Source of the DNA: Bacteroides sp. | Lineage (GTDB): Bacteria > Bacteroidota > Bacteroidia > Bacteroidales > Marinifilaceae | DNA length: 64,000 bases | Reading direction: 5' to 3' | NCBI GenBank assembly: GCA_021771575.1 | Contig: JAETOX010000002.1 | Location: 1 to 64,000 of the forward strand | Part shown: one piece after another, positions 1-64,000 of the stretch | Position numbering within the stretch: the first letter of the stretch is position 1 | Layout: every line of letters begins with the position of its first letter | Made by a program: the position numbers and the translations under genes | Notes under the pieces: model-generated | Told to the model about the DNA's origin: nothing | The model's input: only the letters and a program-made list of their open reading frames with translations | Database searches by the model: none

Positions 1-530
1 TCCGTTCCGAGTTCGATGTTCAACATACTGGTCGAGACGGACATCAGATTACGTGCCAGTACGGATGTATCTAATTCTGCTTTGATCTCCCCCTGCCCTT
101 TGGCTTTGAGAATCATAAATTCCCAACGGGCCAGCCGATTGCGGGACAATTTATCTATCCGGTTCCGGTATTCCGGAAACAAAGAAGCTACTTCGAGTAT
201 CAGTTGAAAAAAAGCCACCTCAATGATGAAAAAATCAAACATCTGCTGCAATAATCCGGCCGTACGTTCCTTCCTGGCTACAATTTCCCCGATATACTCC
301 CTAAGCGACCGAATCTTTAAAAATTCCGCTTCACTCATTTCACTCGCCACTGACAAATATTTCTGAATCCCGGCTTTCAGTATTTCCTCTTTATTTCGAA
401 AATAATAGTAAAAAGCGCCTTTAGTCAAACCGGTAGCCTGCTCTAAATCCTTCAGCGAACAGGCTTTATATCCCTTATTCAAAAACTGGAAAAAAGATTT
501 ATTGACAATATCTTCTCTTAAATCGGGCAT
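1..530 (-). CDS. TetR family transcriptional regulator (C-terminus cut by window edge)
   Basis: About 176 codons are open from an ATG at 530 down to the window start, so the C-terminus is missing. The N-terminus has the TetR helix-turn-helix pattern: IVNKSFFQFLNKGYKACSL, then LEQATGLTKGAFYYYF with the typical KGAFYYYFRNKEEI recognition helix and linker. The rest is helical and would form the ligand-binding and dimer domain. It is transcribed in the same direction as the symporter that begins upstream of it, with 52 bp between the symporter stop and this start. A TACTTTTG box and two TTTTCGGTAT repeats lie in that gap, which suggests its own autoregulated promoter. The ligand is unknown. Confidence 0.9.
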   Translation of the reverse strand, partial: MPDLREDIVNKSFFQFLNKGYKACSLKDLEQATGLTKGAFYYYFRNKEEILKAGIQKYLSVASEMSEAEFLKIRSLREYIGEIVARKERTAGLLQQMFDFFIIEVAFFQLILEVASLFPEYRNRIDKLSRNRLARWEFMILKAKGQGEIKAELDTSVLARNLMSVSTSMLNIELGT

Positions 531-535
531 ACTTT

Positions 536-576
536 TATACTTTTCGGTATGCAAAAGTAAACATATTTTCGGTATA
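536..576 (-). promoter_or_regulatory. Promoter and putative TetR operator repeats
   Basis: The ten-base motif TTTTCGGTAT occurs twice, at 541-550 and 566-575, 25 bp apart. Each copy is preceded by ATAC or CATA, so each forms a short inverted repeat (ATAC-N6-GTAT). Between them, on the minus strand, is TACTTTTG (559-552), matching the Bacteroidetes -7 box TAnnTTTG. No clear -33 element is seen. Repeats flanking a -7 box just upstream of a TetR gene suggest autoregulation, but this is inference. Confidence 0.4.
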
Positions 577-582
577 AACCCC

Positions 583-1770
583 TCAGGCGTCGAAAGATTT
601 TTTCTCACTGATGCGGTCGACAATGACTGCTATAGCACCATCCCCTGTCACATTGGTAGCTGTACCGAAACTATCCATGGCAATATAGAGGGCTATCATC
701 AATCCCTGGGCGGTTTCGTCGAACCCAAGCATCGACTGTAAAATACCGAGAGCAGCCATAATAGCACCACCGGGCACTCCGGGAGCCGCCACCATTGCGA
801 TGCCCAGCATCATGATAAACCCGGCAAATTGTCCGAAATGGATCTCCATCCCGGACATCAGCATAATCGCCATGGCACAGGCTGTAATTTTCATCGTACT
901 ACCCGAAAGATGGATCGTAGCACATAGCGGAATGACAAAACCAGCCAACTCCGGACGTACTCCATTTTTAATTGTCTGCTCCAAAGTAACCGGAATTGTG
1001 GCAGCCGAAGATTGGGTTCCCAAAGCTGTCATATAAGCCGGCAACATATTGCGGAACAAATGGAATGGATTTTTCTTTCCGATTGTACCAGCAATAAAAA
1101 ACTGAAGAAATAATAAAATTACCGTCATCACGAAAATAACGACGATAATCTTCAGAAAGACACTCATCACTCCGGCCACCTGTCCCGAATTGGTCATATT
1201 CAGAAAAATGCCGAAGATATACAAAGGAAGTAAAGGGATGATCACTGCTGTAATCACTTTATTAATAATATCTTTAAAATCCTCCATGACTGCTTTCAAC
1301 CGATCGCCATCGATCACCGACATCCCTAACCCTAAAGTAAAAGCCAGAATCAGGGCCGACATAACGCCCATCACAGCTGGCATTTCTACTGTAAAATAAG
1401 GAGTCAAAGCTACCTTATCCTGCACAGCCGAAAGTGAATCCGATTCATTCAACAACCATGGATAAGTCAAATCACAAGAGAAATAAGTGAAGAATCCCGA
1501 AAATAAAGTAAAGCCATAGGCCAGTAAAGCCGTGATCAGCAGCAAGCGACCGGCTCCTTTTCCCAGATCAGCAATACCGGGAGCCACCAACCCCAGAATC
1601 AGTAAAGGAATAATAAAATTAAGGAAATTTCCAAACAAAGAATTGATCGTCAAAAAGATACGCACTAACCAACCAGGAAAAAATAAACCACAAAGAATTC
1701 CCAGAACAATAGCTACAATAATTTTAGGCAATAATCCTAACTTTATTCGTTTCATAGATAGATACTGCAA
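583..1770 (-). CDS. Dicarboxylate/amino acid:cation symporter (DAACS family)
   Basis: This 395-residue inner-membrane protein belongs to the sodium- or proton-coupled glutamate/C4-dicarboxylate family (GltP/SstT-like). It shows eight or so hydrophobic segments beginning LGLLPKIIVAIVLGILCGLFFP. Family signatures are visible: a serine-rich re-entrant loop near residues 255-262 (TALGTQSSAATIP), a PLCATIHLSGS segment, and the AAPGVPGG motif near residue 330. A DSFGTATNVTGDGA stretch near the C-terminus corresponds to the substrate/sodium-binding TM8. Length is normal. It is divergent from the DMT transporter gene at 1848. The substrate cannot be told from sequence. Confidence 0.9.
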   Translation of the reverse strand: MQYLSMKRIKLGLLPKIIVAIVLGILCGLFFPGWLVRIFLTINSLFGNFLNFIIPLLILGLVAPGIADLGKGAGRLLLITALLAYGFTLFSGFFTYFSCDLTYPWLLNESDSLSAVQDKVALTPYFTVEMPAVMGVMSALILAFTLGLGMSVIDGDRLKAVMEDFKDIINKVITAVIIPLLPLYIFGIFLNMTNSGQVAGVMSVFLKIIVVIFVMTVILLFLQFFIAGTIGKKNPFHLFRNMLPAYMTALGTQSSAATIPVTLEQTIKNGVRPELAGFVIPLCATIHLSGSTMKITACAMAIMLMSGMEIHFGQFAGFIMMLGIAMVAAPGVPGGAIMAALGILQSMLGFDETAQGLMIALYIAMDSFGTATNVTGDGAIAVIVDRISEKKSFDA

Positions 1771-1847
1771 TTAGTTTTCAAACGTTTTCGAAAATGCAAT
1801 GTTACAATAAAAATTTATATTTTTACCCATTCAAACGAGATTAAATC

Positions 1848-2759
1848 ATGACAAAAGACAAGTGGCACGGTCATTTCGCCATTATAACGACCAACTTGAT
1901 TTTCGGTTTCAATACTCCGATCGCCAAAACGCTTGTTCCGGAATGGATCAGTCCTTACGCTCTCACGCTGTTGCGCATGGGATTTGCTACTCTTATTTTT
2001 TGGGGTATAGGTTGCTTTGTCCAAAAGGAAAAGATCAGCCCTAAAGATCTGATCATTCTATTTTTCGGAGCTTTATTCGGTTTGGTGGGAGCGCAGCTTT
2101 CATTTGCTCATGCACTTCTTTATACATCGCCTGTAAACATTTCGATTATCGCTGCAATGACACCGGTAGTAGTCATGCTTTTGGCAGCCCTGGTACTGAA
2201 AGAACCAATTACCCTGAAAAAAGCAGGCGGAGTGTTTATCGGAGCTGCAGGAGCGTTATTGATTATTTTTCAATCGGGCAGAGGTAGCACCCAACCGGGC
2301 TCTATGACCGGAAATCTGTTGTGTATCGTAAATGTTATCACTTATGCCATCTATCTGGTGATCATCCGTCCTGTATCCCAGCATTATTCTCCCATCAACC
2401 TAATGAAATGGATGTTCCTGTTTTCGGCCTTGATTTCACTCCCATTGGGTTACCGGGATCTGTTGCATACTCCGGCTTTTGAAGCTACAACCGAACTACA
2501 TGTGTGGTTGCGGATCGCTTATGTCGTCATTATGGCCACCGGGATTGCTTATTTTTTGGTACCTATGGCTCTAAAACGCATACGCCCTACCACAGCCAGC
2601 ATGTATAATAATCTGCAACCGATTATTGCTTCTATGATCGCTATCCTGATCGGACAGGATATTTTTACCTGGGATAAACCGGTGGCCGCCGTGCTGGTCT
2701 TTACCGGGGTGTATCTGGTCACCCAGAGCAAAGCGAAGGAAGAGATCAAAGCCGAATAG
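1848..2759 (+). CDS. DMT family transporter (EamA, drug/metabolite exporter)
   Basis: A 303-residue inner-membrane protein with ten predicted hydrophobic segments arranged as two EamA repeats. The first repeat begins near residue 8 (HFAIITTNLIFGFNTPIAK) and the second near residue 150 (GNLLCIVNVITYAIYLVIIRP). The short charged loop KEPITLKKAGGVFIGAAGALLI closes the first repeat, and LIGQDIFTWDKPVAAVLVFTGVYLV closes the second, as is typical. Members export amino acids, nucleosides or other metabolites; the substrate here is unknown. It stands alone, divergent from the symporter at 583-1770, with a 77-bp shared upstream region that contains no perfect consensus promoter. Confidence 0.9.
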   Translation: MTKDKWHGHFAIITTNLIFGFNTPIAKTLVPEWISPYALTLLRMGFATLIFWGIGCFVQKEKISPKDLIILFFGALFGLVGAQLSFAHALLYTSPVNISIIAAMTPVVVMLLAALVLKEPITLKKAGGVFIGAAGALLIIFQSGRGSTQPGSMTGNLLCIVNVITYAIYLVIIRPVSQHYSPINLMKWMFLFSALISLPLGYRDLLHTPAFEATTELHVWLRIAYVVIMATGIAYFLVPMALKRIRPTTASMYNNLQPIIASMIAILIGQDIFTWDKPVAAVLVFTGVYLVTQSKAKEEIKAE

Positions 2760-2877
2760 ATCAAAGAGGCAAATTCCCACTTCTGTCAAGATAGGGTACA
2801 TTTCACCATAAATCAAATTGACGCCATCCGACACACAACTGACTATAAGTGTTTTATGATTAAGACTGGAGCAAAAA

Positions 2878-2908
2878 TTTGATAAAATAATAAATTAACG
2901 TACATTTG
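2878..2908 (+). promoter_or_regulatory. Promoter for the M18 aminopeptidase gene
   Basis: TTTG at 2878-2881 is followed after exactly 19 nt by TACATTTG at 2901-2908, the Bacteroidetes primary-sigma consensus (TTTG-N19-TAnnTTTG). The start codon at 2948 is about 35 nt beyond the expected transcription start. No gene is seen in the 188-bp gap between 2759 and 2948. Confidence 0.75.
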
Positions 2909-2947
2909 TTGCAGACGAAGACCATGACAAAAATAAAATAATACATT

Positions 2948-4246
2948 ATGGAAACACAAATCGCAGAAGATCTGCTCCAATTTATCCAGGAAAGTCCAAC
3001 CAACTTTCACGCTATTCTCAGTATCAAACAGCGCTTGCAGGCAAACGGTTTTAAACAGCTCTTCTCAGGAGAAGCATGGCATATCGAGCATGGCGGCAAA
3101 TATTTCGTGACCAAAAATCACTCTTCGTTATATGCCTTTATTCCGGGAAACGGAAATCTGGCAGAAGAAGGTTTCAAACTCATTTGTGCCCACAGTGATT
3201 CCCCGACCTTCCGGATCAAACCTCATGCAGAAATGCTGGTAGAAGGGAAATACCTGAAATTGAACACCGAAGTTTACGGTGGCCCTATTATGTACACTTG
3301 GTTCGATCGTCCTTTATCTTTGGCCGGCAGAGTGATGGTGAAAAGTGACAAACCTTTGAAACCGGCAACCCAATTCATTAATTTCAATCGCCCTCTGCTG
3401 GAAATACCTCATATAGCAATCCATTTCAACCGGGCAGTCAACGATCAGGGCAATCCGCTCAGTAAACAAAGAGATATGCTTCCGGTAATCGCCATGGTCA
3501 ACGAGACTTTTGAAAAGAACAATTTCCTTTTAAAACTGATCGCAGAAGAAATGAATATCCCGGAAGAGGATATCCTGGATTTCGATCTCACGCTTTACGA
3601 ATATACAAAGGGAACTTTATTCGGTCTCCACAACGAATTTATTTCTTCGGGCCGCTTAGACGACCTGGCTATGGTACATGCTGGTATGACCGCTCTGCTG
3701 GATTCGAAACCCTGTAACAAAACAAAGGTATTGGCAATCTTCGACAATGAGGAAGTGGGTAGCGGAACCAAACAGGGAGCAGCTTCCCCGATCTTACGGA
3801 CTATCCTGGAAAGGATCGCTTTCACTCAAGGGTACAAAACCGAAGATCTCTACCGGGCAATTCATAATTCTTTCATGATTTCTGCTGACATGGCCCATGC
3901 TTTACATCCTAATTATCCGGAAAAACATGACCCTACTAACCATCCGATCATGAATCAGGGGCCTGTAATTAAGATCAATGCCAATCAAAAATACATCACT
4001 GATAGCGATTCGGCAGCCGTATTCGCCACCATTTGTAAAATGGCGGAAGTACCCTACCAGACATTCGTAAACCACTCGGATATGGCTGGTGGTTCTACAC
4101 TAGGAAATATCCTGCTCACTCAAATGGAAATGCGGGGTGTAGATATCGGCAATCCAATGTGGGCGATGCATTCGGTCCGGGAAACAGCCGGTGTGCTCGA
4201 TCAAGCTTATGTGATCAAAGCTTTTACGACATTTTATAATATTTAA
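2948..4246 (+). CDS. M18 family aminopeptidase
   Basis: A 432-residue cytosolic zinc aminopeptidase of the aspartyl-aminopeptidase family (M18), which removes N-terminal residues from peptides. Metal-binding and catalytic motifs are all visible: HSDSPTFRIKP near residue 94, GRLDDLAM near 236, DNEEVGSGTKQGA near 266, ADMAHALHPNYPEKH near 313, and HSDMAGGSTLG near 377. Length is normal for the family. No signal peptide is present. It starts at an ATG about 35 nt downstream of a consensus promoter. The xth gene follows 82 bp downstream on the same strand and may be cotranscribed. Confidence 0.95.
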   Translation: METQIAEDLLQFIQESPTNFHAILSIKQRLQANGFKQLFSGEAWHIEHGGKYFVTKNHSSLYAFIPGNGNLAEEGFKLICAHSDSPTFRIKPHAEMLVEGKYLKLNTEVYGGPIMYTWFDRPLSLAGRVMVKSDKPLKPATQFINFNRPLLEIPHIAIHFNRAVNDQGNPLSKQRDMLPVIAMVNETFEKNNFLLKLIAEEMNIPEEDILDFDLTLYEYTKGTLFGLHNEFISSGRLDDLAMVHAGMTALLDSKPCNKTKVLAIFDNEEVGSGTKQGAASPILRTILERIAFTQGYKTEDLYRAIHNSFMISADMAHALHPNYPEKHDPTNHPIMNQGPVIKINANQKYITDSDSAAVFATICKMAEVPYQTFVNHSDMAGGSTLGNILLTQMEMRGVDIGNPMWAMHSVRETAGVLDQAYVIKAFTTFYNI

Positions 4247-4328
4247 AACCGGAACGACTTTTCAAACCGGAATTTATTCCTGATTGGCGGAGTTTATAAG
4301 GACCCGCCAATCTGCTTTTCTCAAAAAC

Positions 4329-5093
4329 ATGAAAATCATCACTTACAATGTCAACGGCCTTCGTAGTGCCTTATCGAAAGGTTTTACCGACTGGCTGGCA
4401 ACGGAACAACCAGACGTGGTATGTTTACAAGAAACCAAAGCTCAACCGGAACAAATTCCGACCTTAGAATTCGAAGCTTTAGGTTATCGGTCATTCTTTT
4501 TTTCAGCCCGTAAAAAAGGATATAGCGGAGTAGGAATCCTGACCCGGCTGGTTCCCGACCAAGTAGTCTATGGCATGGGAATTCCCGAATACGATAACGA
4601 AGGACGTTTCATACGAGCCGATTACGGCGATCTCTCCATCGTCAGCGTCTACCATCCTTCCGGTACAACCGGAGATGAACGTCAGGCCTTTAAAATGAAG
4701 TGGCTGGAGGATTTCCGGCATTATGTGACGGAATTAAGCAAAACCCGGCCGAAGCTGATCCTATGCGGAGATTATAATATCTGTCATCGTCCTATCGATA
4801 TTCACGACCCCATACGTAATGCTAACAGTAGCGGTTTTCTACCCGAAGAAAGAGAATGGATGAGCCTGTTTCTGGAATCCGGATTTACCGATACTTTCCG
4901 GCATTTTCATCCCGAAGAACCGCATCATTATACCTGGTGGAGCTTTCGAGCCAATGCCCGGAATAACAACAAAGGCTGGCGAATCGATTATTGTATGGCC
5001 ACCCCGGCAGTAGTACCTCTTTTAAAAGATGCCCGAATTCTTCCAAATGTAAAGCATTCAGATCATTGTCCGGCTGTCGTAGAAATCGTTTAA
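4329..5093 (+). CDS. xth: Exodeoxyribonuclease III
   Basis: A 254-residue exonuclease III / AP endonuclease of the EEP superfamily, acting in base-excision repair at abasic sites and 3'-blocked ends. Conserved motifs are present: MKIITYNVNGLRSAL at the N-terminus, LQETKAQ with the metal-binding Glu near residue 34, the LCGDYN motif near 150, WRIDYCMAT near 225, and the terminal KHSDHCPAV with the catalytic His. I chose the ATG at 4329, because the 15 extra residues from an upstream in-frame start at 4284 do not resemble the family. It lies 82 bp behind the aminopeptidase gene. Confidence 0.95.
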   Translation: MKIITYNVNGLRSALSKGFTDWLATEQPDVVCLQETKAQPEQIPTLEFEALGYRSFFFSARKKGYSGVGILTRLVPDQVVYGMGIPEYDNEGRFIRADYGDLSIVSVYHPSGTTGDERQAFKMKWLEDFRHYVTELSKTRPKLILCGDYNICHRPIDIHDPIRNANSSGFLPEEREWMSLFLESGFTDTFRHFHPEEPHHYTWWSFRANARNNNKGWRIDYCMATPAVVPLLKDARILPNVKHSDHCPAVVEIV

Positions 5094-5108
5094 CGCCATC
5101 CCACCGTG

Positions 5109-5201
5109 ATGAATAAACTTCATTTCGGAATCATAGGCACCCATTTTATCACCGACAAGGTATTTATTTCGTTTCATAGCACTAGTCATTTGTACACGTA
5201 G
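5109..5201 (+). pseudogene. Remnant of a Gfo/Idh/MocA-type oxidoreductase N-terminus
   Basis: A 30-codon frame reads MNKLHFGIIGTHFITDK and then runs into unrelated residues and a stop. FGIIGTxFIT followed by D is the characteristic start of Gfo/Idh/MocA NAD-binding oxidoreductases, which are normally over 300 residues long. The remainder of the 231-bp gap (5094-5324) shows no continuation of that family. I therefore read it as a decayed fragment. It could also be a chance match or an unrelated short peptide. Confidence 0.4.
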
Positions 5202-5324
5202 CCGGGAAATAAAATGGATGCCTCGGGAAGATTGTTGTTATTACTTTTGATTTGAATTCCGTAATGCAAAAGGATGCGGAAAATGTTATGAAACGATTTC
5301 TGTATGATGAAGGAATCGTAAAAT

Positions 5325-6518
5325 TTACCGAATCCCCAATTTCTTGGCGATCGTCGAAGGCAAAGCTTTTTTGTTCACCAGGATAGCCACTGTTTTCATC
5401 CGGACAAACGGCTCCGACATATAGAGATACCCCTCGAGCGGATTTCGGGAAGTACCCCAGGAATTTTTAGTCTTATAGTAAAGTGTACCGTATTGATCTT
5501 CCACTAAACCAGTCAGGTGCATCAAATGATCGTCCGTCGACTGCCGATCGTCGAAAGTAGCCTGGCGAAGGCTATCGCAGACCTGTACTTCGGGCACTGG
5601 AGCAACGAAAGAATAGAGATTCATCTTTTCCGTCTCGGGCAATTGCTCGAACCTGGCCCGGTCACTACTGCTCATCTCTTTAGGCTCAGCAGTCGGCAGG
5701 ATCGCCAATCCGTTATAATGACTGAATCCATTTTCACTGACATCTCCGTCCCAAACAACCGTATACCCATTTTTCAGCGAATGGTTGATAATGGCCATCA
5801 AATCTTCCAACGGAACATTGTAATAACGGGCATGCATCCAATTGTCCGGAATTTCCAATTCTACTTGTTGATAGAAAGGATATGCCTGATAAGAAGTTAT
5901 TTCCACATAATCGTCCGGATTGATTCCCAATTCCCGGGCAAAAGTCTGTGGAGTATATTCTTTCCCTTCGTATATAAACTTTTCCGGGGCTTCACCGAAA
6001 TAGGTCTCGATGATAGACATCATGGCTTTCGGCCACACCGTCGTCGGCAATTTTATCTGATTGATCGCATCGATAAATCCTTTTACGGCGGGAAGCAGTT
6101 CACTATGATCATGGAAATTTTTTCCGTATTGTAACCCGGTATAAGCTTGTTCGGGCATCATTCCATATTTGGCGATCAAGCTGATCACATCATGTGCCTG
6201 CCCTCCCTCACTAAAGTTAGTCTTTCCCTGGAAGCGAAAATAACGCATTCCTTTTTCATAGTAAGCATTACGCACCGCATACATTTCCGAGAGATCATAT
6301 TCGGTTTTCCCCTGCCGCAACAATTCAGCCTCCAGAAAAGAAAGGGTGGCAAAGCACCAGCAGGTTCCGGAATTGGCCTGATTTTTTACTGATGTCACCG
6401 GTATATCCGAGACCTCTTTAAACTGATATCCCGACCGTGCAGCCTGTCGCTGTGCCGAGAGAGGCATGCAGGATAAAAGCACAAACGCTCCTACCAGACA
6501 AATAAATGATTTACTCAT
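5325..6518 (-). CDS. C1 family cysteine peptidase (aminopeptidase C / bleomycin hydrolase-like), exported
   Basis: Starting from the ATG at 6518 gives 397 residues with an N-terminal signal: MSKSFICLVGAFVLLSC, where LLSC could be a lipobox, followed by LSAQR as an alternative signal-peptidase I site. The papain-fold active site is present: QANSGTCWCFATLSFLEAE with the nucleophilic Cys, a histidine in DDHLMHLTGLVED, and KNSWGTS with the active-site Asn. This pattern fits the C1B group, which in Bacteroidales is often exported and trims peptides. An upstream in-frame ATG at 6569 would put residues ahead of the signal peptide and is not used. The gene is monocistronic, with decayed sequence upstream. 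Confidence 0.88.
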   Translation of the reverse strand: MSKSFICLVGAFVLLSCMPLSAQRQAARSGYQFKEVSDIPVTSVKNQANSGTCWCFATLSFLEAELLRQGKTEYDLSEMYAVRNAYYEKGMRYFRFQGKTNFSEGGQAHDVISLIAKYGMMPEQAYTGLQYGKNFHDHSELLPAVKGFIDAINQIKLPTTVWPKAMMSIIETYFGEAPEKFIYEGKEYTPQTFARELGINPDDYVEITSYQAYPFYQQVELEIPDNWMHARYYNVPLEDLMAIINHSLKNGYTVVWDGDVSENGFSHYNGLAILPTAEPKEMSSSDRARFEQLPETEKMNLYSFVAPVPEVQVCDSLRQATFDDRQSTDDHLMHLTGLVEDQYGTLYYKTKNSWGTSRNPLEGYLYMSEPFVRMKTVAILVNKKALPSTIAKKLGIR

Positions 6519-6757
6519 AACTTTTGGGTTTAGATTTAATGTTAGCAAATATATGAAATTGAAATTCATTTATAAGCCCTTTTCCCAAAATTATCTCTCC
6601 GCATTATATACTACTAAATAATCAAAATTTGTTTCCATTTCCCTAAATTCATCTATAAAACATTTCAGCGAAAAAAAGGAATGACACCAAAAAACATTAA
6701 AAAGTAGGAAAAATAAATTCTTACACCAATCAACGTAAATTAGATCATTATGAATTT

Positions 6758-6898
6758 TTACGATATTAATAGATTACGATGACAGAATTCATTCAGGCAA
6801 CTGTTTCGAATGGTCTTGTATAAAAAAGCTTTTTCTGATAATTCATCGATGAAATTATCCTGTTGCTGCCCAAAGGTAATGAAAGCTTTCTGAATCAT
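6758..6898 (-). pseudogene. Fragment of an ECF-type RNA polymerase sigma factor (region 2)
   Basis: A 46-residue frame starts MIQKAFITFGQQQDNF and continues with KAFLYKTIRNSCLNEF. The pattern 'KAFLYxxxRNxCLN' after an 'xxFxxxWxxR'-like stretch is the region 2 core of Bacteroidetes ECF sigma factors. Normal members have about 170-190 residues. Here the frame ends after region 2, and its 5' part is interrupted by a stop just upstream. No region 4 is visible. The rest of the 6519-7202 gap is non-coding apart from the palindromic repeat at 6974-7109. Confidence 0.5.
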
Positions 6899-6973
6899 AG
6901 CATAAAAGTAGAAATTAAAACGAAAATATTATCTATATCTTTTTCCAGAGGTAATACAGGGGCATACACAAGA

Positions 6974-7109
6974 GTTGGGCTGGGGATTCGCTACTTTCGC
7001 GCTGTACCAGAAGCGTTGTAAAAGCGTTGTAACCGTATCCCTGACCGCTTTTGAACTGCTTCGGCATTGCTACTGGTACGGCGCAGAGGTAGCGAATCCC
7101 CAGCCCAAC
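6974..7109. repeat. Long imperfect palindrome (two 37-nt arms)
   Basis: The left arm (6974-7010) begins GTTGGGCTGGGGATTCGCTA, and the right arm (7073-7109) is its near-complete reverse complement. The outer 21 bases pair perfectly. Four mismatched bases follow, then a 12-base inner segment (GCGCTGTACCAG) pairs with one mismatch. The 62-nt centre contains the direct repeat AAGCGTTGTA (7011-7020) / AAGCGTTGT (7022-7030) and a further imperfect inverted pairing. The element is GC-rich against an AT-rich surround and sits in a decayed intergenic region, like a MITE or REP-type element. No transposase is nearby. Confidence 0.75.
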
Positions 7110-7202
7110 CCCAGCGAAACCCCTAAAAAAGTATCTTACACGGAATCCTTTTGAATTGATCCCCGATCTCTAGCCCGAGCACCAAGGAAAGAAAGGAAAA
7201 TA

Positions 7203-7228
7203 AAAAAGAGTCTCTATGAGACTCTTTA
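7203..7228 (-). terminator. Intrinsic terminator behind tRNA-Val
   Basis: Read on the minus strand, AAGAGTCTC pairs perfectly with GAGACTCTT around a 3-nt loop and is followed by a run of T. It lies directly 3' of the tRNA-Val gene. Confidence 0.85.
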
Positions 7229-7234
7229 TATGTG

Positions 7235-7309
7235 TGGGCGCTGAGGGATTCGAACCCCCGACCCTCTGGGTGTAAACCAGATGCTCTGAACCAACTGAGC
7301 TAAGCGCCC
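7235..7309 (-). tRNA. tRNA-Val (anticodon TAC)
   Basis: The 75-nt minus-strand sequence folds as a standard cloverleaf. The acceptor stem is GGGCGCT/AGCGCCC with discriminator A, and the D-arm begins GCTCAG. The anticodon stem TCTGG/CCAGA encloses loop TTTACAC, giving anticodon TAC, which reads valine codons. The T-loop is TTCGAAT. The 3' CCA is not encoded. A strong terminator follows at 7203-7228. Confidence 0.96.
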
Positions 7310-7399
7310 GAGCGATCTTGTTCGATTGCGGGTACAAAAGTAGAGCTTTTTTTGATAATACCAAAATTTTGAAAGTTTTTTTTCAACTTTATTCAGAAA

Positions 7400-7816
7400 T
7401 TATTTTTCAGCAATATTCAATTGCTTTGCAAATATCTTGTCGAACAGTTCACCGCGGGTAAGACGTCCATTCTCCACACAAATAGACTCAACCCGACCGC
7501 AAGCACAAAGTTTGTTGTCTCCAAGCCGGTAGATATCTTCAAAGAAGACCAGCTTAGCTCCTTCCCGAGCAATATTCAGGCGGACAGCAAAACGATCCCC
7601 ACTAGTCAAGGAAACTTTATAATCGATTTCTACATGAGCCACCATGGCATCGATTCCCTGTTGATGAAGCTCTCCGAAGTTCACTCCGGCACTTTCCAAA
7701 AATTCATGCCGGGCATGTTCCAGATAATGCTGATAATTAGCATTATTCACAACACATTGCAGGTCACATTCATAATCCCGCACTTTCATTTCAATTTCAA
7801 AAATATACTCTTTCAT
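7400..7816 (-). CDS. Acyl-CoA thioesterase, 4HBT hot-dog family
   Basis: A 138-residue single hot-dog domain of the 4-hydroxybenzoyl-CoA thioesterase (YbgC/FadM-like) family, expected to hydrolyse acyl-CoA or acyl-ACP in the cytosol. The signature RDYECDLQCVVNNANYQHYLEHAR carries the catalytic Asp (in CDLQ) and the substrate-helix pattern VNNANYxxYLExAR. A later strand, KVSLTSGDRFAVRLNI, fits the family core. Length is typical. It is divergent from ahpC, with the shared 158-bp region containing the ahpC promoter and operator. The substrate is unknown. Confidence 0.88.
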   Translation of the reverse strand: MKEYIFEIEMKVRDYECDLQCVVNNANYQHYLEHARHEFLESAGVNFGELHQQGIDAMVAHVEIDYKVSLTSGDRFAVRLNIAREGAKLVFFEDIYRLGDNKLCACGRVESICVENGRLTRGELFDKIFAKQLNIAEK

Positions 7817-7891
7817 GGCTTCATTTTATTCAAGACAAAGATACAAGTTCTTAAACATGTTCAAGTAAATCGATGACATCATAAAATCTTT

Positions 7892-7935
7892 CGATATAAT
7901 TTATTCTTTATATCGGAAAAATTGATATATTTTTG
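7892..7935 (+). promoter_or_regulatory. ahpC promoter with inverted-repeat operator (OxyR-type candidate)
   Basis: CGATATAA (7892-7899) and TTATATCG (7908-7915) form a perfect inverted repeat with an 8-nt spacer. A -7 box TATTTTTG (TAnnTTTG) lies at 7928-7935, so the repeat covers the expected -33 region. In Bacteroides, ahpCF is known to be controlled by OxyR, so this is a plausible site. The identity of the regulator is inferred. Confidence 0.5.
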
Positions 7936-7974
7936 TATCGAAAGAAAAAACAATAACAATTGAAAATAAGAATT

Positions 7975-8541
7975 ATGCAAACAATGATCAACTCTCAAAT
8001 TCCTGAATTCAGTGTTCAAGCTTTTAAAGACGGTAAATTCATCACAGTAACAGACAAAGACGTAAAAGGCAAATGGGGGATTTTCTTTTTCTATCCTGCT
8101 GACTTTACATTCGTATGTCCGACAGAATTAGTGGACATGGCAGAAAAATACGAGCAATTCCAAGCCATGGGAGTAGAAATTTATTCGGTAAGCACCGATT
8201 CTCACTTCGTGCACAAAGCCTGGCATGATGCCTCAGAAAGCATCCGCAAGATCAAATATCCAATGTTAGCCGACCCGACAGGAGCTTTAAGCCGGGCATT
8301 CGGAGTCATGATTGAAGCAGCAGGGATGGCTTACCGGGGAACTTTCGTTGTCAATCCGGAAGGACAAATCAAAGTAGTAGAAATTCATGATAACAATATT
8401 GGACGGGATGCAAACGAATTGCTTCGTAAAGTAGAAGCAGCTCAATTTGTAGCGACCCATGAAGGTGAAGTTTGTCCAGCCAAATGGAAGAAAGGACAAG
8501 CCACCTTAAAACCGAGCATCGATTTAGTTGGAAAAATTTAA
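7975..8541 (+). CDS. ahpC: Alkyl hydroperoxide reductase subunit C (peroxiredoxin)
   Basis: From the ATG at 7975 this is a 188-residue 2-Cys peroxiredoxin, the usual AhpC length. It reduces hydrogen peroxide and organic hydroperoxides in the cytosol and is recycled by AhpF. The peroxidatic cysteine is in FYPADFTFVCPTEL near residue 48, and the resolving cysteine in HEGEVCPAKWKKG near residue 167. A non-ATG start at 7960 would add five residues and is unlikely. ahpF follows after 48 bp, but an intrinsic terminator separates them, so AhpC is probably made in excess over AhpF. Confidence 0.97.
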   Translation: MQTMINSQIPEFSVQAFKDGKFITVTDKDVKGKWGIFFFYPADFTFVCPTELVDMAEKYEQFQAMGVEIYSVSTDSHFVHKAWHDASESIRKIKYPMLADPTGALSRAFGVMIEAAGMAYRGTFVVNPEGQIKVVEIHDNNIGRDANELLRKVEAAQFVATHEGEVCPAKWKKGQATLKPSIDLVGKI

Positions 8542-8546
8542 TTCTG

Positions 8547-8574
8547 AAAGCCGGCTTTTTAACCGGCTTTTTTT
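8547..8574 (+). terminator. Intrinsic terminator between ahpC and ahpF
   Basis: AAAGCCGG pairs with CCGGCTTT around an 8-nt loop and is followed by a T run. It lies between the ahpC stop and the ahpF start and would allow partial read-through. Confidence 0.8.
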
Positions 8575-8589
8575 AATCTTAAAAAGTTT

Positions 8590-10143
8590 ATGTTAGACCA
8601 TACATTAAAAGATCAATTACGAGATATATTCGCAGCATTAGAATCCCAATATACCTTGGATATTACGGTATGGAAGGAACAGGAAAGCCGTACCGAACTA
8701 CTGGAATTACTACAAGATGTGGCCAGTTGTTCGGATAGCATATCCTGTCGGGTAAAGGAAGGCAATTCCCTTGAATTCGGTTTACTGAAAAATGGACAAC
8801 CTACAGGAATTCATTTCCGCGGCATACCCAATGGCCACGAATTTACGTCGCTTTTGATGGCGATCCTGAATAGTGACGGCAAGGGTAAAAATCTCCCAGA
8901 CGATAATCTGCGCCAGCGAATAGTCCGTTTGCAAGGACCGCTGAAAGTAAGTACTTATGTTTCATTGACCTGCACCAATTGTCCCGACGTTGTACAGGCT
9001 CTCAACTTATTGGCGATTTTCCATCCGGAAATCGAACATGAAATGGTCGACGGCGCACTCTATGAGGAAGAAGTAAATGCGTTGAAAATTCAAGGTGTGC
9101 CTTCCGTTTTTGCCAATGGTCGGTTGGTTCATGTCGGACGCAGTGATTTGGGAGAATTACTGGAAAAATTGGAACAACAATTCGGGCAATCTTCCTTTTC
9201 CTCAACCACCGAGGAGAAACATTATGATGTAGTGGTTATAGGAGGAGGACCGGCGGGCGTGTCCGCAGCAATTTATTCCGCCCGGAAAGGGCTGAAAGTG
9301 GCTCTCTTGGCCGAACGGATCGGAGGCCAGGTAAAAGAAACAGTAGGCATTGAAAATCTTATTTCTGTACCTATAACTACCGGAAGCCAATTAGCCGACA
9401 ATCTACGCTCACACCTTCAACAGTATGCAATCGATCTCTACGAACACCGAAAAGTAGAAAAATTGGAAATAGCCCAATCGGAAAAAATAATTTTCACCCC
9501 GGGAGGAGAGAAATTTGTCGCCCCCGCCGTTATTATTGCCACCGGGGCAAGCTGGCGCCGGCTGAATGTACCGGGCGAAACCGAATATATCGGCAAAGGA
9601 GTGGCCTTTTGTCCCCATTGCGACGGTCCCTTCTATAAAGATAAGCATGTAGCCGTCGTAGGCGGAGGTAATTCCGGTATCGAAGCAGCCATCGACCTGG
9701 CCGGAATATGTGCTAAAGTCACTGTATTCGAATTTTTAGATTCTCTGAAAGCCGATGAAGTACTCCGGCAAAAAGCGGCTAGTCTGCCTAACATAGAAAT
9801 TTTCATCAGTTCACAAACGACCGAAGTGATCGGGAACGGCGAAAAAGTAACAGGTATTCGTGTAAAAGACCGCAATACTGAAAAAGAAAAAGTAGTCGCG
9901 CTAGATGGCATTTTTGTACAAATCGGACTCGCTGCCAATAGCCATGTATTCCAGGAAATCGTAGAAACAAACCATGCCGGAGAAATTATCACGGACGAAT
10001 ATTGTCGCACCGGAGTACCAGGGATTTATGCAGCCGGAGACGTTTCCACCGTACCCTACAAACAAATCATCATCTCCATGGGAGAAGGAGCAAAAGCAGC
10101 ACTTTCCGCTTTTGACGACCGCATCCGGGGAAAATTATCCTGA
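8590..10143 (+). CDS. ahpF: Alkyl hydroperoxide reductase subunit F (NADH:peroxiredoxin reductase)
   Basis: A 517-residue flavoprotein that passes electrons from NADH to AhpC. The N-terminal tandem thioredoxin-fold domain carries the CTNC pair at residues 128 and 131. A FAD-binding motif VVVIGGGPAGVSAAIYSARKG begins near residue 214. The thioredoxin-reductase-like active site FCPHCDG is near residue 340, directly ahead of an NAD-binding motif, VAVVGGGNSGIEAAIDLAG. The C-terminus has the second FAD motif GIYAAGDVS. Length and order are normal. It lies 48 bp behind ahpC and probably depends on read-through of the intervening terminator. Confidence 0.97.
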   Translation: MLDHTLKDQLRDIFAALESQYTLDITVWKEQESRTELLELLQDVASCSDSISCRVKEGNSLEFGLLKNGQPTGIHFRGIPNGHEFTSLLMAILNSDGKGKNLPDDNLRQRIVRLQGPLKVSTYVSLTCTNCPDVVQALNLLAIFHPEIEHEMVDGALYEEEVNALKIQGVPSVFANGRLVHVGRSDLGELLEKLEQQFGQSSFSSTTEEKHYDVVVIGGGPAGVSAAIYSARKGLKVALLAERIGGQVKETVGIENLISVPITTGSQLADNLRSHLQQYAIDLYEHRKVEKLEIAQSEKIIFTPGGEKFVAPAVIIATGASWRRLNVPGETEYIGKGVAFCPHCDGPFYKDKHVAVVGGGNSGIEAAIDLAGICAKVTVFEFLDSLKADEVLRQKAASLPNIEIFISSQTTEVIGNGEKVTGIRVKDRNTEKEKVVALDGIFVQIGLAANSHVFQEIVETNHAGEIITDEYCRTGVPGIYAAGDVSTVPYKQIIISMGEGAKAALSAFDDRIRGKLS

Positions 10144-10158
10144 AACCGGAAATGATCA

Positions 10159-10200
10159 ATTGTAGACGATCTCCACATCTTCCGGAGGTATGTCTACAAT
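10159..10200. terminator. Hairpin between convergent ahpF and the gene at 10200
   Basis: ATTGTAGAC (10159-10167) and GTCTACAAT (10192-10200) pair perfectly, with an inner CTCC/GGAG pair. It lies between two converging genes and touches the stop codon of the minus-strand one. The T run on either side is weak, so its strength as a terminator is uncertain. Confidence 0.5.
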
Positions 10201-10541
10201 TATTTTCGAATTATCATAGCTAAACCGATATTAAAAACCAACCCTTGTAATAATTTACTATAAGCAGTCGTATCACTGGCAGCCTTAGTGCGAAAATCTG
10301 TCAGGATATGAACACTTTCCTCTTCGCAAAGAGGTGGAACAGCAGTAACGACCGGTAAACTATAATCATAGTCCTGAGACCGGACCGTAATATGTGCCCA
10401 AGGCTCTAATTTTTTCTTGCCAACCTTGATTCCTGAAGGCCAGAAAATCTTTTTTATCTGTGCAGGAGAAAGAAAATAACGTTTCAAATCCAAATGGCAC
10501 CTATCCTGTAAAAAAATAAAGCGGTCCACACCCCAATTCAT
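10200..10541 (-). CDS. Hypothetical protein downstream of the LacI regulator
   Basis: I do not recognise this 113-residue protein. It begins MNWGVDRFIFLQDRCHLDL, and a central stretch is basic and aromatic (KKIFWPSGIKVGKKKLEPWAH). The C-terminal third contains one moderately hydrophobic segment (LLQGLVFNIGLAMII) that could be membrane-associated. There is no signal peptide. The start lies 4 bp beyond the LacI-family stop codon, with a purine-rich GAGAGG just before it, so the two genes are probably cotranscribed. It could be the end of a larger decayed gene, but the intact frame and close spacing favour a real small gene. Confidence 0.5.
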   Translation of the reverse strand: MNWGVDRFIFLQDRCHLDLKRYFLSPAQIKKIFWPSGIKVGKKKLEPWAHITVRSQDYDYSLPVVTAVPPLCEEESVHILTDFRTKAASDTTAYSKLLQGLVFNIGLAMIIRK

Positions 10542-10545
10542 CCTC

Positions 10546-11556
10546 TCATTTTACAAGTAAAGCAGATTCCCTGAGAACCAACTTATTTTTTATCAAACAG
10601 GTTTCGAAAGTTGTTTGTCTTTTCTTTTCTATTCGTTTTAATAATAACTCCATAGCTGCTTCTCCAACCTGTTTCTCTTGCCGGTCAACCGAAGCCAAAG
10701 CCGGACAACCGAATACCCCCGCCGGAATGTTACCATAACCACATACAGCAATCTCCTCCGGAACACGAAAACCTGCCTGCCGGAGTATTTTCAGAATTTC
10801 CAGTCCTATTTCGTCATTCAATGCAAAGATTCCATCGACATGTCGGGCACGTATCATGGGAAGTACTTCATTAGATAAATTCTCTAAAGAACGAAAAGGA
10901 AGGATCAGAGCATTGTCCACCGGAATAAGCCAATCGGTCAAAGCTTGTATATATCCCATCTGCCTTTTCTGAGCCCACAATAAATGCAATGACCCGGCAA
11001 TGTGCATAATATGTCGGCATCCCTGTCCAATCAAATGATTTACCGCCAGACATGCACTCTCAAAATTGTTTTCTACTACCCGGTCACTCTCGAAATCTCC
11101 GATGATATGATCAAAAACCACCAATGGTATTCCCCCTGTTTTCAATTCTTCCAAATGAGAAAATGTGTTGTTTTCAACAGGAGCAATAATCACTCCCTCT
11201 ACACCGGACTTTTGCAAAGAAAGGCAAATCCCGGTTTCCTTTTCGGAGAACCCTTTACTTTCAAATACCAACGTTCGATACCCCCGATCGGAAGCATAAC
11301 CGATGATCCCGCTTACCACCCGGGCATAATATACATCGGTCAAATGAGGAACCACAACAGCAATCAGATAAGAGCGTCTGTCCCTCAAACTTCGTGCTAC
11401 AGCATTGGGATGATAATGATACCGAAGCGCATATTCCCTCACTCGTTTTCGGGTCTCTTCGCTGATATCCGGATGTCCTTTCAAAGCTCTCGAAACAGTA
11501 GAAGGAGCCAGATTCAGGATTTGAGCCAGTTGTTTTAGGGTTAGGGAGGAAGGCAT
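10546..11556 (-). CDS. LacI family transcriptional regulator
   Basis: A 336-residue LacI/GalR regulator. The N-terminal helix-turn-helix reads LTLKQLAQILNLAPSTVSRAL, followed by the hinge region (RYHYHPNAVARSLRDRRSYLI). The rest is a periplasmic-binding-protein-like ligand domain with the familiar VVPHLTDVYYARVVSGI, DGIFALNDEIGLEIL and ICGYG-like segments. It probably responds to a sugar or glycan breakdown product; the ligand and targets are unknown, and no carbohydrate operon lies next to it. An inverted repeat at 11602-11629 upstream could be its own operator. A small unknown gene follows 4 bp downstream. Confidence 0.93.
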   Translation of the reverse strand: MPSSLTLKQLAQILNLAPSTVSRALKGHPDISEETRKRVREYALRYHYHPNAVARSLRDRRSYLIAVVVPHLTDVYYARVVSGIIGYASDRGYRTLVFESKGFSEKETGICLSLQKSGVEGVIIAPVENNTFSHLEELKTGGIPLVVFDHIIGDFESDRVVENNFESACLAVNHLIGQGCRHIMHIAGSLHLLWAQKRQMGYIQALTDWLIPVDNALILPFRSLENLSNEVLPMIRARHVDGIFALNDEIGLEILKILRQAGFRVPEEIAVCGYGNIPAGVFGCPALASVDRQEKQVGEAAMELLLKRIEKKRQTTFETCLIKNKLVLRESALLVK

Positions 11557-11601
11557 ACTATCTTTTTTTGATTTTTAACGGATCCTCACGTTATTAAGTT
11601 A

Positions 11602-11629
11602 CAGAAATCGTTAGTGAAACCGATTTCTG
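11602..11629. promoter_or_regulatory. Inverted repeat upstream of lacI-type gene, possible operator
   Basis: CAGAAATCG (11602-11610) and CGATTTCTG (11621-11629) form a perfect inverted repeat with a 10-nt spacer. Its right half, TGAAACCGATTTCT, resembles LacI-family operators, with a central CG flanked by A/T-rich half-sites. It is 46 bp upstream of the regulator start. The remaining sequence up to 12006 (about 375 bp) shows no convincing gene. Confidence 0.35.
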
Positions 11630-12006
11630 AATTTTTTATACTTAAAATCCATAAAATCAATACAACATTCAAATCTTTCTCCTAGTTTTGAATCAGTATT
11701 TGCGTCGAATTATATACCAACAGTCCACTTGCTGATGTAGAAAATAGTTACAGACGGTTAGAAAATTCTGATTTTTTAGTAAGTTTGTCTGTCTCCTATT
11801 TTTAGAAGAGACAACTTATTATTTAGAAGTTAATCGTTATTTATTCTTGTCAGAGAAACCGCCAATCTTCGTACAAAAGCAGGAATAAACAGTGACTTTC
11901 ATGCATAAGCGTGGACTGTTGTGTTTTTGCTTTTGGGTGCTTGGCGGTACCTTCTGATGAGAACACTTCGGTACACGCTTTTGTTATTGAACTAAACGAC
12001 AAAATT

Positions 12007-12684
12007 ATGCACAAAGAGGAAGAAGAAATCCAAATCCGCTTTATCAGTTATGCCCATATTCCTTTTAAAGCAGAAATAGAAGCCGAAAACTTACAGATTG
12101 ATTGGGGAGACGGCCAATACTCACAGTATAGAGGAAAGCATTTTCACCCTTCTCATACTTATGCCCACGAAGGCACATTTCTGATCCGAATGACAGGTAA
12201 AAAAATTACTTATGCTCATTTTGCACGTTTAAGCTTGTCCGAAATCCAGTTTCGTTACTGTAACACTCTGGAATATCTCGATTGTTCGATCAACGAATTA
12301 AAAGAACTGGACTTATCCCAATGCCCTTGTCTCGAAGAATTATACTGTAACTCCAATAACCTGGAAGAACTGCATTTTAGCCAGCATTCCCACCTTTCTA
12401 TTTTGAATGTTTCGTATAATATTCTTAAAAGTATAGATCTTTCGGGCTGTTGCAGTTTACAAACGCTGTATTGCTCCAATAACCACCTTAGTCATTTGGA
12501 ATTGAAAACATGTACGTCTATCCATCACCTCGACGTTTCTCATAATTTATTCGGAAAAAATGATTTAGATAGGTTATTCCTACAATTACCCGAAAGAAAT
12601 ATAAATGCTAGCCTTTGTTATACTGAAAATCCAGGAACAGGCTTCGAGAATCCCTCTCTATTTAAAGTAAAAAAATGGAGTTGA
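12007..12684 (+). CDS. Leucine-rich repeat protein with PKD-like N-terminal domain
   Basis: From the ATG at 12007 this gives 225 residues. The N-terminal part has a PKD-like pattern: LQIDWGDGQYSQYRG, then HFHPSHTYAHEGTFLIRMTG, near residues 33-70. Four to five LRR units of about 21 residues follow, each shaped LxxLxCSxNxLxxLDLSxCxxL (for example LEYLDCSINELKELDLSQCP). This combination is common in Bacteroidetes surface proteins, yet no signal peptide is visible from this start. A GTG start at 11911 would add a hydrophobic-poor 32-residue stretch and does not supply one. It could be cytoplasmic, or have lost its export signal. It stands alone ahead of yebC. Confidence 0.7.
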   Translation: MHKEEEEIQIRFISYAHIPFKAEIEAENLQIDWGDGQYSQYRGKHFHPSHTYAHEGTFLIRMTGKKITYAHFARLSLSEIQFRYCNTLEYLDCSINELKELDLSQCPCLEELYCNSNNLEELHFSQHSHLSILNVSYNILKSIDLSGCCSLQTLYCSNNHLSHLELKTCTSIHHLDVSHNLFGKNDLDRLFLQLPERNINASLCYTENPGTGFENPSLFKVKKWS

Positions 12685-12712
12685 TCTTTTTTCCTTTTTA
12701 CCTGAAAAAATG

Positions 12713-12720
12713 TAACTTTG
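12713..12720 (+). promoter_or_regulatory. -7 box upstream of yebC
   Basis: TAACTTTG fits TAnnTTTG and lies 45 bp before the yebC start codon. No good -33 motif is seen. Confidence 0.4.
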
Positions 12721-12765
12721 CGCCTTGCAAACAACATCAACATAAGAAATTAAATATCATATATT

Positions 12766-13485
12766 ATGGGAAGAGCGTTTGAATATCGTAAAGCACGCAA
12801 ATTGAAAAGGTGGGGTAATATGGCCCGTACATTTACCAGAATCGGAAAAGAAATCGATATCGCCGTAAAAGCCGGTGGCCCGGACCCAGCAAACAATACC
12901 CGTTTGCGTATCCTGATACAAAATGCGAAAGCCGAAAATATGCCGAAGGAAAATGTGGAACGTGCAATCAAACGTGCTATTTCAAAAGATACTTCGGATT
13001 ACAAAGAAGTTATTTACGAAGGTTATGCCCCGTATGGCATTGCTATTGTGGTAGAAGCAGCTACGGATAATAACACCCGTACCGTCGCCAACGTACGTCA
13101 TGCCTTTACTAAATTCGGCGGTTCATTGGGAACAACCGGTTCTCTGGATTTTATGTTCGACCGGAAATGCGTTTTCAAGATTAACAAACCTGAAAATTTC
13201 GAACCCGAAGAATTCGAACTGGAAATGATCGACTATGGAATAGACGAGATTTTTGAGGATGAGGATGGGGTCATTAATTTATACGGCTCTTTCGAAGCGT
13301 ATGGTAATGTTCAGAAATACCTGGAGGAACACCAATACGATATTGTCAGCGGAGAATTTACCCGGATCCCGACCGATACAAAAGAACTGACTCCGGAACA
13401 ACGAGCCGAGGTGGATAAAATTCTGGATAAACTGGACGAAGACGATGATGTAACTAACGTATACCACAACATCAAAGAAGATTAA
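12766..13485 (+). CDS. yebC: YebC/PmpR family protein
   Basis: A 239-residue member of the YebC/TACO1 family, acidic at its C-terminus. The conserved N-terminal block is present: MGRAFEYRKARKLKRWGNMA, then FTRIGKEIDIAVKAGGPDP and the NTRLRILIQNAKAENMPKENVERAI stretch. The family was annotated as DNA-binding regulators; more recent work on bacterial members and TACO1 points to a role in translation of difficult sequences. Length is normal. It is a single-gene unit with a tRNA-Lys gene 81 bp downstream. Confidence 0.93.
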   Translation: MGRAFEYRKARKLKRWGNMARTFTRIGKEIDIAVKAGGPDPANNTRLRILIQNAKAENMPKENVERAIKRAISKDTSDYKEVIYEGYAPYGIAIVVEAATDNNTRTVANVRHAFTKFGGSLGTTGSLDFMFDRKCVFKINKPENFEPEEFELEMIDYGIDEIFEDEDGVINLYGSFEAYGNVQKYLEEHQYDIVSGEFTRIPTDTKELTPEQRAEVDKILDKLDEDDDVTNVYHNIKED

Positions 13486-13566
13486 TCCGGAATATTTTGC
13501 AGAATTAAAAATATTGTTGCATATTTGCACCCGCAAAACGGAATTTTTCCGATATGCCGCAAAGAT

Positions 13567-13639
13567 GACTTCGTAGCTCAGCTGGTAGAGCAATTGACTC
13601 TTAATCAATGGGCCGAGGGTTCGAGCCCCTCCGAGGTCA
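13567..13639 (+). tRNA. tRNA-Lys (anticodon CTT)
   Basis: A 73-nt cloverleaf: acceptor GACTTCG/CGAGGTC with one G-T pair and discriminator A. The anticodon stem TTGA/TCAA encloses CTCTTAA, giving anticodon CTT for AAG lysine codons. The T-arm contains GGTTCGAGCC. The 3' CCA is not encoded. Confidence 0.96.
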
Positions 13640-13650
13640 CAGAGGATAAG

Positions 13651-13680
13651 CCACTTACGAAAGTAGGTGGTTTTTTTTTT
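13651..13680 (+). terminator. Intrinsic terminator behind tRNA-Lys
   Basis: CCACTTAC pairs with GTAGGTGG around a GAAA tetraloop, followed by ten T residues. The 231 bp from here to the end of radA hold nothing recognisable. Confidence 0.92.
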
Positions 13681-13911
13681 GTTGATTTTTCTACTGTTTG
13701 AACCAGTTGTTGGATCAAAAACCATACGCAAAGAATACAAACACTATTGGATCAATTGATTTCAAAAAAATATGGGGAGCGCAGAGGGAAGGATGGAAGT
13801 TGGAGGGAATTCACAATCTCTCCGGGGGGCACTCAATGAAAACCAAGAGGTTATGAACCAAATATATGTATAAGAAAACACAAGCAAACAAGCTCCCCCC
13901 CAAAAAGCAAA

Positions 13912-15273
13912 TCATCCAAAAAGTACCCGACAGATATCAGCAATTTTAGAAGCGAAGTGAATTTCTATATGAGCATTTTTTTTGGTCAGTCCTTTCTTGT
14001 TTCCCAAGGGAACAAAAATCCGTCTAAATCCTAATTTTTCTGCTTCCGAAATCCGTTGGTCGATGCGGCTGACCGCCCGGATTTCACCCGATAGTCCGAC
14101 TTCACCGGCAAAAACTGTATCTCCCGGCAAAGCAACATCGATGTTAGAGGAAAGCACAGCCATCACTACAGCCAGATCCAAGGCTGGGTCACTCACCCGA
14201 ATGCCTCCGGCAATATTCAGAAATACATCTTTCGAAGCCAGGCGAAAACCGACCCTCTTTTCCAATACGGCCAACAGCATATTCAATCGCCGGGAATCAA
14301 AACCGGTAGCCGACCGTTGGGGCACCCCGTATGCAGCAGTCGACACTAACGACTGCACTTCCAATAAAATTGGTCGTACGCCTTCTACGGTAGCCGAAAC
14401 TGCTATACCACTCAGTTCCTGATCATGATTAGAAAGTAGTAATTCCGACGGATTGGTGACCTGCCGCAAACCGCTCTCCAACATTTCGTAAATACCAATT
14501 TCGGACGTAGACCCAAAACGGTTTTTCATCGACCGTAAAATCCGGTACATATATTGCTGGTCACCCTCAAATTGCAAGACGGTGTCCACCATGTGCTCCA
14601 ATATTTTAGGTCCTGCCAACTGACCGTCTTTGGTAATATGGCCGATCAAGATTGTGGAAATGGTGTTTTCTTTACTGAAACGCAGCAAGGCATTGGTGCA
14701 TTCCCGGATCTGCGACAAACTTCCCGGAATGGAATCAACCGTCTCTGTCGCCAAAGTCTGAATGGAATCGATGATCAACAAATCAGGCTGGATCGTACGG
14801 GCATGTTCCAGGACCATTTCCAAAGAATTTCCGGAAAGAAATAAACAATCGTCGTTATTGGAACCTAGCCGCTGAGCCCGCATTTTTATCTGGGAAATAC
14901 TCTCTTCCCCCGAAACATACAGTACTTTGCCGCACCGGTTGTGAAGAGCAAACTGAAGAACCAAAGTCGACTTTCCGATCCCCGGTTCTCCTCCCAACAA
15001 AATCATCGATCCGGGCACCATACCCCCTCCCAGGACACGATTGAGTTCTCCGTCACCGGTATCCAACCGTTCGTCGGCATTTATTTTGATTTCTGACAAA
15101 CGCAAAGCTTTCGAAGTAGGCGAAGAGATGATCGAATTACCACGGCCCTTCATGGGCATTTCCACTTCTTCTACAAAACTATTCCATTCCCCGCAGACAT
15201 TGCACCGCCCTGTCCACTTTGCCTCTTTTGCCCCACAATTCTGGCAGATAAAAACTGTCTTGGATTTTGCCAT
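13912..15273 (-). CDS. radA: DNA repair protein RadA
   Basis: A 453-residue RadA (Sms), a RecA-related ATPase that helps branch migration during recombinational repair. The N-terminal C4 zinc finger is CQNCGAKEAKWTGRCNVCG. Walker A is GGEPGIGKST near residue 95, Walker B is LLIIDSIQ near 175, and the RadA-specific KNRFG motif lies near 252. A Lon-protease-like domain occupies the C-terminal third (GVRPILLEVQSLVS onward, with GEVGLSGEIRAV). Length is normal. It lies 12 bp behind the PBP gene on the same strand, so the two are probably cotranscribed. Confidence 0.97.
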   Translation of the reverse strand: MAKSKTVFICQNCGAKEAKWTGRCNVCGEWNSFVEEVEMPMKGRGNSIISSPTSKALRLSEIKINADERLDTGDGELNRVLGGGMVPGSMILLGGEPGIGKSTLVLQFALHNRCGKVLYVSGEESISQIKMRAQRLGSNNDDCLFLSGNSLEMVLEHARTIQPDLLIIDSIQTLATETVDSIPGSLSQIRECTNALLRFSKENTISTILIGHITKDGQLAGPKILEHMVDTVLQFEGDQQYMYRILRSMKNRFGSTSEIGIYEMLESGLRQVTNPSELLLSNHDQELSGIAVSATVEGVRPILLEVQSLVSTAAYGVPQRSATGFDSRRLNMLLAVLEKRVGFRLASKDVFLNIAGGIRVSDPALDLAVVMAVLSSNIDVALPGDTVFAGEVGLSGEIRAVSRIDQRISEAEKLGFRRIFVPLGNKKGLTKKNAHIEIHFASKIADICRVLFG

Positions 15274-15285
15274 AGTTATGTCGTT

Positions 15286-17625
15286 TTAATAAAAATCTTC
15301 GTCTTCCTCGATCAGAATATCGTTTATTTCTTTTGCTTCTTTTTCAGATAAAGTTTCTTCACAATCCAGCCGTTTGTCAACCCCGTCAGGTTGCTCGAAA
15401 GGCCGGCTATTCATTTTCAAAGTCGGGTCGGCGTATGCTTTTTGCAAAAATTTAGCCCATATCGGCAGGGCCATACTCGCTCCCTGACCATTTGCAAGGT
15501 TCTGGAAATGAATGGAACGATCCTCGGCACCAACCCATACTCCACCGACCAAATCCGGGGTTACTCCCATAAACCATCCATCGGAATGACTTTGCGTTGT
15601 TCCGGTTTTTCCTCCCATCGGATTCATCAGCTTATATTTATAGCGTAAACGAACGCCTGTACCTTCGGTTACCACTCCTTCCAACAAATTACACATCAGA
15701 TAAGCCGTATTTTCGGTGATGACCTCCCGTGAGTCCGAACGAAATTCCTGTAACACATTTCCGTATTTATCTTCGATCCGATAGACCGGCAGAGGGACAT
15801 GATATACCCCCTTGTTTGCATAAATAGCGTAAGCAGCTACCATTTCCTTGACAGAAATTTCTGCTGTCCCCAAAAATATAGAGGGCACCGGATCGATAAA
15901 ACTATGAATGCCCATTTTATGAGCCATCTGTGCCACCGCCTGGGGAGTGAACTGTTTCAACACCCAACCGGAAATATTATTCTCCGAGTTCGCTAACCCC
16001 CACCGCAGAGTCACCATTTCTCCTTTTCTCTTTGTACCACCACGAGGAGTCCAGAGCGAACCGTCAGGCAATACGAAAGTCTGAGGAATATTCGGCACTT
16101 TATCGCAAGGACCCAATCCTTCCTGCATAGCCAATGTATATAAAATAGGTTTGATCGTAGAACCGACCTGCCGCCTTCCTACACTGACCATATCGTACAT
16201 GAAATAGCGGTAATCCGGTCCTCCGACATAAGCTTTGATATGACCGGTCTGTGGATGCATCACCATAAATCCGGCCCGAAAAAAAGCTTTATAATGCTTG
16301 ATCGAATCCAAAGGAGTCATTAACGTATCACGAATTCCCCTCCAGGTGAATACCTGCATTTCAACTGGTGTGTCGAAAGTTTTCCGGATCTGGGTATGAC
16401 TCATTCCGGCCTTTTTCAGTTGGCGATAACGCTCGGATTGCTGTATCGAACGGTTTAGGGTACTCTCAATTTCTTCGGGTGTCAAATCGTTGGAAAAAGG
16501 CGAATTGACTTTATGCACTTTTTCTTTATCAAACAGAGGCTGCAAATCCTGGGATAAATGTTCCCGTACAGCGTCTTCGGCATATTTTTGCATGCGTGAA
16601 TCCAAAGTTGTATAAATTTTCAACCCATCTTCGTACAAATCATAATGGGTACCGTCCACTTTGAGATTTTTCTTACACCAGCCATACAGGGGATTATTTT
16701 CCCAAGCCAGTGAATCCAAAGTATATTGTTCTTTATTCCATTTGTAATTCTTCTTTTCCGGCTTACCGGCAGTCATAAATAAACGAAGATATTCCCGGAA
16801 GTAGGTGGCTAATCCTTCTTTATGATCGATCCGTTTGAAATTCAATCCCAAAGGCAACATTTTCAAAGAATCGAATTGCTCCCGGGTGATCTTATCGTAT
16901 TTATACATTTGCGAAAGTACGACATTCCGACGATTCAATGTCAGTTCCGGGCGACGGACCGGATTATAATAAGAAGAATTCTTAGCCATCCCTACCAACA
17001 TAGCTGCCTGCTCTGTTTTCAGCGAATCCAGGGGTACCTGAAAGTAAATATCTGCAGCCGAGCTGATCCCCACCGCCAGATTCAGAAAATCGTATTTATT
17101 CAGGTACATGGTCAGAATCTCCTCTTTGGTATAGCTTTTTTCCAAACGTACAGCGATCACCCATTCCCTGAATTTCCGGATAGCCAGCTCAAAAACATTC
17201 AAATCTGATTCCCGGGGAAAAAGCATTTTCGCCAATTGCTGACTGATGGTACTTCCTCCTCCAGCCGACGTATTGGCCGTCAGTAAACCTTTGGCCACCC
17301 GGAATAATCCCCGCACATCAACTCCGCTATGCTCATAGAACCGTACATCTTCGGTAGCGATCAAAGCATCGATCACCGTCTGCGGAATTTCCCGGTACTC
17401 CGTATATTTCCGGTTTTCTTTTTCAAAATACCGGTTCATAATAGGACCATCTGCAAAATAAACTTCCGAAGCAAACCGATTATTGGGATTCTCCAGTTCC
17501 TCAAAAGTGGGCATAAAACCCAATTTACCGGCAGAAATCAGCCAAAAGAAAATAACCACACTCAAAATTCCAGCTAGCACAACCGACCAGAATATCACTA
17601 AGAATTTCCAATATTTTCTAAACAT
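15286..17625 (-). CDS. Class A penicillin-binding protein (PBP1A-type transglycosylase/transpeptidase)
   Basis: A 779-residue bifunctional peptidoglycan synthase, anchored by one N-terminal membrane segment (FLVIFWSVVLAGILSVVIFFW). The glycosyltransferase domain shows ATEDVRFYEHSGVDVRGLFR and the GGSTISQQLAK motif. The transpeptidase domain shows the catalytic SxxK in VGSTIKPILY near residue 497, SxN in ANSENNISGW, and KTG in GGKTGTTQSHSDGWFMG near residue 676. The acidic tail (EEDEDFY) is common in Bacteroidetes members. Length is typical. It precedes radA by 12 bp; a truncated gene lies upstream at 17654. Confidence 0.95.
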   Translation of the reverse strand: MFRKYWKFLVIFWSVVLAGILSVVIFFWLISAGKLGFMPTFEELENPNNRFASEVYFADGPIMNRYFEKENRKYTEYREIPQTVIDALIATEDVRFYEHSGVDVRGLFRVAKGLLTANTSAGGGSTISQQLAKMLFPRESDLNVFELAIRKFREWVIAVRLEKSYTKEEILTMYLNKYDFLNLAVGISSAADIYFQVPLDSLKTEQAAMLVGMAKNSSYYNPVRRPELTLNRRNVVLSQMYKYDKITREQFDSLKMLPLGLNFKRIDHKEGLATYFREYLRLFMTAGKPEKKNYKWNKEQYTLDSLAWENNPLYGWCKKNLKVDGTHYDLYEDGLKIYTTLDSRMQKYAEDAVREHLSQDLQPLFDKEKVHKVNSPFSNDLTPEEIESTLNRSIQQSERYRQLKKAGMSHTQIRKTFDTPVEMQVFTWRGIRDTLMTPLDSIKHYKAFFRAGFMVMHPQTGHIKAYVGGPDYRYFMYDMVSVGRRQVGSTIKPILYTLAMQEGLGPCDKVPNIPQTFVLPDGSLWTPRGGTKRKGEMVTLRWGLANSENNISGWVLKQFTPQAVAQMAHKMGIHSFIDPVPSIFLGTAEISVKEMVAAYAIYANKGVYHVPLPVYRIEDKYGNVLQEFRSDSREVITENTAYLMCNLLEGVVTEGTGVRLRYKYKLMNPMGGKTGTTQSHSDGWFMGVTPDLVGGVWVGAEDRSIHFQNLANGQGASMALPIWAKFLQKAYADPTLKMNSRPFEQPDGVDKRLDCEETLSEKEAKEINDILIEEDEDFY

Positions 17626-17653
17626 TTTACGTAATGATTCAAACCAATCTATA

Positions 17654-18121
17654 TTATAATAACGCTTTTATACGCCCCACCATACGGCACAGGCTTTCTG
17701 AATCTTTCATAGCCAATTCAATATTCCAACACTCATCGATAAAGGGCAGGATCGCCGTATTATACTCCGGTCCTTTACTTGCTTTCCCTTCAGCCATCAA
17801 CTGTTTTTTCAACGTCCGATCCGAACTTTCCCGAATCAGGATATGGGTCAGAAAGTAAAAGGACTTACAACTAAACTGCATCTCCATGCAGGCTTTCGAT
17901 CCTCCTTGTTTCTGCAATCCGGCAGAAGGTAACCGACCGACATCGACAGAGATATATTTTGCAAATCCTTCCCGGTCGGCCATTAACCAGGCTTCTGCCT
18001 CATCTACAGCCACGTTGAACACAAAATTCTCCTCCGGTTGCAACTCTCCGAGTAATTTTCTCTTCAATTCAGGAGCGCAGCTATGCGCATCCAAATCCGG
18101 CAAAATCAGCCCGGACGACAA
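17654..18121 (-). pseudogene. 5'-truncated DUF4276-like (TOPRIM-like) protein
   Basis: The frame encodes about 155 residues but has only a TTG start at 18121, with an in-frame stop about 36 nt further upstream. It opens directly in what looks like the middle of a domain: LPDLDAHSCAPELKRKLL, then FVFNVAVDEAEAWLMADREGFAKYI. Proteins with this 'DLDxxxCxPEL...RVAVxExEAWLLAD' pattern, related to DUF4276/TOPRIM-like proteins often paired with AAA ATPases, are usually about 200 or more residues with an extra N-terminal segment. That segment is missing here, and the break falls at the edge of the GC-rich island. I infer truncation by the island; a real short gene with a TTG start is less likely. Confidence 0.5.
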
Positions 18122-18150
18122 ATATAGGATAATCTGCGTTTCGACACAAT

Positions 18151-18201
18151 TAAAAAAGAATGATTTTCTCTAAAAACATCATTTTCAGAGAAAACCATTC
18201 T
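18151..18201 (-). terminator. Strong intrinsic terminator ending the tubulin-like operon
   Basis: On the minus strand, AGAATGGTTTTCTCT pairs with AGAGAAAATCATTCT (one mismatch in 15) around a 15-nt loop and is followed by a T run. It sits 33 bp beyond the last gene of the six-gene minus-strand unit. Confidence 0.88.
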
Positions 18202-18233
18202 TTCTTATCAAATTGAATCAAAAGCTTTTCCGG

Positions 18234-19223
18234 TCAGCATTCGAAGTCGGAAAGCGAGAATACCTTGTCCTCGGGTACTTCCGATCCGTCATCGTATTTA
18301 TCAGGTTGCCAGGTGCGCACATGGATCATAGGATGGGCATCATCTTTGAAGTCCATGAGCAGGAAGACGTATCCGACATCGCTGTAGCTATCCGAGCGCC
18401 ATCCTTGTTTGAGGGTCACACCGTAATAATAGTCCTTGACGGGATGTTTCACCACTTTGATGTCATCGAAGATCACGCGGATAGTCTTGTTGCGGGTGAA
18501 AACCCCTTTCAGCGCCGCGATATATTCGGCTTTGGTCTGGCGTTTGTATTCGAAACTCTTGTCGAGGGTAATGCCTCCGTCATTTTTCACCGGTTTGAGC
18601 TGTTTGCCGGTGATGATGAGCGCATCGTCGCTGAACACCTGCGACAGGAATGGCAGGTCCTTCCGGTTGTAGGCGGTACGGAAATTCTCCACGAAATCGA
18701 GGATGATTTGCCGCCTCCTCAGGTCGGTCACCGAAATATTGCTGCGGATCACTTTGCTATAGAGATGCAGGCCTATCGAGAAATAAAATTCCGAAATCCG
18801 CCCCGAGGCATCGAAATTGACGACAGCTTCCTGATAAAGATCGTCGAGATAAGCAGAGCGGTCGTGGGGCACCATGATCAGCGGAATGTTCCGCACCTGA
18901 AAACCGGCAGGTGTTTTCAGGCATTTCTCGATGACTTCGGTTTCCGTGCAACGAAAAGGGCAGGTTTCCCACAAAGCCATCAACGAAGTAATTGCCTCAG
19001 GGAGGATGCGTCCCTCGAAAGGTCCCATATTCACACTACGTTTTTCGTGCTGGGCCAACGAAAATTCGGTCAGCAAATCGCTCATCGTCTTTTCGGACCG
19101 TTCCTTGAACGTGCTTTTTTCTATTCCTGTGAGGATAAAATCCGTACGATACTGAGCCCGAACGGTACTCGGGCATATATATGCCGCCAGTATTACTCCC
19201 AATACAATGATATATTTTTTCAT
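18234..19223 (-). CDS. Exported protein with NTF2-like (SnoaL/DUF4440-type) domain
   Basis: From the ATG at 19223 this is 329 residues with a clear signal peptide (MKKYIIVLGVILAAYICPST, then VRAQ). The second half resembles an NTF2-like fold: FVENFRTAYNRKDLPFLSQVFSDDALI, then a strand-rich tail ending HPMIHVRTWQPD. The first half has no recognisable domain. It is probably periplasmic or surface-exposed. It is the last gene of a six-gene minus-strand unit headed by the DUF6261-like gene at 25866, 22 bp behind its neighbour, and is followed by a terminator. An earlier ATG at 19274 would put charged residues before the signal peptide. The role is unknown. Confidence 0.75.
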   Translation of the reverse strand: MKKYIIVLGVILAAYICPSTVRAQYRTDFILTGIEKSTFKERSEKTMSDLLTEFSLAQHEKRSVNMGPFEGRILPEAITSLMALWETCPFRCTETEVIEKCLKTPAGFQVRNIPLIMVPHDRSAYLDDLYQEAVVNFDASGRISEFYFSIGLHLYSKVIRSNISVTDLRRRQIILDFVENFRTAYNRKDLPFLSQVFSDDALIITGKQLKPVKNDGGITLDKSFEYKRQTKAEYIAALKGVFTRNKTIRVIFDDIKVVKHPVKDYYYGVTLKQGWRSDSYSDVGYVFLLMDFKDDAHPMIHVRTWQPDKYDDGSEVPEDKVFSLSDFEC

Positions 19224-19245
19224 AATTATCCGTTTTTTTAATCGA

Positions 19246-20250
19246 TCATTCATACAACAAAAACCAGATCGCACCGTTCCCTTCGCGGTAGCGGTCGGCC
19301 GAATCGGCCTTTCCCGTCAACAGATTGAGTCTCGTGCGGGTCCCTTTGCCCAGCACGGCCACGATATTTCCTTCACGATCGAAAAACAGCAGGTAGCATT
19401 CCTCGGGCCGGGAGGCGGAAGCCATCTTCCCGAACATCATCCGTCCGGCTTTCTTTTCGGCGATAAAAAAAGGCTGCACTTCGGCTATCGTTTTCATGCG
19501 CAGGATCCGATCGAGCCGGTCGTTGCCCGTGGTGCGCAATTCCAGGCGGGTCCTTACGGTATCGGTGACGGTCATAGAAACAGTATCGCGGATTACGACT
19601 CTCAGGGTGTCGGCGACAATAGTCGTCACGGTATCTTTTATCGTTACGACCGAGGTATCCGCAACCACGACGGGTTTCACCTCCGTTTTTACGACAGTGG
19701 TATCTTTTCCGGTAGCCAAGGAGTCTGCAACCAGCCGTATCGCCGTAGTATCCGCCTGCAAAGGGACATCCGGCGTATCGGTGCGGGCAACCGGCCCCAG
19801 GCTATCCGTTGCGGCGGAAGTATCCCCGGGCGGATCAATTTCCGCAGGCCGTACTTCCCCCGTCTGTACTTGCACAGGCTGCGCGCTTCCGCCATCCAGC
19901 CACACCGCCACCGTCTCTTTGGCAATGTAGGCGAACACCCTCGGTCGGTCTATTCGTTTCAAGCGTACGTAGCGGCAGGAATCCTGCAACAACCCGGCAA
20001 TCTGTTCACAGCCCGTTTCCTGCGCCTGAATTTCCAGAGCCAGCAGTTTCAAGGCCATGGCGGAGGCATCGTCTGCATCTCCCGAAGCCACATCCGAATA
20101 GTAATAATCGCCGCTGAGTTTGATTTCGCGAATCCGGGCTTTCTCAGCCGCAAAAGGGTCCTCTTCCTGGGCCATAGTGTCCCAGGGCAACAACAGCCCC
20201 AGACAGAGCCACAAAAATCCGGCCACTGCCCGTTTATTTCCGGTAATCAT
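19246..20250 (-). CDS. Exported protein with Thr/Val/Asp-rich central region, unknown function
   Basis: Starting at 20250 gives 334 residues with a signal peptide (MITGNKRAVAGFLWLCLGLL, cleavage after TMAQ). The N-terminal part is a small helical region rich in alanine and leucine. Residues of about 155-245 are low complexity, with many DT and TV repeats (DTTVV, VADTSVV, IKDTVTT, VADTLRV), as in a linker or stalk. The C-terminal 90 residues form a compact domain (RILRMKTIAEVQPFFIAEKKAG, LLFFDREGNIVAVLGKGTRTR). I recognise no family. The start overlaps the end of the upstream gene by 17 bp, so translation is probably coupled within the tubulin-like operon. Confidence 0.7.
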   Translation of the reverse strand: MITGNKRAVAGFLWLCLGLLLPWDTMAQEEDPFAAEKARIREIKLSGDYYYSDVASGDADDASAMALKLLALEIQAQETGCEQIAGLLQDSCRYVRLKRIDRPRVFAYIAKETVAVWLDGGSAQPVQVQTGEVRPAEIDPPGDTSAATDSLGPVARTDTPDVPLQADTTAIRLVADSLATGKDTTVVKTEVKPVVVADTSVVTIKDTVTTIVADTLRVVIRDTVSMTVTDTVRTRLELRTTGNDRLDRILRMKTIAEVQPFFIAEKKAGRMMFGKMASASRPEECYLLFFDREGNIVAVLGKGTRTRLNLLTGKADSADRYREGNGAIWFLLYE

Positions 20251-21379
20251 AAAACAAATCTTTAATATTATGGGTAGGAACATAGGTGTACAGGTCAACA
20301 TCCATCGAGGGCCGTTTACGGTCGAAGATATCGGTAGCACACCGGAAATAAAGGATATGGTTGTATCCCAGATCGGGATTGACCACTACGACTGTCCCGC
20401 TGATTTCCGTATCGTTCAGTGTCTCGGGTCCGAAATAGATGTAGCATTTCTGTTTCCGGCAATATTCCACCCAGTTTTGTACGTCCACTTCAAATTCCGT
20501 TATCTGGTTACCATAGCAGCGGTGTTTTATTTTCATCGCCACACGGCGGTCGCCGTAAAATCCTTCCTGAAAAAGATTGGCCAGCGACTCTCCGGGCAAT
20601 CCCTTCTCGAAGATCAGCACACAACGCTCCGCATCGAGTTGTTTATAATAGGTGTCGGTCTGCAATTCCGGAATCAGGTAAGAAGTACCCCGGCGGACAT
20701 AATAGCCTTTACGGGCCGTAGGCAGCAAATCTTTAACCGGTAGCGTATCCCACAGGGTACGTTTCGCCTCCACCCGGGCCAATTCTTCCATCAGCCCTTT
20801 CTCCATTTCGACTTTATCGCTGCCGAAAATCAGTTCATACTGTTTGGGAAACACCAGTGCCACCGTCCCGACGGACACCTGCCATCCGGCTTTGTATCCC
20901 GCCGAATCCGACTGTATGGAAAAAGGCGATTCACCACCCACAAAGAGCACGAAATCAGTCAGCCGCCGCATCCCCTTTTCATAGGCCATACCGTCAAGCA
21001 GCACTTCCACTTTGTCTTCATGCAGTTTCACTCGCCGGTCTTCCTCGCTGAGCAACAACAGTTCCAGCAGATAGCGTTCCATAAAATCGTATACGGGCGA
21101 AGCATAGCCTTTCCTGGTTTCTTCGTCGAACAGATGCAACCCGATAAAGCCTACGCGGCCGAAGATATCCTTTTTCATCTCCACCCGTTTGCCTGGACAC
21201 AGGACGGAAGCGTCGTACAGGCCTTCTTCTGTGAGGCGGATGCCCCGGTCGGCCAGTCGGCCGGCAATCTCTTCCAGTTTCAGTGTGCGGTAAGTCAGCG
21301 GTTGCTGTGCCATGGTCCGGCCTACCGGCAACCACAGCAACAGGCAACATACGTATTTCAACATTTTGTTTTTCATCAT
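20234..21379 (-). CDS. Exported protein of unknown function
   Basis: From the ATG at 21379 this gives about 381 residues. The signal peptide is MMKNKMLKYVCCLLLWLPVG, with cleavage after TMAQ. The mature protein is mixed alpha/beta with no obvious transmembrane segment or known motif. It contains two aromatic-rich stretches, RKGYYVRRGTSYLIPELQ and YCRKQKCYIYFGPETL. The start codon overlaps the stop of the zinc-ribbon/MORN gene (ATGA arrangement) and a GGGAGGGCG purine-rich site lies just upstream, so translation is coupled. A second ATG three bases later (21376) is equally possible. It is the fourth gene of the tubulin-like unit; the function is unknown. Confidence 0.7.
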   Translation of the reverse strand: MMKNKMLKYVCCLLLWLPVGRTMAQQPLTYRTLKLEEIAGRLADRGIRLTEEGLYDASVLCPGKRVEMKKDIFGRVGFIGLHLFDEETRKGYASPVYDFMERYLLELLLLSEEDRRVKLHEDKVEVLLDGMAYEKGMRRLTDFVLFVGGESPFSIQSDSAGYKAGWQVSVGTVALVFPKQYELIFGSDKVEMEKGLMEELARVEAKRTLWDTLPVKDLLPTARKGYYVRRGTSYLIPELQTDTYYKQLDAERCVLIFEKGLPGESLANLFQEGFYGDRRVAMKIKHRCYGNQITEFEVDVQNWVEYCRKQKCYIYFGPETLNDTEISGTVVVVNPDLGYNHILYFRCATDIFDRKRPSMDVDLYTYVPTHNIKDLFYDYRK

Positions 21380-21996
21380 TTCGCCCTCCCGATCATAACA
21401 ACACCTTTCTGTTTTTTCTCCGCATCGAACCATTTTCCCTGTACCAGTTCGCCTTTACTGAATTCGCCAACGATGTAATCGCCGGGTTCGGCCCGGCGTT
21501 CATGTTCGTCATATTTACTGATCAGGTGGGCATCGCGGTAGTAGAGGGTCCCGATTCCATGTGGAAGGCCCTCACGAATTTCGCCTTTATACACGCCGTA
21601 GGACAAGGCCACCGAGCCCACACCATTGAGCGTCTTTATATCTGCCGAATCAAGGGCTACGGCGGCCACGCCCGACTCTTCAGTATATGCCTCCTTCCCA
21701 GCCGGCGGCGTATTGTCCGCGGCAACAGTTTCCGGCTCCCGGACCTCTTCTTCGGAAGCATTGCTCGTATTCAGCCAATAAATCAGTCCTATACCCAGCA
21801 ACAACAAGACGACTACAGCAACCACGACTTTCACTCTCCCCGGACAAGCCTTTTGTCCGCCGGTTTCCACCTTTTGTAGTTCCGAACCGCACTCGGCACA
21901 AACGAAATCCGCTTCATCATCGGCGATTACCTGTTGCCGCTGACTGTTGGCCATGCCGCAGGGACCCAAATTCATACATTTACCAATACGTTCCAT
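21376..21996 (-). CDS. Zinc-ribbon, single-TM, MORN-like membrane protein
   Basis: A 206-residue protein with three parts. The N-terminus has four cysteines arranged like a zinc ribbon (Cys7, Cys13, Cys33, Cys36; FVCAECGSEL). One strong hydrophobic segment follows at residues 55-74 (VKVVVAVVVLLLLGIGLIYW), then a low-complexity acidic linker. The C-terminus carries a MORN-type repeat, YGVYKGEIREGLPHGIGTLYY, and a second looser copy (DYIVGEFSKGELVQGKWFD). No signal peptide precedes the cysteines, so the ribbon should face the cytosol and the MORN part the periplasm. MORN repeats often contact lipids or proteins. It lies 28 bp behind the tubulin-like gene and may link that protein to the membrane, which is inference. 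Confidence 0.7.
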   Translation of the reverse strand: MERIGKCMNLGPCGMANSQRQQVIADDEADFVCAECGSELQKVETGGQKACPGRVKVVVAVVVLLLLGIGLIYWLNTSNASEEEVREPETVAADNTPPAGKEAYTEESGVAAVALDSADIKTLNGVGSVALSYGVYKGEIREGLPHGIGTLYYRDAHLISKYDEHERRAEPGDYIVGEFSKGELVQGKWFDAEKKQKGVVMIGRAK

Positions 21997-22024
21997 TGTG
22001 TTTTCTGTTTATATTTTCTCACAT

Positions 22025-25000
22025 CTATTCATTGTCGTTCATCTGCCGAAAACGGGCCACTACGTTTTTCGCAGCCTGATTGAAGGCGAGGAAAACGGGA
22101 TCGGAGAGGCTACCGGCATGAGCGACTTTCACGGTGTTGACGGCATCGACCACCCGGGCGATGACCTCTTTCTGCCGGTCGATGTGGCGAAAAGCGGCAA
22201 GCTTTTTTTCCACATTGGCCCGGAGCGCCACCATAGCGGCCTCATCGAGTGTGGCTGCACTGTTTTCAAGATCCTTGCCGAGGAGGACAGGATCGGCAGC
22301 AAGTCCGTACTCGTCCTCCACCACCAATGCCAGCCGACACCGCCCCGTTTCGGGTTCTTCGTAAGGCTGCAAGAGTTCCATTCCCCAGGCCATCAACAGG
22401 TAGGGCAGGGCTTCGGCCCGTTTGCGGGCGAGCAGCTCGGTTTTCTCCTCCACCGTAAGCTTATAGAGCGAAGGCAGTTCTCCGTGGTTTTCGAGATGGG
22501 TCTCGAAACGGGCCACTTCGCCCGACGACGAGGTCATCAGCGCATCGTAAGCGCGACGCAATGTGCCCACCGATTGCAGGTAGCGCGGCGTGATATTCGA
22601 CTCGATATTTATAATCACGATTTCGTTGGAGTTACCGCCTTCGACGAGCTGGAAATTCTCATTGTTGGAAATTCCGGTGAACGTTTCGCGTACATGTTTA
22701 TAAAACCTTTCGTCGTCTTTGTATTCGGGCAAAACCACCAGAAGCCCTTCACGCACCCCCGGTCCGTCATTGCGTTGCGTCTCGTCGTATTTCACGAGTA
22801 CGGAGGCATGACGCACCAGCTCTTCGAGCTTGTCTTTGAGTCCCACGGGATTGCCGCTGTACTGCTCGCGGAGTTTCGCGAGAATATTCTCGCCGATGAG
22901 CCTTTCGTAACCAACAATACTACGTTCGTTCTCGGGATTGCGGAAAAAGAGTTCGGTCAGTTGCAGACACTCCTGCTGGCAGGCGGAAATCACTCCTTCA
23001 AGCCCCACATCCTGCAACAAGCGGGCAAACGAATGCTCGCCTTCGCCGAGGCGGGCGACGATGGCTTCGCGAACGGAACGCACCTTGCCGGAGGCAAAGT
23101 CTTTTTGCCGGATTGATTCGAGGGCCATATGGCGCACTTTGTGCGGATCGTAGTATTTGATGATGATATTCTGGCGATCGGCATCATCGAGGAGATCGTC
23201 GTTGCAATGGGAACGGACCTCGTTGTCGAAAAGTTCGAACGCCTTGACGAGCATGGCGGCATCGGCCTCAAGCACGGAACGCAGTTTCTGCAATCCCCCG
23301 ATCACTTCGAGCAACAACTCTTTACCGAATCCGTAGGCTTCGCACCAGGTCATCAGGGCATATTTCATTTTGACAGCTTCGGTGAAATCCGACAGGATGG
23401 TGTCTTTTTTCGAGGTAAATACCTTTTTGCCCAGCAATCCCACTTTGGGCCATTCGCGGGCGAGGGTATCCATTTCCGTCGATTTGGCGGCTATGGCAGC
23501 ACGGGCATCAGCAATCATCTTATCGAATCGTGCTGCCTGTTCGTCGAGATGGTCGAGCAGGCAGGCCAGCATACCCGCCAACTGCCACACCGATTTTTCG
23601 CCCCTTTCCCAACGGGCGAAAAAGTCGGCCCCAATCTCACTGATAATTTTACGGGCAATCTCCGACATTCCCACTTTACGCTTGATGCGGAAGAATTCGT
23701 CCACTCCTCCGGCTTGTCCCACAGAACGGAATTTCCGTTCGTAGAAATCCTTGACACAATTGGTGATGGCTACGAGCTTGGCTTCGTAGGGGATCACATT
23801 GTTGCCCATGACGTCGACGCGGAAGGTGTCGGCTACTTTATACTCATCGTTGATCGTACGCCAGCCTTCGGCCTTGTGGTTATCGAGCACGGCCCGCGAC
23901 AGACAGAGGTGGTCGGTGGTGAGGTTCCAGCGGTCGAGATTCTCTCGGCGCGTCACCTCCGAATAGTCGTCGTTGGGGAGGGGTTCGTCCTGGAATCCCA
24001 CTTCGTTGGAGGGATTGTTGTACAGGGCCTGCAACACCGTCTGCCGGGCATACGAATAAGCGAAATATTCGCGGATTTCCTGTTCGGGAATAGCCAGGCG
24101 CTTGATGCCGAAGGTCATGAATTTGAAACTATGGTGATAGCCATACAGGTTGTAGTCGGGATTCTCGCCCGTCTCGGCGCGTTGCAGCATCGACTCCTTA
24201 CCGGAATTGTCGGCGGCACCGACAGTAACCGTTTTCTGGAAAAGGAACTCGGCCATCGTAGCCGGCAGGACGGTGCCTACGTCGAAACGCACGTTGCTGC
24301 GGTTTTGCTCGGTCACGAGATAAGCCGAATAGAAAGGCGCCACACTGTCCAGGCGTTTGACGCCGAACTTGCGTTCGCCCACATCCCAGGGTTTGAACAA
24401 ACCGTAATCCAGTGCGTTCAGCTCCAGCAGGGCGGCATAACCGTTGGGCTGGTAGTTGGACGTGGTGGCCCAGCTTTTGTTGGGAATCTCCTCGGGGAGG
24501 AGCAAATAGAGCATAATGCGGTAGATCGTATGGTCGGGATAGTGCCGGCGAATCTGCGAAATCACATCTATGACGCTACCGCTCCCCGTACCTCCGGCCA
24601 GTCCGCAACACACGTGGAAAGTGATGCTTTGTCCGCGGGGATTGGTCTGCAGGCGGCGTACCCGGGCGTCGAGGGCTGCGGCGAAATCGCCGGCCCGGTT
24701 GGCAAACAGAAAGCGGCCGAGCCGGCGTTTCTGCCCGGCGGCCCCATCCTGCACTTTGGGGTCGTTGACGATGGTGCGCCAATCGTCGGCCATACCGATC
24801 CAGGGTTTCAGATAAGGGTAATTATCGATATTGTCGATATAGCTCTTGAGGTTGCCGGCCTTGATGCTCACCAGCGCTCCCTTGTCGAGCGCTACGCTGC
24901 TGCCCATAACGTTCCAGATGCCGCCCCGTTCATAAAGATCCTTTTCGCTCGAATCGAGGTAGAGATAATCCACCCACAAGCCTTCGGGACGAAGGTCGCC

Positions 25001-25087
25001 CCGGTATTTTTCAAAAATCAGGCGGCGATAGGCGGCCACCACTTTGCCGCCCGTACCGCCCAGTCCGATGATCAGATGGTTGTCCAT
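22025..25087 (-). CDS. Tubulin/FtsZ-like protein (Tubulin_2 family), 1020 residues
   Basis: The N-terminus reads MDNHLIIGLGGTGGKVVAAY, a nucleotide-binding loop of the tubulin/FtsZ superfamily. The tubulin signature appears as GLAGGTGSGS at residues 162-171, equivalent to GGGTGTG, after a strand of ITFHVC. An acidic/aromatic strand, LWVDYLYLDSSEKD, lies near residue 37. About 450 residues at the N-terminus would form the GTPase core; the remainder is long and mostly helical. The protein is far longer than FtsZ (about 400) and has no signal or membrane segment. Families of this type (FtsZ-like, PF13809) have been proposed to drive membrane remodelling, with vWA and OmpA partners; no vWA gene is seen here. 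It is the second gene of a six-gene unit. Polymerisation and GTPase activity are inferred. Confidence 0.8.
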   Translation of the reverse strand: MDNHLIIGLGGTGGKVVAAYRRLIFEKYRGDLRPEGLWVDYLYLDSSEKDLYERGGIWNVMGSSVALDKGALVSIKAGNLKSYIDNIDNYPYLKPWIGMADDWRTIVNDPKVQDGAAGQKRRLGRFLFANRAGDFAAALDARVRRLQTNPRGQSITFHVCCGLAGGTGSGSVIDVISQIRRHYPDHTIYRIMLYLLLPEEIPNKSWATTSNYQPNGYAALLELNALDYGLFKPWDVGERKFGVKRLDSVAPFYSAYLVTEQNRSNVRFDVGTVLPATMAEFLFQKTVTVGAADNSGKESMLQRAETGENPDYNLYGYHHSFKFMTFGIKRLAIPEQEIREYFAYSYARQTVLQALYNNPSNEVGFQDEPLPNDDYSEVTRRENLDRWNLTTDHLCLSRAVLDNHKAEGWRTINDEYKVADTFRVDVMGNNVIPYEAKLVAITNCVKDFYERKFRSVGQAGGVDEFFRIKRKVGMSEIARKIISEIGADFFARWERGEKSVWQLAGMLACLLDHLDEQAARFDKMIADARAAIAAKSTEMDTLAREWPKVGLLGKKVFTSKKDTILSDFTEAVKMKYALMTWCEAYGFGKELLLEVIGGLQKLRSVLEADAAMLVKAFELFDNEVRSHCNDDLLDDADRQNIIIKYYDPHKVRHMALESIRQKDFASGKVRSVREAIVARLGEGEHSFARLLQDVGLEGVISACQQECLQLTELFFRNPENERSIVGYERLIGENILAKLREQYSGNPVGLKDKLEELVRHASVLVKYDETQRNDGPGVREGLLVVLPEYKDDERFYKHVRETFTGISNNENFQLVEGGNSNEIVIINIESNITPRYLQSVGTLRRAYDALMTSSSGEVARFETHLENHGELPSLYKLTVEEKTELLARKRAEALPYLLMAWGMELLQPYEEPETGRCRLALVVEDEYGLAADPVLLGKDLENSAATLDEAAMVALRANVEKKLAAFRHIDRQKEVIARVVDAVNTVKVAHAGSLSDPVFLAFNQAAKNVVARFRQMNDNE

Positions 25088-25119
25088 TTATACTTTGTTT
25101 TGATGTAAACACAATCAGG

Positions 25120-25866
25120 TTATTCCTGGCCGGTCTGTTCTTTCTCTCCGCGTTTTTTAGCGTTGAGATTGGCCCGGTTGAGTTTCACGGTGCGCTGATA
25201 GTCGATCTGCCGGTTTACTTCACCAACGAACAGGCCGATGCCGTCGCCTTCACCGTCGACGGAGACCGTCACGTTGACCATCTGCCAGAGGTTGCGCCAG
25301 GCCGTATCAAGCACCCTGCGGGCTTCCTTTACGCGACTGGCTCCGAGGGCCGCCTGTTCGGCATTACGGTTGGTGAAAACAGTCATAAAGGCTTCGCATT
25401 TTTCTTTCATCGTCCGGACGTGAATGTCGGCAGCCATGGCCTTGATATCCGCACTGTAGGCTTCGGAAGCGAGGTCCTGCAACAGGTTTTTATACACTCC
25501 GTTGGCCTGTGTATAGGGGAGATCGCGGGGATCACCGTAGCGGTCGAACAATCCCATCACGCGGTCGGCCGAAGCAGCCACTGCCGCATCGACAGAGAGC
25601 GAAGCCGACATCGACAGCAATTGAAGGGCCCGCCAGGCCCGGTCGCGTTCAACATCGAGCTGCACCACCGAGGCCGTCAGTTCGCTCTTGCGCTGTTGTT
25701 CCAACGAGAGGTCCTCCTCCTGCAAGGCGGCCCGGAAAGCTGCCAGGACTTTGGCCATTGCTTCGCCCGTCAGTTTGTCTGCTACGCCCGATACAAAAGT
25801 CATAAAACCGAAATGCTCTTCATTACGCATCCATTGTGCACCGAATTTTTTTAATAATGTTGCCAT
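25120..25866 (-). CDS. DUF6261-like helical protein
   Basis: A 248-residue, almost entirely helical cytosolic protein. Segments such as RNEEHFGFMTFVSGVADKL, LDVERDRAWRALQLL, VMGLFDRYGDPRDLPYT and CEAFMTVFTNRNAEQAAL match what I remember of the Bacteroidetes DUF6261 family, including length. The C-terminal tail is basic (LNAKKRGEKEQTGQE). It is the first gene of the six-gene unit and lies 32 bp ahead of the tubulin-like gene, so it is a likely partner or regulator of that protein. No function is known. Upstream of it lies the degenerate 42-bp repeat array. Confidence 0.7.
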   Translation of the reverse strand: MATLLKKFGAQWMRNEEHFGFMTFVSGVADKLTGEAMAKVLAAFRAALQEEDLSLEQQRKSELTASVVQLDVERDRAWRALQLLSMSASLSVDAAVAASADRVMGLFDRYGDPRDLPYTQANGVYKNLLQDLASEAYSADIKAMAADIHVRTMKEKCEAFMTVFTNRNAEQAALGASRVKEARRVLDTAWRNLWQMVNVTVSVDGEGDGIGLFVGEVNRQIDYQRTVKLNRANLNAKKRGEKEQTGQE

Positions 25867-25884
25867 AACCGTAAAATTTTAAGT

Positions 25885-26230
25885 TGTTAATAAAAAAGTA
25901 CCGTCCTGCAGCCTTGCCGTTTCCATCCCGGGGGGGAAAACTCCGTTACGGCTAACGGACGGTTGTTTTTCCTTTCGGAAAGTATCACCCTGCGGACAGG
26001 CCGACGCTTCCGGAGTGTGGAAAATCACTCGGCGTCTGCGGGCCGGTGTTTTTCGGGGCCGGAAAACGGCGTCACACAGACGGACTGCCATTTTCGGAAA
26101 CCGGAGAGCTTCGGCATGTAGCCGGGACGGAGCTTCCTACAGCCTGGAGGAAACATCGTACGCTCAAGACGTCGTTTTCCGAACCCGGACAGCTCCGTCA
26201 CGGCCGCCCGACACCGGGCGTCAGCTGCCG
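25885..26230. repeat. Degenerate tandem array, about 42-bp (14-codon) units
   Basis: The spacer between two minus-strand gene groups consists of roughly seven to eight diverged units of 40-43 bp. Examples start near 25963 (TTGTTTTTCCTTTCGG), 26048 (GTTTTTCGGGGCCGGA), 26090 (ATTTTCGGAAACCGGA) and 26172 (GTTTTCCGAACCCGGA). Because 42 is divisible by three, both strands give 14-residue periodic translations; on the minus strand the pattern is xxVFxxxxTxxxxx. I see no start site or other sign that it is translated. It is not CRISPR-like, since there are no unique spacers. Confidence 0.6.
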
Positions 26231-27255
26231 GGGGTGATTTCCGTTTCGTGGCCTCCGCTAATGGTTCCCTCGATCTCTTGCACCGTTCCGTCGGTCAACG
26301 TGGCCTCCTCCATCGAAAATCCCACATCTCCCTTAGTAACAACGCCTTCTTTCAGAGTGATCTTAAAGATCGTGCGTTTCAAACGCGTAACAGTGACATA
26401 ACCGGAGTATATCTTGATGGTTCGGCTACCGTCGGCATTAGTCCACTCGACATCTACACCTACAAGTTCCGTTTGCTCGCTTTCCTGAGCGACAAAATCT
26501 ACGACATCCGATAAATTAGACAACTGATAAATATTATCCGGCACATACAACGAATCGGCATGAATGGCAATAGTAGGAGCATTAGTCATTTGAAATGTCA
26601 AGGAACCTTCCGTCAGCCCGGCTACTTCGACGCGAGCTCCGAAAACCACCCGGTAAAGGTCGATTGCGATCTTTCCGTTTTCTACAGGCACATAATCGGA
26701 CAGCAATCCGTAATAGCGATCGAGGATAGGGTGAGAGTAGCTAGCATAGGAATTTCCTTCAGGCTGATACAAGTAGTAGACCCCTGCATAATAATAATCA
26801 TGAGTCCATGAGCCCATATTTATTTTATTATCTATTTTAGAAAAAGAATAACTAGACCAATAAGTCGTCGAATCCGTAGCCATAGCAAGCACCTCCCTAT
26901 AGTTTTTCACCAACGTCACCTTAAATTGATACAAATTCCCTTCCAGCAGATTGACAGTCATTCCTTCCTTTTTATTAAACATTCCGTAAGCATAGTCGGT
27001 ATAATTTCCTCCCGACGCCGGTTTGGAATAAACGTTAATGACATACAAATCTTCGGTGCCGGCTTCGGCTTTGGTGATGGGTTCGTCGGTCACTTCGATA
27101 TCGGCCAGTTCTTTCACAAAATCGAGCGACACGGTGTGGTATGTCTCTTCGGTTTGGGGAGCGTCCGGAACCTGCGGTTCCACGGTTTGCGGTTCGTCGT
27201 TGCTGCTACATGCCAAAAAAGCGACAGCGAACAAGAGATAAAATAGATGTTTCAT
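26221..27255 (-). CDS. Surface lipoprotein with fimbrillin-like features
   Basis: A 344-residue lipoprotein: signal MKHLFYLLFAVAFLAC with the lipobox cysteine at residue 16, then SSNDEPQ, an acidic start that favours surface export in Bacteroidetes. The body is beta-rich, with LDLYVINVYSKPASGG-type strands (actual: EDLYVINVYSKP) and YAYGMFNKKEGMTVNLLEGNLY. The ending, LTDGTVQEIEGTISGG, recurs in altered form at the end of the BACON-LRR protein encoded just upstream, where an overall similar domain is found. This layout resembles Bacteroidales fimbrillin/Mfa-type lipoproteins, but I cannot assign a family. It lies 30 bp behind the BACON-LRR gene. Confidence 0.7.
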   Translation of the reverse strand: MKHLFYLLFAVAFLACSSNDEPQTVEPQVPDAPQTEETYHTVSLDFVKELADIEVTDEPITKAEAGTEDLYVINVYSKPASGGNYTDYAYGMFNKKEGMTVNLLEGNLYQFKVTLVKNYREVLAMATDSTTYWSSYSFSKIDNKINMGSWTHDYYYAGVYYLYQPEGNSYASYSHPILDRYYGLLSDYVPVENGKIAIDLYRVVFGARVEVAGLTEGSLTFQMTNAPTIAIHADSLYVPDNIYQLSNLSDVVDFVAQESEQTELVGVDVEWTNADGSRTIKIYSGYVTVTRLKRTIFKITLKEGVVTKGDVGFSMEEATLTDGTVQEIEGTISGGHETEITPGS

Positions 27256-27285
27256 ATCCTTTGAAATTTTTAATTTATATTCGGT

Positions 27286-30200
27286 TTACCAGATAATGCC
27301 CTCGATGTGTATGATTTCGCCATCGGTGAGGGGTTTGTTTTCCACGTCCATATTCATGCCGTCGTCTTTGAAGATGGTGTGGAGACGGGTGGCGGTGTTG
27401 TGTTTAAAGGTGACCCTTTCGGAGGACAGTTCGCGCTCAAGCCCATTGGTTTTTTCCCAAACGAATTTCACCTCAAGGGTTTCTTCGTAACTCACGTCGG
27501 TCCACCTGCCGTTGGTATTGGCAAAAGTAATAGCCGCATTCACCTTGTGTTCCGCAGCAGCCGCATCTATGTAAAGATAAGGCGCCCCCTCGATTTCGAT
27601 ACGTATACGTCCTTCGCGCAGGGAATCGACCTCACAGGTAACGACGAACGACACGCGGGTCATTACAATCTCCAGTTCCTCATCGGCCGTCGGAGTGTAG
27701 CCCAGACGTTCGCCGGCATAGCGGGCAAGGTGGGGCCGATCGTAGGTGGCTCCGTCGGAAGCGAGGGTAGTGGCTCCGCGATCGATGTGACCAAGCCAGC
27801 GGAGGCTGTCGCGCACAAAGGCGTCGGAGCCGCCCGAGGGCAGGGAGGGATCGTAATCGGGCAGGGGAGTGACGCCCCGGCCGGTCGGCTGCCAATCGAC
27901 AAGGTCTAGGGGCTGGGCCCAGCCGTTGCCGTCGGCCTGCACAGCCGTGCGGCCTTCGCCAATGAGGGTGGTGAGGATGTTATACTCACGGTCGCTGCTC
28001 AGGGTGAGCGTCAGGCGGGTACTATCGTCGTAGATACCATGGCCGTAGGGGGTAAATATGTCCGTGGTTCCCCGTGGCCTCGCCATCACCTGCACCCCGT
28101 AGAGATGCGTCCCCGCTTTCGACTGGTCCACCTCGGCAGCATCGCCGCCCAGACGCAAGGTCACGGTATATTCGCCCGCAACTTCGGGCTCCAGGGACAG
28201 GTTGCCACCGTCCTGTTGCGGCAGGATATTCACATCAGGATTGAAACGATCCCAATTAGGCAAGGCCTGTACTTCGGGCGGCACACTACCTGTAAACTGA
28301 TTGCCAGAGAGGTGCAAACCATATCCCCAATTACTAACATCCAGATTGACCAGTTTACCCAGCTCTACAGGAATCTCACCCGTGAGATTGTTGTTCTGTA
28401 ACCCCAACGTTATGAGATTCGTCAGATTGCCCAATTCAGGAGGTATACTCCCACTCAACTGATTTCCATCCAAATGCAAATATTTTAACTGAGTCATATT
28501 TCCCAGTTCGGCAGGAATCGGACCACTAAGTTGGTTATCACTCAAAACCAACCATTCCAAGTTTGTCAAATCACCCAATTCTTTGGGTATAGAACCGGTG
28601 AATTGATTATTATTCAAAAATAATTCTTTCAAGTTCACCAGTTTTCCCAGTTCGGCAGGAATAGAACCGGTAAACTGATTATCCCTTAAATCTAAACATA
28701 CCAATGTGGTGAGATTGCCCAAGCCAGCCGGTAACGAACCATTGAAAGCGTTCCCAGACAAATTCAAATTATGCAAATTCCGGCAATTCATAATCCACTC
28801 CGGGAAAGCACCATCCAACCCACACATCTGAACACAAAACGTATGCAGACCAGTCAGATTGCTGTAACTGTCGGGGATACCACCTTCCAATCGGGCATGG
28901 CTCACGCGGAAAAACGTCAACTTAGTCAGGTTCCCGATTTCCAGTGGCAACGTCCCCGTAAAAGGATTGCCATATAATTCCAAATAAGTCAGTTTCGTCA
29001 GATTGCCCAAGGTTGCCGGAATAACACCACTCAATTGGTTAAACCCCAACGACAAAAGTTTCAGTTCGCTCAGTTGACCAATCACATCAGGAATCGTTCC
29101 TGTCAGATTATTGCCCACACCATAACTTTCTCCCAAATGTAATTCGGTCACCCGCTCCACGGCCTCTCCGGCCTTGGTTCCCGGGGCAATCATTGCCGTG
29201 GTGACGCCGTACCATTCAGAGAGCGGCCGATCGGAGCACCAGTTGTCGTTACGCGTCCAGTTGTCGCCACCCGTAGCTTTGTAGAAAGCGATAAGAACAT
29301 CCCGGTCGGAAGCGATGCCTTCCTGACGCACCAGAAGCAGAGCGGATTTCCGGGCCTCTTCGGGGCCTGCCGTCACAGTAAGTATCGTTTCGCGCGGAGC
29401 ACTTCCGTTGTCGCCAACCGTTATCATCAATTGATTGCCTTCGGCTACGGCGCTACACCAATCCACCGTATCGGGCACAGCTACATCCCAGGCCGTTTGG
29501 TTGGTCATCACCGTTACGGCAAGCGTCCCGCCGACTGTCTCCATTGCCAAGGTATCGACCGCCAACGCCAGCGTAACATCCGGCTGCTGCACAATCTCCA
29601 GGGTTTGCGACAAATTGCCCGCCCGGATATTCACTGTTCCGCGGCGTACTTCCGTTGTACTCGGGTTTTTCGCAGCATACATCGTCAGGGTCTGATCGCC
29701 GGGCAAAAGCGTACACCACCCGGCTTCGGTCTCGGCCGTCCACGTTCCTTCTGTAAATACGGCGATACTTTGGATGGATTCGCCGCTACCAAACGTCACC
29801 GACCCGGTCGAAAGGATCAATTCGGGCGTACGACCCAATTGTACCACCGGAATATTCTTTTTGAGCATACCGTCACCGCTACCCGCCGTGAGCAACAGTT
29901 CGCAACGCCGACCCGTCAGGCCCTCGTTGGCATCCACCTGCACCATAAGGCTTGTGCCGCTTTTATCCGCCCGACACCACGGGGAGGTACTGGGTACGGT
30001 TACTTCCCAATTTGCGAGGTTGGTCATCACCACCAGGGTCTGACGTCCCCCTTCGGCAGCGAAAGCTCCGGGGTCGGAAATGTTGAGCACCGGATCGCTA
30101 CCCAATTGGATCACCTTGACGGTGGTCACCGCCGTTGAGCCCGATTCGCCTTCGCCACGTACCGTAATCAGTGCTTCGCGCTGTTGTTTGCCGCTGTAGC

Positions 30201-30729
30201 TGCCAGCCGCCACCGTCAAGCAGTCGCCTTCGCGTAGGGCGTTACACCAATCGGCCCCTACAGCCACTGTCGCTGTCCACGCTTCCAGGTTGGTGGTGAT
30301 CTTCACCGAAGCATCGCCGCCTTCGAGCGGAAGTCCCACGGCCGGCGGATCGGCCACTATACGCGGTTCCGAGCCTAACTGGGTGACTGCTATTTCTTTG
30401 ATTTCCTTTTTGCTTTTGCCTACCTCGACGGAAATCACGGCGGTCCGCTCCTTTTCGCCGGTATTGGCCAGGGCGGTCACCGTCAGCGTGGTACCCGCCT
30501 GCTGCACGCTACACCACACACTACCCGCTTCGTCCACCGTCGCCGTCCATTCTTCGTAATTTGTGGTGACGGTCACCGACTCACTGCCTCCTGCAGGTTG
30601 CAATGTCACCCCCGGAGCGGAGAGCGTCAGCTCGGGCTCAGGGCCCCACGATGCCTTGTCGAAATCGTCGGGATAACAACCCGCCATCGTGATCGAAAAG
30701 GCCAATAGTAACAGATATAATCGTCTCAT
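27286..30729 (-). CDS. BACON-domain, leucine-rich repeat surface lipoprotein
   Basis: A 1147-residue lipoprotein (signal MRRLYLLLLAFSITMAGC, Cys at 18). Residues of about 33-470 hold five BACON domains, each about 88 residues with the pattern 'T..NxxxWxxxV...WC.......L.V...N......R...I.V' and ending VTQLGSEP or similar. Residues of about 475-830 hold twelve 24-residue LRRs of the plant-type LxGxIPxELGNLTNLxxLxLxxNx. The last 300 residues form a domain similar to the lipoprotein at 26221. BACON domains are thought to bind carbohydrate or mucin; LRRs bind proteins. The LRR stretch is visibly AT-richer than the BACON part, suggesting a mosaic gene. It follows the outer-membrane-like gene by 2 bp. 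Confidence 0.88.
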   Translation of the reverse strand: MRRLYLLLLAFSITMAGCYPDDFDKASWGPEPELTLSAPGVTLQPAGGSESVTVTTNYEEWTATVDEAGSVWCSVQQAGTTLTVTALANTGEKERTAVISVEVGKSKKEIKEIAVTQLGSEPRIVADPPAVGLPLEGGDASVKITTNLEAWTATVAVGADWCNALREGDCLTVAAGSYSGKQQREALITVRGEGESGSTAVTTVKVIQLGSDPVLNISDPGAFAAEGGRQTLVVMTNLANWEVTVPSTSPWCRADKSGTSLMVQVDANEGLTGRRCELLLTAGSGDGMLKKNIPVVQLGRTPELILSTGSVTFGSGESIQSIAVFTEGTWTAETEAGWCTLLPGDQTLTMYAAKNPSTTEVRRGTVNIRAGNLSQTLEIVQQPDVTLALAVDTLAMETVGGTLAVTVMTNQTAWDVAVPDTVDWCSAVAEGNQLMITVGDNGSAPRETILTVTAGPEEARKSALLLVRQEGIASDRDVLIAFYKATGGDNWTRNDNWCSDRPLSEWYGVTTAMIAPGTKAGEAVERVTELHLGESYGVGNNLTGTIPDVIGQLSELKLLSLGFNQLSGVIPATLGNLTKLTYLELYGNPFTGTLPLEIGNLTKLTFFRVSHARLEGGIPDSYSNLTGLHTFCVQMCGLDGAFPEWIMNCRNLHNLNLSGNAFNGSLPAGLGNLTTLVCLDLRDNQFTGSIPAELGKLVNLKELFLNNNQFTGSIPKELGDLTNLEWLVLSDNQLSGPIPAELGNMTQLKYLHLDGNQLSGSIPPELGNLTNLITLGLQNNNLTGEIPVELGKLVNLDVSNWGYGLHLSGNQFTGSVPPEVQALPNWDRFNPDVNILPQQDGGNLSLEPEVAGEYTVTLRLGGDAAEVDQSKAGTHLYGVQVMARPRGTTDIFTPYGHGIYDDSTRLTLTLSSDREYNILTTLIGEGRTAVQADGNGWAQPLDLVDWQPTGRGVTPLPDYDPSLPSGGSDAFVRDSLRWLGHIDRGATTLASDGATYDRPHLARYAGERLGYTPTADEELEIVMTRVSFVVTCEVDSLREGRIRIEIEGAPYLYIDAAAAEHKVNAAITFANTNGRWTDVSYEETLEVKFVWEKTNGLERELSSERVTFKHNTATRLHTIFKDDGMNMDVENKPLTDGEIIHIEGIIW

Positions 30730-30731
30730 CC

Positions 30732-31577
30732 TTACCTCCGCTTTTTAAAGTTGATATAATAGCCCAAGCCAAACTGCCAGTCGCACATGAACTTGTCGCC
30801 GATCAGGGCATTCGTACCGCCGGAGAGGGCGAAATTGCCCAGCCGGAAACTCAGTCCCAGCTCGGCTTCGGGTCCTTTCTGGCTGTCGCTCATGAATTTC
30901 GGGGCACCCTCCACCGGAACGGGATTTTCCCACAGCCGGGCGTATTTGCCGTAACCGCCACCCAGGTACATATAGAACCATTTGAGGATACCGATGCGTA
31001 CACCGGCCGTATAGCTCTCACGCACATACCCTTTATCGGCGGCCCCGCTCACATCGTAAAAAGCAGTGACATCCTCGATCGCCACGCCTTCTTCGCTCTT
31101 CATGGAGGTCTTGTAGCCTACATATACCCCAAACCGCTTGCCGAAAGCCAGGCGTGCCCCCACGGGAGCCGTGCCCGAATACAGGTATTCGATCAGCAAG
31201 CCCGGCTCAAACTTGAATTTGTCCTCGGGTGGAAATACCGTAAAGAACAGTTTCTGTTTACTACTCAACGACAATTTCAACTCCTCACGCACAAAACCCG
31301 GAGCCGAAATATAAAGTGTCCGCTTGGCCTCGTCCGTCAGGTCGAATACAAAACGATACACCCACATCTTGTCGACATTCTGTTCGCAAGTACATGCTTC
31401 CCCGAACGTCGACTTCACATTCAGATCCTGCAACGGAGAAATCAGCTCTACACACGCCTTACCCGTCTCGGGATAAAACGCCGTAGGCTGTTCCTGCTGC
31501 CGGATCACCAGCTTTTTCTGCGCTTCCGCCTGCACCATCCACAGGCAACAAAGCATACATAATAACCATTTACTCAT
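30732..31577 (-). CDS. Outer-membrane beta-barrel-like protein with PEGA-like N-terminal domain
   Basis: From the ATG at 31577 the protein has 281 residues with a signal peptide (MSKWLLCMLCCLWMVQAEAQ). Residues of about 35-120 look like a small beta-sandwich (RFVFDLTDEAKRTLYISAPGF resembles PEGA-type domains). The C-terminal half alternates hydrophobic residues in strands (VGARLAFGKRFGVYVGYKT, YMYLGGGYGKYARL, FGLGYYINFKK) and ends in an aromatic-rich strand, as in small outer-membrane barrels. It is the first gene of the minus-strand island group and lies 2 bp ahead of the BACON-LRR gene. A truncated look-alike ORF lies upstream at 31620-31754. The function is unknown. Confidence 0.75.
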   Translation of the reverse strand: MSKWLLCMLCCLWMVQAEAQKKLVIRQQEQPTAFYPETGKACVELISPLQDLNVKSTFGEACTCEQNVDKMWVYRFVFDLTDEAKRTLYISAPGFVREELKLSLSSKQKLFFTVFPPEDKFKFEPGLLIEYLYSGTAPVGARLAFGKRFGVYVGYKTSMKSEEGVAIEDVTAFYDVSGAADKGYVRESYTAGVRIGILKWFYMYLGGGYGKYARLWENPVPVEGAPKFMSDSQKGPEAELGLSFRLGNFALSGGTNALIGDKFMCDWQFGLGYYINFKKRR

Positions 31578-31619
31578 TTCATATATCACAATTCATGTTT
31601 TATTTATCCATACCCCCCT

Positions 31620-31754
31620 TTACTGCGCCTCCTCCGATAAAGACAGGCCGTACCCCTCCTGTTTGGGAGTTACCATCAGCTTTTTTTGAGCCTCTGCATA
31701 CTGTAAGACCATACAAGATAAAATACAAATCAGAAGTTTAATTATCATTTTCAT
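31620..31754 (-). CDS. 44-residue exported peptide, apparent remnant copy of the OMP N-terminus
   Basis: The frame encodes 44 residues: a signal peptide (MKMIIKLLICILSCMVLQYA, then EAQ), followed by KKLMVTPKQEGYGL and a stop. The adjacent outer-membrane-like protein begins with a similar signal followed by EAQKKLVIRQQEQ. The shared EAQKKL junction suggests a duplicated, truncated gene, or a start-proximal copy generated by recombination. It may be translated but probably has no function of its own. The 315 bp upstream hold a GT tract, a -7 box and a palindrome. Confidence 0.5.
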   Translation of the reverse strand: MKMIIKLLICILSCMVLQYAEAQKKLMVTPKQEGYGLSLSEEAQ

Positions 31755-31879
31755 ATTCCGGTTATTTTGCGATTTCGACAAACAATGATCTTACCCTGCG
31801 GATAGGCAATAAGAGGTTTCCAGAGGAAAACATTTCTCTGGAAAAAATTGTAAAATAAAGAATAAGAATTAATTAAAAG

Positions 31880-31899
31880 GTGTGTGTGTGTGTGTGTGT
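31880..31899. repeat. (GT)10 dinucleotide tract
   Basis: Ten consecutive GT units lie in the leader upstream of the minus-strand island genes, between the -7 box at 32023-32030 and the first small ORF. Such tracts can change length by slippage; an effect on expression is inference. Confidence 0.85.
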
Positions 31900-32022
31900 T
31901 AACAAATTATTTCGATCTGCCAAATTTTTCAGAAAAAAAAATGATAGATTTAATGTTAAATTCGCTATTTTATTCAGCACCAACATACAAAAAATAATCT
32001 TAATACATATCGAAACACGCAA

Positions 32023-32030
32023 CAAAGATA
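32023..32030 (-). promoter_or_regulatory. -7 box for the island genes
   Basis: On the minus strand the sequence TATCTTTG matches TAnnTTTG. It lies about 270 bp before the first small ORF and directly after the AT palindrome behind the AlbA_2 gene. No clear -33 element is visible. Confidence 0.4.
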
Positions 32031-32052
32031 TGTTTTTTAATTAAAAAACATA
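32029..32052. terminator. 24-bp perfect AT palindrome behind the AlbA_2 gene
   Basis: TATGTTTTTTAA is followed by its exact reverse complement. It lies 18 bp beyond the stop of the gene at 32070-33626 and probably acts as its transcription terminator, though all stem pairs but two are A-T. Confidence 0.45.
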
Positions 32053-32069
32053 AAAAACATTTATCTTTT

Positions 32070-33626
32070 TTACTGTTTCAATATTTTGATGTTACTGTCG
32101 ATTACCCATCGACCCGTACGTGCAGGACCTATATAATTCAAAATTTGCGCTTTTTTCAAATAGCGAATTTCCCTCTCGACAGTGGGTTTGGAAATATTCA
32201 AGTGTGATGCCATTGCTGCCCTCGTCACCCGACCATTATCGGCTATCAATTGCAACAATGCGTATTGCCGTGCGGTAACTTCCACTACATTTTGGGCATC
32301 ATTTTGGGCATCATTTTGGGCATCATTTTGGGCATCATTTTGGGCATCATTTTGAATAAATGTCGGATGGACCGGAAAAATAACCATAAAATAAGTTCTG
32401 GTTTCATCACTTTCAAAAAAAGCTGCCGGAGAACCATTCATGCGCATTTCTTTAAGCATCGTTGGAATACCTGTCGCTTTTCCTTCCGTTAAACCCAATT
32501 CTTTCAAAAAATCCCCCAATTTACGATTACGGTAACGACGGGCCTGAACCATTCCTTTGCTTAATTCATCCAACCGAATGGACCGGTCTAAACCGCCATA
32601 ACTAATGATACGAATACAATGGGGCTCGATTGTAATTTCCACCGGTTCCCGCATCTGATAATCTCTATGATATAAGGCATTCACCACAGCTTCTTCCAAG
32701 GCTTGATAAGGATAATTAAAAAATCGTCTGGATTCGGCCTGATCAGAAAGTTTAATAACCCGTTCTTTGATCACATTTGTTTTCAAATAGCTCATCACCC
32801 CATTAATCATACTATCGATAGGTCCTTTTATGGAAGGAATTTCGACAAAATTTGACGGATCTTGCAATTTTCCCTTTGGATAAATGACAATATCGACCTG
32901 CGTATAAGGAAAATATTTCGCCGGATTGTCGGAAAACATCATTAATGCAATATTCTTAGGTACCAATGTTTCCCGGGGACCTGCCACTACATCCATTTGC
33001 CGCAAGGTATCGGAAAATTTTGTCTCTTCCATTTGTTCCACAAGCCGGCTTCCGGTCCTCATCAAAAAATCGCGTACCAATGTTTGGGAAATATCTTTCA
33101 ACGAAGCCTGCACATTCGCCCGGTCATCGAACGGAATTTGATTCGTCAATTCGATCAATTCCCGTTCGAATTCTCCTTTGGCAATAATCGACGAAGAATT
33201 ATAGCGAATATAATAATTATAACGTTTCTGCTTTACTGTTATTTCATCCGGAACCTTATAAGGACGGGACATTCCTCCAGGAACCCAAATAACTAAAATT
33301 TTTTTACCATCGATGTCCTCGATACTGGTATGAGGATAATAGGTAGGTTGTATCAAATTATTAAAACCGATCATCGCCCGCCCGATAGGCTCTATTTCAT
33401 CAATACGAAGTCCTTTGACAGGCCTTAGAGCACATCCATTTCGCTCCTCTACCCCAACTAAAATATATCCGCCACCTGTATTATCGAAATCATTGGCAAA
33501 TGCGCAAATAGTGCGATATATCGCATCAGGATTCCACCCTTCTTTATATTCGATGCGCGAACTTTCGATAGTCGTTGCGTCCAATAATTGTCCAATGTTA
33601 ACAGGTAATGCCATATTTTTTTTCAT
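32070..33626 (-). CDS. AlbA_2/Schlafen-type DNA-binding protein with ATPase-like and winged-helix domains
   Basis: A 518-residue protein of the group often labelled 'RecG-like helicase', though it has no helicase motifs. The N-terminal AlbA_2 domain shows ESSRIEYKEGWNPDAIYRTICAFAND and GGYILVGVEE. A HATPase_c_4-type region lies near residues 310-400 (ALEEAVVNALYHRDY, VEITIEPHCIRIISYGG). Near residue 430 is an in-frame QNDA x5 repeat, then a C-terminal winged helix (TRAAMASHLNISKPTVEREI). Such proteins are thought to be regulators or defence-associated. It lies 33 bp behind carB. The start at 33626 is only about 9 bp from a TATATTTG -7 box, so the start at 33614 is also possible. Confidence 0.8.
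   Translation of the reverse strand: MKKNMALPVNIGQLLDATTIESSRIEYKEGWNPDAIYRTICAFANDFDNTGGGYILVGVEERNGCALRPVKGLRIDEIEPIGRAMIGFNNLIQPTYYPHTSIEDIDGKKILVIWVPGGMSRPYKVPDEITVKQKRYNYYIRYNSSSIIAKGEFERELIELTNQIPFDDRANVQASLKDISQTLVRDFLMRTGSRLVEQMEETKFSDTLRQMDVVAGPRETLVPKNIALMMFSDNPAKYFPYTQVDIVIYPKGKLQDPSNFVEIPSIKGPIDSMINGVMSYLKTNVIKERVIKLSDQAESRRFFNYPYQALEEAVVNALYHRDYQMREPVEITIEPHCIRIISYGGLDRSIRLDELSKGMVQARRYRNRKLGDFLKELGLTEGKATGIPTMLKEMRMNGSPAAFFESDETRTYFMVIFPVHPTFIQNDAQNDAQNDAQNDAQNDAQNVVEVTARQYALLQLIADNGRVTRAAMASHLNISKPTVEREIRYLKKAQILNYIGPARTGRWVIDSNIKILKQ
32289..32354. repeat. 12-bp in-frame minisatellite (QNDA repeats)
   Basis: Five exact copies of ATTTTGGGCATC at 32289-32348, followed by a partial copy, lie inside the AlbA_2 gene. 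Each encodes QNDA in the minus-strand frame. Copy number changes would keep the frame and only alter the linker length ahead of the winged helix. Confidence 0.92.
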
Positions 33627-33634
33627 TTATATTG

Positions 33635-33642
33635 CAAATATA
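33635..33642 (-). promoter_or_regulatory. -7 box before the AlbA_2 gene
   Basis: TATATTTG on the minus strand matches TAnnTTTG. Transcription would begin within a few bases of the ATG at 33626, giving a nearly leaderless message. The gene may also be read from carB. Confidence 0.4.
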
Positions 33643-33659
33643 ACATTAACCTGTAGAGT

Positions 33660-36600
33660 TCATTTATATTCGTCCCAGCTTTTTATCGCGATATCTTCTT
33701 TATTTACTTTACAGATAGCGTAAATGAAAGCACTGGCCAAACGGGCATTCGTGATCAACGGAATATTATAATCAACTGCCGCCCGCCGGATTTTATATCC
33801 GTTATCCAGTTCCCGGATGGTATGGTTTTTGGGAATATTGATCACCAGATCGATCTTTTTATTGCGCAGGTAATCCATGATATTCGGTTCTTTCGCTTCG
33901 TCCGGCCAATGAAGTATCGTTACCTGAATGCCGTTTTCTTCGAAAAACTTAGCGGTACCGGCAGTCGCAAAGATAGTGTAACCTTTATTGATCAACATTC
34001 TGGTAGCATTCAGTAATTCTACTTTTGAACGACTCGGACCGGAAGAAATAAGAATATTTTTTTCCGGAATGCAATGACCCACAGAAATCATACTTTTTAA
34101 GATAGCCTCGTAATAAGTTTCCCCGATACATCCCACCTCTCCGGTCGATGACATATCTACCCCTAAGACAGGATCGGCTTTCAATAAACGGGCAAATGAA
34201 AACTGAGAAGCTTTCACCCCGACATAGTCCAAATCGAATACCGATTTATTCAGTTCCTCTACATGCTCACCCAACATAATACGGGTAGCCATTTCAATAA
34301 AATTATACTTCAATACTTTAGAGACAAAAGGAAAACTCCGGGAAGCCCGCAGATTGCATTCGATAACTTTAATATCGTTATCTTTCGCCAAAAACTGCAT
34401 ATTGAAAGGTCCGGAGATATTCAGTTCCTTAGCAATCGCCCGGGCTATTTTCTTAATGCGTCGCATGGTTTCGACATAAAGTTTCTGCGCAGGGAAGACT
34501 ATTGTAGCATCGCCGGAATGTACTCCGGCAAACTCGACATGCTCGCTGATTGCGTAGGCCTTGATTTCTCCATTTTGAGCAACGGCATCAATTTCCACTT
34601 CTTTCGCTTGCTCGATAAATTCGGTGACCACCACCGGATGGTCTTTAGATACTTCGACTGCCAATTCCAAAAAACGAACCAGCTCTTCTTTATTAGAAAC
34701 TACGTTCATTGCTGCTCCGGAAAGCACATACGAAGGACGGATCAATAACGGAAAACCCACTTCGTCTGCAAACCGGTAAATGTCCTCGAGGCTTACCAAT
34801 TCTTTCCAGCGGGGCTGATCGATTCTTAGCCGGTCACACATCGTCGAAAATTTCTGACGATCTTCAGCCCGATCTATCGAATCGGCCGAAGTTCCTAAAA
34901 TAGTCACATGCTGTTCCTTTAAACGCATGGCCAGATTATTAGGAATTTGTCCGCCGGTAGAAACAATCACCCCTTTGGGTTGTTCTAACTCCACGATATC
35001 CATAACCCGTTCGAAAGTCAATTCATCGAAATACAAACGATCACAAGTATCGTAATCGGTACTCACTGTTTCTGGATTATAATTGATCATCACCGAACGG
35101 TAGCCGGCTTTTTTAATCGTATTCAAGGCACTTACACCACACCAGTCGAATTCTACACTACTTCCGATCCGGTAAGCTCCGGAGCCCAATACAATGACCG
35201 AACGTCCATCCCGTTCATAATTCACATCGTTTTCCGTTCCGTTGTAAGTGATATACAAATAATTTGTTTGGGCCGGATATTCTCCTGCCAGGGTATCGAT
35301 TTGTTTTACACAAGGTAAAATGCCCAGGCCTTTCCGATATTCCCTTACTTGCAGCATCTTTTGGTGTGCAGTCGAATTTTCATCCTGAATGGCAAAACGA
35401 GCGATTTGAAAATCGGAAAAACCCATTTGTTTAGCTTTACGCAAAAGTACCGGACTGACTCCGGTAATCATCGTATATTTTTCCAGCTCGTTTTTCAAAC
35501 AATAGATATTCTGCAATCTCTCCAAAAACCAACGGTCGATGTGAGTCATAGCGTGTACTTTTTCGACAGAATAACCTATATCGAAAGCTTCGGCGATAGC
35601 AAAAATACGTTTATCGGTAGGATTCACCAATTCTTCGTCTATATCGGGAATAATAACCTTATTACCTACAAAACCGTGCATACCCTGGCCTACCATCCGG
35701 AGTCCCTTTTGGATAGCCTCTTCAAAAGTACGACCAATAGCCATGATTTCGCCTACACTTTTCATCGAAGAACCGATCAATTTCGATACACCCTCGAATT
35801 TATTCAAGTCCCAACGGGGTATTTTACAAACCACATAATCCAAGGCCGGTTCGAAACAAGCAGTAGTGATTTTGGTTACCGAATTTTTAATTTCGTGCAA
35901 TCCATACCCCAATCCTAATTTGGCAGCCACAAAGGCCAGGGGATAACCCGTGGCTTTAGATGCCAGGGCACTGGAACGGGATAAACGGGCGTTGACTTCG
36001 ATCACCCGATAATCCTCGGAAGCAGGATCCAAAGCATATTGTACATTACATTCCCCTACAATTCCGATATGACGGATGATTTTAATCGCAATTGCCCGCA
36101 ATTTATGATATTCACTATTACTTAAAGTCTGAGAAGGAGCTACGACAATACTTTCACCGGTATGAATACCCAATGGATCGAAATTCTCCATATTACATAC
36201 TGTGATACAATTATCATACCGGTCGCGCACCACTTCATATTCTACTTCTTTCCATCCTTTCAGAGATTCCTCAACCAGAATCTGAGGAGAATAAGAAAAA
36301 GCACTGGCAGCCAGTTTCCGCAATTCCTCTTCATCGGAACAAAAACCAGATCCCAGTCCTCCCAAAGTATAAGCCGCCCGGACGATGATCGGAAATCCTA
36401 GTTCCTTCGAAGCTTCCATTGCTTCTTCCATTGTATTTGCAGCGATACTCCTCGGTGTTTTTACTTCGATCTCTTTTAATTTACGAGCAAATATCTTCCG
36501 GTCCTCCGTATCAATAATCGCCTGTACCGGGGTTCCCAATACCTGTACATCGTATTTTTCAAGGATTCCTTTCTGGTAAAGTTCTACCCCACAATTTAAA

Positions 36601-36875
36601 GCCGTTTGTCCACCAAAAGAGAGCAAAATGCCATCCGGCCGCTCTTTTTTAATCACTTCTTCTACATATTCGGGAGTTACCGGCAAATAATAAATTTTAT
36701 CGGCTACCCCTTCGGAAGTTTGTACTGTAGCAATGTTCGGATTAATCAATACACTGTATTTTCCTTCTTCCCGTATCGCTTTCAATGCCTGTGATCCGGA
36801 ATAATCGAATTCCCCGGCTTGTCCGATTTTTAATGCTCCCGATCCCAGTAATAATATTTTGTTTATTTCTTTCAT
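33660..36875 (-). CDS. carB: Carbamoyl-phosphate synthase large subunit
   Basis: A 1071-residue CarB, the ATP-dependent subunit making carbamoyl phosphate for arginine and pyrimidine synthesis. It has the two ATP-grasp halves: the first starts KILLLGSGALKIGQAGEFDYSG, with GGLGSGF and EVNARLSRSSALASKATGYPLA; the second starts RSVIVLGSGAYRIGSSVEFDWC, with ECNLRASRSFPFVSK. A C-terminal MGS-like allosteric domain follows (GYTIFATAGTAKFFEENG). Length is normal. It lies 43 bp behind carA and ends 33 bp before the AlbA_2 gene. ARG boxes upstream of carA suggest repression by arginine. Confidence 0.98.
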   Translation of the reverse strand: MKEINKILLLGSGALKIGQAGEFDYSGSQALKAIREEGKYSVLINPNIATVQTSEGVADKIYYLPVTPEYVEEVIKKERPDGILLSFGGQTALNCGVELYQKGILEKYDVQVLGTPVQAIIDTEDRKIFARKLKEIEVKTPRSIAANTMEEAMEASKELGFPIIVRAAYTLGGLGSGFCSDEEELRKLAASAFSYSPQILVEESLKGWKEVEYEVVRDRYDNCITVCNMENFDPLGIHTGESIVVAPSQTLSNSEYHKLRAIAIKIIRHIGIVGECNVQYALDPASEDYRVIEVNARLSRSSALASKATGYPLAFVAAKLGLGYGLHEIKNSVTKITTACFEPALDYVVCKIPRWDLNKFEGVSKLIGSSMKSVGEIMAIGRTFEEAIQKGLRMVGQGMHGFVGNKVIIPDIDEELVNPTDKRIFAIAEAFDIGYSVEKVHAMTHIDRWFLERLQNIYCLKNELEKYTMITGVSPVLLRKAKQMGFSDFQIARFAIQDENSTAHQKMLQVREYRKGLGILPCVKQIDTLAGEYPAQTNYLYITYNGTENDVNYERDGRSVIVLGSGAYRIGSSVEFDWCGVSALNTIKKAGYRSVMINYNPETVSTDYDTCDRLYFDELTFERVMDIVELEQPKGVIVSTGGQIPNNLAMRLKEQHVTILGTSADSIDRAEDRQKFSTMCDRLRIDQPRWKELVSLEDIYRFADEVGFPLLIRPSYVLSGAAMNVVSNKEELVRFLELAVEVSKDHPVVVTEFIEQAKEVEIDAVAQNGEIKAYAISEHVEFAGVHSGDATIVFPAQKLYVETMRRIKKIARAIAKELNISGPFNMQFLAKDNDIKVIECNLRASRSFPFVSKVLKYNFIEMATRIMLGEHVEELNKSVFDLDYVGVKASQFSFARLLKADPVLGVDMSSTGEVGCIGETYYEAILKSMISVGHCIPEKNILISSGPSRSKVELLNATRMLINKGYTIFATAGTAKFFEENGIQVTILHWPDEAKEPNIMDYLRNKKIDLVINIPKNHTIRELDNGYKIRRAAVDYNIPLITNARLASAFIYAICKVNKEDIAIKSWDEYK

Positions 36876-36918
36876 GACTTGATTTTGCTTACTTTCTGTT
36901 CTGATGAAATCGTCGATT

Positions 36919-38001
36919 TCAACTTTTTGCTTTTTTCATATTCTCAATAAATAAATCGAATAAATATTCAGTATCTACCGGACCGCTGGATGCTTCGGGA
37001 TGAAACTGAGCAGAAAAAAATGGTTTTGTTTTATGCCGTATACCTTCATTGGTACCATCGTTTACATTAACAAAAAGCGGTTCCCATTCAGAAGGCAAAG
37101 TCCGATCATCGATGGCGAAACCATGATTCTGTGAAGTAATATAACAACGGTTGCCACCTGGTTGCATCACCGGCTGATTGTGGCTTCGATGACCGTACTT
37201 CAATTTAAAAGTCTGTGCTCCTGCAGCCCTGGCCATCAATTGATTTCCCAAACAAATGCCCATAATCGGTTTATCACCGGCTAAAATGGTACGGATATTT
37301 TCGATGGTTATCCCACATTTAGCAGGATCGCCCGGACCGTTCGAAAGAAAAAATCCATCACAATCTTCCCGGGTAAAATCGTAATTCCAGGGAACCCGCT
37401 CAATGGTCACATCCCGTTTCAATAAACATCGGATGATATTGTACTTCACTCCACAATCTACTAAAACTACCTTATATTTTCCGTGTCCATATCGAATCAC
37501 TTCAGGAGTAGATACTTCTGCTACAATATTATCTTCATTCGGATCATAAAAAGGGATAGCAATGTGATCAAATTCAATTCTTCCCAACATAGCCCCATGT
37601 TCCCTTAATTTTTTTGTTAAAGCCCGTGTATCTATACCGAAAAGTCCCGGAACCTGTTGTTCTTTCAACCATTGTCCGAGACTTTTTTGAGAATTCCAAT
37701 GACTGTATGCAAAAGAATAATCTGAAATAATCAAGGCTGTACAATGAATTTTGTCCGACTCGAAAAATTTCGAAACACCGTTTTCCTCCACATCGAACGG
37801 TACACCATAATTTCCAATCATCGGATAAGTGGGTACCAGAATTTGTCCCTTATAAGATGGGTCGGTCAGACTTTCAGGATAACCTGTCATAGCTGTATAA
37901 AATACAACTTCTCCGGAAACCGATTTTTCATACCCGAAAGAAGTACCTTCATAAACTGTTCCATCTTGCAGAACCAAACGAGCTTTTTTCAAATTTTGCA
38001 T
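36919..38001 (-). CDS. carA: Carbamoyl-phosphate synthase small subunit
   Basis: A 360-residue glutaminase subunit that supplies ammonia to CarB. The N-terminal CarA domain starts KARLVLQDGTVYEGTSFGYE, with FYTAMTGYPESLTDPSYKGQ. The class I amidotransferase domain has the nucleophile in IMGICLGNQLMARAAG and the His-Glu in AQFHPEASSGPVDT. Length is normal. The promoter (TATCTTTG at 38051-38044) is overlapped upstream by two ARG boxes, next to argR on the other strand, so expression is probably controlled by arginine. Confidence 0.98.
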   Translation of the reverse strand: MQNLKKARLVLQDGTVYEGTSFGYEKSVSGEVVFYTAMTGYPESLTDPSYKGQILVPTYPMIGNYGVPFDVEENGVSKFFESDKIHCTALIISDYSFAYSHWNSQKSLGQWLKEQQVPGLFGIDTRALTKKLREHGAMLGRIEFDHIAIPFYDPNEDNIVAEVSTPEVIRYGHGKYKVVLVDCGVKYNIIRCLLKRDVTIERVPWNYDFTREDCDGFFLSNGPGDPAKCGITIENIRTILAGDKPIMGICLGNQLMARAAGAQTFKLKYGHRSHNQPVMQPGGNRCYITSQNHGFAIDDRTLPSEWEPLFVNVNDGTNEGIRHKTKPFFSAQFHPEASSGPVDTEYLFDLFIENMKKAKS

Positions 38002-38043
38002 ATCTATTTTTATGAACTAATTTACCAAACGCCCAAATTGGCG

Positions 38044-38051
38044 CAAAGATA
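38044..38051 (-). promoter_or_regulatory. carAB promoter -7 box
   Basis: TATCTTTG on the minus strand fits TAnnTTTG, 43 bp before the carA start. Its expected -33 region overlaps the first ARG box. Confidence 0.6.
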
Positions 38052-38069
38052 AAAAACTTAGAGTACAGA

Positions 38070-38108
38070 AAAGAATATTTATTCATTTATTTTGAATTTA
38101 TATTCAAA
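38070..38108. promoter_or_regulatory. Two tandem ARG boxes (ArgR operators)
   Basis: The second box (38091-38108) contains TGAATTTATATTCA, a perfect match to the core TGAAT-wwww-ATTCA. The first (38070-38087) contains AGAATATTTATTCA, one mismatch. The two 18-bp boxes are 3 bp apart, the spacing known for ArgR-controlled operators in Escherichia coli. They overlap the -33 region of carAB, so binding should block transcription. Confidence 0.85.
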
Positions 38109-38148
38109 TACAGACTTATAAAGTTGTTTTAAAAAGAGCGATCCTGTC

Positions 38149-38340
38149 ATGATAGATATAGGACAGAAATTCACCGAATTCTACTTTCCGATGATCCGGA
38201 CAGCAATCGAAGAATAGCCCTGACTGGCAAATGCAGCGGATGATGGAGTGTACAGCCGGATGAAAGAAAATCATGACCGTACGATCCGCATCATACCCGA
38301 AATGATCTATCAGACTCAGGAATATACGAAAGATGGATGA
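38149..38340 (+). pseudogene. Decayed ORF between carA and argR
   Basis: One frame reads MIDIGQKFTEFYFPMIRTAI, hits a TAG and a TGA three codons apart, and then continues for about 38 codons (SRMKENHDRTIRIIPEMIYQ) before a final stop. The codon pattern on either side of the stops looks like protein, and base composition is richer in G+C than the flanking AT-rich spacer. I do not recognise the family. It may be a decayed gene or chance. Confidence 0.3.
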
Positions 38341-38398
38341 TTCTTGTTTGGGGAATGTAATTGATCTATCCGGTTTTTATTAATCAATTAAAATACAT

Positions 38399-38406
38399 TA
38401 TCTTTG
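38399..38406 (+). promoter_or_regulatory. argR promoter -7 box
   Basis: TATCTTTG fits TAnnTTTG, 30 bp before the argR start codon. No strong -33 element is seen, and no further ARG box lies immediately next to it. Confidence 0.55.
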
Positions 38407-38436
38407 CATAAGCTAATCATCTGAAAAAATTATTTT

Positions 38437-38916
38437 ATGCGGAATAAAACCAAAAGACTTTTAACTATCCGAAAGTTAATCGAATCCGAATTGATCTCTT
38501 CTCAGGAAGAATTGCTCTTCCGTTTAAAAGAGATGAATGTAGAAGCTACACAAAGCACATTATCCCGAGATCTGAAATTCATGAAAGTAGCTAAAATTCC
38601 CCATAAAGAAAAAGGCTACATTTACGTTATTCCGGAAAGTATTCAAAATGAACAACGTGAAGAAAAAGTTTCAGCCATTATCACTGATACCATTCTGAGT
38701 ATAGATTTTTCCGGTAATATGGCTGTCATTAAGACTTTACCCGGTTATGCCAATGCTGTTACTGTCTTGATAGATAGCGAAAACTATTTTGAAATTTTAG
38801 GGACGATTGCAGGAGACGATACTATTTTTATTGTGATGCGGGAAGGAGTAAGCCGAAGTGAATTAGTCGAAGCATTGACCTCGGTACATCCGGCTATTCA
38901 CACTTTATATAAATAG
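38437..38916 (+). CDS. argR: Arginine repressor ArgR
   Basis: A 159-residue ArgR. The N-terminal winged helix carries SSQEELLFRLKEMNVEATQSTLSRDLKFM with the family recognition motif (TQxTLSRDL). The C-terminal arginine-binding, hexamer-forming domain has LPGYANAVTVLID and the GTIAGDDTIFIV motif. Length is normal. It is divergent from carAB across a 435-bp spacer containing two ARG boxes on the carA side. It probably represses carAB and other arginine genes when arginine is plentiful. Confidence 0.95.
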   Translation: MRNKTKRLLTIRKLIESELISSQEELLFRLKEMNVEATQSTLSRDLKFMKVAKIPHKEKGYIYVIPESIQNEQREEKVSAIITDTILSIDFSGNMAVIKTLPGYANAVTVLIDSENYFEILGTIAGDDTIFIVMREGVSRSELVEALTSVHPAIHTLYK

Positions 38917-39007
38917 ATAAAGTTTAAATAATACTTTTTCTACATTCAATCTTCCATTATATCAAAAATAGTTTGTAAACTTGCACCCCAGATTTTATTA
39001 GAGTATC

Positions 39008-39847
39008 ATGCAAGTTTTAAATACTAAAAATGAATTGATTAACCTTCTTGGACAATACCGGAAAGAGGGTAAGAAAATCGGATTTGTGCCTACTATGGGC
39101 GCTTTACACAGCGGACATTTGTCCCTGGTTAAAGAAAGTAAAAAAAATAGCGATCTCACTGTAGTCAGTATATTTGTCAATCCAACGCAATTCAACGATC
39201 CGGAAGATCTGAAAAGATATCCACGTACTCTGGAAAAAGATGTCGAACTACTGAAAACAGTAGACTGTGATCTGGTATTCGCTCCTTCAGTTGAAGAAAT
39301 CTATCCGGAACCCGATACCCGCAAATTTGATTTCGGTTATCTGGAAACGGTGATGGAAGGTGCTAAAAGACCAGGACATTTCAATGGGGTAGGCCAGGTA
39401 GTAAGCCGTTTATTTGATATCGTAAAACCGGACAAAGCTTTTTTCGGAATGAAAGATTTTCAACAAGTAGCCATCATTAAAAATATGGTTAAGCAATTGA
39501 ATTTTCCTATCGAAATCATTCCTTGCCCTATTATCCGTGAAGAAAGTGGGCTGGCATTAAGCTCCCGCAATACTTTATTGGATGAAGAACATAAAAAAAA
39601 TGCTCCTCACATTTATGCTACTTTAAAAAAAGCTCGTAACTTAGCTTCACAAATGAATGTAGCAGAATTAAAAAAGTGGATAACAGAAGAAATCAACCGT
39701 AATCTTTACCTGGAAACTGAATATGTAGAAATCGTAGACGATACTACGTTGAATATTGTGCAAAGCTGGGAAGAAAAAGGAACTAAAGTAGCGTGTGTTG
39801 CTGTGTATGCTGGTAAAATCCGGTTAATTGATAATATCGTATTTTAG
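39008..39847 (+). CDS. panC: Pantothenate synthetase
   Basis: A 279-residue PanC, joining pantoate and beta-alanine using ATP. Motifs are complete: [15 protein letters not shown] with the nucleotidylyltransferase Hx[31 protein letters not shown] and [12 protein letters not shown] with the KMSKS-like site. Length is normal. It is followed 20 bp later by panD, which supplies beta-alanine, so the pair makes pantothenate for coenzyme A. Confidence 0.98.
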
Positions 39848-39867
39848 AAATTAAAATCACTACCACC

Positions 39868-40218
39868 ATGTTTATAGAAGTAGTTAAATCTAAAATCCAT
39901 AAAGTAACGGTTACCGAAGCTAATCTTCAATATGTAGGAAGTATTACAATCGATGTCGCTTTAATGGAAGCTGCTAATATAATCGAAAATGAAAAGGTCC
40001 AAATTGTTAATGTCAATAACGGCGAACGGTTGGAAACCTATGTAATCAAAGGTAAAAGAGGATCGGGAGTAGTATGCTTGAATGGACCTGCAGCCCGTAA
40101 ATGTGCAGTAGGAGATGTCGTAATCATTATTTCTTATGCTTCTATGGATTTCGAAGAAGCTAAACAACATACTCCTACTCTTGTATTTCCCGACACCATG
40201 AGTAACCAGATTATTTAG
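39868..40218 (+). CDS. panD: Aspartate 1-decarboxylase
   Basis: A 116-residue PanD proenzyme producing beta-alanine from aspartate. The self-cleavage site is GSITID near residues 24-29, where Ser becomes the pyruvoyl group. [32 protein letters not shown] and [21 protein letters not shown] are all family-typical. Length is normal. It sits 20 bp behind panC and 2 bp ahead of rfaE2, forming a panC-panD-rfaE2 run. Confidence 0.97.
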
Positions 40219-40220
40219 AG

Positions 40221-40709
40221 ATGGATTATTTCAATTTCATCCAAAAAAAGATAGTCTATCGGAAAGAAGATCTTTTCACTACGCTGAATCAGTGGCGTTT
40301 TAAGGAAGAAAAAATTGTTTTTACCAATGGATGTTTCGATATCCTGCATCGTGGACATACCGATTACCTGGCAAAAGCCGCTTCGCTGGGAAGTAAATTT
40401 ATTATCGGACTCAATACGGATGCTTCCGTGAAAAGATTAAAAGGAAAAAATCGTCCTGTTAATCCTGAATATGCCCGTGCTTTTGTATTAGCGTCTCTTA
40501 TCTATACTGACAAAATTATTCTTTTTGAAGAAGATACTCCATTAGAATTAATTCGCTATATACAACCCGATATCCTGGTAAAAGGAAGTGATTACTCTCC
40601 GGAAAATATCATAGGTTACGACATTGTCAAAGCTAAAGGAGGAAAAATAATGACGATCGACTTAACCGAAGGATATTCTACGACTTCTATTCTCGATAAA
40701 ATAGTGTAG
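40221..40709 (+). CDS. rfaE2: D-glycero-beta-D-manno-heptose 1-phosphate adenylyltransferase
   Basis: A 162-residue stand-alone nucleotidyltransferase domain of HldE/RfaE, making ADP-heptose for lipopolysaccharide core. The signature IVFTNGCFDILHRGHTDYLAKA carries the HxGH motif, followed by LNTDASVKRLKGKNRPVNPEYARA and the ISTTS-like GYSTTSILDKI at the end. There is no kinase half, as expected for the split form. The start is 2 bp beyond panD. A hairpin terminator follows. Confidence 0.94.
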   Translation: MDYFNFIQKKIVYRKEDLFTTLNQWRFKEEKIVFTNGCFDILHRGHTDYLAKAASLGSKFIIGLNTDASVKRLKGKNRPVNPEYARAFVLASLIYTDKIILFEEDTPLELIRYIQPDILVKGSDYSPENIIGYDIVKAKGGKIMTIDLTEGYSTTSILDKIV

Positions 40710-40722
40710 TCTAAACTAATCC

Positions 40723-40757
40723 ATATACCGATGCAAGAGCGATTTACATCGGTATAT
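40723..40757 (+). terminator. Hairpin behind rfaE2
   Basis: ATATACCGATG pairs perfectly with CATCGGTATAT around a 13-nt loop. No long T run follows, so it may be a weak or factor-dependent terminator. Confidence 0.6.
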
Positions 40758-40759
40758 CA

Positions 40760-41390
40760 TTTACTTACTAAAGAATTAAAACAAAATTCGATAGTAAAAA
40801 TGGTCAAAAATGCCAAAAAAGTTCTGACATTTTTGACTTTTTGATTATTTAGTCTACAAAAAGAACAGTTGAAAACCTGTATAAGAGCTGTTGAAAACTT
40901 ACGAAAGAAACTAATAACTTTATTTGGAAAATTAGTTTTGGTTTTCTATTCTCCTTTTTCTTCAATATTCAAAGAAAAGAAACTAATTTTATTCGGAATT
41001 ATTTTTACAAGTTACTAACCGTTTTACACCAGTATCCTATTCTTTTTTTACTAAAACAAAAAGAAACTGACACTTGTTAATAAGTACAATAATCTTCTTA
41101 TAATCAAATCTTTTTTTAATAAATATCTGTTAGTAATTTGTCGTTCATTCAAAAGAATGACAAAAGCAAACAATCTTTCTAACATTTACAAAGAGTACTA
41201 ACAACCTATTATCATCATCATTTATCTTTATAAAAAAATAAAAATATAATAATGAATATATGATTGTGAAAAACAGGCTTTATATAACTTTGCAGACACT
41301 TTATGAAATTTTTATAGGGAGTGATTTTCTTAGCAAGATAAAAAATAGTAAGTTTGAAGATTGTATTGAGACAGAATAAATATAGAGCAA
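40760..41390. other. AT-rich intergenic region, candidate replication origin
   Basis: These 631 bp are strongly AT-rich and hold no credible gene. They carry clusters of short repeats: CAGTTGAAAACCTG and CTGTTGAAAACTTA at 40865-40900; TTACTAAC, GTTAGTAAT and GTACTAAC near 41012, 41129 and 41195; and CTTGTTAATAAG near 41073. By eye, the plus strand is C-rich over G to the left (even in plus-strand genes) and G-rich to the right (even in many minus-strand stretches), so the skew changes sign about here. mnmG, rnpA and parS sites lie within 15 kb. No perfect TTATCCACA DnaA box was found. The call is inference. Confidence 0.45.
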
Positions 41391-41825
41391 ATGAAAGTCA
41401 AGATTGTCAACCATTCTAAGCATCCTCTTCCGGAGTATAAAACCAAAGCATCGGCAGGTATGGATATCCGGGCTAATTTAGATGAAACCGTTATTCTTTG
41501 TCCTTTGGAAAGAAAATTGATACCTACAGGTCTGTATATAGAATTGCCTGAAGGGTATGAAGCGCAAATTCGTCCACGGAGTGGTTTGGCTTTAAACGAG
41601 GGGTTAGGGATATTAAATAGCCCTGGCACTATAGATGCCGATTACCGAGGTGAAATAGGGATCATTGTCGTTAATCTTTCAAATACCGTTATTTCTATAG
41701 AAGATGGGGAAAGAATTTGCCAGATGGTAATCAATAAAGTTGAACAGGCTGAATGGGTGAAAGTAGAGGAATTGACAGATTCGGCAAGGGGAGAAGGAGG
41801 TTTCGGACATACGGGAAAAAATTAA
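41391..41825 (+). CDS. dut: dUTP diphosphatase
   Basis: A 144-residue trimeric dUTPase that hydrolyses dUTP to dUMP. The five family motifs are visible: [41 protein letters not shown] and the terminal [11 protein letters not shown]. Length is normal. It opens a four-gene run (dut, TPR protein, DUF4292 lipoprotein, EnvC-like) with short gaps of 3-16 bp, a grouping commonly seen in Bacteroidetes. Confidence 0.97.
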
Positions 41826-41841
41826 TGAATAGCAGGAGAAT

Positions 41842-43566
41842 ATGAAGAAATGGATTGCTTTGGTATGTATATTTCTTTTTATGACAGAAGCATTCGCTGA
41901 TAAAAAAAAGAAAACAGAAAATATCCAGGAGTTAGACGAGAAAAACAAAATGGAATTTGACTTTTCTTTTATGGAAGGAGTCAGAAGTAAAATTATAGGA
42001 GATTATCAGTCAGCTATCGGTTGGTTTGATAATTGTTTGAAAATATTACCTTATAGTCCTGTTGTAAAATATGAAATAGCCAGTTTGTTAATGGCAAATC
42101 AAGATTTTAACGGAGCTTTGCAATTAGCAAGAGAAGCTGTGACAGGTAATCCGGAAAATATGTGGTATAAAATATTATTGGCCAATATTTTTCAGAAGAA
42201 GGCTATGATCGAAGAAGCTTGCCAAGTATATGCAGAGATTATTGCTAAGTATCCCAATAAAGAAGAATTTTATGTTATTGAAGCAGGGTTGTATACTTCT
42301 ATCGAAAAATGGCAAAAAGCAATTGAAGTGTATGACCGGTATGAAGCTCAATATGGCATAACTGAACCAGTTTCTATAGAAAAAATCAAACTTTATACTA
42401 AATTAGACGATGTTAAAAAAGCATCGAGTGAATTGTTGAAACTGATTCGTAAATTTCCGGATAGAAGTGAATATTTAAGTCTATTGGCAGAATTATATTT
42501 TAATTACGATCAGGATAAGAAGGGGTTACAAATTTTAGACCGTTTACTGAAAGCAGATCCCGGAAACGGTTTTGTTCATTTTTATCTGGCAGATTATTAT
42601 CGGGATAAAAAGCAAGAAAAAGAAGCAGATAAACATACGAAGAGTGCTCTACTGAGTGATAAAATAGATAATGGTTATAAAATTCAATACATTCTGAAAC
42701 TTATCCTGAACCCGGATACTACTCTGGTATCCGAAGCTACCTTGGATGAATATATGGATCTGTTAATGCAAAAATACAGTGATGATCTAGCTATACGGGC
42801 TTTACATTCTGATTTTTTGAAGAAGGACCATAAATTAGCTGAAGCAAAGAAGGAATTGGAATATATTCTGGAGAGAGATCAAAATAACTATTTGATTTGG
42901 GAAGAGCTGTTACTATTATGCAATGAGATGGGTGATACTGCTTGTCTGTATAATCGGAGTATAGAGGCTATGAAATATTTTCCGGATCAGCCTTTACCAT
43001 ATGCTTTGGCTGGTATTTCTTTGATGATGCAAAAAGATTTTCATGCTGCACTTCCTTATTTTGAAAAAGGAGTTACGCTAACCGATGAAAAAGTGGCTTT
43101 GAAAGCTCAATTTTATTCTTATTTGGGAGATTGTTATTATAATCTGGACAGTGTTTCGAAAGCTTTCAATATGTTTGATCAAGTGTTAAAAATCAATCCG
43201 AATGATATTTTAGTATTGAATAACTATGCTTATTATCTTTCCTTAAAAGGGGAGAGATTGGATAAAGCTGAAAATATGAGTTCCAAAGCAGTATCTCTGG
43301 AACCCGACAATGCTACTTATTTAGATACCTATGCTTGGGTTTTGTATAAAAGAAAGGATTATTCACAAGCCCGTTACTATATGAAATTGGCAATAGAGAA
43401 AACAGAAGATCCTTCAGGAGTGTTATATGAACATTACGGTGATATTCTTTTTCATCATGGTGACCATGAGGAAGCACTGAAAATGTGGAAAAAGGCACTG
43501 GAATTAGGTGGAGAGATTTCTGATGAATTGAAAGAAAAAGTTGAAACAGGAGTAATGCCGGAATAA
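41842..43566 (+). CDS. Exported tetratricopeptide repeat protein
   Basis: A 574-residue protein with a signal peptide (MKKWIALVCIFLFMTEAFAD) and a mature part built of TPR units from residue 37 onward. Examples are SAIGWFDNCLKILPYSPVVKYEIASL near residue 53 and KAFNMFDQVLKINPNDILVLNNYAYYLSLKG near 440, with LDKAENMSSKAVSLEPDNATYLDTYAW near 473. It probably acts as a periplasmic scaffold. It lies 16 bp behind dut and 3 bp ahead of the DUF4292 lipoprotein gene. No partner is known, though its conserved neighbourhood suggests a role in envelope biogenesis. Confidence 0.9.
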   Translation: MKKWIALVCIFLFMTEAFADKKKKTENIQELDEKNKMEFDFSFMEGVRSKIIGDYQSAIGWFDNCLKILPYSPVVKYEIASLLMANQDFNGALQLAREAVTGNPENMWYKILLANIFQKKAMIEEACQVYAEIIAKYPNKEEFYVIEAGLYTSIEKWQKAIEVYDRYEAQYGITEPVSIEKIKLYTKLDDVKKASSELLKLIRKFPDRSEYLSLLAELYFNYDQDKKGLQILDRLLKADPGNGFVHFYLADYYRDKKQEKEADKHTKSALLSDKIDNGYKIQYILKLILNPDTTLVSEATLDEYMDLLMQKYSDDLAIRALHSDFLKKDHKLAEAKKELEYILERDQNNYLIWEELLLLCNEMGDTACLYNRSIEAMKYFPDQPLPYALAGISLMMQKDFHAALPYFEKGVTLTDEKVALKAQFYSYLGDCYYNLDSVSKAFNMFDQVLKINPNDILVLNNYAYYLSLKGERLDKAENMSSKAVSLEPDNATYLDTYAWVLYKRKDYSQARYYMKLAIEKTEDPSGVLYEHYGDILFHHGDHEEALKMWKKALELGGEISDELKEKVETGVMPE

Positions 43567-43569
43567 TTG

Positions 43570-44433
43570 ATGGGTAGGATGAGCAGAAATTATATATTAT
43601 ATTGGATCTTTGCTGTTTGTTTATTTGCTTCTTGCCGTAGTGTAAAACCGGTAGTTGTAAAGAAAGATATTCCTTCTATTGCTGAAAACAAATTATTGAA
43701 AAATATTAAAAGTAATGAATTGGAATATGAAACACTGTTTGCAAAAAAAATAGAAGTTTCTTTGACTCAAAAAAAGAGATCCGATAATTTTAAAGCCTCC
43801 TTGAAGATAAAAAGGGATAGTTTTATCCAAATATCCTTGACTGCTCCATTGGGCATAGAGGTGGCTCGGGTATTATTAACCAGAGATAGTATAAAATTTG
43901 TAGATACTTATCATAAAAAGTATTTTTTAGCTGATTATCAGTATTTTGCAGATAGATATGATAGTTATTTAAGTTTTGATTGTATCCAGAAAATCTTAAC
44001 GAATACTTTTTTTAATTTTGTAGATTGCAGTGGGATAGGGAAGAGTCGTAAATACAAATTGGATAAAACCAATCAAGGATATGAGCTTTCTACTGTGGAA
44101 GAGAAGGCTCTGAGCAGAAAAATAAAGAAATTTTATAAGAAAAAACGGAAAAATAAAGATTTTATTTTGATTTTGCAGAAGATTCTGATTGATCCTCAAT
44201 TGTTCAGGCCTTTGGTCATTTCAGTAGAGGACGTAGACGAAGAAACAAGTATTGCTGTGAATTATAAAAATTTAAAAAGTTTTTCAGGGAAAAAATTTCC
44301 AGAAGAGATTATTTTTGAACTGTCAGATGGTAAAGATAAAATAACGTTGGAATTGAAGTTTTTGAAATTAGAATTCGATGTAGCTGTGGAACCCAATTTT
44401 AGAATTTCGTCTAAATATAAAAAAATAGATTAG
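43570..44433 (+). CDS. DUF4292 lipoprotein
   Basis: A 287-residue lipoprotein: signal MGRMSRNYILYWIFAVCLFA with lipobox Cys following SC. The body matches the Bacteroidetes DUF4292 family: KIEVSLTQKKRSDNFKASLKIKRDS, FIQISLTAPLGIEVARVLLT and DSIKFVDTYHKKYFLADY. The overall fold is reminiscent of LolA/LolB lipoprotein carriers, so a role in outer-membrane lipoprotein handling is possible but unproven. Starts at 43570 and 43579 are both feasible; the second gives a cleaner signal. The gene is 3 bp from the EnvC-like gene. Confidence 0.85.
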   Translation: MGRMSRNYILYWIFAVCLFASCRSVKPVVVKKDIPSIAENKLLKNIKSNELEYETLFAKKIEVSLTQKKRSDNFKASLKIKRDSFIQISLTAPLGIEVARVLLTRDSIKFVDTYHKKYFLADYQYFADRYDSYLSFDCIQKILTNTFFNFVDCSGIGKSRKYKLDKTNQGYELSTVEEKALSRKIKKFYKKKRKNKDFILILQKILIDPQLFRPLVISVEDVDEETSIAVNYKNLKSFSGKKFPEEIIFELSDGKDKITLELKFLKLEFDVAVEPNFRISSKYKKID

Positions 44434-44436
44434 TAT

Positions 44437-45627
44437 ATGATATTTAAGATATTAAGTATATTAATATTTGTTTTTCTGTGTTTTCAGACGGAAGGGTTTA
44501 CTCAATCTATCAATAGTATAAAAAAAGAAAAAGAAAAGAGTGAAAAACAAATTTCTTATTTGAATAAGTTGCTGAACGAAGCAATGAAGAATAAATCGGC
44601 TTCTACCGAAAAGGTAAATATTCTTCAGCAAAAAGTTCTTCAGAGTAAAAAACTACTTTCTTCTTTAAACGAAGAGGTGAAATATATTCAGCATCATATC
44701 TCGATTAATGAGTCCCGGATTGAGGAACTTCAGAAAAATAAGCATTCTATGTTGGATTTGTATGCTAAATTAGTTTATGGTAATTGGAAAAAACGGAATA
44801 AAGCTGATAAGTTGATGTTTATTTTTTCTTCTGCTGATTTCAATCAAGCTTATAATCGATATAAGTATTTTCAACAAATACAGGATTATTCTCAGCGTCA
44901 ATTGGAGTTGATTCATCAGGTAAATGATTCCTTGAATCAAAAAAATCAGGATTTGAAAAGACTGGTTTCTCAGAAAGATAGTACGTTGAGAGAAATCGGT
45001 GAACGGAATAAAGAACTGGAACAGGAGCAAAGAAATGAGAGCCGGTATATATCTGAATTGCAAAAAAAAGAAAAAGAAATCCGGAAAAAACTGCAGCTAG
45101 AAATGCAGAATCGGCAAAAACTTTCTAAAGAATTGAATAGATTGATTACCAAACAGATAAAAGCTTCTGGAAGTTCTTCATCTACTTATAAACTGACTCC
45201 TGAAGAAAAGCTGGTTTCTGATGATTTTTCTAAAAACAGAGGTCGTTTACCTTGGCCTGTTGCAGAGGGTTTTGTTTCAGAAAAGTTTGGAGTACATGCA
45301 CATCCTATTCATAAAAGAGTGGAAGTAGTAAATGATGGGATTAATATTACGACTTCCCGTAATGCTGATGTCCGTTCAGTATTTAAGGGAGTAATATCTG
45401 AAGTTTGGTATCAGAAAGAATTGAATTACGTGATTATTATTCGTCATGGAAATTACCTTACTGCCTATTCTAATTTGGTGGATGTGGTAGTACAAAAAGG
45501 CCAGAAAGTGAATACAAAAGATAAATTGGGCAAAGTGGCTTATGATCCGGATAAAGGAAGTGTGTTAAACTTTCAGGTTAGAAAAGATATTGAAATATTA
45601 AATCCTGAGCTTTGGTTAGCTAAATAG
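44437..45627 (+). CDS. EnvC-like murein hydrolase activator (M23/LytM domain)
   Basis: A 396-residue protein with a signal peptide (MIFKILSILIFVFLCFQTEG, mature start near FTQS). Residues of about 25-260 form a long coiled coil rich in Lys, Glu and Gln, and the last 125 residues are a LytM domain (GRLPWPVAEGFVSEKFGVHAHP, then DGINITTSRNADVRSVFKG and VIIRHGNYLTAYSNL). The domain has HAHP and HGNYLTAYSN, but the canonical zinc ligands (HxxxD and HxH) appear changed (NDGIN in place of HxGID), as in EnvC. It therefore probably activates amidases rather than cutting itself. It closes the dut run. Confidence 0.9.
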   Translation: MIFKILSILIFVFLCFQTEGFTQSINSIKKEKEKSEKQISYLNKLLNEAMKNKSASTEKVNILQQKVLQSKKLLSSLNEEVKYIQHHISINESRIEELQKNKHSMLDLYAKLVYGNWKKRNKADKLMFIFSSADFNQAYNRYKYFQQIQDYSQRQLELIHQVNDSLNQKNQDLKRLVSQKDSTLREIGERNKELEQEQRNESRYISELQKKEKEIRKKLQLEMQNRQKLSKELNRLITKQIKASGSSSSTYKLTPEEKLVSDDFSKNRGRLPWPVAEGFVSEKFGVHAHPIHKRVEVVNDGINITTSRNADVRSVFKGVISEVWYQKELNYVIIIRHGNYLTAYSNLVDVVVQKGQKVNTKDKLGKVAYDPDKGSVLNFQVRKDIEILNPELWLAK

Positions 45628-45636
45628 CGATGGTGT

Positions 45637-46038
45637 GTGAACATTGATTCTCTGATATTTAAAAGTGAAAGTATTCGAAAGAATCTTGAAAAATTGAAAT
45701 TCAGTTATGCCAGTACATTGAAAAATAATCAGGAATTGGTTGATCCTTATGATTTAACAATGCATTTCTGGGTTTTTACTAGTATTTTTAAGATTTCGAT
45801 TTACAGAAACAAAAATTTTCAGAGATTGATCGGTGAATTCAAGGAACAACAGTGTCGGAATTTTGTTAATAAATCATTGCCTCAAAAAGATATTGAATTG
45901 ATAATTCAAAATATTTTAATAATTTCGCTATCACAGGAAGACTTAATCGATCGTTTTCGAAGTGTAGAGACACATAGTCTGATTTATAGTAATTTAGCTT
46001 GTTTACAGGAATTGAAACGTCAAGAATATAAATTATAA
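45637..46038 (+). CDS. Hypothetical helical protein
   Basis: A 133-residue frame with a GTG start at 45637, 9 bp after the EnvC-like gene. It is predominantly helical, with many Lys, Glu and Leu (LEKLKFSYASTLKNNQELVD, FRSVETHSLIYSNLACLQEL). There are no recognisable motifs, no signal peptide and no membrane segment. It might be a small cytosolic partner of the following genes. Codon use and base composition match the neighbours. I do not recognise it. Confidence 0.45.
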   Translation: MNIDSLIFKSESIRKNLEKLKFSYASTLKNNQELVDPYDLTMHFWVFTSIFKISIYRNKNFQRLIGEFKEQQCRNFVNKSLPQKDIELIIQNILIISLSQEDLIDRFRSVETHSLIYSNLACLQELKRQEYKL

Positions 46039-46046
46039 AAGATAGT

Positions 46047-46274
46047 TTGTCTATTCTGGCAAAGTCAAATTTAATGTTGGCGTCTTTATTGACTGATAAA
46101 CTTTATGCTATCGAAGTAAAATTGGGACTATTACTTGACTATATACAGAATAATAAGCGGAGTGAATGGTGTCGTGAACAACAGTATATTGTCAATTATC
46201 TGAATGATATAGTTTTGGTGTTAACTGAAGCTTTGTATAAGGGAAAGCGTAATTTAGAGGATTCGATGGGATAG
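46047..46274 (+). CDS. Hypothetical small helical protein
   Basis: A 75-residue frame (TTG at 46047) or 67 residues from the ATG at 46071. The body is helical and slightly amphipathic (LTDKLYAIEVKLGLLLDYIQNN, YIVNYLNDIVLVLTEALY). It sits 8 bp after the previous unknown gene in the same direction, and could be its second half after a frameshift, or a separate peptide. I do not recognise it. Confidence 0.35.
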   Translation: MSILAKSNLMLASLLTDKLYAIEVKLGLLLDYIQNNKRSEWCREQQYIVNYLNDIVLVLTEALYKGKRNLEDSMG

Positions 46275-46566
46275 GAATAACAATAGGGTGTGGATAAGGA
46301 AAAAATAAGGGAAAATAAAGAATTTTCGGTATAGTTTGAAGTAACAACTGGAAGATTTAGTCGATGTAATGAAAAAAGGCGGAAAAGGTAAACCTTTACA
46401 ATAAAGAATCAGTAATATGATCAGAGAGAATGAATTGTTTAATCAGACTTTCAATGATTATATTTCTGAAACCGGTTCAATGAAAGTTGCTTGCCGGGGA
46501 AGTCAGATTTAAAACTAAATCATTATTTTGAAACTATGTATAACAATTATTATATTAAGCTTGGGA
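46275..46566 (+). other. Mostly non-coding spacer with a 31-codon frame
   Basis: The spacer between the unknown genes and the RsbW-like gene holds only one short frame, 46417-46512 (MIRENELFNQTFNDYISETG onward, 31 residues), and the fragment MKKGGKGKPLQ just before it. Neither resembles a known family. They may be leftovers of a decayed gene. Confidence 0.3.
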
Positions 46567-46968
46567 ATGAAGAAATTGGAGATTGAAGTCTCTTCTGAGA
46601 TCAGTAATATTATAAAAGTTGAGAATTTTATAGAGGCTTTTACGAGCCATTTTAATCTGGATTCTGATTTATATGGAAAAATCAGTTTGTCGGTTATAGA
46701 AGCTGTAAATAATGCTATATTGTCGGGAAATAAACGACAACCGGATAAATATGTAAAATTAGTTGCCTGGAAACAGGACAATCGGTTTATGGTGACTGTG
46801 AGCGACGAAGGTGAGGGATTTGATTATACGAATATTCCTGATCCTACTTTGCCCGACAATATCAATAAAGTAACTGGAAGAGGATTGTTTTTGATGAAAA
46901 CGCTTTCTGACGATCTTATTTTTGAAAATAACGGTGCTACAGTAACATTGGTTTTTAATTTGAATTGA
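46567..46968 (+). CDS. RsbW-like serine kinase / anti-sigma factor (HATPase)
   Basis: From the ATG at 46567 this is 133 residues of a single GHKL ATPase domain. The N box appears as KISLSVIEAVNNAILSGNKR, the G1 box as VSDEGEGFDYTNIPDP, and the G2 box as TGRGLFLMKTLSDD. Proteins of this size and pattern are RsbW/SpoIIAB-like anti-sigma factors or stress-kinase domains; the target is unknown, since no sigma factor or RsbV-like antagonist lies next to it. A TTG start at 46528 would add 13 residues not seen in the family. ybeY follows 29 bp downstream. Confidence 0.85.
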   Translation: MKKLEIEVSSEISNIIKVENFIEAFTSHFNLDSDLYGKISLSVIEAVNNAILSGNKRQPDKYVKLVAWKQDNRFMVTVSDEGEGFDYTNIPDPTLPDNINKVTGRGLFLMKTLSDDLIFENNGATVTLVFNLN

Positions 46969-46997
46969 CCCTTTGGTGTATATTATTAGTTTTTCAG

Positions 46998-47438
46998 ATG
47001 AATGAAATTTTATTTTTTAAAGAAGGAAAAGTGGAATATCCTTCTTTTTTTTCTGATTTGAAAGTGTGTCGCTGGATTGCTGTGATAGGTGAACGTTATG
47101 CTAGATCTATAGGAGCGATTAATTTTATTTTCTGTGATGATGATTACATACTCGCTATAAATCGTCAATATCTGAAGCATGACTATTATACTGATGTGAT
47201 TACTTTCGATTATTGTAAAAATAAAGTACTTTCCGGTGATGTTTTTATTAGTCTGGATACGGTGAGATCCAATGCTGAAAAATTTTCTGTTAGTTTTGAA
47301 AATGAATTTCATCGGGTAATTTGTCATGCTGTACTCCATTTAATCGGTTATAAGGACAAAACAGATGTAGATAGTATGGAAATGCGGAAAAACGAAAATA
47401 AGTGCTTAGAACTTCTTAAAATGCTTTTAGATGGATAA
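46998..47438 (+). CDS. ybeY: Endoribonuclease YbeY (rRNA maturation)
   Basis: From the ATG at 46998 this gives 146 residues, the usual length. YbeY is a zinc endoribonuclease for 16S rRNA 3'-end processing and ribosome quality control. The central HYYTDVITFDY segment and the metal site RVICHAVLHLIGYKDKTD are present. The third zinc ligand of the E. coli pattern HGxLHLxGYDH is replaced by Lys-Asp-Lys, a change I recall as common in Bacteroidetes. A non-ATG start at 46965 is unlikely. It overlaps mnmG by 8 bp, so translation is coupled. Confidence 0.9.
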   Translation: MNEILFFKEGKVEYPSFFSDLKVCRWIAVIGERYARSIGAINFIFCDDDYILAINRQYLKHDYYTDVITFDYCKNKVLSGDVFISLDTVRSNAEKFSVSFENEFHRVICHAVLHLIGYKDKTDVDSMEMRKNENKCLELLKMLLDG

Positions 47439-49314
47439 GCTTTTAACAGATTACGATGTGATTGTAGTGGGTGCTGGTCACGCCGGTTGTGAAGCGGCTT
47501 GTACTGCTGCTCATTTGGGAGCTCATACTCTTTTGATTACTCTGGACATGAATAAAATCGCACAAATGTCTTGTAATCCTGCAGTAGGAGGAATAGCTAA
47601 AGGACAAATAGTGCGCGAAATAGATGCTTTGGGAGGAATGATGGGGATTGTTACTGATCGGAGTTCCATTCAATTTCGTATGCTTAATCGTTCGAAAGGT
47701 CCTGCTATGTGGAGTCCTCGTTCGCAATGTGATAGGATGAAATTTTCTGCTAATTGGCGTCAAATATTGGAAGAGACCATTCTTTTAGACATGTGGCAGG
47801 ATGAAGTAACCGAATTGTTATTGGAAAATGACAGTGTATGTGGAGTAAAGACTTCTTTAGGGGTTTCTTTTTTAGCGAAACGGGTAATTTTAACTAGCGG
47901 TACATTTTTGAATGGATTGATGCATGTTGGACGGGTAAGTTTCGCAGGAGGGCGAATAGCTGAGCCGGCTTCTTATGGTATTTCCACTCAATTGAAAGCC
48001 CGGGGTTTTGAAATTGGAAGAATGAAAACCGGTACTCCCGTGCGGATTGATGGTAAAAGTGTCGATTTCAATAAATTGGCTCCCCAGGCTGGCGAAGATG
48101 ATTTTCATTGTTTTTCTTTCGTGCATTATGATTATAAAAATCAACTTCTTCAGCGACCTTGTTATATGGCTTATACCAATGAAAAAGTCCATACTATTTT
48201 GAGAGAAGGATTTGCCGACAGTCCGCTATTTAATGGTACTATTCAGAGTATAGGACCTCGTTATTGTCCCAGTATAGAAACAAAATTGGATACTTTTGCG
48301 GATAAAACCAGTCATCATTTATTTTTGGAGCCTGAAGGAGAAACTACAACCGAATTTTATCTCAACGGTTTTTCTTCATCTTTACCTTGGGATATACAAT
48401 GGCGCGCATTGAGATCTATCGAAGGATTCGAACAGGTTCGTATTTTTCGGCCGGGATATGCGATTGAATACGATTATTTTCCTCCTACTCAGCTTTACCA
48501 TACTTTGGAAACTAAATTGATTCGGGGGCTTTATTTTGCAGGACAGATTAATGGTACCACCGGTTATGAAGAGGCTGCTGCTCAAGGATTAATGGCAGGA
48601 ATTAATGCTTGTTTGTCTCTAAGTTCTAATCAGGATTTTATATTGAGAAGGGATGAAGCTTATATTGGTGTATTAATTGATGATTTGGTGACCAAAGGGG
48701 TAGATGAGCCTTATCGCATGTTTACTTCCCGGGCAGAATATAGAATTTTATTGCGTCAGGATGATGCGGATGTTCGTTTGACGCCTAAAGGATATGATTT
48801 GGGTTTAGTTAATAAACAAAGACATAATATTTATTTAGATAAAATGCAAAAGCGAGATGCTTTGATTGATTTTATCCAGCAATGTAGTGTAAAGCCTGAC
48901 CAAATTAATGCTCTTTTGGAATCTGTTCAATCTGCTCCTTTGAAACAAGGAGTAAAATTAATAGATATAGTGACACGGCCTCAAATCAATTTAAATTTTC
49001 TGGCCGAACATCTTTTTGTGTTGAAGGAATTTATTGCCTGTTATCAGATTCGAGATGAAATAGTTGAAGCTGCAGAGATCTCCATTAAATATTCGGGTTA
49101 TATTGAAAGAGAAAGAATGTTGGCTGATAAACTTTCTCGTTTGGAAAATTTAGTGATAGCCGGGAAATTCAATTATGAAGAATTGACTAATTTATCTATT
49201 GAGGCCCGGCAAAAACTTTCAAAAATTCAGCCGAGAACTATCGGACAAGCTTCTCGTATAAGTGGTGTATCTCCAGCTGATATAAATGTTCTACTGATTT
49301 TGTTGGGGCGTTGA
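47431..49314 (+). CDS. mnmG: tRNA uridine-5-carboxymethylaminomethyl synthase MnmG (GidA)
   Basis: A 627-residue MnmG, the FAD enzyme that with MnmE modifies wobble uridine 34 of tRNAs. The FAD site is DVIVVGAGHAGCEAACTAAHLG near residue 9. NPAVGGIAKGQIVREIDALGG, MLNRSKGPAMWSPRSQCDR and the GYEEAAAQGLMAGINA block follow. The C-terminal helical MnmE-binding region is intact (SRISGVSPADINVLLILL). Length is normal. It overlaps ybeY by 8 bp and is followed 21 bp later by a parS site. In many bacteria this gene is close to the replication origin. Confidence 0.98.
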   Translation: MDKLLTDYDVIVVGAGHAGCEAACTAAHLGAHTLLITLDMNKIAQMSCNPAVGGIAKGQIVREIDALGGMMGIVTDRSSIQFRMLNRSKGPAMWSPRSQCDRMKFSANWRQILEETILLDMWQDEVTELLLENDSVCGVKTSLGVSFLAKRVILTSGTFLNGLMHVGRVSFAGGRIAEPASYGISTQLKARGFEIGRMKTGTPVRIDGKSVDFNKLAPQAGEDDFHCFSFVHYDYKNQLLQRPCYMAYTNEKVHTILREGFADSPLFNGTIQSIGPRYCPSIETKLDTFADKTSHHLFLEPEGETTTEFYLNGFSSSLPWDIQWRALRSIEGFEQVRIFRPGYAIEYDYFPPTQLYHTLETKLIRGLYFAGQINGTTGYEEAAAQGLMAGINACLSLSSNQDFILRRDEAYIGVLIDDLVTKGVDEPYRMFTSRAEYRILLRQDDADVRLTPKGYDLGLVNKQRHNIYLDKMQKRDALIDFIQQCSVKPDQINALLESVQSAPLKQGVKLIDIVTRPQINLNFLAEHLFVLKEFIACYQIRDEIVEAAEISIKYSGYIERERMLADKLSRLENLVIAGKFNYEELTNLSIEARQKLSKIQPRTIGQASRISGVSPADINVLLILLGR

Positions 49315-49334
49315 TATCGTTTCTAGAAAAGGAA

Positions 49335-49350
49335 TGTTTCACGTGGAACA
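49335..49350. promoter_or_regulatory. parS site (ParB binding)
   Basis: TGTTTCACGTGGAACA is a 16-bp near-perfect palindrome that fits the canonical bacterial parS consensus (TGTTNCACGTGNAACA). It sits between mnmG and ade in non-coding DNA. parS sites cluster around chromosome origins. Confidence 0.93.
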
Positions 49351-49402
49351 TATAAAAAGGTGCGAAGGGAGGGTTGGAAGAGAAGAGTAAAAAAAGAGGA
49401 AT

Positions 49403-51037
49403 ATGAAAATTGAAGGGAATATTATCGACATTCATCAACGTAGAATATATGGGGGAGAAATCACTGTAGAAAATGAAGTGATAAAAAATATAGTTGAAAA
49501 TAAGAAGACATATAAAACTTATATATCTCCCGGTTTTATAGATGCTCATGTGCATATAGAGAGTTCGATGCTTAAACCTGAACAATTTTCTCAATTAGTT
49601 ATTCAAAAAGGTACTGTAGCAATTATTAACGATCCTCATGAAATTGCAAATGTTTTGGGGATCGAAGGAATTCGATATATGTTGCAACATGCTGAAAAAT
49701 CATTGATAAAAATGTTTTTTACGATTCCTTCTTGTGTTCCCTCTACTTCTTTTGATTATTCAGGAGGTCATATTAGAGTAGCCGAAGTAGAAGATTTGGC
49801 TCGTTCAGGAAAGTTTATAGCTTTATCCGAAGTAATGGATGTTCCTGGAGTTTTGGGTCGGGATCCCGAACTTTCAGAAAAGTTGGATATTGCTAAACGC
49901 TATCATTTGAAAATAGATGGGCATGCGCCCGGTTTATCAGGAGAGGGGTTGATTTTTTATATCGATAAAGGTATTTCTACAGACCATGAATGTACCCACA
50001 TAGAAGAGGCTAGGGAAAAAATTCATCATGGAATGAAGATCTTGATTCGAGAAGGAAGTGCTGCCAAAAATTATGAGGCTTTAAGTGATTTAATATCTGA
50101 ATTTCCGGATCAAGTAATGTTTTGTACAGACGATTCACATCCAGGAGAATTATTTCAGGAGGGACATATCGATAAGATTGTTCGAAGAGCTATAGCAGAA
50201 GGATATGATTTTTTTGATGTTTTGAAAATAGCTTGTTTAAATCCGATTTTCCATTATGGTTTACAGATTGGTACATTACAAATTGGCGATCAAGCGGATT
50301 TTGTCGTATTTGAAGATATAAATAGCTTTCAAGTAAAAGAAGTCTATATAGGAGGGAAAAAGAAATGGGAAAATCAAATGGAATGGATAGGCAAAACAAA
50401 TATTATGAACGAACCGAAAGAAAAAGTGTATTTGAATCGTTTCGAATGTCTTCCAATTGTCCCGGAGGATTTAGTGAAGAAGGTGAAAGAAAAAATCGTT
50501 TGCATTGGAGTGATAAATGGAGAAATTATTACAAGAAAAATAGTTTTTGAATTTTCTGATACTTTGGATAATCTGGAATCCGATCGGGAAAGAGATATAT
50601 TGAAACTAGTTTATATGAATCGCTATACCCGTAGTTTACCTCAAATTGCCTTTATACATGGAGTAGGATTGAAAAAAGGAGCATTTGCCACCAGTATTTC
50701 GCACGATTCTCATAATATTATAGCAGTAGGCTGTAATGATGAAGATTTATCTAAAGCTATCAATCGGGTAATAGAAGAAAAAGGAGGATTGGTGATGATT
50801 GATGGAAAAGAAGAAATAATTTTGCCGCTACCCATTGCTGGCATTATGACAGATAGAAAGACGGAAGAAGTGATCGAAAAATGGGAAGATTTGATTGAAA
50901 AATTGAAAATGCGAGGTTGTAGTCTCGATTCGCCTTTTATGACACTTTCTTTTATGTCATTGCTAGTGATTCCCGAATTGAAAATAGGAGAGAAAGGATT
51001 ATTTGAATTTGCTAAATTTGCTTTTTTAGAATATTGA
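49403..51037 (+). CDS. ade: Adenine deaminase
   Basis: A 544-residue adenine deaminase of the amidohydrolase superfamily, converting adenine to hypoxanthine. Metal ligands lie in SPGFIDAHVHIESSML near residue 47 and INDPHEIANVLG near 76. Further motifs are KIDGHAPGLSGEGL near 171, DHECTHIEEAREKI near 196 and CTDDSHPGE near 237. The C-terminal GCSLDSPFMTLSFMSL is also typical. Length is normal. It starts 52 bp beyond the parS site and ends directly before uvrC. Role: purine salvage. Confidence 0.96.
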   Translation: MKIEGNIIDIHQRRIYGGEITVENEVIKNIVENKKTYKTYISPGFIDAHVHIESSMLKPEQFSQLVIQKGTVAIINDPHEIANVLGIEGIRYMLQHAEKSLIKMFFTIPSCVPSTSFDYSGGHIRVAEVEDLARSGKFIALSEVMDVPGVLGRDPELSEKLDIAKRYHLKIDGHAPGLSGEGLIFYIDKGISTDHECTHIEEAREKIHHGMKILIREGSAAKNYEALSDLISEFPDQVMFCTDDSHPGELFQEGHIDKIVRRAIAEGYDFFDVLKIACLNPIFHYGLQIGTLQIGDQADFVVFEDINSFQVKEVYIGGKKKWENQMEWIGKTNIMNEPKEKVYLNRFECLPIVPEDLVKKVKEKIVCIGVINGEIITRKIVFEFSDTLDNLESDRERDILKLVYMNRYTRSLPQIAFIHGVGLKKGAFATSISHDSHNIIAVGCNDEDLSKAINRVIEEKGGLVMIDGKEEIILPLPIAGIMTDRKTEEVIEKWEDLIEKLKMRGCSLDSPFMTLSFMSLLVIPELKIGEKGLFEFAKFAFLEY

Positions 51038-51039
51038 TT

Positions 51040-52857
51040 ATGGCTTTAACCGATGCATATTTAAGGGAGAAGATTAGTAAATTACCTACTAATCCTGGAG
51101 TGTATCAATATTTCGATGCTTCTGGAACGATTATTTATATAGGTAAAGCTAAAAATCTGAAAAATAGGGTTATGTCTTATTTGAATGTAAGTAATCAATC
51201 AAACAAGACAAGGGCTTTGGTGCAAAGGATAGTAGATTTACGTTATATTGTGGTAAATAGTGAACAAGATGCTTTACTATTGGAGAATAATCTGATTAAG
51301 AAATATAAACCTAAGTATAATATTCTTTTGAAAGATGATAAAAGTTATCCTTGGATTTGTATCAAAAAAGAGCCTTTTCCGCGAGTTTTTTTAACCAGAA
51401 AATATGTACAGGATGGTTCGGAGTATTTCGGTCCGTATACTTCGGGAAAATTTGCGCATGTTTTAATTTCTTTGATTAAATCTCTTTTTAAATTGCGTAC
51501 CTGTAATTTACCTTTAAATATTAAATCGATCAACAATCATAAATTTAAGGTATGTCTGGAATATCATATTAAAAATTGTAAAGCTCCTTGTGTAGGCTAT
51601 ATCCAGGAAGCGGAGTATAATGAATATATTGATCAGATCCGGAATATTTTAAAAGGAAATCTTAATTCAGTCATAGAAGTTATGACAAAAAAAATGAGGC
51701 TCTATGCAGAGTCTTTGCAATTCGAAGAAGCGAATTTGATGAAAGAAGCGCTTCAGGCTGTAAAAAATTACCAGGCTAAATCTACTATTGTCCGTCCTTC
51801 TTTGAACGATATTGACGTATTTTCCTATCTGCAAGGAGAAAAATATGCTTATATCAACTTTTTAAAGATTGTGCATGGAGCTGTTACACAGGTGCATACT
51901 ATTGAATTGGAAAAGAAAATCGAAGAAGATAACACGGCTTTGCTATCGTTTGCTATCTGTGAGATCAGACAATTGGTCAATAGTGATTCCAAAGAAATCA
52001 TTGTCCCTTTCCTTCCTGATATCCGGCTGGAAGGTGTGCAATATTCCATTCCTCAAAAGGGAGATAAAAAACAATTATTAGAATTATCTGAAAGAAATGC
52101 TTCCTATTTTCGTTTGGATCAGGAAAGACAAAGAAACTCCAAAAAAGAAGATTCTAAATTTAACTTATTGAAAACTATTAAGTTAGAATTAAAATTACCT
52201 ACTTTACCTCATCGCATAGAATGTTTTGATAACTCCAATATACAAGGTACTAACCCTGTTGCTTCATGTGTCGTTTTTTTAGATGGTAAACCGGCAAAAC
52301 GGGAATATCGAAAGTTCCACGTGAAAACTGTAGTGGGAGCGGATGACTTTGCATCTATGGAAGAAATTGTATATCGTCGTTATCGTCGGGTTTTGGACGA
52401 AGGAAAAGAACTTCCGGATTTGATTGTCATTGATGGGGGAAAAGGACAATTGCATTCGGCGGTCAATAGCCTTCAAAAGTTGGGATTGTACGGAAAAGTA
52501 CCTATTTTAGGGTTAGCCAAACAAATGGAGGAAATTTATTTCCCTGAAGATAAAGATCCTTACTTATTGGCTAAGAATTCTGTTGCTTTAAAAACATTGA
52601 TGCATATCCGGGATGAAGCTCACCGTTTCGGAATTACATTTCACCGCCGTTTGAGAGAAAAAGCACAGATTAATAGTGTTCTACATGAAATAAAAGGAAT
52701 AGGTAAATCAAGTGAAATATCTCTTTTACAAGAATTTAAGTCTATAAATAATATAAAAAATAAATCTTTAGAAGAATTAATGCGGGTAATCGGAAGTAAG
52801 CGAGCTAATATAGTGTATCGGTATTTTCATGAAGATGAAGTAAATCAGGAATCATAG
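51040..52857 (+). CDS. uvrC: UvrABC system protein C
   Basis: A 605-residue UvrC, the nuclease that makes the two incisions in nucleotide-excision repair. The GIY-YIG domain (NPGVYQYFDASGTIIYIGKAKNLKNRV) is at the N-terminus, followed by a UVR-like helical pair (SLQFEEANLMKEALQA), the RNase H-like 5' nuclease domain (PHRIECFDNSNIQGTNPVASCVVF) and a C-terminal helix-hairpin-helix pair (IKGIGKSSEISLLQEF). Length is normal. The ATG at 51040 lies 2 bp beyond the ade stop; a TTG at 51034 is less likely. A parS-like sequence is embedded at 52313-52328. Confidence 0.97.
   Translation: MALTDAYLREKISKLPTNPGVYQYFDASGTIIYIGKAKNLKNRVMSYLNVSNQSNKTRALVQRIVDLRYIVVNSEQDALLLENNLIKKYKPKYNILLKDDKSYPWICIKKEPFPRVFLTRKYVQDGSEYFGPYTSGKFAHVLISLIKSLFKLRTCNLPLNIKSINNHKFKVCLEYHIKNCKAPCVGYIQEAEYNEYIDQIRNILKGNLNSVIEVMTKKMRLYAESLQFEEANLMKEALQAVKNYQAKSTIVRPSLNDIDVFSYLQGEKYAYINFLKIVHGAVTQVHTIELEKKIEEDNTALLSFAICEIRQLVNSDSKEIIVPFLPDIRLEGVQYSIPQKGDKKQLLELSERNASYFRLDQERQRNSKKEDSKFNLLKTIKLELKLPTLPHRIECFDNSNIQGTNPVASCVVFLDGKPAKREYRKFHVKTVVGADDFASMEEIVYRRYRRVLDEGKELPDLIVIDGGKGQLHSAVNSLQKLGLYGKVPILGLAKQMEEIYFPEDKDPYLLAKNSVALKTLMHIRDEAHRFGITFHRRLREKAQINSVLHEIKGIGKSSEISLLQEFKSINNIKNKSLEELMRVIGSKRANIVYRYFHEDEVNQES
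52313..52328. promoter_or_regulatory. Second parS-like site inside uvrC
   Basis: AGTTCCACGTGAAAAC matches 13 of 16 positions of a parS consensus (TGTTCCACGTGAAACA), with the CACGTG core intact. It is within coding sequence, 3 kb from the canonical site. Confidence 0.55.
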
Positions 52858-52861
52858 CTTA

Positions 52862-52909
52862 GATGGGCGAAGTAAAAATATCAATATAATAATCTTTACT
52901 CCGCCCATC
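52862..52909. terminator. Hairpin between convergent uvrC and S41 protease genes
   Basis: GATGGGCGAAGTAAA and TTTACTCCGCCCATC form a 14-of-15-bp inverted repeat around an 18-nt loop. It lies between two converging genes and could end transcription from both sides, although no long T run follows. Confidence 0.65.
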
Positions 52910-52931
52910 AACAGAAAGATAGGGGCTGAAA

Positions 52932-54578
52932 TTAGTTCAATATATCAGTATAGGCTTTTTTATCACCCAAGATTTCCGTAGCTTTCGCTATCTCTTTATC
53001 ATGTTTCACCCGATATTCGATCACTCCTTCCAAATAATAATAACGTTGTATAAATTGTTCGGTTAGGAAAGTAATGATTTCATCTTTAAAAAGATCCATA
53101 TCCCGGTTGATGGAATGAGCGAAATCTTGCTGTAGTTTTTCAATTTCTTTTTTTGATCCATCATAATATTTTTCATCTTTTGCTGCTTTAATTAGTTGAT
53201 TCAGAATAATTTGAGATTCTGTTTCATAACTAAATCCTTTTTTGTTCAAATAGGCTTTGAATTCGTTATATAATTCATCCGAGACTTTAAAATCCTGAAG
53301 AGGAACAATATGAGGATGCTGCAAAGCATATGTATTTACAAAATCAAATGTAAGATCTTGAAATACAAGTTCTTGCGTTATTCTTGCAAATTCTTCTGCC
53401 GGAATCTTGATATCGGGGGTGATTCCTCCTCCGTCATATACTTTTCTTCCGGCCTGTGTTTTATATTCACTGATTAGAGAATCAGGAACTTTTCCGACAC
53501 TTCCGTCAGGATTCCGGTGTGAATAGTCCAAAGCCTGAATACACCTTCCGCTGGGAATATAATATTTAGCTGTAGTTACTTTTAATTTGGTGTTGTAGGC
53601 TAGATCACGTACAGTTTGTACCAATCCTTTACCGAAAGACCGTTCGCCTATTAAAACCGCTCTATCTAAATCTTGGAGTGCTCCAGATACAATTTCAGCA
53701 GCTGAAGCCGAAGCGCGGTCGATCAAAACAGCTAAAGGCATATCAGGGACAATAGGGTTATTGTTGGCTTTGTATTCTTTATCCCATTGTTTTACTTTTC
53801 CTTTAGTACTGACTACCATAGAATTGCGAGGAACAAAAAAATTCACTATTTCCACAGCCTGATCCAAAAGTCCTCCAGAATTTCCTCTTAAATCCAGAAT
53901 CAGAGAAGAAGCTCCTTTATTTTTTAGAGCGATAATAGCTGCTCTTACGTCAGCGGCCGACTTATCGGTAAAACTGGTAAGATATATATAACCGATAGAA
54001 TCATTCACCATTCCATAATAGGGTACACTGGGAAGCTGTATTTTTTCTCTGATAGCTTTTTTTTCCAACGGTTTAGGTTCGAATTCCCGTTGTACTTTTA
54101 TGGTAATTTCTTTTCCAGGTTGTCCTTTGAGTAAGGCACTGACCTCTTCCGTATTTTTTCCTTTTACCGAAGTTCCGTCAATGGCTACTATGACATCCCC
54201 GGGTAAAAGTCCCGCTTTATCAGCGGGAGAATTTTTATAAGGTTCCCGGATAATGACATGATCTCCTTTCTTACTGATGACCGATCCAATGCCGGCATAT
54301 TCTCCTGTAGTCATTAATTTCACTTCCTCCATTTCGGATTCCGGATAATAGAGCGTATAAGGATCCAGCGATTTCAACATCGATTTGATACTGGTAGTGA
54401 CCAAATCGCCAGGATTCACTTCATCTACATAAAACATATTTATGTCGCGGAAAAGAGTGGCATAAATATTTAATTGCTTACTGATTTCAAAACTCTTATC
54501 ATCGTTTCTTAAAGCAGTTAACCCGCAAGTGATAGCAATAAATGCGATAGTAATAAATAAGATTCTCTTTGATTTCAT
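52932..54578 (-). CDS. S41 family C-terminal processing peptidase
   Basis: A 548-residue CtpA-type serine protease, probably periplasmic, with a signal-anchor-like start (RILFITIAFIAITCGLTAL). The PDZ domain lies near residues 85-170 (GEYAGIGSVISKKGD, NSPADKAGLLPGDVIVAIDG). The catalytic Ser and Lys appear in LIDRASASAAEIVSGALQD and ERSFGKGLVQTVRDL, and LRGNSGGLLDQAVEIVNFF belongs to the same domain. The C-terminal helical tail is normal for Bacteroidetes members. It is the last gene of the polA-DUF4271-hemD-rnpA-yidD-S41 minus-strand group, about 120 bp behind yidD. Confidence 0.95.
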   Translation of the reverse strand: MKSKRILFITIAFIAITCGLTALRNDDKSFEISKQLNIYATLFRDINMFYVDEVNPGDLVTTSIKSMLKSLDPYTLYYPESEMEEVKLMTTGEYAGIGSVISKKGDHVIIREPYKNSPADKAGLLPGDVIVAIDGTSVKGKNTEEVSALLKGQPGKEITIKVQREFEPKPLEKKAIREKIQLPSVPYYGMVNDSIGYIYLTSFTDKSAADVRAAIIALKNKGASSLILDLRGNSGGLLDQAVEIVNFFVPRNSMVVSTKGKVKQWDKEYKANNNPIVPDMPLAVLIDRASASAAEIVSGALQDLDRAVLIGERSFGKGLVQTVRDLAYNTKLKVTTAKYYIPSGRCIQALDYSHRNPDGSVGKVPDSLISEYKTQAGRKVYDGGGITPDIKIPAEEFARITQELVFQDLTFDFVNTYALQHPHIVPLQDFKVSDELYNEFKAYLNKKGFSYETESQIILNQLIKAAKDEKYYDGSKKEIEKLQQDFAHSINRDMDLFKDEIITFLTEQFIQRYYYLEGVIEYRVKHDKEIAKATEILGDKKAYTDILN

Positions 54579-54698
54579 CGATATTTTGAATTTGAATTAC
54601 AATACAATTTTAGATTTTTGATTAACGAAAATACGATATATAATTGAAAATAGAAAGAGTCGGTTTGAAATTTAGTAAATTGTTAAAGGATTTTCGGA

Positions 54699-54929
54699 TT
54701 AAGGCACAGGATCATATCCACTGCCCCCCCAAGGATGACAACGAAGTAATCTTTTCATAGCTAGGATCAACCCTTTTAAAGGACCGTGTTTCCGGATGGC
54801 TTCTACTGCATATTGTGAACAAGTGGGAGTAAAACGGCAGGTAGGAGGTTTTAAAGGAGAAATGCAATGTTGGTAAAATCGGATCGGAAGGAGTAGAAAC
54901 CATGTAAATATATATTTTAGAAATTTCAT
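54699..54929 (-). CDS. yidD: Membrane protein insertion efficiency factor YidD
   Basis: A 76-residue YidD, a small membrane-associated protein linked to YidC-dependent insertion. The signature [20 protein letters not shown] is followed by [21 protein letters not shown] and [14 protein letters not shown], all strongly conserved. It lies 24 bp behind rnpA, its usual neighbour. Length is normal. Confidence 0.95.
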
Positions 54930-54953
54930 TATATAACTTTGATATTATTTAAG

Positions 54954-55328
54954 TTATGATAATAAAGCCGAGATTTTTACTAAAGCCTGTTTCATTGCTT
55001 TTTCTACTTTCGAAGAAGTAGGTAAATCCTGATCTAAATAAATAAATAAAATATCGATTGTATTTTCAGGAGTTAAATTCCCATAAAATTCTGGTTTGTT
55101 CAACCGATAAGCTTCTCGCGTAAGACGTTTGATTCGGTTTCTTTTTACAGCGCGTTTAAATTTCTTTTTACTGACACTGATACCTATACGGGCAGGATAT
55201 TCACCCTTACAAAAGGATTTTTTAAAGACAATTCGGAAAGGATATTTAACAAAGCTTGTGCCGGAAGCAAATAAATCTTCAAAAAGGTTTTTGCTGACCA
55301 AACGTTCTGCTTTGCATAATGAATACAT
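54954..55328 (-). CDS. rnpA: Ribonuclease P protein component
   Basis: A 124-residue RnpA, the protein cofactor of RNase P that matures tRNA 5' ends. The conserved RNA-binding stretch is ISVSKKKFKRAVKRNRIKRL, followed by TREAYR. The N-terminus (CKAERLVSKNLFEDLFASG) is family-typical. rpmH, a frequent neighbour elsewhere, is not adjacent here, which is normal in Bacteroidetes. It is followed by yidD and preceded by hemD, with 73 bp between hemD and rnpA. Confidence 0.95.
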   Translation of the reverse strand: MYSLCKAERLVSKNLFEDLFASGTSFVKYPFRIVFKKSFCKGEYPARIGISVSKKKFKRAVKRNRIKRLTREAYRLNKPEFYGNLTPENTIDILFIYLDQDLPTSSKVEKAMKQALVKISALLS

Positions 55329-55401
55329 ACATGGTAAAGGTAATAGAACGGAAAAAGTCGGAAGAAAAATATCTTTTCTCTCACGACTTTTCCATATCTT
55401 G

Positions 55402-56163
55402 TTATTTTATTTTATTTTCTTTATTATAGCGCTTGATGAATTCTTCTATAGCCATAGTCATAGAAGGGCATTGAGGAGTAGGAGCCTTGATATCCAATCT
55501 CAGCCCGGCTTCTTCCACAGCTAAAGCAGTTGCAGGTCCGAATGCGGCGATGACAGTGGTATCCTGTACGAAATTAGGAAAATTCTGAAACAAAGACCGA
55601 ATACCTGAAGGTGTATAAAAAGCGATAATATCGTATTCTTTCAAATCTTTGATGTCGCTCAGATCACTGGCTACGGTTTTATAAAGAATAGCTTTAGTAT
55701 ATTTCAGATTCAACTGATCCAATAATCCAGGGATATTTTCTTTGTGAATATCAGACAGAGGTACCAGAAAATTTTCGGTTTTATGTTTGAGGAGGATTTT
55801 AGTCATATCGTCGACTTTTTTGTCCCCATAGAAAATCTTCCTTTTCCGGTATACGATGTATTTCTGTAAATAAAAAGCAGTAGCTTCGGAAATACAGAAA
55901 TATTTCATAGTATCGGGTACAGTTATCCTTAATTCTCCACAGATTCTGAAAAAATGATCAATAGCGGTACGGCTGGTGAAAATAATAGCTGTATGATCCA
56001 GAATATTGATACGTTCTTGCCTGAATTCTTTGGCTGTTACCCCTTCGACCTTAATAAAAGGACGGAATTCAAGTTTCAAACCGTATTTTTCTGCCAATTC
56101 AGAATAGGGAGATTTTTCTGTTGCCGGTTGTGGTTGCGATACGAGTATCTTTTTTATCTTCAA
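55402..56163 (-). CDS. hemD: Uroporphyrinogen-III synthase
   Basis: A 253-residue HemD-type protein that closes hydroxymethylbilane to uroporphyrinogen III for heme and corrinoid synthesis. Sequence conservation in the family is low; supportive segments are IKKILVSQPQPATEKSPYSELAEKYG at the N-terminus, AIIFTSRTAIDHFFRICGE, YDIIAFYTPSGIRSLFQNF and VIAAFGPATALAVEEAGL. The two-domain alternating pattern and length fit. Its place between a DUF4271 gene and rnpA is the usual Bacteroidetes arrangement. No other heme genes are next to it. Confidence 0.85.
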   Translation of the reverse strand: MKIKKILVSQPQPATEKSPYSELAEKYGLKLEFRPFIKVEGVTAKEFRQERINILDHTAIIFTSRTAIDHFFRICGELRITVPDTMKYFCISEATAFYLQKYIVYRKRKIFYGDKKVDDMTKILLKHKTENFLVPLSDIHKENIPGLLDQLNLKYTKAILYKTVASDLSDIKDLKEYDIIAFYTPSGIRSLFQNFPNFVQDTTVIAAFGPATALAVEEAGLRLDIKAPTPQCPSMTMAIEEFIKRYNKENKIK

Positions 56164-56197
56164 AGCAGTAAAGTTTTAAATTAATACCCTTTTATAA

Positions 56198-56992
56198 TTA
56201 AACCACTAGTTTGTATAAAACAAGAAGTGGTATGAATTCGAGGGCACAAAGGTACAAAATCATATACAAAATTGAAACCCTATACGTGAATAATATTTGA
56301 ATCCAACGGGTTATTTTAACAATCGTAAAGAGTATCAAGCTAAATATAACTATCTTAAGTATAGGAAGTACGGCAAAAGACTTCACGAAAAACAGAGCGA
56401 TAACGAAAGGAGAAACCAAAAGTCCGATTAAAATATGATATGTCCATATATTGGCTATGATTTCATTAGCGATAACTTTGGCATTGAAAATCCATCCTAT
56501 TAGCTGAACTAACAAAAGAAGAATAAAATGATAGGCGAAAATTCCTGCGAAAAGATATAAGCTGAATAAAGGAACGAATGTTTGCGATAAAAAAATAGAG
56601 ATACCTGCCGACAGAATAGCAAAAGAGAGACACACAGATAGGAGATAACAAATCAGATTCGAAGAAATGCCTTCGTTCAGAAGTATTTCGGCTTTTTTCC
56701 GTTTGATAAAAGTGAATATAAGATTCGAAAGTAAATCTTTTCCACGAAGACGGACAAAAGCAAAAACACTGAGAAAGATAATGGTGAATATAAGATTTTG
56801 GGTTAAATGTTCGTTCTTTTCCAGGGGCGTATAAGGAAAAGAGGGAGCATTTACCGCAAGGATTTCGAAAGTATCCGTGGATAATTGATGAAGAGGACAC
56901 AAACTATCTTCTTTTTCAGAAAGAAAATATGTTGTATTTATATTTGGCATTTGTAGATGTGTTTTATCAGTGCGCTTCATACCAGTTTTCAC
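56198..56992 (-). CDS. DUF4271 membrane protein
   Basis: A 264-residue (or shorter) inner-membrane protein with about six or seven hydrophobic segments (LIFTIIFLSVFAFVRL, LICYLLSVCLSFAILSAGISIFL, LFAGIFAYHFILLLLVQLIGWIF and others), matching the Bacteroidetes DUF4271 family beside hemD. The function is unknown. The first ATG (56992) overlaps polA by 26 bp; ATGs at 56980 and 56950 are possible alternatives, the last avoiding the overlap. It is probably cotranscribed with polA and hemD. Confidence 0.85.
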   Translation of the reverse strand: MKTGMKRTDKTHLQMPNINTTYFLSEKEDSLCPLHQLSTDTFEILAVNAPSFPYTPLEKNEHLTQNLIFTIIFLSVFAFVRLRGKDLLSNLIFTFIKRKKAEILLNEGISSNLICYLLSVCLSFAILSAGISIFLSQTFVPLFSLYLFAGIFAYHFILLLLVQLIGWIFNAKVIANEIIANIWTYHILIGLLVSPFVIALFFVKSFAVLPILKIVIFSLILFTIVKITRWIQILFTYRVSILYMILYLCALEFIPLLVLYKLVV

Positions 56993-59654
56993 CGAAGCCG
57001 GTACTCACAGTTAAAGGAACCGAAAGTTTGACAATATGCTCCATGCATTGGGTGACCAGACTTTTCAGTAAATATTGTTCGGACTTATGACATTTGAAGT
57101 TTAATTCGTCATGAACCTGAATAATCATCCGTGACAGGAGTCCTTCTTCTTTAATTCGTTTTTGAATACATATCATCGCCATTTTGATGATATCGGCAGC
57201 TGATCCTTGTATGGGGGCATTGATGGCATTTCGTTCAGCCATTCCGCGCACGACTGCATTGCGGGAGTTGATATCCCGAAGGTAACGCCGACGCCCCATA
57301 ATGGTTTCGACATATTGTTTTTTCCGCGCTTTTTCAACGGCTTCTTCCATGTACTTCTTAACTCCCGGGTAGAGCTGAAAATAACCTTCTATCAGTTCTT
57401 TCCCTTCTTTGCGGCTGATATGGAGTCTTTCGGCCAATCCCCAGGCAGAAATACCGTAAATAATACCGAAATTAGCTGTTTTTGCCCGACGGCGCATTTC
57501 AGGGGTCACTTCTTCCAAAGGTACATGATAAATTTTTGAGGCAGTAGCTGTATGTACATCGATGTCGTGATTGAAAGCATTGATCAATTCTTTGTCCTGG
57601 CTTAAATGAGCCATCAGACGAAGTTCTACTTGCGAATAATCGGCAGAGAAGAAAAGATAATCTTTATCGCCAGTGACAAATGCCTTTCTGATTTTTCGTC
57701 CTTCTTCGGTACGGATAGGAATATTCTGGAGATTTGGATTTAAACTACTGAGACGACCAGTAGCTGCTTCGGCTTGATTGAAACGGGTATGAATTTTTCC
57801 GGTTTCCGGATCGATAAAGGTCGGTAACGCTTCGGCATAGGTGGTCAGTAATTTTTTTAGTCCCCGATAGTCCAGTATCTTACTGATAATGGGATGTTCG
57901 TCTTCAAGCTTGACCAACACCTGCTCTGAAGTGCTGTACTGACCGGATTTTGTTTTTTTGTGATTACTGTCGATCTTTAGCTTATCGAAAAGAATTTCAC
58001 CTAATTGTTTTGGTGAACTGATATTGAATTCCTGCCCTGCCGATTCGAAAATTTCTTTTTCGATGATACAGATCCGTTCTTTCAATTCGCTGGAGATAGC
58101 CTTCAGTTCGTCGCAATCGATACTGACCCCTTCGTATTCCATGTCTGCCAAAACAAATACCAGCGGCATTTCGATGTTTTGATATAGAGTCATCAAACCG
58201 GTTTGTTCCAGATCGGCACAGAGTTTCTCTCGCAATTGAAAAATAATATCGGTTTTCTCGGCAAAATCCTGATCGACAGAAATCTCTTCTTCAAACTGCA
58301 AAGTAAGCTGCTGTTCTTCTTTTTTGTCCCCGGCTAACTGATAATTCAGATATTCTAGGGCAACCCGATTCAAATCGTGAGACATATCAGGATGAAGAAC
58401 ATAGTGAGCGATTTTTATATCGAAAATGTCATTTTTCAATTCGATACCTGCTCTTTTCAGCCAGATAATATCGTTCTTTACATCTGCTGAAATCAGGACT
58501 TTATTTTCATTTTCAAAGAGGGGTTTGAATTGAAGGATGATTTCCAGGGCTTGTTGGGGAGAGGCCGGGAGGTTGAGGTAATTGACTTCATGTTTTTGGG
58601 TACAGAAACAAAGCTGGGAAGGCCAGCAAGTATAGAGACTTCCGGATTTGTATACGACATAAAGGGCATACAAATCGGCCTCTCCCAGTTGGGTAATCAA
58701 TTCGATTACTTGTTGGCTCTGATCCTTATAACTGACTTGAATATCGGCTAATTTGGCAGAAGCCTTTTCTTCTACATCGGTGTTCAGTACTCGCCGGGTC
58801 AACGAAAATAGCTCCAGTTCTTTAAAGATAGGTTCCAGCATATTTACATCGATGTGTTTTTTCACGAGATCATCGGAGGTAATATCGGTAGGAACTTCTG
58901 TACAAATTGTGACCAATGTACGGGAGAGATGAACGGTAGGCTGGCATTCTAGCAAGTTTTGGCGCTGCTTGCCTTTCAGTTCATCGATATGGGCGTAAAT
59001 TCCATCGATATCTCCATATTTATAGACAAGAGAAGCTGCACTTTTTGGGCCGATACCGGAGCAACCGGGTACATTATCCGCTGCGTCGCCCATTAAGCCC
59101 AATATATCGATTACTTGGTCCACGCGTTCAATACCGAAATGGTCTAATACTTCCGGAATACCCCAGACTTCCGATTTATTGCCAGAACGTCCTGGTTTAT
59201 ACATAAATACCTTTTCACTGACCAATTGTGCATAGTCTTTATCAGGAGTAATCATATAGACTGTATAACCTTCTTTTTCGGCTTTCTTGGCGAGTGTTCC
59301 GATAAAATCGTCGGCTTCATAGCCGGGAGCGTCGATGCAAGGAATACCCAGTCCGACAATAATTTTTTTGATATAGGGTACGGATTTCCGTAAATCTTCA
59401 GGCATAGGAGGCCGCTGAGCTTTGTAGGGCTCGTACATTTCGTGGCGGAAAGTCGGACCTTCCGGGTCGAAGACCACAGCTATGTGGGTGGGCTTTTCCA
59501 GTTCCAACAGTTCGATCAGGAAATTGCAAAAACCAAAAGTGGCCGATGTATTGATGCCTGTAGTGGTAATCCGCGGATTATTAATAAAAGCATAATACGA
59601 ACGATATATCAAAGCGTAAGCATCTAGCAGAAATAATGTTTTAGGATCGGACAT
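56967..59654 (-). CDS. polA: DNA polymerase I with degenerate proofreading domain
   Basis: An 895-residue PolA. The 5' nuclease domain is intact (LFLLDAYALIYRSYYAF, GYEADDFIGTLAKKA, TPDKDYAQLVSEKV, GDAADNVPGCSGIGPKSA). The polymerase domain is intact, with FFSADYSQVELRLMAHLS, RRAKTANFGIIYGISAWGLA and IQVHDELNF. The middle 3'-5' exonuclease domain (about residues 310-480) lacks the usual exo I DxE motif (ADLYALYVVYKSG stands there), and exo III (YxxxD) reads FAEKT, so proofreading is probably inactive. Function: DNA repair and Okazaki fragment processing. It begins the minus-strand group; the upstream region faces the aromatic leader. Confidence 0.96.
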   Translation of the reverse strand: MSDPKTLFLLDAYALIYRSYYAFINNPRITTTGINTSATFGFCNFLIELLELEKPTHIAVVFDPEGPTFRHEMYEPYKAQRPPMPEDLRKSVPYIKKIIVGLGIPCIDAPGYEADDFIGTLAKKAEKEGYTVYMITPDKDYAQLVSEKVFMYKPGRSGNKSEVWGIPEVLDHFGIERVDQVIDILGLMGDAADNVPGCSGIGPKSAASLVYKYGDIDGIYAHIDELKGKQRQNLLECQPTVHLSRTLVTICTEVPTDITSDDLVKKHIDVNMLEPIFKELELFSLTRRVLNTDVEEKASAKLADIQVSYKDQSQQVIELITQLGEADLYALYVVYKSGSLYTCWPSQLCFCTQKHEVNYLNLPASPQQALEIILQFKPLFENENKVLISADVKNDIIWLKRAGIELKNDIFDIKIAHYVLHPDMSHDLNRVALEYLNYQLAGDKKEEQQLTLQFEEEISVDQDFAEKTDIIFQLREKLCADLEQTGLMTLYQNIEMPLVFVLADMEYEGVSIDCDELKAISSELKERICIIEKEIFESAGQEFNISSPKQLGEILFDKLKIDSNHKKTKSGQYSTSEQVLVKLEDEHPIISKILDYRGLKKLLTTYAEALPTFIDPETGKIHTRFNQAEAATGRLSSLNPNLQNIPIRTEEGRKIRKAFVTGDKDYLFFSADYSQVELRLMAHLSQDKELINAFNHDIDVHTATASKIYHVPLEEVTPEMRRRAKTANFGIIYGISAWGLAERLHISRKEGKELIEGYFQLYPGVKKYMEEAVEKARKKQYVETIMGRRRYLRDINSRNAVVRGMAERNAINAPIQGSAADIIKMAMICIQKRIKEEGLLSRMIIQVHDELNFKCHKSEQYLLKSLVTQCMEHIVKLSVPLTVSTGFGENWYEAH

Positions 59655-59805
59655 GATTCAAATTTAAAAGGTTTGTCACCGACAAAGGTAGAAAAATAAG
59701 AATAAAGGTAAAAGGAAAGTGGGCAAGGATCATGGAGTTATATTTTGTATAAATGGCTGGTAAAATGTAGAATAATTTTTTTTTTCGTAAAAAATGGGGG
59801 ATAGA

Positions 59806-59836
59806 TTTGGTAAATATCGATTTGTTTGTATATTTG
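59806..59836 (+). promoter_or_regulatory. Promoter of the phenylalanine/tyrosine operon
   Basis: TTTG at 59806-59809 and TATATTTG at 59829-59836 are separated by 19 nt, a full consensus match to the Bacteroidetes primary promoter. Transcription should start near 59842, just before the first leader peptide. Confidence 0.85.
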
Positions 59837-59847
59837 CCTGAACAAAG

Positions 59848-59913
59848 ATGAGAAAGATGAAGTCATTTGAGAAAGCATACTATTTCTATTTTTACTTTTT
59901 CGACAAAAAGTAA
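59848..59913 (+). CDS. Leader peptide 1 (Phe/Tyr-rich attenuator)
   Basis: A 21-residue leader: MRKMKSFEKA, then nine successive Tyr/Phe residues (YYFYFYFF plus flanking), then DKK and stop. The internal ATG at 59857 is an equally good start. Eight of nine residues from 59878 are aromatic, so low charged tRNA-Phe or tRNA-Tyr would stall the ribosome here. The stop codon is directly followed by AGGGCTT, the antiterminator strand. It begins only a few bases after the predicted transcription start. Confidence 0.85.
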   Translation: MRKMKSFEKAYYFYFYFFDKK

Positions 59914-59983
59914 AGGGCTTTCCGTATGACGATAATAAAAATGAATGATATCGATAAGCCCTGAAGTAATTCAGGGCTTTTTT
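59895..59983 (+). terminator. Attenuator 1
   Basis: The terminator is AAGCCCTGAA (59956-59965), loop GTAA, TTCAGGGCTT (59970-59979), then a T run. AGGGCTT at 59914-59920 can instead pair with AAGCCCT at 59956-59962 and so prevent the terminator. A smaller hairpin CTTTTT-CGAC-AAAAAG (59895-59910) overlaps the last leader codons. A ribosome stalled on the Phe/Tyr codons would leave AGGGCTT free, giving read-through; one finishing at the stop would cover it, giving termination. Confidence 0.85.
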
Positions 59984-59995
59984 AATGGCAAACAG

Positions 59996-60088
59996 ATGAC
60001 AGTATATTTTCGATTTAGCAACTGGTTTTACTTTTACTTCTACTTTTATTATACCAAAAGTAGCCGGAAGCTCTGTATATTGTTCTGA
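59996..60088 (+). CDS. Leader peptide 2 (Phe/Tyr-rich attenuator)
   Basis: A 30-residue leader that starts MTVYFRFSNW and continues with FYFYFYFYY, then TKSSRKLCILF and stop. Thirteen of its first 19 residues are Phe, Tyr or Trp. It begins 12 nt after the T run of the first terminator, so it is only transcribed when attenuator 1 is read through. It is followed by a second terminator before pheA. Confidence 0.8.
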   Translation: MTVYFRFSNWFYFYFYFYYTKSSRKLCILF

Positions 60089-60143
60089 GATGTAAACAAT
60101 AGAATGAATGAAAGAAACCCCGGCTAGCACGCCGGGGTTTTTT
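60061..60143 (+). terminator. Attenuator 2
   Basis: The terminator AAACCCCGGC (60115-60124), loop TAGCAC, GCCGGGGTTT (60131-60140) has a T run after it. TAGCCGG at 60061-60067 is complementary to CCGGCTA at 60120-60126 and could act as antiterminator. Unlike attenuator 1, this segment lies within the leader frame, about 8 nt past the last Tyr codon, so the geometry is less clean. Confidence 0.75.
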
Positions 60144-60171
60144 GTTTTGAACGGCAGATAAAAAGAAAGAA

Positions 60172-60987
60172 ATGACAAAGATTGCAATTCAAGGAGTACA
60201 AGGGTGTTTTCATGAACAGGCTGCTCGGTTGTATTATGGGACACATATAGAAGTCTACGAGTGTCTGAGTTTTGAAGCATTATTTTCTGCTTTAGAAAGC
60301 GGAAAGGCGAGCGGAGCGGTCATGGCCATTGAAAATACAGTAGCAGGAGGATTATTGCCGAATTATGCTTTATTACAGAGATACGACAAAAAAATCAAAG
60401 GTGAGGTTTTTCTAAGAATTCAGCAGAACCTCATGGCATTACCGGGACAACGGATAGAGGACTTGACCGAAGTACATTCCCATTACATGGCCATTGCTCA
60501 GACCCGGGAATTTTTTAGACAATATCCCCATATTCGTTTGGTAGAGGCGGAAGATACGGCCCAAAGTGCTGCGGAAATCGCCCATAAAAAGGAAAAGCAT
60601 GTTGGGGCTATTGCTTCAGAACTGGCCGCAGAGCTGTTCGGATTGCAAATTTTACACGAAAGCATAGAAACACATAAACAAAATTTTACCCGCTTTCTGA
60701 TTATAGACGATCATATCCAGATTCCGGAACAAACTATCGATAAAACATCAATCTGTTTTACGCTTCCTCATAAAATCGGGCGTTTATCACAGGTGCTTTC
60801 GATCTTTGCTTTCTATGAATTGAATCTGACTAAAATCCAGTCTTTACCGATACCGGGGCGGGAATGGCAATACTTCTTTTATGTAGACCTGAAATTCAGA
60901 GATTATGGGCGGTATCGGGAGGCGATGAATGCCGTTATGCCTCTTTTAGAAGATATAACGGTCATGGGAGAATATAAAAGTTTTTAG
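60172..60987 (+). CDS. pheA: Prephenate dehydratase
   Basis: A 271-residue prephenate dehydratase, making phenylpyruvate for phenylalanine. The catalytic domain contains KIAIQGVQGCFHEQAARLYYG at the N-terminus, GAVMAIENTVAGGLLPNYALL near residue 50 and the EDTAQSAAEIAHKKEKHVGAIAS block near 125. HKQNFTRFLII is a typical TRF-type motif. A C-terminal ACT domain starts near residue 197 (SICFTLPHKIGRLSQVLSIFA) and ends with a typical ESLPIPG-like motif (QSLPIPGREWQYFFYVD), giving feedback by phenylalanine. No chorismate mutase domain is fused. First gene of the operon, behind two attenuators. Confidence 0.96.
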   Translation: MTKIAIQGVQGCFHEQAARLYYGTHIEVYECLSFEALFSALESGKASGAVMAIENTVAGGLLPNYALLQRYDKKIKGEVFLRIQQNLMALPGQRIEDLTEVHSHYMAIAQTREFFRQYPHIRLVEAEDTAQSAAEIAHKKEKHVGAIASELAAELFGLQILHESIETHKQNFTRFLIIDDHIQIPEQTIDKTSICFTLPHKIGRLSQVLSIFAFYELNLTKIQSLPIPGREWQYFFYVDLKFRDYGRYREAMNAVMPLLEDITVMGEYKSF

Positions 60988-61031
60988 AAGAATAACTGAG
61001 ATTAAAATATGAACTTTAAAATACGAGCGTT

Positions 61032-62225
61032 ATGATTATTCAACCGGCTAACAGAATAAGGAGTGTCAGAGAATATTACTTTTCGAAAAAATTACGTGAG
61101 ATCGAAAAAATGAACCATCAGGGGGTACAAGTAATTAATTTGGGTATCGGTTCTCCGGATAGGATGCCCCCTCAGGAAGCCGTTTTGGCATTGATGAGGG
61201 GAGCTCAGGATCCTGAGGGGCATGCTTACCAAAATTATAAAGGTCTTCGGGAAATAAGGCAGGCCTTTGCCCGTTGGTATAAAAAATATTATGGCGTCAA
61301 GCTTGATCCGGAAACTGAAATTCAGCCTTTGGCAGGTTCTAAGGAAGGTATCTTGCTGTTGTCTATGGCTTTTCTCGACCGGGGAGATAAAGTGCTGGTA
61401 CCGGATCCGGGGTATCCTGCTTACACATCGGCTTCTCGTTTGGCTGAGGCAGAAGTCATCACGTATGATTTAAAAGAAGAAAACGGATGGTGGCCTGATT
61501 TCGGGCAATTGGAACAAATGGATTTGACTGGAGTGAAAATGATGTGGGTCAATTATCCGAATATGCCTACCGGAGCTCAGGCTACCAGAGAATTGTACGA
61601 GCAATTAGTAGCGTTTGGGTTACGGCATAAAATATTGATTTGCAATGATAATCCTTATAGTTTTATTTTGAATCACGAGCGGTTGAGTATATTGAGCATC
61701 ACCGGGGCGAACGCCTGTTGTGTCGAATTGAATTCCTTGAGTAAAGCGCATAATATGTCGGGCTGGCGCATCGGTATGATAGCCGGAGAAGCCGATGTGA
61801 TCGCCCAGGTTTTGAAGGTAAAAAGTAATATGGATTCGGGTATGTTCAAACCCTTGCAATTAGCTGCCATAGAAGCATTGGCACAAGATGATGGCTGGTA
61901 TGAGCAGCTCGATGAAGAATATCGGAAAAGACGAAAACTGGCAGGGGCAATTTTTGATTTGTTGGATGTGAAATACGATGCCTGTTGCGGGGGAATGTTT
62001 TTATGGGGAAAAATCGGAGAGGAAGAAGAGAGCGGAGAAAAGTTATCCGATCGGATACTGCAACGAGCCCGGGTATTCATTACTCCCGGATTTATTTTCG
62101 GGAAAAACGGAAACCGTTACATCCGGATTTCGTTGTGTTCAAAACAGGAAGTGTTGAAAGAGGCTGCTGAACGGATTCGAAAATCTCTGCTGACCGATTC
62201 TTTTGAACACGGATCATGGTGTTAA
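61032..62225 (+). CDS. Class I/II pyridoxal-phosphate aminotransferase (aromatic)
   Basis: A 397-residue fold-type I aminotransferase. PLP-binding residues are visible: NLGIGSPDRMPP near residue 36, LAGSKEGILLLSMAFLD, NYPNMPTGAQAT, CNDNPYSFIL and the Schiff-base lysine in ELNSLSKAHNMSGWRIGM near residue 237. GNRYIRISLC carries the substrate-binding Arg. The place between pheA and tyrA indicates it transaminates phenylpyruvate and hydroxyphenylpyruvate, or prephenate itself; the substrate is inferred. The 44-bp gap to pheA has no terminator. Confidence 0.92.
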   Translation: MIIQPANRIRSVREYYFSKKLREIEKMNHQGVQVINLGIGSPDRMPPQEAVLALMRGAQDPEGHAYQNYKGLREIRQAFARWYKKYYGVKLDPETEIQPLAGSKEGILLLSMAFLDRGDKVLVPDPGYPAYTSASRLAEAEVITYDLKEENGWWPDFGQLEQMDLTGVKMMWVNYPNMPTGAQATRELYEQLVAFGLRHKILICNDNPYSFILNHERLSILSITGANACCVELNSLSKAHNMSGWRIGMIAGEADVIAQVLKVKSNMDSGMFKPLQLAAIEALAQDDGWYEQLDEEYRKRRKLAGAIFDLLDVKYDACCGGMFLWGKIGEEEESGEKLSDRILQRARVFITPGFIFGKNGNRYIRISLCSKQEVLKEAAERIRKSLLTDSFEHGSWC

Positions 62226-62242
62226 TAAAAAAATAACAGAAT

Positions 62243-63082
62243 ATGCAAGTTGGAATAGTAGGAGTAGGATTGATCGGAGGCTCGATGGCCGTAGATCTGA
62301 AAAGACGTGGGTTTGCCGATCAGGTGGTTGGAGTGGAAAATGATGCTCTTCACGCCGTGGCGGCCCGCGATCTGGGATTGGTGGATGAGATAGTGAGTTA
62401 CGAAGAATGTATAGCTACGAGCGATATTATTGTGGTAGCCGTCCCGGTGAGCGTAGCGATCCGTATGATTCCGGACATGCTGGACCGGGTAGACCGTCAA
62501 ATTGTGACTGATGTATGCTCTACGAAAGAAAAGATCAACGAGGTAGTTCGTTATCACCCCCATCGTAAAAATTTTGTTGCGGCTCATCCCATGGCAGGTA
62601 CGGAATATTCAGGTCCTTGGGCTGCCTTGCCGGGATTATTTGATGGCAAAGCTGGGATCATTTGCAATCCCGAAGATTCCGACCTACAGGCTGTGGAATT
62701 AATCAGACAGATGTATGATTGTTTGAATATGAGAGTTATCTTTATGCGCGCGGCGCATCATGATGTGCATACCGCTTATGTCTCTCATATTTCTCATATT
62801 ACCTCATTTGCTTTGGCTTTGACGGTATTGGAAAAAGAAAAAAATGAGAAGAATATTTTTGATTTGGCTTCCGGAGGTTTTTCTTCGACAGTTCGTCTGG
62901 CGAAAAGCAATCCCGATATGTGGGCACCGATATTTTCTCAGAACAGAGAAAATATTCTGACCGTATTGGAGACTTACATTGAAAAATTGCACGAATTCAG
63001 ACAACAAATAGCTCAATACGATGAGGATGGATTGAAACAACTGATTTACAAAGCAAATAAGATAAAACGAATCATTCGATAA
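62243..63082 (+). CDS. tyrA: Prephenate dehydrogenase
   Basis: A 279-residue NAD(P)-dependent prephenate (or arogenate) dehydrogenase. The Rossmann start is VGIVGVGLIGGSMAVDLKRRG, followed by DIIVVAVPVSVAIRMIP and the catalytic-domain motif HPMAGTEYSGPWAALPGLFDG. The helical C-terminal dimer domain is intact (HDVHTAYVSHISHITSFALAL). No ACT or chorismate mutase domain is fused. It lies 17 bp after the aminotransferase and 17 bp ahead of the DAHP synthase gene. Confidence 0.95.
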   Translation: MQVGIVGVGLIGGSMAVDLKRRGFADQVVGVENDALHAVAARDLGLVDEIVSYEECIATSDIIVVAVPVSVAIRMIPDMLDRVDRQIVTDVCSTKEKINEVVRYHPHRKNFVAAHPMAGTEYSGPWAALPGLFDGKAGIICNPEDSDLQAVELIRQMYDCLNMRVIFMRAAHHDVHTAYVSHISHITSFALALTVLEKEKNEKNIFDLASGGFSSTVRLAKSNPDMWAPIFSQNRENILTVLETYIEKLHEFRQQIAQYDEDGLKQLIYKANKIKRIIR

Positions 63083-63099
63083 TAGTAAAAACATACGAT

Positions 63100-64000
63100 A
63101 TGACAGCAACAAAATTAGATTTGATTCCGGCAGAGAAATGGGGACTTTTTCCTGACATGACAAAGCCTGTTGTCATTGCCGGGCCTTGTAGTGCAGAAAG
63201 CGAGCAGCAAATTTTCGAAACGGCCAGAGGTTTGAAGGCTGTAGGAATAGGAATCTTACGGGCAGGGATCTGGAAACCGCGCACCCGGCCTAATTGTTTT
63301 GAAGGGGTAGGAGCGGAAGGGTTGATCTGGATGAAACGGGTACAGCGGGAACTGGGGATGAAAATTTCAACGGAGGTAGCGAATGTCAAACATGTATACG
63401 AAGCTTTGAAAGCAGGCATGGATATGTTGTGGGTTGGTGCCCGTACCTCTGCTAATCCCTTTGCTATGCAGGAGATTGCCGATGCACTGAAAGGTACCGA
63501 TATTCCGGTTTTGGTCAAGAATCCTGTCAATCCGGATGTGGAATTATGGATCGGGGCATTGGAGCGTTTGAATATGGCCGGTTTGAAAAAGATTGGTGTT
63601 ATTCACCGGGGTTTTTCTGCCTATAGCAAATCCCGTTACCGGAATGTGCCCCAATGGCAACTGCCGATAGAGATTAAACGCCGTTTTCCCGGAATGTTGA
63701 TGATCTGTGATCCCAGTCACATTTCAGGAAAGCGGGAATATCTATACGAAATTTCTCAACAAGCGATGGATTTGGGTTTTGATGGCTTGATCGTTGAATC
63801 CCATATTTGTCCTGAAATTGCCTTGAGCGATGCTGCGCAACAACTTACACCCGTTGCTTTAGAAGAATTATTAAAGAAACTAGTCATTCGGAAGGTAGAT
63901 TCCGAAAATCTCCGATATAAGGAAAATATAGATGAATTACGTGCCCGGATCGATATGATAGACAATGAATTGTTAGAACTTTTGGCTAATCGAATGAAAA
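63100..64000 (+). CDS. DAHP synthase fused to type II chorismate mutase (end cut by window)
   Basis: About 300 codons are open from 63100 to the window edge. Residues 1-255 form a class I DAHP synthase of the KDO8P-synthase-like branch: KPVVIAGPCSAESEQQ, GILRAGIWKPRTRPN, KISTEVANVKHVYEAL, VLVKNPVNPDV and MICDPSHISGKREYL. From about residue 268 a chorismate mutase (AroQ) domain begins: RYKENIDELRARIDMIDNELLELLANRM, cut off by the edge. Fusion of the two allows allosteric control of DAHP synthase and feeds prephenate to PheA and TyrA. It is the fourth gene of the operon and supplies the mutase missing from pheA and tyrA. Confidence 0.95.
   Translation, partial: MTATKLDLIPAEKWGLFPDMTKPVVIAGPCSAESEQQIFETARGLKAVGIGILRAGIWKPRTRPNCFEGVGAEGLIWMKRVQRELGMKISTEVANVKHVYEALKAGMDMLWVGARTSANPFAMQEIADALKGTDIPVLVKNPVNPDVELWIGALERLNMAGLKKIGVIHRGFSAYSKSRYRNVPQWQLPIEIKRRFPGMLMICDPSHISGKREYLYEISQQAMDLGFDGLIVESHICPEIALSDAAQQLTPVALEELLKKLVIRKVDSENLRYKENIDELRARIDMIDNELLELLANRMK

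Follow-up and report, generated by a model that had tools for sequence, protein, structure and literature searches.

The locus described here raises the question of how a member of the Bacteroidales sets the expression of its phenylalanine and tyrosine genes, and what it means that two control devices appear to stand one behind the other in front of them. As read from the sequence, the 366-nt leader ahead of pheA-aminotransferase-tyrA-DAHP synthase contains two full units in series under one promoter, each consisting of a leader peptide with F/Y codons, an antiterminator strand and an intrinsic terminator. In the window (the whole 64,000-nt stretch of DNA that was analysed; features are on its forward strand unless otherwise noted), polA lies upstream of the leader on the other strand (56967-59654), so the leader opens a new transcription unit. 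The promoter that the original prediction placed at the start of the unit is present and is of the Bacteroidota type (59806-59836), with TTTG at 59806-59809, a 19-nt spacer and TATATTTG at 59829-59836; from the promoter type the transcript would be expected to start at about 59841-59843, near 59842. Over 194 loci, the motif TAnnTTTG occurs preferentially 50-90 nt ahead of the point where the F/Y run of the first unit ends, and the tandem loci scanned have no such motif between unit 1 and leader 2. A separate promoter for leader 2 was ruled out on this ground, and the transcript must thus pass both terminators.

The predicted gene order agrees with the NCBIfam assignments. The prephenate dehydratase gene pheA (60172-60987) matches PRK11898 with an E-value of 1.2e-55, which is below the curated cut-off; it is followed by a class I/II aminotransferase (61032-62225), probably an aromatic aminotransferase as judged from the operon context, by the prephenate dehydrogenase gene tyrA (62243-63082; PRK08507, above cut-off) and by a DAHP synthase that runs off the window (63100-63999). 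In its C-terminal part, the sequence of the latter resembles the beginning of a chorismate mutase domain.

Leader peptide 1, MKSFEKAYYFYFYFFDKK, contains 5 Phe and 4 Tyr among its 18 codons (59857-59913). The Phe/Tyr-rich frame was correctly recognised in the original prediction, where it was given as 59848-59913 (MRKMKSFEKAYYFYFYFFDKK), but its start is probably at 59857, as five relatives begin at an ATG aligned with this position (MKSF or MKPF). The ATG at 59848 is in frame and is seen only in the window's genome among six Odoribacter-type genomes; if used, it would give an almost leaderless message with about 6 nt ahead of the start codon. Hairpin 1:2 (59891-59900 with 59905-59914) is built from the last F/Y codons together with the final part of the frame. 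Region 2, the antiterminator strand AGGGCTT (59914-59920), lies directly 3' of the stop codon (59911-59913) and pairs over 7 nt with AAGCCCT (59956-59962). The terminator (59956-59983), found in the sequence and in relatives, is made up of region 3 (59956-59965), region 4 (59970-59979) and a U-run (59978-59983). When the unit was folded with the ribosome footprint masked, the probability of 2:3 pairing, an equilibrium value for a switch that is kinetic, was 0.98 for a ribosome stalled at 59896-59899 and 0.00 for a ribosome at the stop codon, i.e. in the replete state the ribosome would hide the antiterminator strand. Hairpin 1:2 shares only one base with strand 2, and super-termination in the absence of translation, as in E. 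coli trp, is therefore not expected.

Leader peptide 2, MTVYFRFSNWFYFYFYFYYTKSSRKLCILF (59996-60088), has 7 Phe, 6 Tyr and 1 Trp among 30 codons and is seen both in the sequence and in the alignment. Folding gives hairpin 1:2 at 60040-60063 (60040-60047 with 60056-60063), and the pairing analysis places region 2, TAGCCGG (60061-60067), within the leader frame, where it matches CCGGCTA (60120-60126) over 7 nt. The terminator (60113-60143; sequence and relatives) pairs 60113-60124 with 60131-60142, with the core of region 3 at 60120-60126 and a U-run to 60143. The frame of leader 2, both terminators and both 7-nt antiterminator matches are thus where they had been predicted to be. By the same masked folding, the 2:3 probability is 0.95-0.98 when the ribosome is stalled at 60041-60047. 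The second unit had been called less neat, and this is borne out by the leader-2 stop codon, which lies about 18 nt beyond the antiterminator strand; with a ribosome at this site, strand 2 comes to lie at the rear margin of the footprint, and the 2:3 probability is 0.84 if strand 2 is exposed. The predicted masking of strand 2 in the replete state is therefore borderline, and the off state would be less clear than that of unit 1. In two of the relatives (G030 and G068) the leader-2 stop is directly behind strand 2 and the masking problem is absent.

The antiterminator 2:3 and the terminator 3:4 are mutually exclusive, and this exclusivity is maintained by compensating changes. In 41 single-unit relatives, 97.2% of the cells of hairpin 1:2 are paired, with 19 double-change cells (0 of 500 shuffles), and the corresponding values are 97.1% for 2:3 and 98.1% for 3:4, as compared to at most 60% in slid controls. 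At equilibrium 3:4 wins in all full-length folds. In 78% of 220 units, the spacer (strand 2) pairs with terminator strand 3 better than in 95% of shuffles. There are 121 distinct 2:3 helices among 172 units, and as they vary from clade to clade, both partner strands change together. Across the phylum, the distance from the last F/Y codon to the start of strand 2 is about 6-17 nt, with a median of about 12, and given the size of the ribosome footprint, this is where a ribosome stalled on that codon has its front edge. Strand 2 ends in one of two ranges, 5-15 nt beyond the stop codon or 5-20 nt short of the end of the frame. Pairing within a unit was stronger than pairing across units in 48 of 52 comparisons, which indicates that the two units are largely insulated from each other.

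Both units are present in all six genomes of the tandem alignment, i.e. the Odoribacter-type genomes consisting of the window's own, G005, G002, G007, G030 and G068, three of which recur as L031-L033; the order of the units is the same and their spacing is similar. Each codon of the leader 1 F/Y run is aromatic in all six species, while third positions swap freely between T and C, and the F/Y exchanges that occur within the run always retain an aromatic residue. The run of leader 2 departs from this at a few codons, which encode D in G007, H and C in G030 and C in G068. An instructive case is unit 1 of G007, where strands 2, 3 and 4 read GGGGGCTT, AGAGCCCCGA and TCGGGGCTTT, as opposed to AGGGCTT, AAGCCCTGA and TCAGGGCTT in most others, so that the two forms differ by a single joint change across the three strands. 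The comparison with close relatives that was proposed as a check thus found aromatic runs and stems kept in all six tandem genomes, compensating changes included.

The units are by no means confined to this group. We scanned 650 nt upstream of pheA homologues for a short F/Y-rich frame with an intrinsic terminator behind it, and at least one unit was found in 196 of 217 Bacteroidota loci, where the total refers to loci rather than species, near-identical genomes being present twice with two collections used (e.g. L002 = L032). Two units were found in 32 loci, a lower bound, as weak first leaders were missed in marine relatives (L017-L019 and L029 show the first terminator). A single unit is the normal arrangement across Bacteroidota, and serial doubling is a recurrent variant. 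The pheA tree requires 11 changes between tandem and single arrangements, at least 7 of them being forced by well-supported branches, although the count may be overstated because the scan misses weak first leaders; the serial arrangement thus appears to have been gained or lost several times in Bacteroidota. A near relative, an Odoribacter sp. MAG (L006), has one unit that resembles unit 2, so that unit 1 may be a later addition. As to unit 1 being a recent copy of unit 2, the sequences following the runs are mostly no more alike within than between loci. On a different note, pheA matches were not found in G001, G003, G004, G006, G019 and genus g10, which belong to the same genus or family and include some incomplete drafts; judging from these genomes, Phe synthesis looks patchy in the family.

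If the leaders sense amino acids, their codons should follow the genes downstream. Where pheA occurs without an aminotransferase, tyrA or DAHP synthase gene, the run never has more than one Tyr codon (11 of 11 loci, which belong to four families by group code), and where it occurs with any of these genes, at least two Tyr codons are present in 120 of 122 loci (Fisher 2e-14). The association holds in four out of four independent pairs on the pheA tree (p 0.125, four pairs being too few for significance). In the F-only genomes, a separate aminotransferase-tyrA-DAHP synthase operon bears F/Y(W) leaders of its own (L233-L241), and two units are seen where the flanking sequence is long enough, e.g. 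MKTFGTYFYYFWYFYYPQR and then MNSTGLAFRYYYFYFWYNNDRAGCLIPNFK in L233. In several genomes (e.g. G018, G029 and G012) trpE is located close to this separate operon, on the other strand. Analogous leaders, again followed by terminators, are found before trpE in 19 of 27 Bacteroidales relatives (Trp runs, mostly WWW; L244-L270, two units in L265) and before hisG in 27 of 30 relatives (His runs; L274-L303, two units in L275 and L289). A cross-table of gene versus leader type pairs none of the F/Y, W and H runs with a gene of another pathway. The leader codons match the product of their own operon, as attenuation requires, and the joint sensing of Phe and Tyr suggested in the original prediction gains support from the way in which the codons track gene content. 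A run of five His codons was not found in the window's own genome; this draft (97.8% complete) has no hisG match, and its trpE-family matches are partial and weak. Possibly the organism is auxotrophic for His and Trp.

We consider it highly likely that two ribosome-mediated attenuators in series, behind one promoter, set the Phe/Tyr operon according to the supply of charged tRNA-Phe and tRNA-Tyr. A ribosome stalled in the F/Y run would cover strand 1 and free strand 2, which would pair with strand 3 before strand 4 has been transcribed; no terminator would form, and RNA polymerase would continue. A ribosome that finishes the leader would cover or sequester strand 2, leaving strands 3 and 4 to form the terminator and stop transcription. 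Each unit would then be an OR sensor, responding to a shortage of Phe or of Tyr. Passing two terminators in turn would require two stalls for a full-length mRNA, i.e. the series would act as an AND gate, and read-through, being the product of the two units, should respond more steeply and over a wider range than with one unit. The anatomy, its conservation and covariation, the placing of strand 2 relative to the ribosome edge and the agreement between codons and operon are observed features of the loci. Stalling, termination at each site, the response to Phe and Tyr and the multiplicative effect are the behaviour that we would expect from them.

It is necessary to weigh this serial attenuation against simpler readings. 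The region is A+T-rich, F and Y codons are T-rich, and one could argue that low-complexity DNA reads as F/Y by chance while A+T-rich intergenic DNA yields terminators. However, not one of 1085 dinucleotide shuffles of the 217 upstream regions yields a unit, as compared to the 196 real regions, and the reverse-strand control gave a unit in only 12 of 1681 stretches, none with F/Y in at least 7 of 8 positions. Within the window's genome, no other run of seven F/Y codons lies in a short leader frame with a terminator; one such run does overlap a terminator, yet it reads into a long gene. A chance origin was rejected on the basis of the shuffles and its probability is practically nil. It is also conceivable that a riboswitch, a T-box or an RNA-binding protein runs the terminators and that the F/Y codons are incidental, as terminator/antiterminator pairs are common to all such systems. 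We find this hardly credible, given that the Rfam search of the leader returned no riboswitch or T-box at gathering scores or among sub-threshold matches, that the codon content shifts with the operon, and that the F/Y identity is retained while third positions vary.

Serial attenuation has further competitors that accept the leaders as functional. One is that a single unit regulates, most likely unit 2, and that unit 1 is a bystander or a constitutive terminator whose leader has decayed; the single-unit relatives, which retain a leader like leader 2 (RFS, then an F/Y run), would fit such a scheme, as would the weak first leaders of the marine relatives that the scan partly missed. We hold this to be rather unlikely here, since unit 1 is intact, is conserved at least as well as unit 2 in the six species, changes jointly in strands 2, 3 and 4 in G007 and has the cleaner predicted switch of the two. 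The leaders might also act on translation or in trans, with peptides or released leader RNAs as regulators instead of attenuation in cis. Termination in the leader would set free two small RNAs as well as peptides, and a trans role of a Trp leader peptide has been published for Sinorhizobium peTrpL (PMC7298713). As a replacement for attenuation in cis this is very improbable, since 2:3/3:4 alternatives placed at the ribosome edge and codons matching the genes directly downstream are needs of cis attenuation and not of trans action; a trans role could exist in addition to it.

Returning to the two attenuators in series, several consequences can be pointed out. Judging from the leaders described above, leader-peptide attenuation very probably governs the amino-acid operons of a dominant gut phylum, and the leaders can be read as labels (F, F+Y, W, H) that predict operon function in uncultured species. 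Bacteroidota make little use of Shine-Dalgarno starts. If attenuation is a standard control, transcription and translation must be closely coupled, which implies that the ribosome keeps close to RNA polymerase in bacteria with few Shine-Dalgarno starts, and the present leader offers a defined site for testing this. The repeated gain or loss of the second unit is in turn a natural comparison of one versus two checkpoints. We see about an even chance for the most general reading, namely that serial attenuators are multiplicative AND gates that evolved repeatedly in Bacteroidota, where Phe/Tyr, Trp and His operons are as a rule controlled by attenuation and coupling must be close.

Finally, it is instructive to compare the locus with known systems. 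Like the enterobacterial pheA and trp/his attenuators, it has leader peptides rich in the regulated amino acid, the 1:2, 2:3 and 3:4 pairings, a terminator and an adjoining biosynthetic operon. It differs from them in having two units in series, a mixture of Phe and Tyr codons and a Bacteroidota promoter, and in unit 1 the switching off must be accomplished by stop-codon masking rather than by the 1:2 hairpin. The Rfam family Phe_leader (RF01859) aligns with unit 1 at full length with 34.1 bits (E 4.6e-4) and with unit 2 with 22.3 bits; both stay below the gathering threshold of 55 bits, so the locus is not filed in that family. A Flavobacterium psychrophilum transcriptome study (PMC9723704) reports 'strong clues' that amino-acid operons are preceded by leader-peptide attenuators, together with a structured 5' element at pheA that is conserved among Flavobacteriaceae; the relevant passages contain no tandem, no Bacteroidales and no codon-operon match. 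In Bacteroides thetaiotaomicron, long 5' UTRs with leader-like short frames have been described, e.g. BT_4401 (PMC7366714); pheA is absent from the main text of that report, and no mechanism is worked out. The tandem had been called unusual in the original prediction. The series turns out not to be peculiar to this locus, and attenuation is very probably the rule in the phylum; what stands is that the literature searched, largely without subscription journals, yielded no description of serial leader-peptide attenuators for an amino-acid operon or in Bacteroidales. The class of attenuator is thus known and was already suspected for Flavobacterium pheA, and the new element is the serial arrangement in an amino-acid operon.

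A close parallel in architecture is the Salmonella mgtCBR operon, which has two attenuators within one leader (PMC3641672), in both cases with two short frames and two terminator/antiterminator sets in a single transcript leader. The mgtCBR operon serves virulence and Mg2+ transport, whereas the operon described here makes the very amino acids that its leaders would sense. The two frames of mgtCBR reportedly answer different signals, ATP and proline-tRNA, whereas here both leaders carry Phe and Tyr codons.
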